Shown piece by piece: positions 1-64,000 of a DNA stretch of 64,000 nt. The translations under genes and the position numbers were made by a program. Numbering within the stretch: position 1 is the first letter of the stretch; each line of letters begins with the position of its first letter. The notes under the pieces are model-generated. The model did no database searches. It was not told the origin of the DNA and saw nothing but the letters and a program-made list of their open reading frames with translations. The stretch covers positions 4,683,501 through 4,747,500 of the forward strand of contig NC_091677.1 in assembly GCF_042453785.1 (NCBI RefSeq), in the 5' to 3' direction. Origin of the DNA: Malus domestica. Taxonomy: Eukaryota > Streptophyta > Magnoliopsida > Rosales > Rosaceae.

Positions 1-519
1 AAGTATCAAAGGACCACAACTTTTACAACTAATGGGTCAAGGTGTTCTTCCAAAACCACTAAAGATCTGTCCAAAAAATGTCCAAAACACTAATGGGTCA
101 ACTTTAACAACTAATTGAACTCTGTCCAAAACACTAAAGATCTATCGGATAGTTGTTTCCAAAAAAACTAAGGGCAAATTCAACTATAACAAAATGAACC
201 CTTAAACAACCTAAAGCATTAAAGTGCATCTTGGAACATTCCTACTCCTTTTCTGACCTTTTGCAGTAGACTTTGAAGTGGTTTGAGAGGCTTGAGTTGG
301 TTGAGATAAAGGTTGTGGAGCTTCCTGAGTGCATGGTTGCAATGACTTAGTGGGTTGTGATGCCTTTGATGTTGATGCCTAAAGAATGAACTCATATAGC
401 ATTAACACTGACATATACTACACTTCACAAATAACAAATTCACTTAAGAAATGAAAAATCAACAAAAAATATCAAAATTATACCTCATTTTCCTTGTTTT
501 TTCTTCATTTTCTAGCAGC

Positions 520-3500
520 TGGAAGAAGATGAGTGGTAGGGCATCTGGCCTTGTTGTGTCCCGAGGCCTTGCAAACACTACACTTCACACTTTTTTGCCA
601 TCTCTTGCTTAACTTGAATTCATTTTCATCACCCTCCTTATGTTTCCTCTTTTTTGGTCTCCCCGATTACCTTTTAAAAGTTGGAGGAAGAATGCATTTG
701 TTTTCAGATGGCTCCCAAAATTTCATGCATTGGACTGGTTGAATCAAGTTTTTGTAAGCTTCAAAGTACTTCTCCTTCTTGTACCAAGAGGAAACAAATT
801 CCTCAGGCTGTCTCCTTGCATAATAGATAGTCGAGCAACTATGTATGCAAGGAAAACCTGTCAAATCCCATCTTCTACATGAGCAAGTGCACCCATTCAA
901 ATCCACCACAAATATATTGCCTCTACCTTCATCCACTTCAAAATTTTCTTCTCCAGACCATATAGCTATAGTGTGTGAGCTTTTCAATTTGTACTCCTCC
1001 AACTTCTTCTAGATTTTTGGGCAGATAACTCCTTTATCCTTCCTCATTGCATCTCTTCTCAACCATATCCTCTTAATCAATAAAACTTTTATAGTTTCCT
1101 GCACGGTAATAATAGACTTGTCCCTAGACGTTGAAGCTCTCACAGAGGTTGTTTAAGAGAACGTCACACTGAGTGTGTGTCTCAAAGTGTGAACTACTTC
1201 AATGCAAGGCTGGCCACTTCTCCAACCATTTATAAGCTTCTTCATTCAGCCTATTCACATCAGCCATACTTTCTCTAAAATCAACGATAGTTATTGCCTT
1301 GACAGTATTCCATAAGGCATCCTTTAATTATTTCCCTTTAAACCCATATGCCTTATAGTTGGTGTATAAGTGCCTAACATAGAACCGATGATTACAATTA
1401 GGCAGCATCTTCTCAAAAGCTGGTATTAAACCCTTTTGTTTGTCAGAAATGAAAGTCCAAGCATGCTGGTTCACAATTCCTAAGTCAGCAACTAGTAGTT
1501 CTAGAAACCAAACCCAAATGTCTTTGTTCTCGAGCTCTAATATAGCATATGAAATAACCCAAGTTTGGTTATTTGCATCCATTCCCACTGCTTACAGTAA
1601 CTGGCCCTTGAAAACTCCCTTTAAGTGACAACCATCCAACCCTACAAACTGCCTACATCCATTCTTAAATCCATTTTTGCAAGGCCCCAAACAAATATAA
1701 ATCCTCTGAAATATCACATGAGCATCATCATAGGGCAGCACCTTCATCTGAACTGTACTACCCGGGTTTGTCCTCCTAAGCTCATCACAGTACTCCTACA
1801 ACTTTGTGTACTGATCCATATTACTCTCCTCAAGGATTTTCAAACATTGTGCTCTCACTCTATAGGCTGTCTTGAGGTAGATCTCAACCATTCTTTCCTC
1901 ATAACTGTCTCCATAAATGTAGTGATGGGCATGCTTGGGTTGAGTCTGAACTTGTCCACATACCTCTTCACAAGCCATGCCACTTTGTAGTTAGGATTTT
2001 CCCTCCAAATCTTCGGACATTCATGTTTCCCAACATAGGTTTTCACTTGCATTGAATCTTCATTGTACATCCTAGAAGCATACAATTTCCATGGACAGTT
2101 TTTCTCACACCTTGCACTAATCTTCCATTTCTCATTCCTTTTTAGCTTAATAGAAGATGCACCATGCTTAATGGAGTGAGACCATACTGCATCTATTAAC
2201 TATGCAGCATCTGAACTTCAATCCCTTTTCAAACTTTGGATCATCCCTGTTGGTTTCTTCTTTAAATTCAAGGTAGCTGACCTTCTCATCACATTCTGAA
2301 CCTGAATGGTCAACACTTTGCAGACCATCTAAGTCTTGTCTCTCATCATCAAAAGGAACGTCTTCTACATCCCTTGCATCAATAACGTTGTCTAGATATT
2401 AGTTCCCAACCTCTTCACCCATTTCAGCATCTCCAACAACACTTTCTACAGTCGTATCATCTACTGCACGACGATCATTATCTTTTAAACTATAGTCACT
2501 ATCCACAAACTCACTATTTGTAGTGTCATCATCTGCATTTACTGCCACAAACAATGCATATTTGTTAAAAACCTAAACTTTGCAAGAATAATTGAATACT
2601 GAAATTAAAATTGTAAAACTAAATGTTTCAAAAATTTTACCTTTATTAGCTTCTACTTCGGTCCCATCTTCAGTCTTATTAACTTCTTAAGCTTCGTGAC
2701 CTTTTTCATCACCTTCATTATCAACATTGAGATGACCATTTTCAGCCTCATCTCCACTTCCTTGTCCTCCCTCAGTTGTTTCAGCCTCATGTTCATCATC
2801 ACCATTGTAGGCTATGTCATTCAAAAGACATAGCTATTTTTCGAAGTCATCTGCACCCCCTTTTGCTCTACCCTTCTTCAGTTTTGATCCACTTCCCTTT
2901 GTAATCAAAATCGCCACCCTTGATTCCTCATTATCTTCTATAATGACACCATTTTTTTTAATATGGCACTCTCATCTAGATTCATCAAAAGCTTAGGTTT
3001 CAAGGCAGCTTGCTTCGGACTTAGATGTTCTAGGTACATTTCTATTTCCCTAACCCCTGGAACATACTTGCACATTTCAGCCACATCTTGGTCATGTTCA
3101 ATAAGCCTTAATCCCTCCCAATAAGACATCCCAGGAATCCTATAGTGATACAACATAAACCCATCATATCCTAACTCCTTAACCATTTCATCAATCTCGA
3201 AAAAAGACATGAAGTCTTTGTCTACGTAATCAAATCAAGCCTCAAATCCTTCCGTATATGCACTTTCAAACCACTTCCCACCGTGGTTAATTTTAAGGCT
3301 AAATAATTCGGGCATGCCTGCAAAGTCAATGAGAAAGGTGAAACAACATAAAATCCTAGAGGCACATGGGGAAAAAGGTGAAAACACTAGTATGACCATG
3401 AGGAAAAAAGGTGAAAACAAAACTATGGAGACCATGAATACTGTTCCACCTTTTTTCCTGAAACCATAGAAAAAAGGTGAAAACAAAACCATGTGGACCA

Positions 3501-3780
3501 CGATTGAAGACAAAACCACATGCACAACCCATTACAAAACACAATTCCAGAAACCATAGAAAGAAAAAAAAGGGATTGGAACTCACATATCCCTAATCCC
3601 TAAAATTCAAAATTGAAAAATCGAAAAACCTAAACCCCATATTATCTACACTTTGAAAAAGGTAGGTTACTTACAATAAAGTGGTGTTTCACCCACTTCA
3701 ATCCTCATTTTATCCCACCTCATCACCAGTGATGGCTTCACAACAATCTTTCCCAAAAACGTGTGCACAATGTACGACAT
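520..3780 (-). pseudogene. Decayed Mutator-like (MULE) transposase
   Basis: This is a degraded autonomous MULE read on the minus strand. The protein would begin near 3780 (MSYIVHTFLGK...). It continues through the N-terminal PB1-like domain (about 3300-2940, with FFEIDEMVKELGYDG and MSYWEGLRLIE). The MULE transposase core lies at about 1660-1328 (GCHLKGVFKGQLL, then VGMDANNQTW and AWTFISDKQKGL). A SWIM zinc finger follows at about 900-850 (CTCSCRRWDLTGFPCIH) and a CCHC zinc knuckle at about 600-545 (CSVCKASGHNKARC). The domain order is normal for plant MuDR-type transposases. It is clearly dead: an in-frame TAA sits between GQLL and AVGMDA, another stop follows GFEA near 3240, and several frame changes separate the blocks. 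AT-rich low-complexity DNA with repeated GGTGAAAAC motifs (3330-3500) interrupts the N-terminal part and may be an intron. I could not find both terminal inverted repeats; the left end may lie outside the window. Confidence 0.85.
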
Positions 3781-3894
3781 TGTGCGAGGTGGAGCAACGG
3801 TGAGGTCGAGTGGCGGCCCGTTGGTAGGGTTTCAGACAAAGATGGGGGGTCGCGATTTTCTGGGGGAGTTGAGGGGTCGCGAATTTTGAATTTT

Positions 3895-4810
3895 GAATTT
3901 TTTTTTTTTTTTTACTGAAACCCCTTCTCTAAAAAAAATGTATATATCCACGTGGACCCACGTGACGCCAAATCATTGTCCACGTTGGTGCCATATCACA
4001 GTTAAAAGAAGACTTAATAGTTTGACTAACGGATGTATAAGACTGTCCCAAAATTTACACCTTAGGTATGACTCTGGGACGAAACAAACTTGATGTACTA
4101 AATGTTGAAAACCACAAAATATGATGGTAGTAAACAGAGATTTACCCTAAATTTTAAATATGTTTCAAAATTAAAATAAATAAATAAATTAAAAAGTTAA
4201 CTTTAGTTAGTTAGTGAGACACATATCAAGTTATAAGTTGGGTGGTGAGCATATTCTATAGTTAAGAGTGGTCAGCAAAAATGATCATTTTTTATGAAGT
4301 GCAAATATCTTCTTATTTACACTACACAAAATATAAAGAAATTTAATATATAAAGAAGAATTGTAGTGTAGAATTTCAATTTTCCAAATAGTATTGTGTA
4401 AGCTCACTCACGTGTTGATTTTAATATGAACTTATGTTTTTTTACGTCATTCAACATGCGTTGTTTATGTCTTAAGCTTAAATGACCCCACATATGAGGG
4501 GTGTGTTTGGAGGGGTGCGTTTAGAGTGATAACATTATTGAATTAAATAATTAGTTGTTATGGAGAAATGAATCAAAGAAGATCAGATCGGCATGAAAAT
4601 GTATAAATATAATTACTTTCTGCCACTTTAGTAAAATGTAATTTTTAAAAATATTTGATATATTGGAGATGGAAACAAACAATTTATTAAACATTAATTG
4701 CATTACATTCGCATTATGTGATATGCTTCTAAAAGGATAATGCTAGAAAGACTAAAATTGTAGAAAAATTTTATAAAGTAAATGATGTGTCATAGTATGA
4801 ATGATCACGT
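3895..4810. other. Intergenic region beside MULE and BAHD gene
   Basis: No coding sequence is supported here. The left part (3895-4130) may include the outer end of the MULE. The segment 4296-4503 is a divergent copy of 17325-17515 and is described with the BAHD relics. Confidence 0.5.
4296..4503 (+). repeat. BAHD 3'-flank duplicate, copy A
   Basis: About 200 bp downstream of the BAHD stop match 17325-17515 in the same orientation, with scattered substitutions (shared blocks such as CTACACAAAATATAAAGAAA and GTGTTGATTTTAATAT). This marks an old segmental duplication including the BAHD locus. Confidence 0.8.
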
Positions 4811-4895
4811 TTATTAAAGACAATCTGCGGCTTTCGTCTTTTCCAGGCTGAGGGTATTATCCGATATCCGACGGGATAGTTTAAAAAACATGGCT

Positions 4896-6257
4896 TCAAA
4901 GGTCTTCGATTCCTTTAGCAAATAAAGAAGCAAAAACCTCCATACATTGTTTTTTCAAAACAACCCCAATCTCGATACTACCATCGCCATCTTTGCTATC
5001 TGAGAAAGAGATAGCCCCGGTCCTATCAATCGTAACGACTTCGCTCTTCCTTGGCCTTCCCCATCCAAAATCAGTATCATAAATCCTAAACCGGTGTGAA
5101 CCAGCAACAGAAAAAAGTTTATCGGCTTGTGGTTGCATAATTTCCATCCAAGCCTCCGCCCCATTCAGAAGTCGATTATTTAAACCTTCTAGGGCTTCAC
5201 TGATTGCATTTACAGCCATAACCAGCCCGTCTTCTCCAAGTATGCCTTCGCTTTCTGCAACTGCTATGCGTGGGGCTATGCAGTTTCCAAAATAGTTTTC
5301 AGATATTTGTGGGTCCAATCGAGACCTACAATCCACACTAAAAATCAATCGTATTTTTTCAGATTTGAATTCCTCTGCCTTGACTAAGCAAATCCATGCA
5401 TACGCAGTTGCGACGCAAAACGTGGACAAATGAACCGATTGATGTTGTTGTTTCTTCTCTTTCACCAACTGCCTTATTGCTTCAATTTTGGTTGGTGTGA
5501 ACTGGAAGCACCCTCGAACCGAGTCTGGTTGTGGTGCTTTAAATTGGAAAGGCATCAAGCTACGATTGTTGGGTCCCTCCAAATCCATATTTAGAAAGTG
5601 GTTCGAATAAATTAAGTCGATCCTGGTCGGGTCAGGGATGACCCTTCGGTCGTAAAATGGTTTGAGCTGGTCTGGTACCAAATCGGATTCGTGTTTACAT
5701 ATGTAAGCCCATGATTTCACAAACATGGTTGACATCTTGCCGTCTAGGGCAGCATGGTGCACGGATGTTCCAATAGAAAAGCCGTTGTTTGGGAAGAGAG
5801 TGATTTGCAACGCAAGTGCTGCGGCTTTTTCGTGACAAACTTCCAATCGGGGCACGAGAGGATGGTATTCTTTGGCTTCAATGTTAAAGCTGTTGCTTGA
5901 AACTAGGTGGTGGAAATCAGCATCGGACTCAGCTACAGTGACCGAAACGGCGTCCCCTCGGAGGTAACTGAGGATTGGTTTAGGGGAGTCTTGGGGCCAA
6001 GTGATGTTTCCTGCTAAAGGTGGAAAGTGGTGGAGGGTAAGAGATAACGATGTTTTGAGCTTTGGAAGTATAGAATCGAAGAAGAATGTGTTTTTTGAGG
6101 AAGACAATATTTCGTAGAAGTAAAGGCGTTGGATGGGTGGAAACTTTAACCAAATTATGTCGAAGAAAGTTAGAGGAAGAGAGAACTCTTGATCTGCATG
6201 TTGTGGAGCAACTCTGCAAATTTCAACTATTTTGACTGAGTTATTTGGGTCTGCCAT
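4896..6257 (-). CDS. BAHD acyltransferase (phenolic glucoside malonyltransferase-like)
   Basis: The 453-residue, intronless reading frame is a complete BAHD-family acyl-CoA-dependent acyltransferase, cytosolic in known members. The catalytic HXXXD motif is H168-A-A-L-D172 and the structural DFGWG motif is at 396-400, both intact. The YFGNC motif at 322-326 is typical of the clade that malonylates or aromatically acylates flavonoid, anthocyanin and phenolic glucosides. Length is normal for the family (about 430-460). The ATG at 6257 gives the usual N-terminus (MADPNNSVKIVE). A TATA-like stretch on the minus strand lies at about 6296-6308, rather close to the ATG. Family membership is near certain. 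The glucoside acceptor and malonyl-CoA donor are inferred from clade motifs, and an aromatic acyl donor remains possible. The gene is the only intact member of what looks like a decayed local tandem cluster. Confidence 0.93.
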   Translation of the reverse strand: MADPNNSVKIVEICRVAPQHADQEFSLPLTFFDIIWLKFPPIQRLYFYEILSSSKNTFFFDSILPKLKTSLSLTLHHFPPLAGNITWPQDSPKPILSYLRGDAVSVTVAESDADFHHLVSSNSFNIEAKEYHPLVPRLEVCHEKAAALALQITLFPNNGFSIGTSVHHAALDGKMSTMFVKSWAYICKHESDLVPDQLKPFYDRRVIPDPTRIDLIYSNHFLNMDLEGPNNRSLMPFQFKAPQPDSVRGCFQFTPTKIEAIRQLVKEKKQQHQSVHLSTFCVATAYAWICLVKAEEFKSEKIRLIFSVDCRSRLDPQISENYFGNCIAPRIAVAESEGILGEDGLVMAVNAISEALEGLNNRLLNGAEAWMEIMQPQADKLFSVAGSHRFRIYDTDFGWGRPRKSEVVTIDRTGAISFSDSKDGDGSIEIGVVLKKQCMEVFASLFAKGIEDL

Positions 6258-7440
6258 TGCTGTTGGGGGATGGATGTAAATTTTGATGGATCGTCTAATA
6301 TATAATAAAAAAACCTATTTTTATTTTTATTAATAAAAAATGTTTTATAATCAATAAATAGTTGAAACATTGTCTACCACAAGTCCCAGCTAACTTCTTG
6401 GGGTGTCATGATATACTGTTATTTTGTTAAAAGTACACATGGTGTAAATAGGACAGTGTTGTATGTGGCACAACTGAAACAACACGTTCATATTTCATCT
6501 TTGCGTTTTGATCACATACTGTTCTCTAAATTGTTTTTTTTCCAACGTATAATTTGTATCCATTCCTTCGAATGAGCTTTTATGATTTTAATAAATTATT
6601 TTAAAATTCTAATTGAATAAATCTTGAATTTTAAAAAATTATTTAAAATTCTAATCGAATACTTCTAGATTTATTAAAAAAATTAAAATCTTTGAAAACC
6701 CTAATTGAATACACCCCTTAGATTTTTAAAATGAAACAAGTTCTTGTTTCATTTTCTTTTTTGTTTAATTGAATAAAAAAAAGAAGTTTACAATTGCAAC
6801 TTTGCAAAGATAAAATTAGGATAACTTATGTTTTATCTCCTCGTGTTTTAATGCAATTACAATCTTACGTAACATTTTAAAAATATTTTAACCTTATATA
6901 TTTACTTATTATTTTGTTCAGTTTCATATCACAGCTAGTTAATTTACTAAATTAACGGTTAAATGATAATATGACAACCGCTAAACTCATATTTTTCTGA
7001 TTTAAATTTCAAATTTGTGCCGTGGTTAATTCATTTAATTATTTTATCTATAAGAAAAACCCCAAATAATTAAGAAAACCTTACACAAGATCTTCGTCTT
7101 AGCAAGAACCCAGTCCCCAACCCATCCATCGGCTCAATGCAGTCTCAGTGCATGTTTGTTTTCTCTGCAACCATAGCCCAACACAGAAAGATAATGATCA
7201 ACAGAAATAACCCATTTGAGCTACTCCACATCGTCTCTTCTCTTCTCTCTCTGAGGCTTTTAAATCCTAGAAAATACATTCCAGAAATCCGAGGGCAATG
7301 GAATCAATGGTTAAAGACATTGTAAGAAGTTACAATTACATCTAAACCTAAGGGTATAAAATATAATTTGCTCGTAAAATTAATATGGAAGAAGATAATA
7401 CCGAATATATTGCTGAGAGAAAAGGAAATCTAGGTTTTCA
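6258..7440. other. AT-rich intergenic region upstream of BAHD gene
   Basis: No gene is seen. The segment at about 6438-6500 (upstream of the BAHD gene) recurs at 16500-16555 and marks an old duplication of the promoter flank. The rest is AT-rich DNA with no recognisable element. Confidence 0.5.
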
Positions 7441-7479
7441 TTCTCATGTCCCAATTGCTTTATAATCAATAATAATTAA

Positions 7480-7650
7480 TATTTCAAAGGCCTTCGAGCC
7501 CTTTAGCAAATAGAGAAGCAAGGTAATTCTATTCTCCGTGAGAGTCCTCCGCTGTGAATGTCTTTCTCTCCTCCGTGGGAGTCCGTAAGGTTTGCCGTCT
7601 GCTTTCAAACCAACCCAACTACCCAATTTCACTGTCACTGCACCCCCTGC
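7480..7650 (-). pseudogene. BAHD acyltransferase C-terminal relic
   Basis: Positions 7482-7522 closely match the last codons of the intact BAHD gene (4898-4938): both contain CTTTAGCAAATA followed by GAGAAGCAA or AAGAAGCAA, encoding an ASLFAKG-like C-terminus on the minus strand. Weaker resemblance resumes at about 7598-7640 (codons like the GVVLKK strand). Between them is an unrelated insert containing a short direct repeat. No other part of the gene is attached. It cannot encode a functional enzyme. Confidence 0.7.
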
Positions 7651-7926
7651 AACATACCGACTCAATTAAGTTTTCACCATACCCCCTGCATCCTTCCCAC
7701 CCCCAATTAATTGCAGGATAGCCCTTCTATATCTGAATTCCGTGATTTGACTGAATCGATGGGGGGTAGGCGGCATCTTAACCACCTAAAAGACAAATGG
7801 GTAGAGAAAGCTTTGAATACCTCCGGATCTGGAATCCAGGGGGCATTAAATGTTGAGGACCAACCCCACCTACTCACTAATAGGGTGTTTAGTGTAACAA
7901 TGAGTTAAATTTCGATTAAGGAGTAT

Positions 7927-8900
7927 TGACCCGTTTACTAATTTTGGAGGAAACAAAAGTATGGTTGGGCCCACACGAAAGAAGGAGTCCAACTCCCCAT
8001 ATTAGAGGGATTGAACTTCCTATATGGATGTGGTATTTGAGTTCCGGAAGAGTGAGGTAATGGAAATGCATTTGTCCTGCCTATTATGATGTATGCTTAT
8101 TTTTTATAATTTCAAGTCTACCACTCAACTCACTGCTCTCCACCGCTCCTTGTGCACTCTCCCTTCATGCGGCAAATGGCACACCTCACCTTCCAGTTCC
8201 ACCTCCCCATGGGACCTTCTCTACCCAACCTATCAACTTACCCTTGTGCGACCTTGACTACCTAACCCACCAACTCAAGAACCTTATCCACATATCTTGA
8301 AACCGAAAAAAAAAATCAATCACCCAGACCCCTGAAAATAAACAATTCAAACCAAACCGAAACCCACAGTAGCCGGGAAGCAACCACTTAAAAACCCAAA
8401 AAATTATTAAATACTTTGCAGGGAGAAGAGGTGGTGGCTATGGGGTAGGGTGAGTGGGGAAGATGGAGGTGAGGGCAGGGTTAAAAGATACGAAAAATTG
8501 CAGGGAGAGAGGAGTGTTCTATTCAACCGGGTTTGAATAAGGGCATTATTGATACCACGGGTCTCCAGAATCGTGGCTCTAGTGAAGAGCACTGGTACTT
8601 CTAAGGGAAGCAGGGAATGATGAGATTTGCAGAGATTTTCTAATAAATTTGTATACAAATTTAAATTTTTTTTAAGAAGGGCATTATAGTAATCACACTG
8701 ATTTTCATTTCGATTCAGGTGAATTAGTAAACAACTTATACGAATTTAGTACTATTTTTATTCCAATTCCAGAATATTTAAGTAAACAACTTCAACATGA
8801 ATCTGATTCTAATTCCTCCTCATTTCAATTCCTCATCAATTCAATTCCTCCTCAATTCAATTCTTCTTGTTTTGATTCCGGTTACATAAACGGGTCATAA
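7927..8900. mobile_element. Candidate non-autonomous DNA element with short TIRs
   Basis: The sequence TGACCCGTTTA at about 7928 is matched by its reverse complement TAAACGGGTCA at about 8887, enclosing roughly 970 bp without a believable gene. The inner right half is built from short reiterated motifs (AATTCCTCMTCAATTCAATTCC and AAGTAAACAACTT). I could not see a clear target duplication, so the borders are approximate. Confidence 0.45.
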
Positions 8901-8959
8901 GAGTAATGAAGAGGAAGAACGGCCAACTACCGACAACAATAGCATTAATGGCGAGAAGT

Positions 8960-8984
8960 GTGAAATCCCATTCCTGGATTTCAC
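8960..8984 (+). other. Hairpin at the solo-LTR left terminus
   Basis: GTGAAATCC at 8960-8968 and GGATTTCAC at 8976-8984 form a perfect 9-bp stem with a 7-base loop, starting one base inside the LTR end. Confidence 0.75.
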
Positions 8985-10985
8985 TGTAGTAATCTACGTA
9001 TTTGTATTATTGAGATTTTATATTATTTTTCAGGAATTTATAATAATTTATTTGAATTGAGGTTTTAATTAAACTAGTTATGAGGGTTGAAGTTTCGAAA
9101 TTAATTATTTAAATTCCGTAGACCTTTCGAGGGCATAATTTATATTTTTGAATAGAGCTCAATCTCACGAACGCGTAGGCGAAAACCGTTCGTGAAATGG
9201 AGTTATAACGAAGAAATTAGAGATGTTTTAGTTGTTGAGAAATAAATAAATAAATGTTTAGATGTTGCCAAGTGGCAGCAAGGAGAGAGTGCTGGAAAGA
9301 AAGAAGGGGAGCAACCCAATCAGAAAGGGGAGCAAGGAGGGGAAAGAAGAGAGGAAGAAAGGGGGAAAACGGGTTGACCCGCATTCCCCATCAAACCTGC
9401 GTGATTTTCCGACCATTTTTCGTCGGTTTTCCGGCGATCCATACCCCATCATCACCTGAAAACACCATCCCGCTTCTTCTCCTTCATTGATCATCAAATA
9501 TTCGACGGGATTAGGCCCGTTTTGGGATGTACGATGACGACAGCACCATAAGGTGCTTGGTGATAATTCGCCAATTTTGAATGAAATTTTGTCGACTTCC
9601 ACCACCCTTAGACTCCCCATGAGCCCTGGAACAAAGCCCAATCATCTATAGGGGCGGCGAAACACCGAGGAAGGAGAATCGAAGCTCACCCATTCTAGGG
9701 TTTCCGGCGGGTTTGAGTGGAATTGGTGACTTTCCCGCCCAAATTGGCCTTGGTCATAGGTATGAAACTTGCTCTAATCATTGAAATCTTCATTTCTGCA
9801 AAATTTGGTAATTTTTAGAAATAGTTGAATTTTCTGGCGAGTCGAGGCGGCCAACCGTCACCTGCGGCGGTTTGAGCGGCAGCGCGTGGTCAGTGGGTTG
9901 ACGATGTCTTTCTAAGTCCAATTAGATGCATTGAATTCATAATTGAAATCCGTATGAAGTGGTTTGATTGTTTGAACTTAGTTTCATTATGATACATGAC
10001 TTGATCAAAATTTGAATCGACGATTCGACCGGTGGATTATCACCAAACTTTAATGAGTTATGGAACATAATATTTGAGGATAGCTAGAACTAACGGATCC
10101 GGAATCCGATATACGGATCTTTCCGAATTGGATTTCTAAGTTAGTAAAATTAATTGTTGAACGCCTCTTGATTTGGCAATTGACGGAGATCCGTCCGTTG
10201 GATCATAATGAAATTTTAGTATGTGGTTCTAGAAGTGTAATGTGTATTTTGGGAAGTGACAGATCAAAAATATGATAGGCGGATCTTCCAGTTTAGATTT
10301 CTAGGGTTGTGAACGGTACTATCGACCTTGATCGACGATTGGCTCTTTAGTCAACTAGTCCAAGTTCTTCTAGTGTGTCAGCTATCGTAGAGTGTGGTTG
10401 AGATTTCATGGAACTTGATGGGCTCATTGTGGTGGCGTGTCCTTCTCGCTTGACGCATGTCTCGAACCTTTTATAAAGTTAAAATTAGTATTATTAGAGG
10501 CTCCGTGAGGCTTTGCGGCTTATCTCGGTGAGTTACTTTAATATATGTGATATGGTGATTACCCGATTCTTTATATTAGTATCCTCTGTGGATATGACAT
10601 GGTTTTATAAATGTGTTTTCTGTTAAAATGTGATTCTTTTATGATTGGCCATCGATCTATTTTCATTAAATGTGATTTTTATATATTTAGCCATAGACCT
10701 ATGTTTATGAAACATGATTTGGCTAGTGTACTGTTGATGGTTGTGATATATGTGTGTTTAATTATCTCTTTTTAGCAATGTGAATGATAAGTATGATAAA
10801 TGCTATGACTATGTGATCTTAGAATCCTATTAGAAGTATTATGTAGAATTTATATGATTGTGTGATGTATTAGTTGGTGGCCATGAGAAGTTAATGGTGT
10901 AGTGACTACGTTGTAACCCATAGGGGTTGAATTGTGGGTAGGTTGTGTGTTGAATTTCCTACACCATGTAGCAGTGGTACATGGA

Positions 10986-11486
10986 TGATCCTGCTTGGTT
11001 AATCCGCATTGGGGGACCATACTATATGTGGATTGCGCTTGGTTAATCCGCGTTGGGCGATCCTTATGGCTATTTATACTTAGGGGTGATCATGCTTGGT
11101 TAATCCGCGTTGGGTGATCACTGCCTAACAATTCTGTAGGTGTGACTCTGCTTGGTTAATCCGCATTAGGGGATCACTACCTACTTGATTATCTTGACTC
11201 TGCTTGATTAATCCGCATTGGGGGGTGACTAGTGGTCCTGCTTGGTTAATCCGCTTTAAGGGACCATAATATGTATGGATCGCGCTTGGTTAATCCGCGT
11301 TGGACGATCCTTATGGCCATGTATGCTTATGAGTGATCATGCTTAGTTAATCCACATTGGGTGATCACTTCCTAATACATGTGAGAGTGACTCTGCTTGG
11401 TTAATTTGCATTGAGGGGGTCACTGCCTACTTGGTAATTTTTTCGTGATGGCTCTACTTGGTTAATCCGCTTTGGGGGGCCACTTC
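10986..11486 (+). repeat. Ten-copy tandem array of hairpin-like monomers
   Basis: Ten monomers about 45-57 bp apart share the core CTTGGTTAATCCGC followed by a G-rich run. Monomers 1-5 and 6-10 correspond one-to-one, giving a higher-order period near 245 bp. Each core is flanked by short arms that are mostly complementary to each other, though the arm sequence differs by monomer type: GGATCG/CGATCC, GTGATCA/TGATCAC, TGGTCC/GGACCA, AGTGAC/GTCACT and TGGCTC/GGGCCA. Several mismatches are T opposite G, which pair as U-G in plus-strand RNA. Monomers 4 and 5 pair poorly. The array is not CRISPR: it has no unique spacers and lies inside an LTR in a plant genome. Confidence 0.8.
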
Positions 11487-13011
11487 CTGTTTGGTTACTT
11501 ATGTAGACTTCGGCCGAACTGGCATCCCTCTAACCCTAGTTTTTAGTGTATTGATGAACTATGGATTTGAGAATCTTGTGGTTTGAATTAGAAAAATCGT
11601 TGGATGTCTGGGTGACTCATTCGGAGTTTTCAGCGACTTAACTATGAATTCATAAAAATATGATTTTATAGTCTATAAACCGTGATCGATGGTCTGTTTT
11701 TATTTATTATCACATATGTTGTATTATTGTCACTCACACAAGCTTCGCAACCTATCCGAGTTCTTGATGCCAATGTACCATTCCTATGGTGTAGGCACTG
11801 ATTGTACAAATGTCAGGCCTTAAGAGATTACAAGAGGTCACTTGGTATTTTTTGTTGGATTCCGTTGAGTGGTCCAAAATCCCTACTCTTGCTCATTTCC
11901 ATAAAGGTAGTCCGACCCTAGAATCGAGTGAATATGAATTGCTCACATTAGACATTATGTATCAATTAAACTTATCATGTTAATACTTGGAATCTAGGTG
12001 GGAAATTATGTAGGGTTCCTTTATTAAAATTTGTGAATTGATATGGGACCTTATTGATTAAATAACATGGTAACTATTGATATCTTGCATCTTTGATTTT
12101 TTTAGGATTGATTAATTAGAATGATTGTGGAATGGTGTGGGATATGATTGTTATTATTATGATTAGTGTCGTTGCTCAATGTGGCTTGAGAATAATATTG
12201 TGCTTTGTTGGTTCTTGGATATGTTACATGTTGTGGAATAAGGTTTCATGTTGAAAGCATAGTGATTTATATGATGGATGAAGTGGAAATGTTGATTGTC
12301 ATATTGGATTGTTATGTAGCCCTGAATCTAGTACTTCCATACTTGTCAAGTTCTAATAATTGATTGAGGAATGTTATATCTTTCGACTTGAACATACTGT
12401 GGTAAATGTAGATGGGTAGTGAATAATGAACTACGAATGGCTTGATCCCTATTTAGGGTACGTAGGCAGTCTAACGAAGATGTTAGATGCAGCCATAAAG
12501 ACTATGAAGAATTATTACGCAGTTGGATCTTAAGTTATGTTTTGCCTTTTCCCGGAGGCGGGGTATGTTAGAGATATGGGTATTTGGTGAAGTCACGTGT
12601 CGATCCTGGACGTATATCGGGATCGGGGCCTGATAAGAAGAATGATAAGCTCATTAGGACATGTACCTACATCCTTCAATTCTCTTTGTAGTTTGTGTGT
12701 ACTTGCAACAAGGGTTACAAAAAGAAGCTGGACGGAAAAAACAAGGGAACTTTAACGAAAAGCTCCCGGTATTGTTCATTTTAACGAAAAACCATATTTT
12801 TACACTAAAAAGTCAATTCTGGTAAATCATTAAAACTTAAAGTTTTCAAGCCATTTTCATTAGTTTTCCTAAAAAACAAAGAAGAGGAAAATTCCAGTTG
12901 TAAAGTTAGGTAGGGTTTCAACTGTTTATTTATCGTACACATCAGTACAGATAGCTCAAGCCACACGTCACATTTAAAGGGTTGGAGTTGGTCTAAGAAG
13001 TAAGTATGAAT

Positions 13012-13103
13012 TATTAAAGTGACCATTTATGGCTTTCGTCTTTTCCAGGCTGAAGGTATTAAATATTAACTGATCTCCGGTAGCATAATTTTAAGAAATT
13101 ATG
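13012..13103 (+). repeat. Relic of BAHD 3'-flank
   Basis: This segment matches 4810-4891, the sequence directly downstream of the BAHD stop codon, including GGCTTTCGTCTTTTCCAGGC with one nearby difference. It is a footprint of another former BAHD copy just right of the solo LTR. Confidence 0.65.
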
Positions 13104-13244
13104 GAGTGATACAGTATCACCACATCAACTTTGATACTTTCACTCGAAATCTACCATATGTACATCTTATACACAGTTGGATTAATATTTATTTTACTTT
13201 TACAACATAAATTAAAAAAAATGAAAAATAGTTGTGCAGGGACA

Positions 13245-13680
13245 ACAACGCCGCCTACATCGCAGCAATGGACGGAGCCATATTGGGGCCAAAGGGAGCG
13301 GAGGCCTTCACTTATCTTTTTTTTTTGTTTTGTTTGAAAAAATGCAATGCATATAGCAATCCCACTTGATACGGCATTTTTGGATATGAAATTTATGAAG
13401 AATCGACTATGAAATCGAATGGAGATTAATAGATGAATGATAACATGATTATTTTTATAGAAAGATGTTGGATGATATTGGTAATGAAGTTGTCATACAA
13501 CATTTTTTTTTAAATGAAAATGTGTCGAGAGATATTATAATATATATGTTGTATGAAAACCTTATGGATTAATATATGTGTTTTGTTTAGTAAATTCTTG
13601 TTCTTCTTAATTTATGACTTTGTTGTTTGAGGACGCCTCCATCCATATAGATTTTTTACTTCGTCCCTAGTCGTAGCTGT
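13245..13680. mobile_element. Possible hAT-like non-autonomous element relic
   Basis: The left end (ATGGACGGAGCC near 13270) and right end (GACGCCTCCATCC near 13632, then CTTCGTCCCTAG) resemble the GGACGGAGCC / GGCTCCGTCC termini often seen on plant hAT-like elements, as far as I remember. The interior is AT-rich and non-coding. No clear target duplication was found. Confidence 0.3.
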
Positions 13681-13799
13681 CAGCGACAACGACGAGGATG
13701 TGGGGGTCGTAGCAGTCGGGGCTTCATCAAACCTTGTATGCAGGTAGACAGGCCTTGAGAGCCATGCCGACAACGACTCCTTTGGTGTACCCTAGAGTA

Positions 13800-14032
13800 A
13801 ACGCTAAAAAAATGAATCGTCTGGTGGCGATCTAAACCATGTGAGTCTCATGACCGTCAAAGTATCTAAGGGAGCAGTACTCCGTGGTCTTATTCATCTT
13901 GCCATTAGTGGATTTAAATCCAGTGGAGAAGAAACGGGTGCTGATGTGCTTGCAGTTGCAGAGGTTGGCCAGAAAATCCTTCATAGCAATGCAACTGCCT
14001 TTCCATTTAATGGGGATGGGCCCATTTCATGA
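13800..14032 (+). pseudogene. Unidentified coding-like fragment
   Basis: A frame running from about 13814 into the ATG at 13841 and to the stop at 14032 reads as ordinary protein (VSKGAVLRGLIHLAISGF and ADVLAVAEVGQKILHSNA), with balanced composition and codon use unlike the AT-rich surroundings. It is short, has no recognisable start context and has stops just upstream, so it is probably an exon or gene fragment carried here by a transposon. I do not recognise the family. Confidence 0.35.
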
Positions 14033-14189
14033 AATGGTTATGTCCAATTCAGGTCTCTGATTAGTGGTCTAAATTAAAGGTTATTTATAATTGACAATTT
14101 ATCATATGAAGAAATCGTTGAGGTTTTTGGGAAGAGATAGAGAGGGGTGACAACCACAACAGGGGGGAAGCTATGGGGACTAGGAGATG

Positions 14190-14775
14190 GCTATAGGGCT
14201 ATAAGCTAAAATCTAGCCCAAAATGCTCCAAAACTCAACTCCAATAGAGGGTTGGGCCAAAAAAAAAAAGGACCCACAAGCCAAGCTTTAGCCCTTTAGC
14301 CATCATGCTAGATATTCTTAGCCATATGGGTAGCCCTTTGAAGGCCCTCTTTTTTTTTTTTAGGCCAAAATTTTAATAAAAAAAATTAAAACTTCTGATT
14401 TTTTTTCTCTTATAAATACATAAGCCATTTCTACATCATTTCTCACATCCTTTTCATTAACACCCCTCCCTTACCTCTTCCAATAATCTAAATTAAAATG
14501 TTTCCATATTTTTCGAATTGCCATATCTTCAACCAAAAGGATAAGAAATCCGAAGCTTATTCATTTAGCGACAAGTGACACTCAAAATATGTCTAGAAAC
14601 CTTATTTTAATATGATAGTTTAATTCAATTAACCAATAAAATTAAAGAATAAACTTAAAATAATAAATTATTGAGATGGCTAATAGCCCTCTTTGGTTAG
14701 AGATGGTATATAAATATGGTCTGACACTGTTCATTAAAAAATAATTTCTTGTATGGCTATAATAGCCCCCTTGAG
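14190..14775. mobile_element. Possible MITE with GGGCTAT-type ends
   Basis: GGCTATAGGGCTATAAGC near 14190 and GGCTATAATAGCCCCC near 14755 are imperfect inverted copies, enclosing about 570 bp of AT-rich DNA that contains more copies of a TAGCCCT motif. The pattern suits a hAT-type MITE next to the Copia relic. Borders and target duplication are not resolved. Confidence 0.3.
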
Positions 14776-15836
14776 TTACATGGGCTTGAAAACCTAGAGG
14801 AACTTGCAGAGTAGTGAAAGAAACCCTTGATAGCCAGAAGTGTCAGAAAGCTGAACTGGAGATGGTGTAACAGGATACTGAAATTGAGAAGAATAATCTT
14901 GAAATGCATAGTTAGCACTGAGTGAAGGAGGATGAGGAGCCCATTAGTAAGCATAGTTACCCATGTGTCGACAATCAATGGCAATATGGCCCATCTTGCC
15001 ATAAATATGACATTCTTGCACAACCTGAGTAGTTTTATTTCTGTACAGACAAGTCACTGTTGTATGCTGCTTCCTTTCACAAATCTGACATTAAGGAACT
15101 ACATTCTATCTATTTGAAGTATTACCAAAATGATTTCTAGGCCCACTAAAACCATTAGCATTATTAGGAGGAAACTGATGATAAGACTGAGAAGTTGAAC
15201 CACCTGAATTAAAAGAATCAGGAACAACAAGACCAAAGCCAAAGTTGGGTGGAAATGGCACAAAAGATGTAGAACTAGTGGAAGGACTAAATGCATGTGA
15301 AACTGACTGATATGTAGAATTACCACCAGAAGAAGATGAAATTGAACCATTAACATACATAGCTGCCATGCTTTGAACAAGAGAATGCATCCTAGCTTCT
15401 ATAGTCTTTTCAGCCCCTAAGAGTTAAGCCTTGAATTCTTTCAATGAAATAAGTGTTTATGTGGCTAATACCACAGTTCTGATCATATCAAACTCAACAG
15501 AACCAGTTAATGCAGTAATAACCAAATCATTATATGTGTGATCTTTTCACCAGCTGCAATGAGTTTCACGAGTAGTTTTACAACCAACAATATATTCCAT
15601 GGCATCATCACTCAAAGTGGCAATAAGAAAATTCAAAAGAGCCATATCAGTTTTAATCCATGCTTTATATGCAGTACTAATTTCAGTGGTAACCCCCAAT
15701 TCAGAACAAACTTGGGAGGACAAGGAGATTCACTAGTAAAATGGTCAAACAAATCATAGCCACGAAGAACAGAGCAAAATTGAAAATTCCGCTTGATGAA
15801 ATTGTCATCATTCAACTTAATAGTCAACATTCCCAA
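14770..15836 (-). pseudogene. Ty1/Copia gag relic
   Basis: On the minus strand, 15836-15700 encodes the start of a Copia Gag (KLNDDNF, then GYDLFDHF and PCPPKFV), the UBN2-type capsid region. After frame breaks, a serine-rich, asparagine-rich segment follows (15390-15106). A CCHC-like zinc knuckle region is at about 15092-15000 (CQICERKQHTT and CHIYGKMGHIAIDC). Stops and frameshifts are frequent. No protease, integrase or reverse transcriptase follows, so the element is truncated after gag. The LTR and primer binding site lie to the right at 16201-16473. Confidence 0.8.
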
Positions 15837-16200
15837 AAAATTTCAAGTTTAACCCAGTCAGTCAACTTGCTTGAGTAAATTAACAATAAGAATCTACGAT
15901 CGTGATGAACAATTGGTTATTGACCTTAATTCATCAACCACTATGAGATTAATTGGCATTGACCTTCAAGAAAGCAATTAGATCTTCAACTAAAAAATAA
16001 GATATGTAATGGTTCATCTAGGCATCAGCCTTTAACATAGATGAATCCAAGATTGTAAACAAACAATTGAAATCTGGAAAAAAAAAATCCCAAATTTTCA
16101 CCACAACAGAAATATAAAATCGAAAGAGAGAATCAAGAAAATCTCACTAAACAGAGCAGCGGAAAAAAACCCATCTAGAATCAATCGCATAAGCATATAT

Positions 16201-16473
16201 GCTCATGATACCATCTTAACAATCTTGTATGAATTGAAGAAGCTATGAGATGAACAAACCCTAGTAATCTTGTAGAAGAAGAAAAAAGAGCTCAAATGTA
16301 TTTCTCTGAATATTCTGTTTACAATATGACTGACTTAACTAATGAAAAGAGAAGGAAAGCCTATTTATACAATATCTCAAAGGTAGCTTATATCTGAAGC
16401 TAATGCTGACCTGTCAATTGCTTTATGTGGCACATGTATATCCAATAACTTTATTTGAGTAGTCATGATGACA
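16201..16473 (-). mobile_element. Copia 5' LTR remnant with primer binding site
   Basis: GCTCATGATACCA at 16201-16213 is the reverse complement of the usual Copia primer binding site (initiator Met tRNA, TGGTATCAGAGC) with one change. To its right lies an LTR-like segment. It has a minus-strand TATA box TATAAATAG at 16361-16369 and probably begins TGTCATCATG at 16473. Orientation fits the gag relic at 14770-15836. The outer border is approximate. Confidence 0.6.
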
Positions 16474-16499
16474 TAATTTATTTATTTTTTTAAAGAAAA

Positions 16500-16555
16500 C
16501 ATGGATAAAATCAGACAAAGTTGTATGTTGCACAACTGAAACAATGTTCATATTT
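16500..16555 (+). repeat. Relic of BAHD upstream flank
   Basis: The segment with TTGTATGTTGCACAACTGAA and GTTCATATTTC matches 6455-6502 upstream of the intact BAHD gene. It is a trace of another duplicated copy. Confidence 0.6.
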
Positions 16556-16949
16556 CTATTTTTTTTTTTTATCATCTGAATGAATTTCATTTCATAATAA
16601 TAAATAGGATTACAAACAATGTTGTATATCTAGGAAGCAAGAGTATTTTAGTTTAGTTTTAGTTTCTCGTTTCTTTTCAAAAATTTAAAAAAAAAAAATG
16701 AAGAAGAAGAAGAGTATTTTACTATTTTAGTTTCAGAATTGCATCTACTAGAAAAAGTGACATGTGAGTATTGAGAAAACACTTCAATTTGATGTTTTTA
16801 TCAAGAAAAAAAAAAGTTTAAAGCGCCCAACAAAGTGTGAGTACCCAAATAAAATCAATTAGCAACAAATGAAAAGGCTCAAGATCCTTTAGACACTTAA
16901 TGCATAACTTGCATTTCGCACAATATTATTCCTATCTGAGCCATAGCAA

Positions 16950-17085
16950 GTCAAGCAAGGTTAGAGGAAGTGAATCAGGGGTGGGTAATGAGTTCGGTGA
17001 GCATGGTTGCGGAGCTACTTTGCAAACTTCAACCACTTTTAGATCTTGCATGTTGGTAATGGAGAATGTAAAACAAGTTAACAGT
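16950..17085 (-). pseudogene. BAHD acyltransferase N-terminal relic
   Basis: Positions 17000-17042 (GAGCTACTTTGCAAACTTC core) match codons near residues 9-20 of the intact BAHD gene (GAGCAACTCTGCAAATTTC at about 6210-6230). The match continues weakly leftward into the next codons (GTTAGAGGAAG). It is read on the minus strand. The rest of the gene is absent. Confidence 0.65.
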
Positions 17086-17324
17086 TTATAATTGATGTCA
17101 ATAATGTCCTTAATTCCTTTTTAAAGCCGACCATATGGTTTGGTGGGTCATTTTTTATTTTTTGGGACTATAAGTCTTGCAACTTACTGTTATTAAATTC
17201 AAACATGATAATGTCAGTCACATGCATTAGTAGAACTTGTGAATTCCACTGACATCAAATTTAAGTAATACTCTATAAAATAAGGCAAATTTGAGATTTA
17301 TCAACCAATTTTATGAATTGCGAA

Positions 17325-17515
17325 TATCTTCTTACTTACACTACACAAAATATAAAGAAATTTAATATATAAAGAAAATAGTAGTGTAGAACTTTAATTT
17401 TCTTAATAGTATCGAGTAAGTTAACTCATGTGTTGATTTTAATATTAACTCACGTTTTGCACGTCATTCAAAATGTGTTGTTTAAGTGTTATACTTAAAT
17501 GATCCAAACGTGAGA
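17325..17515 (+). repeat. BAHD 3'-flank duplicate, copy B
   Basis: This is the partner of 4296-4503. It lies just to the right of a BAHD N-terminal relic, the position expected for the downstream flank of the next copy in a tandem array of minus-strand genes. Confidence 0.8.
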
Positions 17516-17530
17516 AACATGTTTAAAGTG

Positions 17531-18957
17531 TGAATCGCACATACATTTCATGTGTTTATAAGAAGTTGAGGTTAATTTTCATGTTACCAATTGATTCACA
17601 TATTTTAATTAACTTTAATTAAATTCCATCAATTTATTGTTATTTATGAAATTCGTATTTATAATGGTTGATGGAATAACTAGCTATCTCAACTTTGTTT
17701 CTAATGGTCTCCTAATTTTTATTTTAAAACGTAGTGTTTTTTTCCTGAAACAGTTGACCTAGAAAATTCTGATTTGATCTCTCCAACACATACCGGCATG
17801 TACCCGTATAGCACCAGAAAAGAAATTGAACATATGATCTATTGAATTTTACCCTAGAAATTAGGGCATGTTTGATATACTTCTCGCATCCAATTTATTG
17901 CTTCTGAAACTAATGAGTACTAAATAAATATACCAACATTCATAATTGTCTATTGCCATTTGGTGTTGAGTATACTGGCCAGACAGACAGAGGTACTCGA
18001 AACCCTAGAGTGCTGGAGTGATCAAGCCATTCAGCAACGGCCCATTACAAATGAGACCTTCCAAAAGGTGAGCCATTTAATTGTTCTTGTAGACCTGGGT
18101 AGTTTTTTTCGGTAGTAAAGGAATGGCTTTCTGTCCAATCAGCGTTGGCAAGCAAGTAAAGATCTCTGTACCTTAGATAGCCAATCAAGTAAATAGACTC
18201 GGTGTTAGACGTCTCATTCAATAGAGGCCCTCAACCTCTCAACCTAAATTCCTTGCCAATTAGAGCTAATAAAATTTGTTGCTATTATATAGTTTTGTAT
18301 CGACTAAATTAACGAGTTTTTTGTTTTTGTTTTTTTAATAGCACTGCTCATCATATCGGTCATCGTCTCTAGAGAACATTATTACTTGATCCTGTACTAT
18401 ATGTAAAACTAATACGTTGATTGAAACTAAGCTATCTCTGCACAGTGACATTTAAGATTGGTCTGCAATAAGATTACTAAATTAAAGGGGATACTCTTAT
18501 TCTCTACAAAGGTAAAAATGTCCCAGTAACAATATTGTTAGAATGTCCCTAACACAATGAACGTTTTGATGGTAGGAATTATAATGTATACTTTAAAAAG
18601 CTAAATATTAGTAAGATTTCTGTAATTAATTCAAACTCTGCCCTCGTTTTTCTTTCTCATTTTCTCTTATAACTAACTTTCATTGACATATTATAACTTA
18701 ATTAACTTCTTCATATTTCACTTGGAATCTGTGTGATAGTTTTAGCCTACATTGTCGCATTTGTGTAATTAAAAATAATATGTTAGGGACACCAAATTTA
18801 TATATGCACTCAAGCCTGAAGATAACACTAACCTACCTAAACAATCAAGTCTTGCGACCTCACCGTCTCAATGTCGTGTCGTCGCACCACTTGATAATGA
18901 GTTTCGATCTTATATATTTCTAGTACTCACAACCGGATGTAAACAAATCTTCTCTTT
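17531..18957. other. Intergenic, no supported feature
   Basis: This is AT-rich DNA without convincing coding sequence, structured repeat or RNA gene. Confidence 0.5.
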
Positions 18958-18967
18958 ATATAAATTT

Positions 18968-19996
18968 GGCTAAATAGCCAAAATGGTCTCTGAGATTTGC
19001 ATAACTCATCACTTTGGTCCCTAACATTTCAAATCGATAAAAGTGGTTCCTGAGATTGTCTACCATCCATCATTTTGGTCATTCCGTTAAAAACTCCGTT
19101 AAGTGTTTCGGAGCTCTTGGCCGGAAGTTTGGGCAATTTTTAAAGCTTCGTAACTCAATCGTTTCTTAACCAAATTCGACCCATAATATATCAAAATGAA
19201 GATAGGAAAGTGTAGAATAAGATTATACCTATTTGGAAGTCCAATGGCGGCCGGAGATGGTCCGAAAATAGCCTCAGAGTTGACTGGTCAAAGGGAAAAC
19301 TGGAAAACTCGCCGGAAACTGGGTAAACTTTAAACGTTCATAACTTCTTCAATACTCAATGAAATCAAGTGACTCAAAACGAAAATCATACTTCTCGACG
19401 AGACGAAGAGAATGGTACATTTTTCGATAGCTAACTCACAGTGGTTTGGCCGGAAAATGGCTCAAAAGTGGCTAACTCGAGACTAAGACAGCCACTTTCG
19501 AGCCGTTTTCTGGCCAAAACACAGCGAGTTAGCTGTCAAAAAAGGTACCATTCTTTTCGTCCCGTCGAGAAGTATGATTTTCGTTTTTGAATCACTTGAT
19601 TTCGTTGAGTATTGAAGAAGTTATGAACGTTTAAAGTTTACCCAGTTTCCGGCGAGTTTTCCAGTTTTTCTTCGGACCAGTCAACTTTGAGGCTATTTTC
19701 CGGCTATCTCCGGCAGCCATTGGGCTTTCAAATATGTATAATCGTATTCTACACTTTACTATCTTCATTTTGATATATTATGGGTCGAATTTGGTTAAGA
19801 AACAATTGAGTTACGAAGCTTTGAAAATTGTCCAAACTTCCGGCCAAGAGCTCCGGGACACTTAACAGAGTTTGTAACGGAATGACCAAAATGATGGATG
19901 ATGGACAATCTCAGGGACTACTTTTATCGATTTGAAATGTTAGAGACCAAAGTGATGAGTTATGCAAATCTCAAGGACCATTTTGGCTATTTAGCC
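18968..19996. mobile_element. Foldback MULE (long-TIR, 1,029 bp)
   Basis: The element is almost entirely one inverted repeat: arms 18968-19473 and 19490-19996 around a loop of about 16 bases. It begins GGCTAAATAGCC and ends GGCTATTTAGCC. Both sides carry the same 9 bp, TATAAATTT (18959-18967 and 19997-20005). A 9-bp duplication with very long terminal inverted repeats is diagnostic of Mutator-type non-autonomous elements. Arms differ by scattered substitutions, so it is not brand new. It has no coding content. A transcript through it would fold into an approximately 500-bp double-stranded RNA. Confidence 0.93.
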
Positions 19997-20005
19997 TATA
20001 AATTT

Positions 20006-21639
20006 CGATTCACAGAAACATACTTCAAGTGCATCGACTAATAATTCAAAATTGTTATATAAAAGTTTAGCCATGGTCTTAAATAAGGAGCAATTTTATT
20101 TCGACATAGCCATGGTTGGTACCAATATAAGAAGATTATATAAAATTTCAATAGTTTTACTGGGCTTCGTGTCTGGCTAAAAGTTATTCTCTTCCTTTTA
20201 TAATATAGACTCTATTAGAATTGATATAGCCCAAAAATGCCATACTCATATAATTGAGATCAGTTGTCTGCGATATAGGGCAGCAACGTGTGAAGGTGGG
20301 CGATGGCGATGGTTTTTTCTGCAGCTTTTTTAATTAGGTTTAAACTGTTTTTTTTTTCTTTCTAGAAGGATTTAATAAGTCCAGATTAGTATATATGCTG
20401 GTGGCAAGTTTAGTGTTTAGCATTGCCCTTAAAAAATAGAATGATTCAGTATCTAGAAAAAAAAATGAACTTTTCCCTTCAAATAGTGGTAGAATACTTA
20501 ATTACTTATCAATCTTTTCTTCTAGTTGGGAAAAAAAGGCGAGACGGGCAAAACTCAAAAGACATGCTGGTTGGGAAAAACTGAAAAGTGGAACGAGTAA
20601 TATATTGCAGGTAGATTCAGAAGGTTTGTTTTTTTTTTGGTCGAAGTAGATTCAGAAGGTTGAGCGTGATGACTCAAGAGGTGAAAGAAAACTTGTGTCT
20701 GGAATCCAGGGACCATTTATTGGGGCAAACGCCCTTCATTGTCAGTTTGTAAACATATAGCTCTGTACATACTGTGCCCGATCTTGAGATGCCCGCCAGT
20801 ACTGCTTGTTTTTGAGCTCTTTGCACACAGAGATGAAAACCCTAAAAGTCTTTCTGTCCTGTCTCTTTCTTCCCCTGCAGAAGAAGCAGTGAAGGGCCTC
20901 CCTCTGTTTAATTTTCTCCTCTCTCAAACACATACACAGGCTGCAGTGTTATTCGATCTGTGAATATGCAAAATAACTATGTATGCAGTGCAGCTCTAGT
21001 TGAATCCCAACAGAAAACTCTTCCGCTGAGACTTCCAAAGTAATTAGGGTTTTTTAAGCTTAGGGGGAAAAACTAGGGTTGTGAAGTTTCTTGTTAGTGT
21101 TCTCACTTAACTTCTGGGATAATTAACTAGGGTTTTTTAAGTTCTGGGAAAATAAAATTAGCCAACGCCATAATGGTGCAACTCGGGTTTTGGAGTTCTA
21201 AGATCACGATTACGTCTTCAAATAGGAAATATACCTAATCGTTCTGAGTTAAAGCACTAATATTTGACATTTAAGGACTAAAAAGAAACAATTGAGAAAG
21301 AACCTTGCATACGTGTCTATAGATCATCGAGAAGATCATTACTTTCAATGATTTAATAACTTGGTTTTGTTGAAAAGAGCAATGCAAATTTCGTTATGGC
21401 TGGGTAGGGTGTCAGCTGCTATGTCATCAAGTCTTCAATTACTTCGTGCACATCTCTCTGCAAGAAAAAGTTGTGTGGTCCTATTCGTACTCACTACTCA
21501 GTGGATCTTTTAAAAGAAAACGCATGTATTGGTCCCTCACATCTTAGGCAGCTTCTCATTGTTCGAAGTACCTATCATACACATGCTAATGCTTAGAGTT
21601 ATAGACCACAAATTTTTGTACCCCATGGTAAAGCCAAGT

Positions 21640-21683
<44 letters not shown>

Positions 21684-22800
21684 CTAATAAAAAATTGATC
21701 TTCATATATATGAAATCTGCTTGTATGTAGAACAGTTGGCTAATGATTGAGGAACAGCTTGATAATCGTAGTTCATTAACGGCAAAAATTATTTTTAGAT
21801 TTGGGTTCGAACTTTAATTTGACACATAATACGTCCCTTCAATATAAAAAATGATGAGGTCCTAACTCACATATATTCCGTAACATATGAGTATTTTGCC
21901 CTCAAATTCTATTGTTAGGTAAAAAGGATTTTAATTTCATTGATATTTTCTTGAATTTTGTCGTCTTTGTTTTTCACATGATGTTCTAAGGCGTTGCTTG
22001 ATTTTCCTTTACATATTATACACTGAGTCACTTGTCCATCTATTTTCTTCTCCTTGTCCTCCCTTATAGTTCAAATGTGTACGCTTTTTTTTTCAAGAAA
22101 CCTCGATATTTATTGAGTTGGAAAAAAATTCCACCTAGACAAACGATCGAGAACATAAACTTTATTCCTCATGGTTCAATTGGAGACCATATAGAAAAAT
22201 AAGAAAAAAGAAAAATACATGAAAAGATGGGCATAAAAACAAAGCGGGGATAGTTTAAGTGTGTGATGCAATTAGAGAGAAAAGGGATAAATAGTTATAT
22301 ATATAGTTAGGCTGCATATGAATATGTCAATTCCAATGATTGATTAATTGGAATCATTTATTTTTGAAGTGTACTCACACAACCTAACATATATATGTGA
22401 TCGAGTCATTGTTAAAATTGGACCACACATCTTGAGTATTTGGACGTGGGAGGAAAACTTCAGCTTACTATAAGGCTTTGTCCACATGAACATGTTCATC
22501 TTCCTTGGTACTTTAGGCGTGCATGTGAAAGGGATATATCTAAAACCTTTAATTTGTTAATTGTCGATAAAGCAACACTCACCACTTTCGAATGTGCAAC
22601 ATCCATATGGTCCCCAATTGAAATTTCCTAATTTTGTATTTCATGTATATAATCATATGTTGCTCACAAGACGTGTCATATCTAATGTGATTTTAGCAGC
22701 TAGCTGGAGATTTTAAGATTATTAGCCCTCCTAAACTAATTGTTATTGTGACGACGATTGTTTAACCTTATGTATGCGTGATGAGAAAAATGATGACATA
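20006..22800. other. Intergenic region upstream of the TCP gene
   Basis: No gene is supported. It contains a (TA)n tract at 21642-21681. The segment around 20740-20960 is less AT-rich and CT-rich and could be an upstream leader exon of the TCP gene, but nothing in the sequence proves it. Confidence 0.45.
21642..21681. repeat. (TA)n microsatellite
   Basis: About 20 uninterrupted TA units. Confidence 0.95.
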
Positions 22801-22822
22801 TCGACTAAGTTGATGGTGAGAG

Positions 22823-22834
22823 TGCCACGTGGCA
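22823..22834. promoter_or_regulatory. Palindromic G-box upstream of TCP gene
   Basis: TGCCACGTGGCA contains the CACGTG core (22826-22831) in an extended palindrome, the preferred site of plant bZIP and bHLH/PIF factors. It lies about 850 bp before the TCP start codon, next to a CT-rich stretch that could be leader. Function is inferred. Confidence 0.4.
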
Positions 22835-23677
22835 GGGTATGTACCACTGCTTTATCTTTCCTTGTGGCATGGTCGGTGGAATTCCGGCGCCCTCCTTTTC
22901 CTTTCAACTTGCTCTCTACTTCTTCTTCTTGAACAAGTTTATTCTCATCTTCTCCACATACTTGCAGAATCATTTAATCTTCAAAAGTACAGGCGGCTGC
23001 TTGGTTGGTTTTAGTAGTTCTCTACCAAACTCACAAAGTCAATTTAGCTGAGAAATTCAAAACCATATATACCTTTCTGTGTAGTGCTGTATATCATCAA
23101 GCACCAAAATCTATCTGCAAAACAAGAAGCAGAAAATGTTCACTTTAATGTAAGTTGGGTCAATTTCAAGTAAGTAGTTCAAAATCATCACCATATGCTG
23201 GTTGGGTAACCCTAGAGTACTTCATAATTATTAAATAATTAGCATCATATACCTAGCTTTATATTTGTTGCTTTACTTTGATTCGATTAACATATGTATG
23301 CGAGACAAGTGAACTTCGGATTCCTAGAATAAATATTTCAATAGCTTGTGAATTTTGAGATTCTTTTGAATTTTGTTCATGAAACAATTCATGAAAGCTG
23401 TATATATATTAGGTTTTTTATTTTGTGGATCATCATACAGACATGTCATAGATATTAGCTTAGCAGCAAACACTTTTTTTTGTTGATTTATTTTCTTTAT
23501 AATTCATTTCTTTCATGATTGTTGGTGTAGCAGATCATGATAAAAAAAAAAAAAGCACATGAAGAAGAGAAGCATATCATGATTAATTCGTGAAGTTTGT
23601 CATCGCAAATAGAATAGAAATCTGGGTGTTGAGCTGAAATGATGAACCAATGACGAGAGGGTTCATAACAGCATAAG

Positions 23678-24820
23678 ATGATTAAGAGTCCCATTACTGA
23701 AGCAGATTTGCAAGAAGCAGGAGCTGGCAGTTCAAGTCGTGATGACGAAGCCAATAAAGTTTCATCAAACCCTAATTTATCTCGTCCATCAACTCCATGG
23801 CTAAGGTTGAAGGACCCAAGGATTGTGCGTGTGTCCCGAGCTTTTGGAGGGAAGGACAGGCATAGCAAGGTTTGCACCATAAGAGGACTTCGAGATCGGC
23901 GGGTGAGGCTATCGGTACCTACTGCAATCCAATTGTATGATCTTCAAGAAAGGCTTGGTCTTAACCAGCCTAGCAAGGTTGTCGATTGGTTGCTTGATGC
24001 CGCAAAGCATGAAATCGATGAACTTCCTCCGCTGCCAATGCCATCACCTGGGAGTTTTGGTCTAAATCATCCATCATTAGGGCTCACTTCATCTCATGGT
24101 GACCAAACCAATGCTCATGCTCAGTTATCTCATAATCATAGTGGAGAAGGCCCTAGCAGTGGAATAGATAGATCAAATTTTTGGCCTACTGATTCGGATG
24201 CTCTTTGGCGAGCAAAGTCGAAAGAAATTGTAAGAGCCACAAGAAATGAGGACGAGGGAAATCAGAAAGATAATCTTGGAATATCAGATGATCAAGAACA
24301 AGCAGGCAATAATGTTGATGGTAATTCATCAAACACGTTCTTGAGAAGTAATACCAACCCTCCATTCTTTCCAGGTCTTCTGAATAGTTCTACGAATATG
24401 CCTTATGCTTATCATAATTGGGATCATTCTCATCAGACTTCAAATTTTCCACTATCTCAATTAGGAAGCCATGGATTCCAATCCCAAACTACAGATCTCC
24501 ACAATTTCCTTAATGTTCTCTCGTTGCCATCCACATTGTCTTTATCAACGACACAATCTTATTTTCCTTCGCATAACACAGCGGCTACAGGAGAGCTGGA
24601 TCCAAGACAATTCAACCACTTGCAAATGCTAAACTCTAGTAGTAGTACTAGTACTTCACAAAACCTATTGCCCAATTTTCTTTCTACACCAGCTCTATAC
24701 CCTAGTAGCCAAACTCTGAGAGCACCCCATTTGAGTATGGTGACTAAGCTTGTGCATTCTTCAGACAACAATGGCAGTGGTCATCACCCAAATAAAAATC
24801 AGGAGCCTCCGTCTCGATGA
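23678..24820 (+). CDS. CIN-class TCP transcription factor (TCP5/13/17-like)
   Basis: This intronless frame encodes 380 residues. The TCP bHLH-like DNA-binding domain spans about residues 58-115: basic region [20 protein letters not shown], helix I ([16 protein letters not shown]), then loop and helix II ([17 protein letters not shown]). The basic region is of the class II type. The preceding [19 protein letters not shown] and following DELPPLP are typical of the TCP5/TCP13/TCP17 subclade, which shapes leaf and petal growth and shade responses. I see no miR319-like target in the 3' half, as expected for this subclade. The C-terminal two thirds is Ser/Asn/His-rich and likely disordered activation sequence. 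The ATG at 23678 is preceded by stops in frame, and a leader intron may end near 23530. Subclade assignment is by motif memory. Confidence 0.92.
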
Positions 24821-27560
24821 TGCGTAGCTGATGCTTTTAATTCAAAGACTCATGAAAGCCTAAGCTTGCTTTATGTCTCAGATTGGTCGTCTTTTGTAAA
24901 TGGGAGCTAGGTTTAGTGCAGACAAAGGTACAAACACACATCGTACTTTACCGGGTTTAGTCGGTTTACTTAATGTCCATTTCAGATTAAAGATACCACA
25001 TATGATTTGATTTCCTACTTAATTTTGGTTTATATTATGCGACATTTGCATTTAAATTAAAGTAAAAAGAAAGAGTTTTCGAGCATAAATTTGATTGAAG
25101 CATTGTTAATGGTGTGAAGCTACATCGTACATTCATTATTCATTTTTAATTGAATCTTGTTAGTTAGATTTCGGGGTGTATGCTACGTTGTTAGTTAGAG
25201 ACAAATACGTTTTTTATAACTAATTTATATGCCAATGGGAATGTGCGCCATGGCATTCTCTCCTTGGAAATGGTCTTATACAACTTCATGAGATTGTTCT
25301 CTGTAACTATCATTAATTTTTCTCTCTAACTAGCTAGCAACTGCAAACAAAGATTATTTACCAAAAAAAAAAAAATAACTGCAAACAAAGATTTAAAACC
25401 CGAGAGAGAGAGAGAGAGAGAGAGATTGTAGGAGGTGTGACCTGAAATGTGTCTAAGCTTGCTTTCTTTTTAATTTCTGCTAGACATCAGGCAGGACTGC
25501 AAACATGAAAGGATGGAGTGAATGTAATAGTGTACGTTATTACCTGTTGAATAGGCTTCTGAAGAGAAGGAGGTAAAGTGAGAGAGAGAGATTGTAGGAG
25601 GTGTGACCTGAAATGTGTCTAAGCTTGCTTTCTTTTTAATTTCTGCTAGACATCAGGCAGGACTGCAAACATGAAAGGATGGAGTGAATGTAATAGTGTA
25701 CGTTATTACCAGTTGAATAGGCTTCTGAAGAGAAGGAGGTAAAGTAAGTACGAAGATAGCAGCCTGCAGGCTTTAATTAATTAACGACCTAGAGTGAGGC
25801 GCATTATGAGAGGGATAGTTGAGAGCATAGCTAGTGTCAAAATCACATACACAAGATCCAACAACATAATTATATATATGTATGCTAGTTATATAGCTAA
25901 GGGTTATGAGTGTTTTGTGTTGATTATTACCTATATGTTGGAGTACTAGTGCAGATAATTTGAATCTGGTATTAAAAGAATATCAATTTTAATTTTAGTT
26001 ACTTATACATATTGTTATTATCGCATACTGTCTTTGTTTTTTGTTGTAAGCGACTGAAGTGGTGTGCTTGAATATAACCAGTTTATATTTAACCCCATCT
26101 TGGTAGTTTCTAGTCCACCGTCAAGAAACAAGTAAAGTCCTTAACATGCAAGGCATTAATAAGAACCAAACTTGGCACAATCCTTTATAAAAGAAGTTTT
26201 ATTACTTGTGGTGCAAGAACTCAATATACATACAATCTGTTCTAAAAACCTTTCTGTTGGCAGAAGCCAACGTACGTTTGATAATCAACAAACCAAAAGA
26301 TTCACTAAGCCTCTTCAAAGGTCAAATTGTGAAGCCTATATATACCAACTGAGAAGGCATTTCCCTTTCTACAATACACTCGTGTATGAGATGCACTAGT
26401 GTTTGAACGGCTAGATTGAGATTGTCAAAATCCAAAGAAAGTAGAGAAAGAAAAAGGGTATGCATAAACCATTCCATTTCTACAATAACTTGTGTATGAG
26501 ATGCAGTGTCTGAACGGTTAGATTAAAATTCTCAAAATCGAACTATTCAATGCACTAGAATATAGGATCCACGGGTGCATTGTAGAATTTTCACCATAAC
26601 ACGATATACATGTTTGTGTATGAATTGGTTAGTTAAGATAAAGGCCTTCATCACGAGTGGATGAGCAGTACTGCAAGTAGTTAGAACTGCAAAAGCTTTA
26701 TGTGTTGCCTCCCTGATTAATTTGTTTTACATCGATATCATAGTTCAGTACTTTACAGGAGGTGCAGGACAGTGGTAGCACTGCTCCATGCAGATGTCGC
26801 ATGATAACCAAGAAAAGAGGATTTACCAAACAAAACAAATAAAATTACAAAACCTAGAGAAGTGAAGTCGATCTGGTCATTTCTGGCAAAGCAGTAGTAA
26901 AAGAAAAATAACTCGTACTTCCCGTTCTTTCTGTTCTTTCTATAGTTCCCGTGAATCCAAAACCATTCATACTTTTTGATCTTGTTTCGTCAATCTCGCG
27001 TCACTGGTCGTCAAGTTTTGATTTGTTTTTTTTCTTTTATCATAGTTCACATCTTTCTACCCTAGTAGTGTTGGTGAGAATTTGAAGGCAAAATTGCAGT
27101 TTTTCCTCGGTACAACATGCATTGAGTGTCATTCCACAATTGACCGTCTTAGAACAAATTCAACCTTTTAATCCAACAATTTAAAAAACGTTGGCACTTA
27201 GTGCTTGTAGGTACCGAAAAAAAATCAACAAAATTGGCTTTATTAACAATTGTTCAAACGACTTAAAATTGGTGGCTAATGATTCCGGAATTTGATCCAA
27301 CTAGCTTACAAAAACGTCAGCACTTAGTGCGTGTGGCTTTATCAACAATCAGAGCACAAATTAGTCGATGATCAAATGAGTTATGAATTTATTAAAATGA
27401 TTTCCGCACTCATCTTTCTTTATCCTATATTTTTGGTTGACAGGTTGAATAAATAACAAAAACGATGAGAAAGAACGCAGGAGGATAAAATGAGAGCGAA
27501 AATTAGTACTCAATTTATTTAATGGCAGCTTTTTATGAGTAAAAACAAGTAATTAGAAAA
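24821..27560. other. Intergenic region between TCP and TAF8
   Basis: The first part is TCP 3' UTR. The stretch holds a 166-bp tandem duplication (25414-25745). It also has a weak repeated pair at about 26370-26440 and 26478-26545 (sharing GTGTATGAGATGCA) and another short pair (CACTTAGTGC) at 27196 and 27318. No other gene is seen. Confidence 0.5.
25414..25745. repeat. 166-bp tandem direct duplication
   Basis: Copies 25414-25579 and 25580-25745 are nearly identical; I noticed one difference (CCTGTTG versus CCAGTTG). Each begins with a (GA)n tract and ends GGAGGTAAAGT. The GA tract at the left (25402-25424) probably seeded unequal exchange or slippage. Confidence 0.95.
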
Positions 27561-28404
27561 CTCATCAACAAGAACGAAACTCATAAAAAAACGACAAGTC
27601 GTACAAAAGCCTCTCTCTCCCTCTCTCTCTCCCGTTCGATTCCCTTCTTCTCGTTCGCAAGTATTGACAAACTTGAAAGCTCCCAAACTCCCATTCAAGA
27701 TTCAACGTCCCTCTCGATCCAGAGGTTTTTCTAGGGTTTAGCCCAATCCCAAACTTCAACCTCTCTCTTTTTTTTGCTTTTGCTCGTTCGCAAATCGGAT
27801 CGAATGGTGGTACGAGAGCCGCCGTATCTCTGAGCTCAGCCTCTGCTCGCCGGTGATTCTATTGGATCGTAAAAGCGTGGATTTCACCGGTAAGCCTCCG
27901 CCTCAAAGTTTCGCTCTTTCTTTCGCTTCCGCCTATTTTTCAACTCCGTTGGTTTGATTTCAATTCCTAGTTAGAAGTTTCAGGGTTTGCTTTTCTGCTC
28001 GAGAAAGCTCCAGAAAATTAAGCTTTGATCCATTTGGTTTCTTTATCTATTTCCAATTTTTTAAATAATTTGCAACGGCTGGTAGTTCCATTGATTGAAA
28101 GCTCCCTTTTGCTGAGAAAAGATTTCCTAAACGAAACGAAAAAAAAAGTCAAATCTTTGTATCAGGACCAGCTCAGTGAAGTTCTTTTTCCATTTTTCGT
28201 ATTTGTATTCGGGTTTTCTTGTCTGTGTAGGGATAAGTTTTTTCCTATTTTGAATCTTATGTTGTTTTTACTTGCATTTTCGTAGGGAAAGACGGAGGCA
28301 TCGATGATTTATTGCGGGTAGATAATGTGGGTTTAAGAGGACTTTCACCAAGAATGTTGGTTTTGAATGTACTGCTTTGGGTGGCCTGATATGAGGGGTT
28401 GAAT
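27560..28404 (+). promoter_or_regulatory. TAF8 leader with 5' UTR intron and four short uORFs
   Basis: A CT-rich probable first exon ends at 27890, with a consensus donor (GTAAGC at 27891). A consensus acceptor ends at 28285 (TTTTCGTAG). The second leader segment, 28286-28404, holds four complete mini-ORFs before the main ATG: 28304-28321 (MIYCG), 28325-28336 (MWV), 28354-28389 (11 codons, MLVLNVLLWVA) and 28391-28402 (MRG). The last ends two bases before the main start. The arrangement should depress translation or require reinitiation; this is inferred. Confidence 0.65.
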
Positions 28405-29538
28405 ATGACCAATGGGGGTGGGGAGAGTGGAAGAGAGCATGAACAACACAATAGAATGCAGAGCATATCGAGCGGTGATGAATTTGCAAAATCAATTGCG
28501 AAGATTGCTGTAGTGCAAGTATGTGAGATAGTGGGGTTTCAGACATTCCAGTTGTCTGCTCTCGAAACACTCTCTGATGTTGCTGTTCAGTACATTCATA
28601 ACATCGGGAAGACTGCGCATTTATATGCTAATTTAGCTGGAAGAGTGGAATGTAATGTTTTTGATATCATTCAAGGGTTGGAAGATTTGGGCGTGGTGCA
28701 GGGATTTATAGGTGCTTCAGACGTTGATCATTGTCTTGCAAGTTCGGGGACGGTTAGGGAAATTGCTCAGTATGTTGCTGAAACTGAGCATATTCCATTT
28801 GCCTACTCTATTCCTCAATTCCCAGTTGTTAAGGACCGAAAGCTGACTCCTAGTTTTTGGCAAAGAGGGGTAGAGACGCCTGGAGAGCATATACCTAGTT
28901 GGTTGCCTGCTTTTCCTGAATCCCATACATATGCTCAGTCACCAATATCCAATGAGAGAGCTATAGAACCTCACACTGATATGATTGAGCAAGAAAAACA
29001 ACAGAGAAATGTGGAGCGGTCTCTGTACAATTTGCAGCGGAGGCTTTTATACAATGGGTTGGAGGGACCTTCTGTTGGCCCTGAAGATGCTGATAAGGCA
29101 AAACAAGCAAGAGAAAGTAACCCTTTTCTTGCTACACCTCTGCAATATGGGGAGACAGAAATATCTCATGTTGCTCTTCCAGCTAAACTTTCAAGTGAAG
29201 CCACAGCACGAATTGTTGTTGCTGAGAACCATGTCCTGAATCAGTCTTCACTGCTGGAGACCTTTGCTCCAGCTATTGAAGCAGTGAAGAGTGGATCGTG
29301 TGAATCAGAGGAGGGGGGGAAAGAGATTCTTTTGAGCAGGAGACCAATTGTGCAATTTAAGGTTGGAACCGCGAAGAAGTCCTTTGATACTAGGTTTCAT
29401 TTGAGCCCACAAAACAAGGGTTTTCAGAAAACTGATTCCTGGTTTGAAAGAGAAAATGAGAAGGATGTAAAGAAAAGGAGGGCTGAGAAGATTCTGAAGG
29501 ATTCCATGGAAAACCAAGAGGAGCTTGCGGAGTTGTAA
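28405..29538 (+). CDS. TAF8: TFIID subunit 8 (TAF8)
   Basis: The protein (377 residues from the ATG at 28405, MTNGGGESGRE) is a plant TAF8, a nuclear subunit of the general transcription factor TFIID that pairs with TAF10 through a histone fold. Residues about 26-98 form the bromodomain-associated histone fold (FAKSIAKIAVVQVCEIVGF, then LETLSDVAVQYI and GRVECNVFDIIQGLEDL). The conserved TAF8 C-domain signature IPSWLPAFPESHTY is at about 163-176. The tail is charged and disordered. The frame extends two codons further upstream only through a TTG, so 28405 is the real start. The coding region is a single exon; the intron is in the leader. It is convergent with the LONGIFOLIA-like gene, with about 820 bp between stop codons. 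Confidence 0.92.
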   Translation: MTNGGGESGREHEQHNRMQSISSGDEFAKSIAKIAVVQVCEIVGFQTFQLSALETLSDVAVQYIHNIGKTAHLYANLAGRVECNVFDIIQGLEDLGVVQGFIGASDVDHCLASSGTVREIAQYVAETEHIPFAYSIPQFPVVKDRKLTPSFWQRGVETPGEHIPSWLPAFPESHTYAQSPISNERAIEPHTDMIEQEKQQRNVERSLYNLQRRLLYNGLEGPSVGPEDADKAKQARESNPFLATPLQYGETEISHVALPAKLSSEATARIVVAENHVLNQSSLLETFAPAIEAVKSGSCESEEGGKEILLSRRPIVQFKVGTAKKSFDTRFHLSPQNKGFQKTDSWFERENEKDVKKRRAEKILKDSMENQEELAEL

Positions 29539-30361
29539 ATTAGGTTGTTTTTCGACTAGAATTCGTACACTTGTTTTAGGATACTAGCAGTGGAAGCGGG
29601 CTCGCATGGTGTTGTCTGCATCTGGACATTGTAGAATGGATATTACACAATTCTGGAGGGAATTTTCCCACTTTAACAAGTTTAAAGGTATGTTAGTGTC
29701 AGTTGCAGTGATACACCCAGTTAATGATTATTTCTAATTCAAATTCTTTTGTTTTCGTTATTTAGTGGTTCTACTCTGAATGCGCGCACAAGTATTATTC
29801 CTCATCTGTTGTGTACTTTGTTGCTATATCAATATGTAAACGGAAGAGAGTCAAATTTATGTTTAGTTTCATAATTATAGACTAATAAAAGGTTAATGTG
29901 TTTTCCAGTTCAATAAATTGTGCATAACTGGAACAAGAAATTGGAAGGGAAATATGCATACACCATAATTGTATTATAGATCTATGTCCTCTATCAAAGG
30001 TTTACATGTTAGAGAATAGCTGAAATTTTACCAGTAGTTATTTGTGGCTTTACAGAAGATAAAACTAAAGGATTATTGTGAAATGTATATAAAATACTCC
30101 CCCCTCTCCTGTTCTTTCCAACCAAAGCTGGAAAAGAAAAACAAAAGAAGAAAAGGACATCAAGGAAACAATTAAGACTTAGAACAATTCTTTTAGAAGA
30201 AAAAAATCAATGTTATCAACTGCTCCTTGGCAAGCCTGCAATACCTACCAGACTAATTATGCAAACCAGCTACGTCACCACCGCTCAAAACTTCAGAAAT
30301 GATGCTTCACAAACTACCTTCCTCGTCATCCAAGCGGCAGTTTGAGTTTTTGAAATCAATG

Positions 30362-33300
30362 TTAGCACAGCCCCTTCCCAGAAAACAGTTGCCTGCAATG
30401 CCCACCAGACCAACCATGCAGGCTAATTGAATCACCATTCACAATTTCATTTATCAAATCTTTAAAGATCAATCGCTCAACATCCAACACTACACCTGGA
30501 ATTTCACTGTCACACTCTGTCCAATTCTTTGCTTGATCCGTGAAATCTTCCAACAAGATGTTTCTCAAACTTTCATCCTCGTCATCCAGGCTGCCATTCA
30601 AGTTCTTTCTTTGTAGCTGATCAACCTCTGAACACAATTCTTTCAGAAGCTGCTGGCTTCTTGGTTCCCAATCTGCCAGCTTGTGTGGTGGGAACCACTG
30701 CTTCAAAGAATCTTCCACCACTAGTTTTTGAACAAGGAATTCATTAATGACCTCAAATACTAGTTTTCTTTGAAGTTTCTCATCAGGTTTGGGCTGGAGA
30801 TCAGAAGGCATTGTATTTGTTCTGATATCTTCCAGTGCAAGGAACAAATTAGGGTTGATCAGGTGGTCTGATGTGTGGAGCTCACTGGTTGTCCAGGGAG
30901 ATTCGAGATATTCCAGAATACCTGATGCCAGCAATATTTCTGAAATGTACATGTGGTCTGGATTTGTACTGTCACAGAGGGGACCAGTGATGGGGTCCTC
31001 GTGTGTCCTGCTCATGCATCGATGATTCTGAATCAGGTTCTCTAATCTTTTATGATCAATTTCTGCCCCAGGACTGGGCATTGTGTTGTTGGATAACAGA
31101 GATTGGTTCATTGGGTCATACCCTACTATATCCAAAATTTGTGCTTCATCGTCTGCAGCAAGAAATTTGAGGAAATTTAGTATAAACGAGTCTTGCATTC
31201 TATACCACATATAAGGGATCAGTTGCACAAGAACTATACCTTTGAAGGCATTTGATATCTTCTTCACTGGAGATGGTGAGTCATCCCGATAGAATGTAGA
31301 ATCAAGAACAGAGACAGGGCTTGGTTGTTCAGAGGAAGCTTTCCTAGTTTCTGCCGTTGACCTATCATCAATCAACCCCACTGCTGGGTGCTGTGGGAAA
31401 GAAAACAGAACATCTGTCAACCCAGATAAGAAATAACTTACAGGAATGAATGAGAAGTGGGACACCCTTACCTTTATTTTTTGGTTATGCTGCTGGAAAT
31501 GCGTGCCTGTGATCCTATCTGATTCGTGAACGCTTGTGGCTGTGTCTGTGTGCGAGGTCAAGCTGATGGTGCTTCCAGATTGCTGTGAAGTGGAATCATC
31601 GTGATGACTCATCCCTCTCATCTTGGTGCTAGTCTCCCTCAGTTGCGCATTACTTTGATGCAAACTGGGTGTCTTATGCCCAAGTTTTCTACCTGGGGTG
31701 GTTGCTTCTAATGACTGCCTAGTGTGTTGTCTTCTGGTCATGCTTGAATTCAATGATGGCGTGCTTGGAGGAGATTGCTTTTCCAATCCAAGTCTTCTCT
31801 GTTGCATTTTCGGGCTAGTGATTTTTGAACTCCTACTTGAGCTGATGACTTGTTCTTCACTCATAGTTTGCGATGCCTTTGGTTTTTGTGCAGATTTCAA
31901 AGTTCTTGCGTTAGAATTATCACCAATGGAATGAAGGTGTCGATTGAAAGGATCTCTGACATGACTGTTCCTTGGTGTCGGATCTTTGGCTGTATTATTG
32001 TCGACCAATCCCTTTCTGTTATCACCAGGGTCACTAGTCCGAAGCTTCCGAAGACCTAACGTGTCATTCATGGAATCCACCATGGTAGCAGAGCTGTGGA
32101 TTTTATCAATGAGTTTAGCTGGTTTCATTATGACGATGGGTGATTTATAGCTCTTTGGAGATTGGGAACCCTTGGCCGTGGCAGGAACTGATATGTTACT
32201 TTGTAGATTTCTCTGGCTTGCTTTTACTGTGCTGTCAGAGGAAATGCTTTCGTTGCTTATTGGAGATGCAAAATTTAAGGCGTGATCCTTTCTTGTATCT
32301 GTCATTCCTTTCGTCTTCTGCATCGCTTCAAGTATTTGTTTAAGAGCTCTGAGATCCTTTCCTGATTTTTTAAACTCAAGATCTGCTAGCCTTTTCTCCA
32401 TTTCACCATATACTGAAGATGATGAGTTTGGAGCTTTTGTCGGTTCTTCTTGATGCTTGAAAGCTGATCGTTGAGAACCTTTGCTTCTGTGCGGCTGCCT
32501 CCAAGGAGCTGTTTCTATTGGAAACTTGGAATTCGAGGTGGGCTTCATGACTGAATCAGTACTTCTCCTCTGGGGTGAGCTGAAGTCTTTCTTGGCATTC
32601 GCAAGGAGTATTCCGGAAAAAATATCTTGCTTGTTTTCAGTGGTTGCTCTTGATGATCTTGAGAAGGGATCAGATCTATCAGATGTGCCAGTATTAATCA
32701 GCCTTAATGGACTATCAGTGGTTGACACGGAATCTGATAGATCCAGTCCCATCAACTTTGCAACTACATTAGACGGTCTTTTAGCGCTTCCAGGTTCATG
32801 CTGCAGGTCAAGCATTTTGTTGCTGTTCCCATATTCTCTCTGCAGATCCTTGATGAAGTAATTTGCTTTTGTTTCTGGGCTACAACCCCTCCTTATGGAA
32901 CGTTCTTTGCTGTCCAAAGAAAGCCTTGGGACTTCTTTGAGTTTTACGGTGGATTTTGATGCATCGCGTGACTCTCTTCCATCATAAGAGAACCTCCGAG
33001 CATCTTTTGGTACAAAACGTGTACCACCATCCTTCTCTTCATTTGAACTCCAAGGTGCGACCCGAAGCTTTCCAGGAACTTGAAATGACTCGTTACCACC
33101 AGAAAACCTGGTCTTGGTGGATTTTATTGGTGAAGGCCTCGGGGAGTCTATGTACTTCAATGCATGACCGGCTCCATCTTTAGATGCAGGTTTAACTGAA
33201 ATGCCACGGGCTTCTCTGTACATTGAGTCTTTGACAAGATCTTGCAGATCAACAGATCTCCGGCGTATGTGCATCAAAACATTTGGTTGGTTCAGAGATA

Positions 33301-34183
33301 GGTCCCGAGCGTGTTTGTCGTTGGAAATGGTTTGGCCGGACAAAGATGGTTCTTGCTCAGCTGCCTTTTGATGTTCAAGAGACGAAAAGCTAGATGAACA
33401 CGAAGAAGAAGCAACAGTGGTTTTCGATGATTCTGTGGAGTTTCGTTGTTTCTCTTTCACCGCCTTTTTTCGAATTTTTTCCTGCAAATTCCAAAATGCA
33501 TGTAATGAATGTTTCTCTTTAATCTAATCAAAAGATTGAGAGTCAGGCTTCTAATTAAACTTTAAGTCCGCTAATGTGATTAAGTGCTGAATTCTTACGG
33601 TAGCCTTCTGCACTGTTCTTGGTTCTACTGCGTGGTTGCAATTCTCACCTGAAAAAAACAAAAAGTAAAAACATATAAATAATGATACATGTATTATGAA
33701 ACTATAAATGCATATTAATAAAAAGAAAAATAAACATGTTATTAACAATTAGCTCAACGTTTAAGTAATAATTTTAATTTATAAAATTTAGTTTTCCGAG
33801 CATTATCTTTCTGTAAAAATATTTATTACTTAAATTTGATCAAATTCAAAGTCTTTACATTCATGAGCTGATGTAAATCATTCGCAAAAGGAAATAGCAA
33901 ATCAATAAGAATCCAACTTCTCCTCATTTACAAAACCAATGGATTTTTTATTTTTTACTAAAAGCACTTTTTCTAGAACTGCTTTGAGCTTAACTGCACT
34001 TCCAAGCAAATGGTAGAAATAAGAAATACCTGGAGGGAGTCTCTTGTGGTTCTGGCCATTGATACGCCTGCCGGCGAGGAAATGGTGGCGATCAAAGAGC
34101 TGAAAAATTCCACTCATGCACCCAATTTGCTTATGGAGATCCCGGTTCTCATCCTTTAGAGAATGCAGAATCTTTGCAGACAT
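30362..34183 (-). CDS. LNG: LONGIFOLIA / TON1-recruiting motif protein
   Basis: This is a LONGIFOLIA1/2 (TRM1/2) type protein of about 1,051 residues; family members recruit TON1 to microtubules and promote polar cell elongation. I assign five exons on the minus strand: 34183-34030, 33648-33599, 33481-31472, 31390-31240 and 31152-30362. All junctions are GT-AG and phases join cleanly (for example ...RLPPG joins ENCNHAVEPRTVQKAT, then EKIRKKAV). Landmarks are the N-terminus MSAKILHSLKDENRDLHKQ, the basic Ser-rich middle, SNVVAKLMGLD in the first third, and the conserved C-terminus DVERLIFKDLINEIV before SGGHCRQLF. The last two introns (81 and 87 bp) are multiples of three without stops, so unspliced RNA would still read through. 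Family assignment is firm; LNG1 versus LNG2 is not decided. Confidence 0.9.
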
Positions 34184-34950
34184 TCTTCACTTCCACCTCC
34201 TTCCCCTATTGCTTTACAAACCCACCAGCTCACACCTTTGAAACTTCCATTTCTGCAAATTCCGGGCAGCAAAACGCTTATAAATAATTGGTTTCAAGAA
34301 TTTTACACGACCCCAAAAAACATGCAGTTTCAAAAACGATACTGATTTTCTGTCTAGCCAAAAACAACAGATTTTTGTCTGAGTTTTGCTCGAGTCACCA
34401 TTCTTCTAGCTAGTTACATAAACGGCATTGAGTTTTTTTCTCACTATATATTAATAATCTTCTTTTTCTTGGATTTTCTCTAAAATTTTTGTATAGAACA
34501 AAAAGGAGAGAATAAGAGAGCAAGAATATGTAAGAAAAAAACATGTTAATTGATCAGAAAAAAGTCCCTTACCTATGGAATATATAAAAATAAATGAAAT
34601 TTTTGGGTTTCACAGAACAAGGGAGACAATATTCGACTGCAAAACCAAAAGGAACAAAAGAGACATATGGGAAGGGAGGGACCCAACACTCAACAATCAC
34701 CCACAGCAGCCCCACCTTCCAAGGAGTTGTAAGGAGTAAGGAGGATGACTACTATCTATCAAAGAATACTAGTGCGCTGGCCAGAGCAGACGGATTAAGT
34801 TCGGCAGACCCAAGAAGAAATGTCTTTTTATTTTTTCTTATCTTTTGGGTTTTCTCACACAGCACAAAAGAATAACTTGTCCTTTGGCTCTCTCTAGGGA
34901 AGGCAGGCATACACACACACACACACACACATAAGAGGGTTTGTGGTTGT
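34184..34950 (-). other. LONGIFOLIA leader and promoter region
   Basis: The sequence upstream of the LONGIFOLIA start is CT/AG-rich and ends in a (CA)n microsatellite at 34909-34932. Short frames here do not look like proteins. No TATA box could be fixed with confidence. Confidence 0.4.
34909..34932. repeat. (CA)n microsatellite
   Basis: About 12 AC units. Confidence 0.95.
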
Positions 34951-35835
34951 ATTTATTATATATGCTGTGCTCGATATCAGTTTGGCAAAGAATGAGAATT
35001 GGTGATTACCTTTTATATTATATCATGAGAGAGAAGTTTTTTGTGTCATTAAATTAATATTATAGTTTAATCTAAATTATCGAGAAAAGAATTCAAATTT
35101 AAGTACATAAGAGCACACTGTTTTAACTAATTTAACTACTCTTTATCAAAGAGCGAAATTCGAGTTTAAGTGCATACAATGAGAACACGATACTTTTGCT
35201 AATGTGATCACACCTAAATTTGTAGAAAGAGGCAGGATTTTAGAAACAAATTAAAATGAGAATTGCAGCTAGGATTATTTAAAGAAAATGACACAGTTTT
35301 CAGAACTTATAATTTAAAAAACATAAGAATTGGGATCTCAACCCTCTTAATTAAGTAATTCTTCAATGTTAGTTTTTCTCTATTAAAAGCAATTAGAAAT
35401 CATAAGTTAAGAAACAAGTGCCATATTGGGTAAGAATTAGTGCTTGTACAAGTGAGTCATTTACATTTAAAACCCCTAATAAAGAGAATTACGGTAATAA
35501 GATATGAGGAAGGAGAGGGTGGGAAAGAGGTTGGAGAGATCGATGTGAATCGGTGGGTCAGATCACAGATGTGGTTTGTTCAATTTTTCTCCCCACTTCC
35601 ATGTGTGTGGGTCTGGAAGGGCAGGACCTGTATCTACATAAGCATGTGGATTTGTCAGATGGTGGAAGAAATAAGAAAGTGGATTAATGTACTGGAAAGC
35701 AGCTTGCCAAGCCTAATAAAACCACATTTCCAGCCATTTCCCTAGCCAATTTACCAAGCTATCCTCCTCTGGATAATCTGAAACCCCTTGATGTTTCAAT
35801 GACAACTTGACATAGGAAACTACAAATTAAGTGAA

Positions 35836-36187
35836 GGATAAGTTGGTGTTTGACCTCTTGAATTATTATTTTAATTGATATTAACCTTTAAATTATTTTT
35901 TTGGTAAATTAACTCTAAGAACTATTTGACATTAGCCAATTAATTCCTCTGACCATCAGATTTTGGTGAAATATCAATCACTGTGCCGTCAAATACTGAC
36001 ACAACTTTACCCTCAAGAGCGAATCACATACAGGTCACAAGTCAGTATTTAGCGACAAAGTGGATGAAATTTATTGAATTTGACGATGAGAGATTAATTG
36101 ACTAATTTCAAATATAACAAAAAAAAATAGTCTAGATAGTTAATTTCAACTTGAGTAATAGTTCATGAAATCAAACGGCAATTTACT
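35836..36187. mobile_element. Foldback MITE, about 350 bp
   Basis: The left half (GGTGTTTGACCTCTTGAATT onward) is repeated as an imperfect reverse complement in the right half (AGTTCATGAAATCAAACGGC). The two arms meet near 36010 (CAAATACTGAC / GTCAGTATTT). Nearly the whole element is one diverged hairpin, with no coding content. Ends are approximate. Confidence 0.7.
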
Positions 36188-37227
36188 CAAATATTGAATA
36201 CCATGTCACTTAATTTTTAGCTTCAATCAATAATCATTAAAGAAAATTAGATAATTATTGAATGGGATCTAAAAATTCTATGTAGCGAAGTATTAAATAC
36301 TCCAGAATATTGTAATGCATCGTCACAAATTAAGTTAGAATTGTCATAAACAACTATATAATTCTTTTGATTATTACCACAAGGCCATTTTTACCATCAT
36401 TCATGTCTTACAACATAGTTAGAATACAATTATTTGCACCACTTTGTTTGGCTGCTGAACAATTAGCGGGAACTCCTGCTAAATAGCCATATTGACTGCT
36501 AAACGGTTTGACAAATATTCACTTCTTTTTTTCTTCTTTTAAAAATTATGCAATATTGAAAATATCATGAGCAGCCACATCAAGCTCCTGCTAATTGTTC
36601 CGCAGCCAATCAAGGTTCTTATTTGCATAATGATCATAAAATTCGAAGTTTCAAGTTCCTGTTTTAGTCAATTTATAACTTTATGCTGAAACCTGTTAGC
36701 AAGATCAGTACTGCAACTTTAAAGCATAAATCGATCAATAAGTTTTTGGGCGTTTTAACTTTAAGCTGTAGTCTCCAAAAGAGTGGTCCAATATATACGT
36801 TGTTTTTTTTAAAGGACCAATTGGTGGCCAAGTCACGACAGTTTACTTTTTCGGAAGTTGAAAACACTCACAGAGACATTTCAACTTCTAATCCATATGC
36901 GTTGATAAAAGTCATAAAATTTTTTTAAGCAGACATGCATACATCCTCAAGCCGCTGGACCACTAGTTTCCCAGGATTGTGCGGAAAAGACGCACGTTTC
37001 AGTGCTTATACTGCTTTGAGTCATCGAGTCGAGTCCCTTGTAAAAATGCATATTTTCTGTTTGAAGTTTACATTGGCACATGCATGGTACTTGCTGATGT
37101 ATATGTTACAGGAGAAAGAAGAAGGTCCATGGACATATTATTGATGGAAATGGAAAAGAAATATAACTCTAGTTTTTTCGAAAATGACATGATCTTTGGC
37201 GCTACTATACCCAAACCTACCTTACAT

Positions 37228-37612
37228 TATAGACTTATTTTTAGCTACACTACGAGGAACTCGATTTTAATCTCATTTTACTCCTTGTAACTCAAAGTTG
37301 TCATTTTACTCCCTAAAACTCAAAATTTGCTCCACTTTGCCACTTAGACCTCGATTTTGATCTCATTTTGCCCCTGAAACTTGAAAGTCGTTTTTATAAA
37401 ACTCAAAATTCGCTTCACATTGCCTTAGATCTGTTAATTTCTTATATTTGTTTGATTTGGATGGGACAGGCTAATCAATTTCTTTTTTATTGTTTTCATA
37501 TCTTCAATTTCTTTTAAACTTAATAATCTCTGATTGTTGAATATGTTAACGCATAATGGAGATTTATAATCAAATTTATTACACACGTGACATAGTCTTA
37601 TTGGATGTTGGA

Positions 37613-37655
<43 letters not shown>

Positions 37656-37795
37656 GAGGCAACCTATAAGTTTCAGGGAGAAGAAAGAGTACAAGTCAAA
37701 GTGGAACAGTTTCAGGGAGTGAAGTGGTGACTTTTGAGTTACAAGGGGCAAAGTGAGCTCAAAATAGAGGTTGTAGCTAGAAATAAACCAACACT
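37228..37795. mobile_element. Inverted-repeat element with (TA)n core
   Basis: Arms of about 95-130 bp at each end are imperfect reverse complements (CTTGTAACTCAAAG at 37285 versus TTTGAGTTACAAG at 37734; TTTTTAGCTAC versus GTAGCTAGAAA). Internal copies of the same phrase (AAACTCAAAATT and CTCATTTTRC) give a reiterated structure. A (TA)n tract of about 18 units lies at 37617-37652. It is non-coding. Confidence 0.65.
37617..37652. repeat. (TA)n microsatellite
   Basis: Perfect TA run inside an inverted-repeat element. Confidence 0.95.
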
Positions 37796-39985
37796 ATACT
37801 ATTAGTAAGAATGGTAGCTTTCAAAGTAAAACTACACTTTGGCCTTTAGACTCGCTTCAGCGACCAATATATATAGAGGTGTGCTATCCACATACATTTT
37901 TTTACTTCTTACATATCCCTTGTTAATTTTTGTTTGTTGATCTTCTTTAATTCATTTGATCCGACGGCCGAAAACTGAAAAGGTGTGAAAGAAGAAAAAA
38001 AGAGTGTGTGGATATCACACCCATATATATAGAGTCCGTCTACCATACCTTAATAAAAAAAAAAAAGATATCGGTACAATTTAATTTAAACGACAAACTG
38101 TAATGCAATAACAATATTCAACTAAAATATAAAATATACGCAATATATAAATATATATATATATATATTGGATAAACTTAAAAACATGTTCATCTCCTCA
38201 GCCTTATGTCATCTATTATGTACTGGATCAAACCTTATCTCAGGATTGTGCTCTCTCGCGCATGAACATGATTATTTTCACAACTGCGATAAAACGTCAT
38301 TTACTTTTCTTAATGCATTTTTATGTGAATCTAATGGTTTAATTTCAAAATTTCCCTTATCGAGTTCTTGATAAATTTATTCAAGACAACATATAAACAA
38401 CGAAATTAATGGGGGCTGTATGTGTCATAAAAAAATGGGGGCAATATGTTATGTAATCTTCTGGCGTTGAAGGTGCTTGTATTCATCCAAATGAAGATCG
38501 TATCTACCTTCTGCACGTTTTGGAAACCCTAGCTAGATGCCTAGATACGTGTAGGTCTGAAAGTACTACATAGAACATATTTAGGGCCGTCTCTAAGATT
38601 TTGGGAGCCATGTGAAAAATTTATAAAAGTGCCCATTCTTAAGATAGTTTTTTTTCTTCAGAAAAAGTAAGACAATGTACTGATGCTAGAAAGCAATATT
38701 TTAAATCAAAACAAACTTAAGAGTCACTGATTGTAAATTTATAAATGTCATTAAATAATAAGTAAAAAGAGTTACAAACATAACCTTCACTTATTAATTA
38801 AAAGCACTTCAATCTTAAACAAGTAAACAAGAAAAAAAAAGCTTCAAAAACTCTAACTTCAAAGTTTCACTTCAACATATAGCATTATTATATCATAGAA
38901 TTGAAAAAAAAACTCATTTTTAGGGTGTTGTTATTAGCACTTCAAATACCTAATTGTACACTCCAAATTTTTATATTTAGCAAGAAAAAAATTTACACTT
39001 ACAAGGAGTCACAATGAAATTTTAAAGTGCTAATAAAAACAATTCTTACATATAAATTTTAGATGGAAATTTTTTTGAGGCCCTGTGTTATCACATCTTT
39101 CGCTTCTCCTCAACGCCCCCTCTAAACACATTATACACAGTTTTGTAAATATGTGTTGGACCACCCCTCTTTTGCTAATATGTACAAACTTAAGCTACTG
39201 CAGTCTGCAGCCATATACTTTGCTGTACGTGTTGGCATTGTGAAGAAAAATAACAAATAAGGTTGTAAAAAAAACAAACAAGTAGAAATGAAAAAAAAGG
39301 AACATTCTTGTGGATTCACTTATTCGGACATGCTTTTCCAATCAGCCATAAATCATAGAAATCTTTGTACACCTTTCTCTATCTGTCAGCTGATGCATTA
39401 ACATGATGGCATTATAATTTTCTACATATGGACCTAATAAATATGTTGAACAAAATTTACAAGTACGAATCAAACGTTTACTCTCGTTGGATTATTGTGT
39501 GCAATTAGGCACATCTTTTAGAAAAGAGACAAATAATTGCTATTCATGCATTAAAGTGTAAACCCTAGCAATGTACAAAGTAGTGTTCTCGGTCGAGGCG
39601 CAGTATACTGGATATTATGCCGACGTATTTCGATTAGAAACTCCCTCATCTAAATTTTCCTTTTCCATTTTTCTTAATGCTTTATTATTTTTTGCAAAAC
39701 GATAGCGTTAATGGGTTAAATAATGTTAGAGGATGAGGCAAATCGGTGGAAATCGAACCTATGCATGTTTATGCGTTTATTTCTGATTAGGTGCATGCAC
39801 ACAGCGCACGTTTTTGGTTAATTAAAATCGTGGTCTATATAGTAAAAGTGAGGACGCATTTAATAACCATTTTGTTTTATGTTTTCAATTTTTAATTTTT
39901 CTTTTTAGATATGAGAAAGGCATATATATGGGGAAAATGATGATGAAGAAGCGTGATGGAGAGAAGGAAAGAAAAAAGGAAGAAA

Positions 39986-40195
39986 AGATGAAAACAAAAT
40001 CTTAAATATGCAAACAATTTAAAATAGTTTTTTATGTTTTTAGTTTTCATTTTGTGTGGTTTTCCTTGTATATTTCTTCTATATCTCTAAAGATGAAAAC
40101 AAAATCTTGAATATGCAAACAATTTAAAATAGTTTTTTATGTTTTTAGTTTTCATTTTGTGTGGCTTTCCTTGTATATTTCTTCTATATCTCTCC
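39986..40195. repeat. 105-bp tandem direct duplication
   Basis: 39986-40090 and 40091-40195 are near-identical; I noted AAATCTTAAAT versus AAATCTTGAAT and GTGGTTTTCC versus GTGGCTTTCC. Confidence 0.95.
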
Positions 40196-40891
40196 CACCA
40201 TCTTTTACCCACTCTTGTTTGTCCCTCACGTGTTTATTTTTCTCTTTATCACTAACACTAAAAATGAAAACAAAAAACTAAATAACTATCAAACAGACCT
40301 TAAATATTTAAGTAAATATTGATGTGGTCCTGGAAACCTAATACTGATTTTTTATGGTTTAATAGTGCTGTCTTTATTTGATACGATTTTGAGGTTACAA
40401 CATGAAGAAAAGATACAAACCACACTAACTACAAATGGTAGCATTATCTTGACTAACCACTACTGGGATTAAACTAATCAGTGACTCAAACCTAAACCTA
40501 ATGAATTAATCCATACAAAAGAAGTCGCATCGATGATAATCTCCATACAATATAAGCAAATTAATTAAGCGTTGTCACAAGGGCACGTGCTTTCTTCAAC
40601 ATGGAGTACGGATATAGTATGAGTCCTTAAAAGCTCGGATTTGACCCCTTAAACGAGCTAGGTGTGCGGAATATTATTAGCAATTAATTAATTAATTAAG
40701 AGTTGTAAAACGTCGAAGCTTAAAAAATTCAGAATAATATAAAACTAAAACGCCATGCAAAATTTCCTGGCTGCTTCATTGAATATGCCAAAGGTTCGAA
40801 ATTAGTAGGAAAGTTGGCAGCCCTAATTGAATTGAAGATGATTCGATTCGTCAATGGAAACAATAGCTGTCTCTCCTGTCTCCAAATGGGA

Positions 40892-41110
40892 AAAATAGTT
40901 ATTATGCAATTGGACTCCAATAGTAGACTATTTAAATTCGTCGATTTCGATTTAGTATGATTGATTCGATAGTTATTATTCAATTGGACTCCAATAGTAG
41001 ACTATTTAAATTCGTTGATTTCGACGATTGATTCGATAGTTATTATTCAATTGGACTCCAATAGTAGACTATTTAAATTCGTCGATTTCGATTTAGTACG
41101 ATGGATTCGA
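40892..41110. repeat. Three-copy tandem repeat, about 70 bp
   Basis: The phrase ATTGGACTCCAATAGTAGAC starts at 40909, 40983 and about 41050, giving periods of 74 and 67 bp. The middle copy lacks a few bases of the GATTTAGTA segment. Confidence 0.93.
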
Positions 41111-43129
41111 TTTTTCGACTTCAAATCAGTTAGATTCGATTCTTTTACTCCGGTTCAAATCGATTAAAAGTTAACAATGCTAATTATTTAATTAAGCGGA
41201 TTAACACACGTGCCAAATATTAGAGAAAAAAATATGTATGAGACACTAAAATGGGGACAGCCTAAGAGATCTGTACTTTTGGACACTTTCTTTTCCTTTT
41301 AAAAAGTTGAAGTGGTAGTGGAATAACAATGAGCATAATTCCGTTTTTACTAGATAATGGCAGAAAACTTATTCAATTGATGACTTCAATTGGAATTTTA
41401 CAATCTTTAAGGGTTTAAATTTAGGAGTATCCAACACAAAATTTTAATAGATTCATATATATATATATATGTGTGTGTGTGTATTCAATTACAATTTGAT
41501 TTAAAAAAAAAATTAAAGGTAATAATTTGAATGAAATTGAAGTGGTTTCATAGTGTATACCCAACCTTTCCAATTGAGATTTGAAAAATACACCCAAAAT
41601 TCAAATAAAATATGTGAAAGTCCATTAAAATTCCATCAAACTTCTTGCATTTTTTTTAAATTCTTCAAAACCCCATTTAAATACGCCTAATTAAAACTTT
41701 CTTGGCAAAAAGTGAGAACTCTTCGAAGTCATCGATTACTCCAACCTTTTTAAACCAAAAGCACATCTTACCTAATTAAGTATCGAAATATTAACGCTTA
41801 AGTCATCACTAACTTTTAGTTTTTGCTTCTTCCTAATGCCAGAGATCTACCTTTTTTGGGATTATAATGCACTTCTCCGTAGCCCTTTTGCTGCTTCAAA
41901 CCTTTTGGAATCTGTGGACCAAAAAGTGTTAACTTTTAACCTCTTAACCTTTTAGCCTTTGAAGACGTTACTTGCTCAACTAAACATGCATGTTGGGTGC
42001 CAGCAAAAATGCCAAGCTCTCTATTTTGTTCATGGAAAGCGCGTAATGGAAGCATTTCAGCATTTTCCCATGCAGAAACCTTCTAGTTTCATAGAGAAAA
42101 TACTTACTATTCTTGTATATAAATTAAAAGAAAAATAAAAGAAGAAAGGTTTATAATTTACTTCAACCACACAGCAGACAGCGCACATATATGAATGAAT
42201 TTTAATTTAACATTTTTTCTTATTGACATGAAACGATAGAAAAATTCATTAATTAAGAACAACACAATACAAGATGGTGGCAAATGAGTATATTTATTCA
42301 GTGATTAATTTTTTTATTTGAAGAGTAGTCCACACAACTTGTAAACAAGGTGCCGTTAAAACCTTTACACAGCCAGTACAGAATCCAACAGCTACATAGC
42401 TTTAAGTTTTAGACGTGGGAGATAAACTAGCTAGTTTTGCTTGCATGGGGAATGTTAGCTTTTCAGCTTTAGATTATTAAATCTATTTATACATGAATTT
42501 CAGGGTGCACCTGGCTATCTAGCTAGCTACTTAATCATTTCGTCTAACTTGTGGAATCTTCATATGATAAAAGTGGTGATTGTGATAGTGATCAAACTTA
42601 TAATTGAAATTGAGGAAAGGGTGTGGAGGGTGCAGGGCCACATGAAAAAATTGAAAGCATCACATGAGGATTTAGGCCTTGTTCATGCTTTTGAGAGCTA
42701 AAAGTGTTTCCTAAAGAGGAAAAATATTTCTATTTAAAGAATAGTTCGGCAAATTTTTAAAAAATACTTTGAGTAAGAAGTAGAAGCATTTGAAGTGATT
42801 TTTTGAAAAACACCTAAGAGGTGCTTTCTCTTATAAGTGTTGCCAAAGGAAAACACGGAGAGCACGTACTTGACCTATTTAATAAAAAATGTTATATGCC
42901 TAAGCTACCCTTATTTTTTTTAATTCAAAAGTCCAAAATGTCTCTCGCTTTCACAACAAAACCTCAGAACCGCCTTAGACTCTCTTACTCTCCCCGGGGG
43001 GGCGTCTGACCGCTCATAGATCTCGCACCGACCTCGCATGCATAAGTCGTGTGTAGAGGGATGGCGCATGGCATCTGTGAGCTCCTATGACGTCAAATTT
43101 TATTCACAGAGATAGGTTTCAAGCCAAGG

Positions 43130-43388
43130 GGCTATACTATTATATTGTGATAATCAAGCAGCATAGAGATAACCAATAATTCGATACAACATGATCGGAA
43201 TAAACACATTGAGGTGGATTGACATTTCATCAAGGAGAATTTGGATGTTAAGTTAGCAGATATTCTGTTTGTGAAGACAGAAGTGAAGATAGCATATGTT
43301 CTAACACATGCAGTCTTTACTAGAGTCTTACATGACTTGCTTAACAAGTTTGGCTAAGGAGTTATTTGCGCACCAACTTAAAGGAGAG
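43130..43388 (+). pseudogene. Ty1/Copia RNase H C-terminal relic
   Basis: The plus strand encodes a degenerate Copia polyprotein end: QHDRNKHIEVD, then HFIKENLDVKLADI and LTHAVFTRVLHD, matching the usual Copia RNase H tail. The start is broken by stops (CDNQAA then TAG or TAA). A polypurine-like AAAGGAGAG follows at 43380-43388, directly before a TGTTGACGTG that would start the 3' LTR. No upstream pol is present. Confidence 0.75.
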
Positions 43389-43530
43389 TGTTGACGTGAG
43401 TCAACTGAATGTTTTCAGTATGTAATTTACTAGGATTCCTTAATTGTCTTTTGTACTACAAGTTATGTGTAGCCTTGTACGTATATATAATTATATATAC
43501 ATATTGCCTCCGAGAGAAGAATACAACAAT
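43389..43530 (+). mobile_element. Partial Copia 3' LTR
   Basis: It starts TGTTGACGTGAG just after the polypurine tract, and contains a TATATATAAT-rich stretch and GCCTCCGAGAGAAGAATAC typical of Copia LTR leaders. I could not locate the right border with certainty. Confidence 0.45.
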
Positions 43531-44963
43531 AAATTAAACCCTAAAATTTATCCCTTTGTATAAGTAAATTAGAAGCTTTGTGAAAGTCAACAAAATTATG
43601 AGCTTTGTAAAAGTCAACAAAAGGGGATAATTTCCCAATAATTTAATTAATTGTGCACAAAATAAACAATTATATGTGCACAGAATCACAAGGAGGGATT
43701 TTAAAAACAGGTAGTAGGGTAGGTTCCTATTCACATTCTTATTAGAAATTTCATGGAGGCTAGGACCCAAAATTGTGTGTCCATTAAACAAGGTGTGTGT
43801 GAATAATATATGATAGTTCCATGTTAGAGGGTTTTGTTCAATGTGGCTAATGAAGTCAATGCTCCATGCATATCTTATCCCCCAATTGTACGAGAGAGTG
43901 AGAACCTTCATCATATATATCGATCTCACAGAAACTTGGGGTGCAAGAAAACCACACAAAACAACTCAATTATTTGAAATCTTTTCTCTAATTTTTCGTT
44001 TTTCTGTGAAGCAAAACAAGCCAACGCTATGCTTCTTCATCAAGTGTGTATTTTTGCTAATTTTTTTAAGGGAAGAACGAGGGTTGAATTATTACAAGAG
44101 ATACACATGATCGTTGCATAATGCAGGGACTTGGAATATAATTAGAATTATAAACCAAAAATAATAGCGTCACGTGTACTAAGAAGAGTGATATATTTGG
44201 CGATAGGTAATATGTCAAGCACCAAACATCCAATCAGTTTGCCAGGTCTTTGGGATCGAAAGTCGCCCACATCACATGCCATGCCTGATGTGTCAGGTTT
44301 GAATGTATATACTTAAAAGTATAAAAAAAACAACTGATGCAGTTTTGACAATTTCAAGTGATTAAAACTGGAAAATTCAAAGAAAAAGACCTCCTCATCC
44401 GTCTGCGTTTTATGAACTCCACATAATCTCCGAGAAAGATGCTTAGGGTTTCTTGGACCCTGTGCCCTCTAGTTAGAAGGAGCTTCTTACATATCATTAG
44501 AGTCGAGAGATATATTTTCATGTTCTTATAGCACTTATCATGTAATTTTATATTTTTAAAACGTTCAATCGTGTGATGTGACTAATGTAAATTACGATTG
44601 CATCCAAATCCTTTTTCTAGTCAAACAAACCATTGGAGCCCCAGCCCCATCTTGGTTTTTTCCTTGTGCATGGCCCCCCCCATATGTTGTTAGATGTATG
44701 TCCTTGTTTTCATCATACGAATTCAGAAGTGCCATAACGACTTTTGTGGACCATGCAGCGGCATCGTGATTTCATGTCAGTCCCCTTAAAATCGAGTACA
44801 AACTTACAGTACACATATGGGCACTCGACAAATAATGGTCGAAGAGTCAACAACTCTAGCTAAAATGTTGAGGAAGAGAGAACATTATTGCATCACAAAG
44901 TCGTGAGTGTTTGCACAAGTTGTGGTTCTCAGTGGCTTTGTCCAACTTTAGATAGAGATATTA

Positions 44964-45181
44964 AGGGCTGGTTTGGTATTGTTGTGCTTTGAAAAAAAAC
45001 AATTTTTGTTATGTTGTGAAAATAAACAGTTGTGAAATAAAGCAACAAGGTGTTCGGTAAAAAAAGCTAGGCAAGCAAAAAAAGCTGGTTTTTCAAAACT
45101 AGGTTTTGCAACTTTGTATTTTTTTGTTTTTTTTTTATATCCATTTTTTTTAGAAGCACCTCAATGCCAAACCAAGGCTAA
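44964..45181. mobile_element. hAT-like MITE, about 215 bp
   Basis: Terminal inverted repeats AGGGCTGGTTTGGTATTG (44964-44981) and CAATGCCAAACCAAGGCT (45162-45179) enclose T-rich filler. The TTGGTTTGGYATTG end is common on plant MITEs. The target duplication is unclear. Confidence 0.7.
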
Positions 45182-46444
45182 AGAAAACATTGGCATAGTA
45201 CAAGTTCGATGAAAATATGCAGGAGACAGCGACAATCGTACACCCCTCTGTTGCACATTGCATGCGAAATCATCATCCAAAGCATGTATGGGAAAAATCA
45301 ATGTCACTCACGAGTAGAGAGACTTCATCCCATGTAATATCTCCAGGCATCCCTTGCGTGGAGATTGTATATATCTTGGTAGTTGGTACATATTATTAGT
45401 TTTTCTATGGTATTATATTAAAATGGCCGGCATGTAAAGTCTTGGAGAAAAACTTGCACATATCTTGGGTTTTATGCAACATCTAAATATGTTTTTGCCC
45501 CCACGTGACATTTTCGTTCATCACGTGTGTAGAGAGATAGGTTTCTTTGCATTAGACCTTACCAAGGAAGAAGCAAATTTCGTTTAATCTTTCTCTATGT
45601 CTGAGTGTCATTGTGTAACTTTTCAGGTGGAATGCAAAACTCCACTATGAACATTTTCCAAATGTTAGGAAGGAGAAATATAACTAGAATAAGAGTTGAT
45701 TCTCAATATTATCAACTTTTTTCTTTCAATAAATTGATTTATTTATCGAAATTTTGCAAATTATTATGTATAATATTGTGCATGCTTAAGAAAATTCAGA
45801 TCTAATTGACCCAAAAAAAAAATGGCAGTGCGATAACGCAATCATGTCATTTAATAATGCAAAAAGATTTAATTCAACATGTTCTAGCCCATTATGAGGC
45901 TATGCCCAACCCCCTCCCCTTAGTGTAGGTATAATACTGTTTGTTCAGAAAACAGTGAGACCACATCCAAATTAATCACGTACCATAAGGAAGTTCTCGT
46001 AAAAAGTATACAAACATTAAAAAGAGAACTACCACTAGGCTAAAAGCTAGTTCGATGGAATAAATATGGTGAGCAAAATAACAACTCTTAGATGTTCCTT
46101 GCATCTATATGCAACTAATCCTCTTCAGCAACATCATAAAAATGTTCCAGAAAAATAAAATGAAAACCACCATGTGAATTGAATGTCGATATCTGATATC
46201 TGAAATGAAAACAATTTTCCAAAATGGATCTACCAGAAAGTAAATTTGCAGTATTTGTTCCAATAAACACTTCAATCACAGTTTCTTTACGAGGTCAATT
46301 TTCCAACAAGCTGTGGCTGTTCTGGCAAATCACCAGCTCCATTTGTTTGGCAAAGGTTTGGAAGAATACTCCCTTCGAGAATGAGAGAGGAGTTCCACAC
46401 AAATGATCACCATAGCAAAAATACAAGTAATGTGTTTTTCATAC

Positions 46445-48905
46445 CTAGCGCTTCACCGTAGAACTACAGGTTATGTTGGCGGTTTCTATGGCATACACCT
46501 TTCTAAGAACCTTGAGGTAGAATGGCCAAGATGCACTACTTTCATTAATAGGTCCTTGGCCAAATGGCTGTTGCTCTACAAATTCCTGTATATTTTCAGC
46601 TGCAGCCAACCGTTCCAGATAGACCCGAATATCACCTCCAGGACCTGCCATACATTACGGTCATTTTTATTTATCATTTGCCTCTACCCCGTTGAAGAAT
46701 TGACATTTAATACCATCCAAACAACCAAAACAATGCAACCCAAGTGCAAAGTAAATATTTCAGTCATCAAGGAATGGAACCAGGTTAGATGCATTATTTA
46801 ACAAAGGGGTGTCCTGCTAATTTCAGTTCCTCTTTTCTCCGTAATGTTGCCATTGACTTTCTAACCGACAAGTTATGAAAAGTCTTAGTAAGCAAAAAAT
46901 GTGAAGTAATGTATAACTCCATCTCCTATATATTGGAGGTAGCTGGCAAGTCAATTTGTATTAAACTTATAACTATAACCTTCTCTTTTTTAGTACAATT
47001 TTTGGAGAACTTGTTTTTGCGCAGATAACCACAATCAAATGAACCAGACGATTCACACTAAAGAACAATTAACTGGGAAAATTCCATAAGTGTATCCCCA
47101 CTCAACGTTTCTCAAAATTTTATCATGTGCAAACTTAAAAAAAGAAATATATATATCATTGAGGTTAAGCGACAGAAGCAGAATCTGCATTTTACGGTAC
47201 ATGTACATTTTCTGGAAATAAAGCAGTAAGGTACTAAGGAATATATTTTATTACCTAATGAAGTGTCGCTCCCTCGCTGGAACGTGAATGGATAAGGAAA
47301 CACTGAAGTATGTGCCTATGAGACGAGAGTTAAATACAATCCAAAATTTAGAACTACTTAACTAAGTATCTCAAAAGAATGAGAACAGATAAATGAAAAT
47401 GGAGCTTACAGGATTAAGCAAGGCTTTGTAGGGAGAATCATCCAACAACACTGTGTTTGATTCGTTATATGCGCCTTTCTCCCATGGAAGACTAGGGTCT
47501 TGTTTTTCCCATATTCTCCTCAGCTCCTTAAACACCAAGGTCTTATGCTTATTTTCTAGAGTCCTGAACCCTGTTGCAGTACAGTGGGATAGATCCTGCA
47601 ACGCCATCATACAATCCATCAAGATGTCCAGAACTCGGATGCAAGGAAATCAATGTTCGAGCTATTTTATGGTTTCAGGAGCACCAATTGGTAGGAAAAG
47701 GAATCTATCTAGTGATAATTAGCGAAAATAGACTTCTTACTCGTTTAGACATAAAAATAAATAATCAATATACTTAGTAAATATATGTAGACAAATTTGC
47801 ATGCCATACGAATCATGAAGATTCCTTGATTTTTATTCATTGCAAGATCATCCCATAGAGTACTTGAGGATAAGAGCAAGCAAGAAAGGTTGAACTGAGA
47901 ACGTTATTGCAATTTCTACACACAAAATGCTAAATGATGCACAAAATGAACATGGATATAAGGCCTTACCCAACAAAACAGCAACTTGTGCTTCATATCA
48001 CCCATCAGATAATCAATCACTTTTTCCACAATTCTCCTTCAACAAATTAATAGGTATTGTTGTCACTAATTATTCCTAAAACCAATGGATAACAACCGAG
48101 ATACTGCTAAAGTAAAGAGAGACAGAAACAAAAAAAAAAGTAGTTCTTAAATTTAAAATAAAAAATAATTCAACATAAGCGAAATAAAAGAAAGAAATGA
48201 TAGCAAACTATAGGTTACTTGGATCTTGAAGACCACACACCCACTTCGAAATGCTCAAAGCAGAACTTAAGAAAATCAAGATAGAAGGGCCTCTTGAAAA
48301 CTGAACAAAAAAAGTAATGACGCAATTAAAGATGAAGAACAAACAAAGCATTTAGAGTTTATAAGTGAAGCAATAGTACAAAAAAGTTTCTCACTTGCTC
48401 GCCCTTGAATTCTTATGTCAGATGGAAGTCCCTTTGGAGGAGGAGATACTATATCTGCAAGTAGTCCATTTATATCAAGAATAAGAAGCTTTTTCTCTGT
48501 ATCGCAAACAGGTGTTCTTACAATTGAGATATTTGAAATCCCAGATCTGTTGTCCTCTTCATTCATGGTTTTAACACGTCCTGATGAAATAACTACGACG
48601 TCATCACTTCTTTCATCAGATAGACTTAAAGTTGACAATCCATGCATATGATTAGCATCACTCTGACCATATGCCTGAGGCAGGTTCTCAGTTAGACCTG
48701 TGTATTGCAGTAAATTTGGCTTCTTCATCCTATGTCTCCTTCTTGTTTTCTTTTTCAACACTTGATTCGACTGCGCATGATTTTTTGTTGTTTCCGTACC
48801 TGTCTCCATAATTCTAATAATGGAAGGCCGAGGTCCTGCATTCACTAAGAGAATAACTTGGACTTCACACTTGGGCATTGTGAAGGAACTAGTACTCTTG
48901 ATCAT
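46445..48905 (-). CDS. FCP1-like HAD-superfamily phosphatase-like protein
   Basis: Six exons on the minus strand join in frame through GT-AG introns: 48905-48395, 48300-48219, 48036-47970, 47595-47410, 47315-47255 and 46644-46445. They give about 368 residues. The C-terminal half is an NLI-interacting factor/FCP1 phosphatase fold. It has LLILDINGLLADIV at 141-153, RPFYLDFLKFCFEHFEVGVWSSR in exon 2, LSHCTATGF and HKTLVFKELRRIW in exon 4, and VLLDDSPYK near 270. The nucleophile Asp (D144) is present, but the second catalytic Asp of the DxDx(T/V) motif is Asn (N146). As far as I recall, plants have a subfamily with this DxNGLL form. The N-terminal 130 residues are low-complexity with a basic KKKTRRRHRMKK (51-62), possibly a nuclear signal. 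The start could be MPKCEVQ ten codons in. Function is unproven. Confidence 0.85.
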
Positions 48906-49594
48906 AAGCTATTATCTTCTTAGAATGACTGCTTTCTACTATCCGTCTAACAAGGTCAGTTTCCACACATTTTACAGAACCCTCGATCATTCCCTTTCTC
49001 TACTTCCCTGCAAGTTGCGGGCAGTATGAAAACAATGAGTTTTCCAACAAGATGAGAAAATGTAATCTTTCTCAATAATTATTTACACGCAAGTAAACTA
49101 CTTTACAAGTCATTATATGCACCACATAATCCACAGAAACTGTCAATGTGAATAATTAAGAAAAGAGAGAAGTTCATCTTGTAGCTTATTTAAATCATAA
49201 TTCTTTCCTTGATTACTGGCGATTGATTGTAACTGTATTGCTCCATATATCGGTGGTTGTATCTCTACTAATTTCCACTTCCTTTGCTTGTAGTCACACA
49301 TAGGCACAGGCGAACCGCGTTAAATTTTCTTCTCTCATGCTTGCTTTATGGTTTTATTCACTATTTCAAGTTAGTATTTGGTTTGGTCCAATAAGTCATT
49401 ACGATAGAAAGGATTAACTCAAGCGTCGTTCAACTGAACCTGCGAAAGACACGAACTTTCGAAAGAAAATTTGAGAATACAATTGAAGTACAAGAAACGT
49501 TAATCATCTGAGGTTGCAACTTAATTGAAGAATTACATCCGCACAATGAGCTACATTAATATGTAAGCTATGCTGATTGAATTTTTAGAAAATT

Positions 49595-49705
49595 CAACAA
49601 CAATAACCAAGCCTTACCCACTAAGTGAGGTCGGCTATATGAATCCTAGAACGCCACTGCGCTCCGTTTTGTGTCATTTCTTCCATTAACTCCAAGTAAT
49701 CCGTA
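49595..49705 (+). repeat. Dispersed plant repeat fragment
   Basis: CAACAACAATAACCAAGCC, then CACTAAGTGAGGTCGGCTAT and ATGAATCC is a phrase I know from interspersed repeats in many dicot genomes. A second degraded copy of the phrase (TTAAGTGAGGTCGATTGTAT) lies at 54194-54213. Confidence 0.5.
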
Positions 49706-49988
49706 TTTTTAGAATAATCTAAAAAAATAATCTGCTTCTCTACAAGCTCCAACAAGAAACTCACCTAGTACCCATTAGAATTGACAATTTTACTCCCATA
49801 TAACAAATGAATAGTAAATGAACCCACCAAACCAATAACCAAATGGAATTATTCGAACTTTTTAGTTTTTACAAGTTGGTATTTTTCCTACGTTATTTAC
49901 TGGGGAAACAAACAGATTTCATCCAAACATCCAACAAATGTCAAAACTTTGGAACAGAGCAAATCGAAGTGCTAAAGGTAGTACCGTA

Positions 49989-50009
49989 CATATATATATA
50001 TATATATAT
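49989..50009. repeat. (TA)n microsatellite
   Basis: About 10 TA units. Confidence 0.9.
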
Positions 50010-50046
50010 TATATGGATTCATGATGCATATATAAATCTTGGATTT

Positions 50047-50048
50047 GA

Positions 50049-50084
<36 letters not shown>

Positions 50085-50085
50085 A
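50047..50085. repeat. (GA)n microsatellite
   Basis: A GA-rich run, read as (CT)n in the presumed leader of the minus-strand HAD gene. Confidence 0.9.
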
Positions 50086-50271
50086 AGATTTGACCTTTGG
50101 TATCCAGCGTCGCTGCGAAAGATGCTGACCTCTGAGCTCAGCGAGAGAGAGGGAGGGAGGGGAGGAGGAGGCGGATATTTTGAAGATTTCAAAGACAACA
50201 AATGACCACGTTTCAGCAATCAATTAAGACCAACCCACAACCTCAAATGTTAGGTCTTAGCCCCCGACCAT

Positions 50272-50311
50272 TAGGCCCACTTTCTGCTATCCATATAAGA
50301 TCCAGGCCCAT
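50272..50311 (-). promoter_or_regulatory. Two site II (TGGGCC) promoter elements
   Basis: TGGGCC occurs on the minus strand at 50274-50279 and 50305-50310, spaced 31 bp. Paired site II elements bind TCP factors and are usual in promoters of plant housekeeping genes. Their position 80-120 bp beyond the CT-rich tract supports a HAD gene transcription start near 50190. Confidence 0.5.
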
Positions 50312-50399
50312 GACTCGATCATTGGGTTATATATTGGCAAACAGTTTTAGGGCTTGTATGGTTGACGGTCTTCCATTTATGTGCAGATCCTGATTGTTA

Positions 50400-51630
50400 A
50401 TGCATGTAGATTAATAATTGTATTATTGAAGGCTTGTAAAATTCTCAACATGATCGAGAGTTGTTACGACTACTTTCTGCGAACATTGGGTGATTCTCAA
50501 TTTGCATATGCATGTTGACTCTATAATGGGATCAACAACTAAGAATCAGTCATGCGCAACTAATTCTAGCATTATCCTAAGAAATGCCCACCCCTACGTT
50601 GATGTAAGCTCCTACAATCACGGATCGATTATACTCGAAAATTCCTTCACATCATCTAAATAACATTATGAACACTTATGGAAGTTAAATATGAGATTGG
50701 CTTTAGCATTCACCTTACACCATTACATCTTTACCTTCATATTTTTCAAGACTTGCTATGTTCTACGCCTATGTCCTGGAAAATTCTCTCAAAGTACAAA
50801 TCCACTGCTATCCCACTTCTTGAGATGCCCCCACGAACTATGATGATTGATGCCTCAAGATCAAACTGTACGATGCCAACTTTTCTTCAAGTGACTTGCC
50901 GATCCGATAAACCTTGGACCACAAGTCAACCATATGCCAATAATGTTTGAAAAATATAGGCACAAAAGGCAAAGATTTCGATTTCATGAACAAATCTGCT
51001 AAGTTTAGAAATGCTCTATATATCTCTAGTACTTCTTGTGCTCTTTACTTCAAATGATCAGCTCGCAGTCATGTGCTCAAATCTCTTAAAGTCTGAGTTG
51101 TGGCCAATTGGGTCTTTGCCACGTGTAGCTTTGCACGAAGGTTATTAGGATCATGTGCATATCATGCATGCCATGATTATATATTCACAAGCTTTTCTAT
51201 TAGATAATTCTTGAGCCTGCTCTGCCTGCATCTGCTTGCCCATCTGCTGACTGAAGCTATAGGTAGTAGCTTCCATCTAACATATGCTTTGCTATGATGC
51301 CTATGTGCATTTTTTTTCTCTAGTTGCAGAATCCCCAATGGAATCAAAAGCGTAAGTGGTCCTAAATTTATGTGAGTTGTGGACATATTTACCCATTAAT
51401 TCTCAGATTTCTCTATGATAGAGTGAAAGCATATACACATGCATATGAACGGCATTGGAGTAAGTTTTGAGTATTAGACGGGGTTGGTTGTGAAATGACT
51501 CGGTTCTGGATCGTGTGTCAGAAGAGATTTTCTCTTGTAACCAATTCATAGTTTTAGTGGTCTCACTTGGCATCAATGTTTGTCATGTGTTCAGATGATC
51601 GACATGTTCAATAAGAACTTGTCATGTGGT
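50400..51630. other. Intergenic, no supported feature
   Basis: No gene, structured repeat or RNA gene is recognisable here. Confidence 0.5.
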
Positions 51631-51645
51631 TAATCAATGACAAAT

Positions 51646-51812
51646 AAAAATGTCGTACCCAGTGCACAAGGCTCCCACTTTACGCAAGGTCTAGGAGAGG
51701 TGAATGTCGGCTAGCCTTACCCCAATTTATGGAGAGGCTGCTCCCAAGTCTCGAACCCGAGACCTACCGCTCATGGGCGAAGGCACTTGCCATCGCACCA
51801 AGTGCGACCTCT
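51646..51812 (-). mobile_element. Au-type SINE with 15-bp target duplication
   Basis: This is a tRNA-derived SINE on the minus strand. Read 5' to 3' it starts near 51812 and has a Pol III A box (TGGTGCGATGGC) and a B box (GGTTCGAGACT) about 35 bases on. It ends in a T-rich tail after GGGTACGACA. Identical 15-bp flanks TAATCAATGACAAAT occur at 51631-51645 and 51813-51827, a standard LINE-mediated target duplication. The body matches my memory of the plant Au SINE family. Confidence 0.9.
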
Positions 51813-51827
51813 TAATCAATGACAAAT

Positions 51828-54800
51828 TCACAATAATGTATCTCTCCTCAACTAGCGACAAATGAATCCAATTATTTCTAACTCTAGACCAACATTTGAG
51901 TTCAGTAGTGTTATTAGTGGACCAAACACCAACCAAGATATATTAGAATGAGATTTCTTTATGGGAAGTAGTTTTGTTCATAAACATTTTTGCTATAAGT
52001 GTTTCTACTAGAAACACATTGAAGTTTTACTAAAAACCCAAGTTCTTTTAGAAAAGCACTTACGAATTGTTTCTCCAAAAAAACGCTTTTATAACCTATA
52101 AACACTTTCAAGTTTTCTATCAGACGTATTTGCTAAAAGCTCTTTGGGTTGGTAGAATGCAATTCGGTTTTAACATAAACAGTCTCAAACATGTCCAAGC
52201 GATGCAATATACCGATCAAACTTACCCATCATCTCATTTTCTCTTCGCGAAACTTTGTCTCTTATATAAGAAATCACAGTACTTTGCCCACTCTCTTTTT
52301 CCAGTTTTATATATTTTTGCTGCAGCTTACCTCTGATCTATATACCAATTAGGGACAAAACAACTTGATAAAGAAATTAATGACCGTCTGGGGCCGCTGG
52401 GCTGTGGAGAGAGAGATGAGACATATGAATTGAGTATTTGATATGTGTGCAGTTGGTTGGTGATGCGGAAAATTAATTAAAATTTCTGCATGTATAAATT
52501 TATCTTTTGCTGTTGGTTCTAAATTCGGATAAAAAAAAAGAAAGAATGAGACATCAGTTAATCGACAGTCGGTGCTCCATTTTCATGGAGAATTCCTATG
52601 ATAATGGACAATGGAGGTTGGATGGGCATTAATATACGAAATCTGTAAACCCAACCACCACCTTCCACCACCCCCATGCATGCCTTGCTTAAAAAGATAG
52701 GGAAAAACGTCGAGCAGTACTACTACTAATCACCTGCTGCAAGAACAATACATATATCAAAATTTAATTCTGGGCCCAACCAACTTTATTTATCTAATAT
52801 AACCAAAGCAATCATGCTACTCATCTACCTACTGATCAAACAAAATAATACAACTTTTTCAATTCTTTCTTAATACTTAAAACAAATTAGAAAGGAAAGG
52901 AGATTAAGAAATATTATGTTTTTTTTTGGGTAAGGCTAATACTTGCATTCTCCTCTTGGGATGAGCTCATTCTCCCTTGTGAATAATGTATTTTAACCGT
53001 ACAACTTTCATAAAATTAACTGTTCAATTTCTTAATCTTCATTTAAAGATCAACTCCACAAAAAATCATTTCAATTATAGATCATTTAGTCATTCAAATT
53101 TATAAAACAAATCGACGGTATAGGTACTAAGTAATATATTCATGATAAACTGTTGTAGGTACAAACTAATATATTCAAGATAAACCGTCCATTTATTTGA
53201 TATATGTGAATAATTAAACGATCTCCAATTTGAATGATTTAAGTAGGATTGATCTTCAAATAAAGATTAATAAATTGATTGGTTATAATTGTTGATTTAT
53301 TCGGTTAAGATACATTATTCGTAAATAAAAGAACGTAAAACGTTCTTCCTTGACAGTACTGGAGTGGAAATTTGGCAAACATTAAAAAAAACTTGGTACT
53401 AGAATTGATTAAAGTTGTAATCTATTTTCTTCTCGTGCTATAAGTTGGAAACGGTTGTAATATTTGTGACCTTCCTGGCACCTTTCCCTTCATATTTGTC
53501 ATGAAATTTGTGACATTGGAGAAGTCTTTTATACGATTCACATGAAGTCCAATAGTTGTTATTTGTTATGATAAATTTAATGTACGTATCCCATTTATCA
53601 TTCAAGTTTGTCATAAAAGGTAACCATACCTTTTTTTAGAATGTGCATCAAATGACTGAGTTCAGGTGGATTGTAATTGTCATCTTATTTGTTTGGTGGT
53701 TTCTTTGTGTAATTTTTGAAGTGAGAGGGTTAAACTGTCATATAATATAATTGGATCGATAATATTACAATGAGTGAATTAATAACATCAAGTTATATTG
53801 TACTGCAGTGACGATTGGAATGAAGTAAATTTCGGCAGGGTAGTTGGTACGTAGTAGAAACTGACAAAGTACTTGTCCTAAGGAATTACCTAATTAATTG
53901 CATAAGCAAACAACAGCATAAGGAATTACCTGATTAATTGCATAAGCAAACAACCGCAAAGCATATTAAACCTACTAATTAAATGCTCGCCAGAAATGCT
54001 GAAATTAGTCTCTTTCCTAAAACGTCACCGTCAAGTGTACATCCAACGCCGACACACCATAAAATTCAAATCAAAGTATGCATGCATGTGCTTTCAAGTT
54101 TTAAGACAAATGGTAGTATCCAAATTCTTAAGAACTTTTAATGAGCGGGTCTTAACTACATTTCATAATTATAATATAATAAAATTTTATCTTATTAAGT
54201 GAGGTCGATTGTATAAATAATACAAAATTTCAGCAACATCTCACAACTACCAACCCTAATTCATCATCAGTGAAGAAAATCGAGGCCACAACAAAATTCC
54301 AATATAATTGTGAGTGGTGGGTACCTAATTATCCATATGAACAATAACATACAATATATAGTTGTTTATTGGCGTTTTTAAGATACACAATAATGAATTT
54401 GTTACCAATATCTATATATAGACAAAATGCAAGTACAGAAAGCTTGAAAGAGAAAAAAAAAACCTATATTTCTAAACATTTCTCTCCAAAATTTTTTAGT
54501 GCAGGTTGACTATTTTGAAGTGATAATAATAACAGCCTAAGATTCACAATGTATAATATGTGTGTGTATGTGCGGAAAAACGTAATGAATGAGAGCCTTT
54601 ATCTCAGTATAAATGTATAAACTCTCAAACGTATAAACTCTCAAACTTTAGAAAGTTTGAAATATAAAAATGATAACTATATTTCGAATTTTAAATTCAC
54701 TTAATTTATGCTTCAAGTTACTGTCTCACGCATTATGGTGAAGTTGAGCATAGGGTTCAAACTTGAATGAGTTGTGAGCCACTTCCTACTTTCTAAAAAA

Positions 54801-55200
54801 CGTGAGTTAAGCTAGTTCGGTAAAGTTGCATGCCTATTTTTATACTCAATTTCAAATTATAGAGATAAAGAATTTGATTGTAAAAGAAGTTTACAAATTA
54901 TATTAATTAGAGTCAACAAGTTGACTGTTTCGATATAAAAGTATTATCTTAATCACCGAATGATCAAAAGACGAAATAAGAGACCAAAAAATAAAACAAG
55001 AGACTCGTAGTTCGGAGCATTAACCCAAAAGAGGTAAGCTCAAAAAAGTTATGAAGTTGCTAACCATAATACATTCCACACCCTCTCTATTAGTCTATAA
55101 ATACATATATAAACCTCCTCACAAGTATCGACCAACCAACCCACGCAGCCACCTTGTCAACTCACGTATCTGCCATTTGCCACCACTCCCTTAGATCATC
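51828..55200. other. Intergenic region upstream of the methylesterase gene
   Basis: No gene is supported. It contains a MITE-like stretch rich in AAAAGCACTT-type phrases (51960-52150), a 40-bp tandem duplication (53879-53958) and a degraded dispersed repeat at 54194. The last few hundred bases are the promoter of the methylesterase-like gene. Confidence 0.45.
53879..53958. repeat. 40-bp tandem direct duplication
   Basis: Two adjacent 40-bp copies start AAGGAATTACC and end in GCAAACAACMGCA. They differ at two positions. Confidence 0.93.
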
Positions 55201-55261
55201 AGTCGTGACACTCCTCTCTGCCTCCTTTTAACTTCTCTCTCTACATGCTTTACCAATCACA

Positions 55262-57951
55262 ATGGGCAACCTCTGCGCCATCCTCGCACCCAAACCCGCC
55301 AAGCGAAAGCCCATAAAGCGCCTCCCCAACCCGCCGCCGCAACCCAATTCCAGCAGCCGCTGGACCCGGGTGCGATCCTCCAGGAAAGAGAAGCTCGAGG
55401 ACGCTCTAATCCAGGAACAAGCTCTCGCCGCCGCGATTCTGTTCCAGCAGCACCAGCAAAACGGCTCTCTGCCCTTTGATCGCTCCACCTCCCTCCGCTA
55501 CCCCAACTCCAGCTCCAAAAAGGGCAGCAACGCCCTGCCCCGCAGCTCCAGCTCCCGCGCCAGGTCCCTCACCGACCCCCTCCTCCAGCCCCACCAGCTT
55601 GTTAATCAGGTTTGTGTTAGCGGGGCTTGATAAATTTCTGTTAATTTAGATTAAAATTTTGTTAATATTGAATTAAAATTTGGAACTTGGAGTGGATTAT
55701 AGAGTTAATTTGCAATTTCCCTTCTGAGTATTTTGGAAATTTAGGATTTGATTGTGGGTTAGTTAGTGATTAATGATTGTGATTATTTAGAAAATTTCCC
55801 CTTTTTTTCTTGGAATTGAAGAAATAATGACTGAAATGTGTAAACTTGGTGATTGTTTTTCTCTTTTCACACACGTGCACAAACTGACAAATACATGCAT
55901 GTTTATATATGTACATGTGTATGCCTCTGTTTGTCTGCGTACGTATTTAAGGATGTTGGATTTTTGTTAAATTTCGTATGTAGGGGTTTGTTTTACCCTT
56001 TGGATGAAATTAACTTGCATTTTAAGGATGGCCGTGTATATTCCGAATGTCGAATAATGGCGGGTTTAAACTAACATGATCATGTAAATAATGGCCCAGA
56101 GAATCGCCGTGATGTTTATGATGTTGTTGTATGGAATTTCTTTGTTGTGATTGCTCAATTACGGTCCATTTTTCACTTATTTGATTGAGTTAGTGCAGTT
56201 TCCGCAATTGAGTTCTCGGTTGTTTCCATTGATGAAATTCTTTTGGTTCCTAAGTCCTAACAAATTTTGTGTTTTGATAGGATGTTAATCTTGATGGTCT
56301 AGAAACCGACCATTTTGTCCTTGTACATGGAGGTGGCTTTGGTGCTTGGTGTTGGTATAAAACCATAGCACTTCTTGAGGAGGGTGGTTTTAAAGTTACC
56401 GCTGTAGACTTGACCGGCTCTGGAATTCATTCATCTGATACAAACAGCGTTACAAGTCTTTCACAATATGTGAAGCCTCTTTCTGATTTTCTTGAAAACC
56501 TTCCTGAGGGAAAAAAGGTAAATTCAATTGCATTCCAATTTTTTATCTTATTCGTAATGTTGTTTTAGCTTGAATTTCTTACCGTGGCATTTTTGACAAT
56601 AGTTCAGTGCCATCTTCACTTATAATTGGCGAAATTGATATTGTCCTATTCTCACTGTCTAAAGGATTTGTCGATAATTTGATATGCCGCTTGTATGACT
56701 TTCAAGATCTATGGCATTGTCAAATTTGTGACTTTGCACACCTTTCATACTTTATAACTATCACATTTTTCAATGCCGTTCATATAAAGTTATAAACAAA
56801 ACTAAATCAGTGATGACTGAAAAACATGTACTTGCTTTAAAGTCATGCGTAAAAATATGAGCTATATTTGTTGTTTGGTACAAAGATATTGGACTAGTAT
56901 TTGTCTTCGGTACATAGCTTTTTTCTTTTGGTTGCTGTATTATGCAGGTAATATTGGTGGGTCATGATTTTGGTGGTGCATGTATATCATATGCAATGGA
57001 GTTATTTCCACATAAAGTCGCAAAGGCCATTTTTATTGCTGCGGCAATGTTGAAGAACGGACAAAGTACTCTTGAAATGTTCTCCCAACAGGTTTTCCCT
57101 CATCCTTTATCGTTGGATTTGATAAATCTATAATTTTCCCTCATGTGAATGAAATTCAGAATCTGAAATTTGACGATCGATTTATATCCCTTAAAACCTT
57201 AAATATGTGTAGATGAATTTGTTTAATCTATTTCCTCTGAATCTACTTAAAAGAACTCATTTTTCTTCTGAGTTTAATTTGCAATAGCATTTTGTATCGT
57301 GTCTGGCCGTGATGGACTATGGCATAGTTATTATTACAAACGAGTATCATAATTATAAACTGAACGACCTATATAAAGCTTTATATGAACTGTTTGAGTG
57401 ACTAATGCTTAGAATTATTGCAGGCAAGTTCAGATGATCTTATGCGACAAGCTCAGGTATTTTTGTATGCAAATGGGAATGATCGGCCTCCGACTGCTAT
57501 TGATCTAGATAAATCAATGTTGAAGGATTTATTATTCAATCAAAGTCCCAGCAAGGTAATGCCTCACTTCTTTTAACGCACCGAACTTCCTATGAAAAAC
57601 ACGCAAGTGGTTTTCCATTTTTTCGTTTTCCTTGCTAGTTTTACTAATTTCCTTTTGCTTATGTTGCTCTAGGATGTCGCGTTGGCATCCGTCTCTATGA
57701 GGCCAATTCCATTTGCCCCGGTTCTGGAGAAGCTCTCATTAACCGACTTGAAATATGGATTGGTGAGGCGGTTTTATATACAGACATCAGAAGACAATGC
57801 CATACCCATCACGGTCCAGGAGAGCATGATAAAAGAAAGCCCTCCCGAACAGGTCCTCCGCTTGAAAGGCGCTGATCACTCTCCTTTTTTCTCAAAGCCT
57901 CAAGCCCTGCACAAGTTATTGCTGGAGATTTCGAAGATTTCATCTACTTAG
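55262..57951 (+). CDS. Methylesterase-like alpha/beta hydrolase (MES11-type)
   Basis: Five exons (55262-55609, 56281-56517, 56948-57091, 57424-57555, 57673-57951) join in phase 0 with GT-AG introns and encode 379 residues. The hydrolase core starts after about 120 residues: oxyanion-hole HGGGFG at 132-137, nucleophile elbow GHDFGG at 200-205, acid D328 and His H356 (GADHSPFF). The fold matches plant methylesterases, which hydrolyse methyl esters of salicylate, jasmonate and IAA. The elbow residue is Asp202 where the usual triad has Ser; I recall the same change in the Arabidopsis MES11-15 group, so activity is uncertain. The long basic, Ser-rich N-terminus is annotated as plastid-targeting in relatives. 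However, the protein begins MGNLC, which also fits N-myristoylation at Gly2 and palmitoylation at Cys5. Its closest relatives are probably MES11/12/13. Confidence 0.9.
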
Positions 57952-58790
57952 AAACACCGTCTTTTCCCGGATAGATGTCCTCTAGAAAACCCTTCTCGAT
58001 CTCCGCTGGCATATGATTGAAATGCCACTGGAATCATCCGTAATTTATGCAGTTGCATTAGCTAGGATCGCGAGTAAGCATGTAAATGCACATAGCTATA
58101 GGATAAAGTCGTGTGTTTGTGTTCATTTTATGAGACGTGTTCGCAAAAAGATATATTTTTGAGGTAATTTTCCGATCGAATGCAATTTCGTCACTGTGTT
58201 CAGAGGATTGTTTTTAGTAGGATAGTATGAAGTTAACAACTTAACACTTGAACTTTGAGTAAACATACAAAAACCAGGCATGCCACGCGCAATTTCCAGA
58301 TTTCAATTCATTTAGAAACATCGTTGGCAATATCTTGTACGACCAGTTAAACTCGACATGAAACAACATGAACATAACAGATTTCTGATCAACCCGTTGA
58401 TGAGTTTGGTGTTATCAGATCACTCCTTAAGAATTCGATAAGATATTGTTTGTTAGATCGAGACATTAGACATGACAATTTTTTTGCATGATTCGTTAAC
58501 CGGAAACAAAACGACTCAACATGTTAATGAATTGACTTTTTATCGGATGACCCATTAAGAACCCATTAATATAACGGGTTTCACACGATAGAACACGAAA
58601 ACGATACAAACACGACCCGTCGCTAGGTCTAAATGTGAGTAGAAATGTAAAATACATTATTTTCTCTCATCACGTGAAAGTCAGTTGGATTGTTGATCCG
58701 AACTCACGCTACGTGTGGATTCATACCATATTGCCAGATCAGAATTTGACCATGTCTCTTTGGTTACAAAACAAAATCTAAACACGAACA
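57952..58790. other. 3' flank of the methylesterase gene and degenerate repeat
   Basis: The 3' UTR is followed by DNA around 58330-58640 rich in phrases such as CATTAAGAACCCATTAATAT and ACACGACCCG, which I associate with a common plant MITE. Borders are not visible. Confidence 0.3.
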
Positions 58791-59491
58791 CACCTCCCAG
58801 TTGCTTTTGCAGGGCGCCAAAATTTAGGCCCCAAGAGGAAGCAAGAACAAAGTACGTTATCTATGCATTTTTTTTCTTTATATTTTCTATTTATTTTTCT
58901 ATCTATGAAAATTTCAGATCAATTTCCATAGAGCATAGGGATCTAAGATGTTTTCTTTGCCATGATCTGAGCTTTTATTCTTTATAAATTTATGAATTCG
59001 GAACCATTTGTTTCTGTTTTTCCAATTTCATGTTCGTTCTCCCCTTTTTCTGGTAATATGTCAATGCCTTAGGCAATATTGTAATCATCTTTCATGCTTC
59101 ATAAGGTCGTACATTTTCTTCTAGGGTTATTGATTTAATTTTCCTCGTCTAACCTCTGCACTCCTCCAATTGCGGAAAAAAGTTGCACAGTATTTAATTT
59201 GGAGTGCAAATGGCTAAATGAGGAGTGCCAAAATCACTATCTTGTAATGCGCCGATAACCTGTTGCTATATGGATCATATAGCGTTCATCGGTATCTTCT
59301 AGCCGGGTTTTGCATACTTCATATCATGCCATAAATCGTACATTACCCAGTTTACTTGTCAAATATAGGTTTTCTAGTGAACAATTTCTACACGTTCTTG
59401 ATGAAGTTTCAAGTACAAATGTTGCCATCCTTGTTAATAACATGTTTGGTTTGGGACTTGTTGCTGGAAATAGGAAAAGAAAATAATAAAA
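58790..59491 (+). promoter_or_regulatory. Probable leader with intron of SPIRAL1-like gene
   Basis: A leader exon probably ends before GTACGT at about 58852, and an acceptor GGAAATAG lies at about 59467-59474, 17 bases before the ATG. The AT/T-rich sequence between is intron-like. Splice choice is inferred from consensus only. Confidence 0.45.
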
Positions 59492-60115
59492 ATGGGGCGT
59501 GGACGTGGAGTCAGCTGTGGTGGTGGACAAAGCTCTTTGGGGTATTTGTTCGGAGGTGGAGAGACAGCTAATGCTAACAAAACCCCAAAAACTACTAACA
59601 ACACACCACCACCACCACCTCGGAATGCTAACCCAGCTCCTGCTCCAGCTCCAGCTCCTGCTTCATCACCGATTGATAAGCAGCTTCCAGCCGGCATTCA
59701 CAGCAAGCGTACGAACAATTACTTCCGAGTTGATGGCCAGAACTGCGGAAATTTCATCACGGTGCGTGGTCTTTCAATTAGTCTACTTGTTTCATTCGCT
59801 TATGGCTATAACTCTGTCTTTGTTGCATAACCATGACGTGCAAGTCTAGTCCTGCTAGGACATATGCGTCCGTTCTGTAATTGTGCATATATTATTGATA
59901 TCATGTTGGTATCGTTGTAGAAAAAAAATTGTATCAACATGTTATCGTGCAATATCTAAAATACAGATACAATATTGATGACGACAATATTTTGGGGATG
60001 TGTTGTAAACTGGTTGTGCATGTGGATGCAGGATCGTCCATCGACCAAGGTTCACTCCGCTCCCGGCGGCGGGTCATCCCTTGGCTACTTGTTTGGTGGT
60101 AGGAGTGGGAACTGA
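59492..60115 (+). CDS. SPIRAL1-like microtubule-associated protein
   Basis: Two exons (59492-59761, 60032-60115), phase 0, encode 117 residues. The protein has the SPIRAL1 signature: near-identical Gly-rich repeats at both ends, GGGQSSLGYLFGG near residues 10-22 and GGGSSLGYLFGG near 102-113. In the family these repeats bind cortical microtubules and are needed for straight anisotropic growth. Between them is a Pro/Ala linker (PPPPP and PAPAPAPAPA, about 39-62) and the conserved segment NYFRVDGQNCGNFIT, joined across the intron to DRPSTKVHSAP. The length matches SP1L proteins (about 100-130). Which SP1L paralogue it is cannot be decided here. Confidence 0.93.
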
Positions 60116-61349
60116 TTCTTGCTTTTGTAGAAACCATCACATCAGCAACTGAATAATAGCAATGATAATATATACAATTGTGTATATACACATATATATG
60201 TATATATAATTCAGAAATATGAATACCTATATACTCCAAAAATGTCATGTTTGCAAATTGTAATGTTGTATGATGGATGGAGATTTGATTACTAAATCCG
60301 AATGAAACGCATATGCACTAGTTCTGCTTTACTTCGTACTTTCTCCTTCATACATTCATGACTCAAGTTCGTTTTAAATTGCTTTTAAAAATGTCAGAAA
60401 CTCTTTTGGACAATTAAAAGCGTTTTTAGTAACGTTTGATGGAACAAGTTAAAAGATGTTTATTGAGAGCATCTTTAGAAGTGCTTCCTACAAAAGCATT
60501 CATAAATGGTTGCAATTCATCTAAACATATAACTTGAGACTCAATCGGAATTTGTGACTAATACTCGAACTTAATTAAGCTCAATCAAATTAATGATACT
60601 GCTAAAATTTCTAGCAAGATAAATCTCTTATTTGCATTTCAATTTCTTGTTCGCATTTGAGGATTATTGGATCCTACCAACTGCCCAAAGAATGAAAGAG
60701 ATAAGAACCAAGATCATGCAAAATAAATAGAGACGGAACAAGAAGAGAGAAAGAATCCTTTCAAGTAGTACAAACGATATTTTATACTAATCTATATTAT
60801 GATTTGAACTCGAGACACAATGATTTGAAGAAGAGAAACTAATCTCCACAAAATAAAAATTGTATTGCAATTTTTGAATCCACAAGGAAAGCAAAATAGA
60901 AAATGCAATGCAGTTTTTTCTGCGCTTGTGTGATTTTAAGTGTTTAATATTATTAAGGGACAAAAACATTACCTTCCATTTTTTATTTATTTAAATAGGA
61001 TTAGCTAGTGGTTTCGTCATGACAGTTCATCATTTCGCGAGGGAACGAAAAGACTCATAGATGCATTTCAGTCTCTCTTAACCATCATCGTGTGATTCAT
61101 CAATACAAAAAAATTAAACTCCAGACGTGCTATATGAAATACGAACTTATAATTTGTCACTAATCACTAGGCTAACCATGGTGGTTAACATTACCTTCCA
61201 TTCACTAAATTATCGATTTTTTTTTAAATAAATAAATAACGACCCGAGTGAAAACGAAACTTATAGACGATAATAGCCGTCCATAATCGTACACGAAAAT
61301 CCAACGTACTGAACTGATAGATAGACTTAAGCCTCGGCTAGGGTTTTCG
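60116..61349. other. Intergenic between SPIRAL1-like gene and eIF3m
   Basis: SPIRAL1-like 3' UTR, then AT-rich DNA with a MITE-like stretch (60365-60510, AAAGCGTTTTTAGTAACG and similar). No gene is seen. The right end is the eIF3m promoter. Confidence 0.45.

Positions 61350-61378
<29 letters not shown>
61350..61378. repeat. (CT)n microsatellite in the eIF3m leader
   Basis: About 14 CT units lie about 50-80 bp before the eIF3m start codon. CT-rich leader tracts are frequent in plant housekeeping genes. Confidence 0.95.
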
Positions 61379-61383
<5 letters not shown>

Positions 61384-61428
61384 GGCTGCAAAACATATAC
61401 CAAATTGCAGCTCCAGAGAGCTCTAACA

Positions 61429-64000
61429 ATGACGACTGTGGTGCCAACCTCCGAGGAAGATCCCGCTCTCGCCGTCGTCCAATTCACCTCCGAGCTCGCC
61501 TGGGCCGACGCCGGCCACGAGGTACTCTTCTCTCTCCTCCTACAATTTCGCTGCTCATTTTCCTTTGTGCATTTAGGTCAAGATGTGATTGTCTTGCAAT
61601 TTGGGGGTTGGATGCTTTCTGCCCGGTTTTTTGGATCGAGTAATTGAACTGAGTTTTTGGGTTTGCTAGTATTAATCTGTGATTAGATATTGGATTTTCC
61701 CCCTTAAATTTTAGTCCTTTATTGCATATTACGTGCTTAATCTCGAAACTCAGTTTTAATTGTAATGCTTTCCAATCCGAAACTTGGGTTTGCGGTGACA
61801 AAAACATTGGGCTAATGTATTTCCGAATTCTGCATTTGGTATTTGTGAAGTAAGAATTGATATTTCACCACCATTTTTTCCCAACGAAAGAAAACCGAAA
61901 TACGCGTGTATGTAATATGTATATAGATACTGTGCATATGCATATCACTACGGAAGTTGGTGAATTTCCTGTAGGTCAATTCGGCAAATTTTTGCTCAAT
62001 CTCTCATGGAGTAAAATTCTCATCAGTACGAGTCAAGGGAATGGCCCTTGTTCTTTGATTTCCATATAAAGGAAGAGATTTATCTTTGTCATGATTATCT
62101 GCCAGGTTGCTGAGCCGCAAGTTACTAGACTATGTGCTGAAGCCCAAGAATGCGTGGTAATGGACAGGTGGTTCGATTTGGTGTCCCTTATGCTTACTTC
62201 GGCTGAGGTCATATTGTCAAAGGTCTCAGAAAAAGGTACAATCTGTATTGTTAGATGTTTATGTACCTCTTTAAATGGATAAAGAGGCTGAGTATTGCAG
62301 AGGGTTTTCTTCCAATTCTCGTTCATCCACTATATCAATGTTTGCTTTAAGTTCCTTAGTCTAATTACTTCAAAATTCTGCACGTGTTTTTGGTCAGTTA
62401 CATGGATGCTACCATTGTAGAAATTGAAATTGCTAATATTCTTTAAAATGTTCTCATTAACAATTTTGGATGATATGGACTTAGTGTCAACACATTCAAT
62501 TAGTAATGACAATTAAATGCCATCTTAACAGTTTTGTCAATGTTCATCATAACAAATTCATGTATTTTTTTTCCTTCCAGATCTCGAGTGCATATTCACT
62601 GTTATCTGCAATGTTGTTACAAAGTCTGAAAGTCCAGATGAAGCACTGGAGATGGCAAAACTTATATCCTCAAAGATTACTCAAAAACCAACCGACAAGC
62701 CTGCGTTGCGCTTAAAGATGTATGATACCATTGTGATCATGACCTTAGCTTTTTATTATTTTGAATGTACTTTTGACCGTTTTTGTTTTGTTTACAGTTT
62801 GTTCAATCTGTACAACCTACTGGAGAACCCATATAGCCGGTTCTTAGTCTACTTGAGTGCTCTTAATTTGGCTATCAATGGGAGGGTCACTGAACATGTC
62901 ATCCCTTCATTCAAGAATGTGGAAAGTTTTTTGAAAGAGTGGAATATTGGGATCTCTGATCAGAGGCAGTTATTTTTGACCATCGCTAATGTTCTGAAAG
63001 AACACAAAAAGTATGCTTTGTAATCCTTTTTCTATATTTACATGTCTTTCCTTGATTTGTTTCAAGAACTGTTAATTATATTTTCTGTTGTATTTTCAGC
63101 ATGACAAAGGAGTCTTTCAAATTCCTGACCAAGTACTTGGCGACATTTTCTGGTGAAGATGTGCATACATTGAGTGAAGCCAAAGAGGAAGCTATACGTA
63201 CAATTGTGGAATTTGTGAAGGCCCCAGACATGTTTCAGGTATTTTTGTAGGATCTTGTGGAATTTCAAAGATTTTTTTGGACTAATTCTTTAGTCCGTGT
63301 TTCTTTTTGGTGACTGTTCATCTTATTTACTCGTGTTAGATTCTTTACAAAGTATGTTTCTTTTTCTTGTTAAAAAACATTCTATTTTTATGTGGTGGAC
63401 CCAGTTAATTGTGTAGTAGTTTAGATCTTTGTAGACATTATTCATTTTCTGGCATTTTGAAAAGCTACTATGCTTCCTCTGCAGTTGCATATAATATCTG
63501 TATAAACACGATGGTGTGCTGGCTTAATTTTATCACTTCAAAACAACTGGATTTTTGGCAGTTGGCTCTGATGATCATATTCCCCCCTTCCATTAGGCAT
63601 TTAGATAACTGGTGTGTTGGTTTGTTAATGTTATGCTGCAGTGTGATTTGCTAAATATGCCTGCTGTAGAGCAACTGGAGAAGGATGCTAAGCATGCATT
63701 GGCATATCAGCTTTTGAAGATCTTTCTGACTCAGAGGCTGGATGCTTACTTGGAGTTTCAGGCTGTAAATTCTGATTTACTGAAAAGCTACGGTAAAGTT
63801 TAGTTTCATCTGACTGGTTTTCTTCGGATTATATACATTTTTCTGTTCGTCTAAATTATGCTTTCTGAAATGTTATAGGTCTTGTCCATGAAGACTGCAT
63901 AACTAAGATGAGGTTGATTTCCTTGATGGATCTTGGTTCTGATGAATCTGGACGGATTCCTTACAGTGCTATCAGAGATACGCTTCAGGTTAGATTGGCT
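61429..64000 (+). CDS. EIF3M: Translation initiation factor eIF3 subunit M (5' part)
   Basis: Seven exons are visible and the gene runs off the window: 61429-61521, 62106-62235, 62581-62719, 62798-63010, 63100-63238, 63642-63792 and 63879-63988, all with GT-AG junctions and matching phases. The joined protein begins MTTVVPTSEEDPALAVVQFT. It continues VAEPQVTRLCAEAQECV, DLECIFTVICNVVTKSE, LFNLYNLLENPYSRF, NMTKESFKFLTKYLATFSG and GLVHEDCITKMRLISLMDL. This is a helical PCI-family protein, eIF3m, a cytosolic subunit of the eIF3 core that helps recruit the 43S ribosomal complex. The helical repeats precede the PCI winged helix, most of which must lie beyond the window. The start follows the CT-rich leader, with no upstream ATG in the 50 bases before it. 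Confidence 0.93.

Follow-up and report, generated by a model that had tools for sequence, protein, structure and literature searches.

Tandem hairpins with a constant apical sequence and coupled stem arms in the long terminal repeat of a Malus domestica Ty3/gypsy retrotransposon

Within a 64-kb stretch of Malus domestica contig NC_091677.1 (positions 4683501-4747500, here called the window; the assembly comprises 651,096,769 bases in 19 contigs), a short core sequence is repeated in tandem, flanked by arms that differ from copy to copy and mostly remain complementary. The locus raises the question of whether these repeats form a structured RNA element and, if so, what that element would do for the long terminal repeat (LTR) that carries it. 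The hairpin evidence presented here is drawn from the sequence of this one plant genome.

A first-pass annotation of the window had described ten hairpin repeats, and ten monomers were indeed found at 10986-11485, with a spacing of 38-61 bp and cores lying between 10994 and 11470. With three mismatches or fewer allowed, the core CTTGGTTAATCCGC was matched 15 times in the window (3.9 expected); the ten matches in the array carried 0-2 mismatches, and the other five carried 3. The arm pairs quoted in that annotation were present as given, and the higher-order block duplication that it had placed at about 245 bp was recovered as a duplication of the first half of the array at an offset of 247 bp (87% identity over 143 nt). 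The monomers are:

10985-11020, + strand: hairpin monomer 1 (type A, one arm mutated)
11029-11064, + strand: hairpin monomer 2 (type B, GGATTG/CGATCC)
11086-11121, + strand: hairpin monomer 3 (type C, GTGATCA/TGATCAC, outer helix TTAGG/CCTAA)
11142-11177, + strand: hairpin monomer 4 (type D, outer helix GTAGG/CCTAC)
11194-11229, + strand: hairpin monomer 5 (type F-like, poorly paired in the window)
11232-11267, + strand: hairpin monomer 6 (type A, TGGTCC/GGACCA)
11276-11311, + strand: hairpin monomer 7 (type B, GGATCG/CGATCC)
11333-11368, + strand: hairpin monomer 8 (type C)
11387-11422, + strand: hairpin monomer 9 (type D/E)
11448-11483, + strand: hairpin monomer 10 (type E, TGGCTC/GGGCCA)

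In the middle stem of this array, 53 of 70 cells were Watson-Crick, compared with 38.6 on average and 46 at most over 60 permutations of the right halves among the monomers. RNAalifold recovered the stem from the ten monomers at -9.2 kcal/mol (permuted mean -1.4, best -7.4). Monomers 4 and 5 had been singled out as pairing poorly. Monomer 5 did give the worst fold (-9.0), but monomer 4 reached -18.6 because its outer helix (GUAGG/CCUAC) contributes, and monomer 1 was also weak (-10.9).

The array had been placed inside a ‘giant LTR’. It does lie inside an LTR, of 3,677 bp, which is a solo copy flanked on both sides by the 5-bp duplication AGAAG:

8959-12635, + strand: solo LTR (TGTGAAATCCC...GGGGCCTGATA) of a Ty3/gypsy element, with ends common to other copies
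8954-8958, no strand: left target site duplication AGAAG, flanking the solo LTR
12636-12640, no strand: right target site duplication AGAAG, flanking the solo LTR

This assignment was made because the ends are shared, 5-bp duplications flank both the window copy and other copies, and no second LTR copy was found within the 64-kb window. When 8961-12640 was used as a Blast query, the alignment began at query base 1 in at least 12 loci (among L009-L036), and alignments with other copies often stopped at 12627-12638. Duplications of 5 bp were present at the equivalent ends of several other copies, e.g., L028, L035, L038, L041 and L042. The LTR ends are of the TG..CA type; the window copy ends in TA, and most of its relatives end in CA, mostly as GTGACA.

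A related full-length copy (L043, contig C1) has LTRs at 21002029-21004779 and 21009764-21012400, the main segments of which are 93-96% identical. Its primer binding site (PBS), TGGTATCAGAG, starts a few bases past the first LTR; the solo LTR in the window has none. On the strand of the array, this relative encodes RVP_2 (aspartyl protease), RVT_1, RT_RNaseH, Integrase_H2C2 and SH3_Tf2-1, in the Ty3/gypsy order PR-RT-RNaseH-INT, an order seen in the relative only, the window copy being without an internal part. The integrase core domain rve fell below the cut-off in L043, and no chromodomain was found at the integrase C-terminus in the six pieces searched, in which SH3_Tf2-1 was present. As the PBS and pol of the related copy are on the same strand as the array, the array is in sense orientation.

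Elsewhere in the window, a 453-aa ORF (4896-6257, - strand) matched the Pfam family Transferase (PF02458), which we take to be of the BAHD acyltransferase type, and a 380-aa ORF (23678-24820, + strand) matched the TCP transcription factor family (PF03634). Recent-looking tandem duplications were seen at 25414-25745 (two copies of 166 bp, 99%) and 39984-40193 (two copies of 105 bp, 98%), and a dispersed 196-bp repeat at 4290-4485 and 17309-17502 (87% identical).

The array is spread through the genome. The exact 14-base core occurred 979 times (503 + 476), and its reversed control 0 times. Seventy-three sequences of the same family (family 1; the window and 72 loci) were scanned, and 652 monomers came from 72 of these (the window and 71 loci); a divergent family (family 2), found via one divergent array (L032), was represented by 38 scanned loci, 37 of which gave 236 monomers. 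Monomers were selected by a core with no more than three mismatches (four in family 2) and a neighbor within 130 bp, and pairing was never used; core conservation in these samples is therefore biased, and arm coupling is unbiased. Arrays contained 2-12 monomers, with medians of 10 (family 1) and 6 (family 2). In several monomers of the divergent arrays L027, L111 and L112 the loop TTGGTTAAT is replaced by TTGGTATAT, and many of the stems still pair; the L097 array repeats a block of three monomers at about 358 bp.

An array-blind sample was also assembled with the last 221 bp of the LTR, taking 12 of 39 other LTR ends and skipping loci already in the collection. Nine of the 12 stretches held 3-10 cores, all in sense orientation, and the other three held none in the stretch read. 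Among 34 copies, an ascertained sample in that they were fetched by the core, the best-shared part of the LTR was the array and about 270 bp downstream of it: a mean of 26-33 of the 34 copies was present per 80-bp bin over 10961-11760, compared with 0-22 elsewhere. Positions 10400-12000 had no match in plasmids, and an exact 20-base pattern had none in viral contigs or prokaryote genome contigs.

The relationship between the two arms was examined across monomer types. Clustering of family 1 on the spacer alone, with the arms excluded, gave six main types, the majority arms of which (-8 to -3 / +6 to +11) are TGGTCC/GGACCA, GGATCG/CGATCC, TGATCA/TGATCA, TGACTC/GGGTCA, TGGCTC/GGGCCA and TGACCC/GGGTCA. 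Of the consensus pairs in these six stems, 34 of 36 are Watson-Crick and 2 are U-G, a result reached by 2 of the 720 permutations of right arms among types, which is the lowest possible number because two types have an identical right arm. Types C, D and E are extended by an outer helix (TTAGG/CCTAA, GTAGG/CCTAC and AGG/CCT, respectively). New paired stems were found in divergent arrays (e.g., ACAGTCC/GGACTGT and GTGATCC/GGATCAC), many of them in family 2 among the matches listed; distinct perfect 7-bp stems numbered 11 in family 1, 9 in family 2 and 14 in total. Across 284 distinct family-1 arm pairs, a mean of 4.99 of 7 positions was Watson-Crick, compared with 3.96 ± 0.05 after shuffling. 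The stem arms are coupled, both between types and between the two families.

Coupling was then measured on monomers taken without regard to pairing: one at random from each family-1 sequence (72) and two from each family-2 locus (74), giving 146 rows. The middle stem was paired in 81.4% of cells (71.5% shuffled), and both sides had changed in 178 cells, compared with 66.6 ± 17.6 in shuffled alignments (none of 500 reached the observed value) and 17-52 in slid registers. The covariation score was 0.453, compared with 0.280 shuffled and at most 0.243 slid. Two cruder measures on the same rows did not separate them from the shuffles, double-change pairs being reached in 190 of 500 and further pair types in 264 of 500, and RNAalifold predicted no structure from the 146 monomers. 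Evidence for the outer helix is weak: 54.6% of its cells were paired compared with 43.2% shuffled, and a register slid by -3 equaled its double changes (129).

Mutual information over 651 monomers mainly reflected monomer type, and tree-preserving nulls with independently evolving columns were used instead (60 simulations per family). Middle-stem Watson-Crick cells numbered 3288 in family 1 (null 2202 ± 268, maximum 2837) and 993 in family 2 (null 527 ± 91, maximum 741). Pairing over the whole stem exceeded the tree null, but single pairs did not: in a tree-corrected G-test, stem pairs ranked second to fourth in family 1 with E of about 0.1-1.2 (best 0.13), no single column pair being significant, and no stem pair was among the top 22 in family 2. 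An inner stem at -2/+0 was no better paired than expected (141 Watson-Crick compared with 140 expected in family 2; rank 768 in family 1), so the apical region was left as an undefined constant motif.

Within single arrays, permutation of the right halves gave the real coupling a rank of 0.05 or less in 69 of 72 family-1 arrays and in 8 of the 29 family-2 arrays that have five or more monomers. The middle stem held more Watson-Crick pairs than the average permutation in 71 of the 72 family-1 arrays and in 24 of the 29 from family 2; these arrays share ancestry, and the per-array tests are accordingly not independent. Per-array RNAalifold found structure in family 1, and in family 2 it beat the permuted mean in 19 of 29 arrays.

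Changes within types gave a different picture. The count covered 560 of the 652 monomers (types A, B, B2, C, D, E and F), with clusters D2, F2 and F3, 52 unclustered monomers and pair -6/+9 of type E left out. Single stem changes produced G-U in 182 cases, A-C in 123 and other combinations in 141; double Watson-Crick changes numbered 14, compared with 12.5 expected if independent; and stem transitions numbered 305, compared with 509 predicted from rates outside. Taken one by one, genomic copies show roughly the decay that dead insertions would undergo, which is not positive evidence for selection, and the structural signal therefore resides in differences between types and families, i.e., in lineages that transposed. 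The proposal of a fixed-loop hairpin was thus supported in part: by stem covariation above shuffles between types and families, but not by any compensatory excess within types. Likewise, arm changes kept pairing above shuffles between types and families, but within types those that break it (123 A-C plus 141 other) outnumbered those that keep it (182 G-U).

Which strand would carry the structure was considered from G-U pairs and from folding energy. At pair -4/+7 the 146 rows held 60 CG, 57 UG, 18 UA and 11 of all other kinds. Without this pair, G-U stood to A-C at 49:44 and 42:27 in stems with at least five of seven Watson-Crick positions; the bias toward U-G over A-C noted in the first-pass annotation is therefore clear mainly at -4/+7. 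Real monomers folded better than their dinucleotide shuffles, with mean z-scores of -2.02 (sense) and -1.60 (antisense) in family 1 (230 of 652 monomers) and -1.16 (sense) and -0.89 (antisense) in family 2 (230 of 236); a comparison with shuffled monomers had been proposed in that annotation. Raw mean energies were -14.9 for sense, -9.4 for antisense and -10.3 for shuffled sense, with sense better in 636 of 652 monomers, figures that overstate the sense preference because the strand is G+T rich. RNA of the sense strand is likely to carry the structure, and the strand evidence is modest.

When the apical sequence is fixed and the stem is paired but free to vary, the usual explanation is that a loop is recognized on the helix that presents it. 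U3, R and U5 are each present at least once in the genomic RNA of an LTR element; the array should therefore be part of that RNA wherever the transcript starts, unless it is spliced out, and a cis-acting signal for packaging, dimerization or RNA fate is therefore favored. On balance, these observations lean toward a cis-acting RNA element, present in repeated copies in a Ty3/gypsy retrotransposon and folding in the sense transcript. Each monomer would form a 7-bp stem of free sequence, lengthened in some types by a 5-bp outer helix, and would present a near-constant apical region of about 22 nt (UG-CUUGGUUAAUCCGC-NNUNGG). Selection would act at the RNA level on transposing lineages. The constant region may be read by Gag/nucleocapsid or by a host RNA-binding protein, with several copies providing avidity; the most likely use would be to mark genomic RNA for packaging or dimerization, or to keep it unspliced or exported. 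It is from the sequence pattern that we infer this function, be it packaging or splicing control. The option of unspliced retention or export was included because the array sits between conserved splice-site-like motifs, which resemble the plant splice-site consensus:

9758-9763, + strand: 5' splice-site-like AG|GTAT (block AG|GTATRA), putative role; GT kept in 18 of 21 rows, counted by eye
10527-10533, + strand: 5' splice-site-like G|GTGAGT (G|GTGAGTGA), putative role, in a conserved block upstream of the array
11790-11795, + strand: 3' splice-site-like TGTAG|G (block TGTAG|GCA), putative role, downstream of the array; AG kept in 23 of 24 rows, by eye

These motifs raise the possibility of a leader transcript from the LTR in which the array falls within an intron. 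In this alternative the hairpins would regulate or loop out splicing, keeping the genomic RNA unspliced. All three motifs are held in conserved blocks, with the array between those at 10527 and 11790; at 10527, which 23 of 27 rows reach, GT was kept in 23 of 23 and GTGAGT in 18 of 23 (by eye), many of the local alignments there beginning at the G|GTGAGTGA motif itself. T content is 35-41% between 10527 and 11790, compared with 28% over the LTR's initial 799 bp, but it is still 36% past the acceptor-like motif. The motifs are also short and lie in blocks that are conserved anyway, and 3 of 21 rows lack the GT at 9758. A leader intron is judged unlikely.

A DNA-level role is quite unlikely. The core would then be a protein-binding site in an enhancer or chromatin array, and the arms incidental. 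Plant LTRs often hold repeated promoter motifs, GGTTAA in the core presumably resembles a GT-1 box, and the core is the most conserved part of the monomer, although it was also the search key. The coupled change of the arms and the 14 distinct perfect stems would be left unexplained by a DNA site. It is also decidedly improbable that the array is a passive tandem repeat, or satellite seed, in which a few functionless palindromic types were spread by block duplication. The 247-bp duplication is clear, arrays range from 2 to 12 monomers and types are shared by descent; however, the whole stem exceeds tree-preserving nulls that retain descent, and the array is kept in LTRs that are only partly alignable (in the ascertained sample) and in 9 of the 12 array-blind LTRs.

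Template switching during replication or reverse transcription can perfect inverted repeats, and the arms of such mutational palindromes would covary without selection. The arms are short and close, a suitable geometry, and the lack of compensatory excess within types fits this explanation. It is nonetheless very improbable, since U-G at -4/+7 is common in both families rather than converted to Watson-Crick, and the loop and the T at +2 (outside the search key) are conserved though arms and spacers vary between monomers of one array. A small-RNA precursor, one of the roles floated in the first-pass annotation, was rejected as unlikely, given a constant loop on a variable stem.

The cis-acting element favored here can be set beside known systems. 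Its host was likened to the Tekay/Del-like chromoviruses, which we take to be Ty3/gypsy elements with very long LTRs: it shares with them the 5-bp target site duplication and, in the relative, the PBS TGGTATCAGAG and the PR-RT-RNaseH-INT order, whereas the hairpin array in the LTR is a feature here, none being described in the partial texts of the literature matches listed. LARD elements are non-autonomous, with very long LTRs and structured non-coding parts. The very long LTRs are common to both, but here the structure is in the LTR and not in the internal part, and in place of the non-coding internal domain of a LARD the relative carries pol domains and the window copy has no internal part. 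Retroviral and phage coat-protein packaging hairpins also occur in several copies whose loop is constant while the stem varies; the present array, a candidate for such a role, differs in having about ten copies and in lying inside an LTR.

Structured RNA in plant LTRs has precedents in the excerpted texts on retrozymes, which carry hammerhead ribozymes in their LTRs (PMC9695139), and on Cassandra, which carries 5S sequence in its LTRs (PMC10853983). Structured RNA in the LTR is shared with these; here it takes the form of a tandem array. An Rfam scan of the window gave no family at gathering level, thus no hammerhead and no 5S rRNA-like match; with the cut-off relaxed to E of 1, the sole match was a snoRNA below threshold at 9933-10026, outside the array. 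No comparable hairpin array was described in the open-access titles and abstract openings among the matches listed, most subscription journals lying outside that scope. In the main text of a plant structured-RNA paper (PMC12218528), the words retrotransposon, transposable, tandem, Malus, Rosaceae and LTR are absent.

More tentatively, and with the likelihood tilted against it, the arrays may represent a new class of RNA element, in which tandem hairpins with a constant loop and free stem, placed in a leader intron or genomic leader and retained across families with partly alignable LTRs, would be bound multivalently so that full-length RNA is packaged or kept unspliced. To our knowledge, little is known about the selection of genomic RNA by LTR retrotransposons in plants. 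If the cis-acting reading is true, the array would offer a testable route to how that RNA is chosen and, with 979 exact cores in the genome, a handle for finding the protein that binds it, and an RNA structure would count among the best-conserved features of an LTR that otherwise changes fast.
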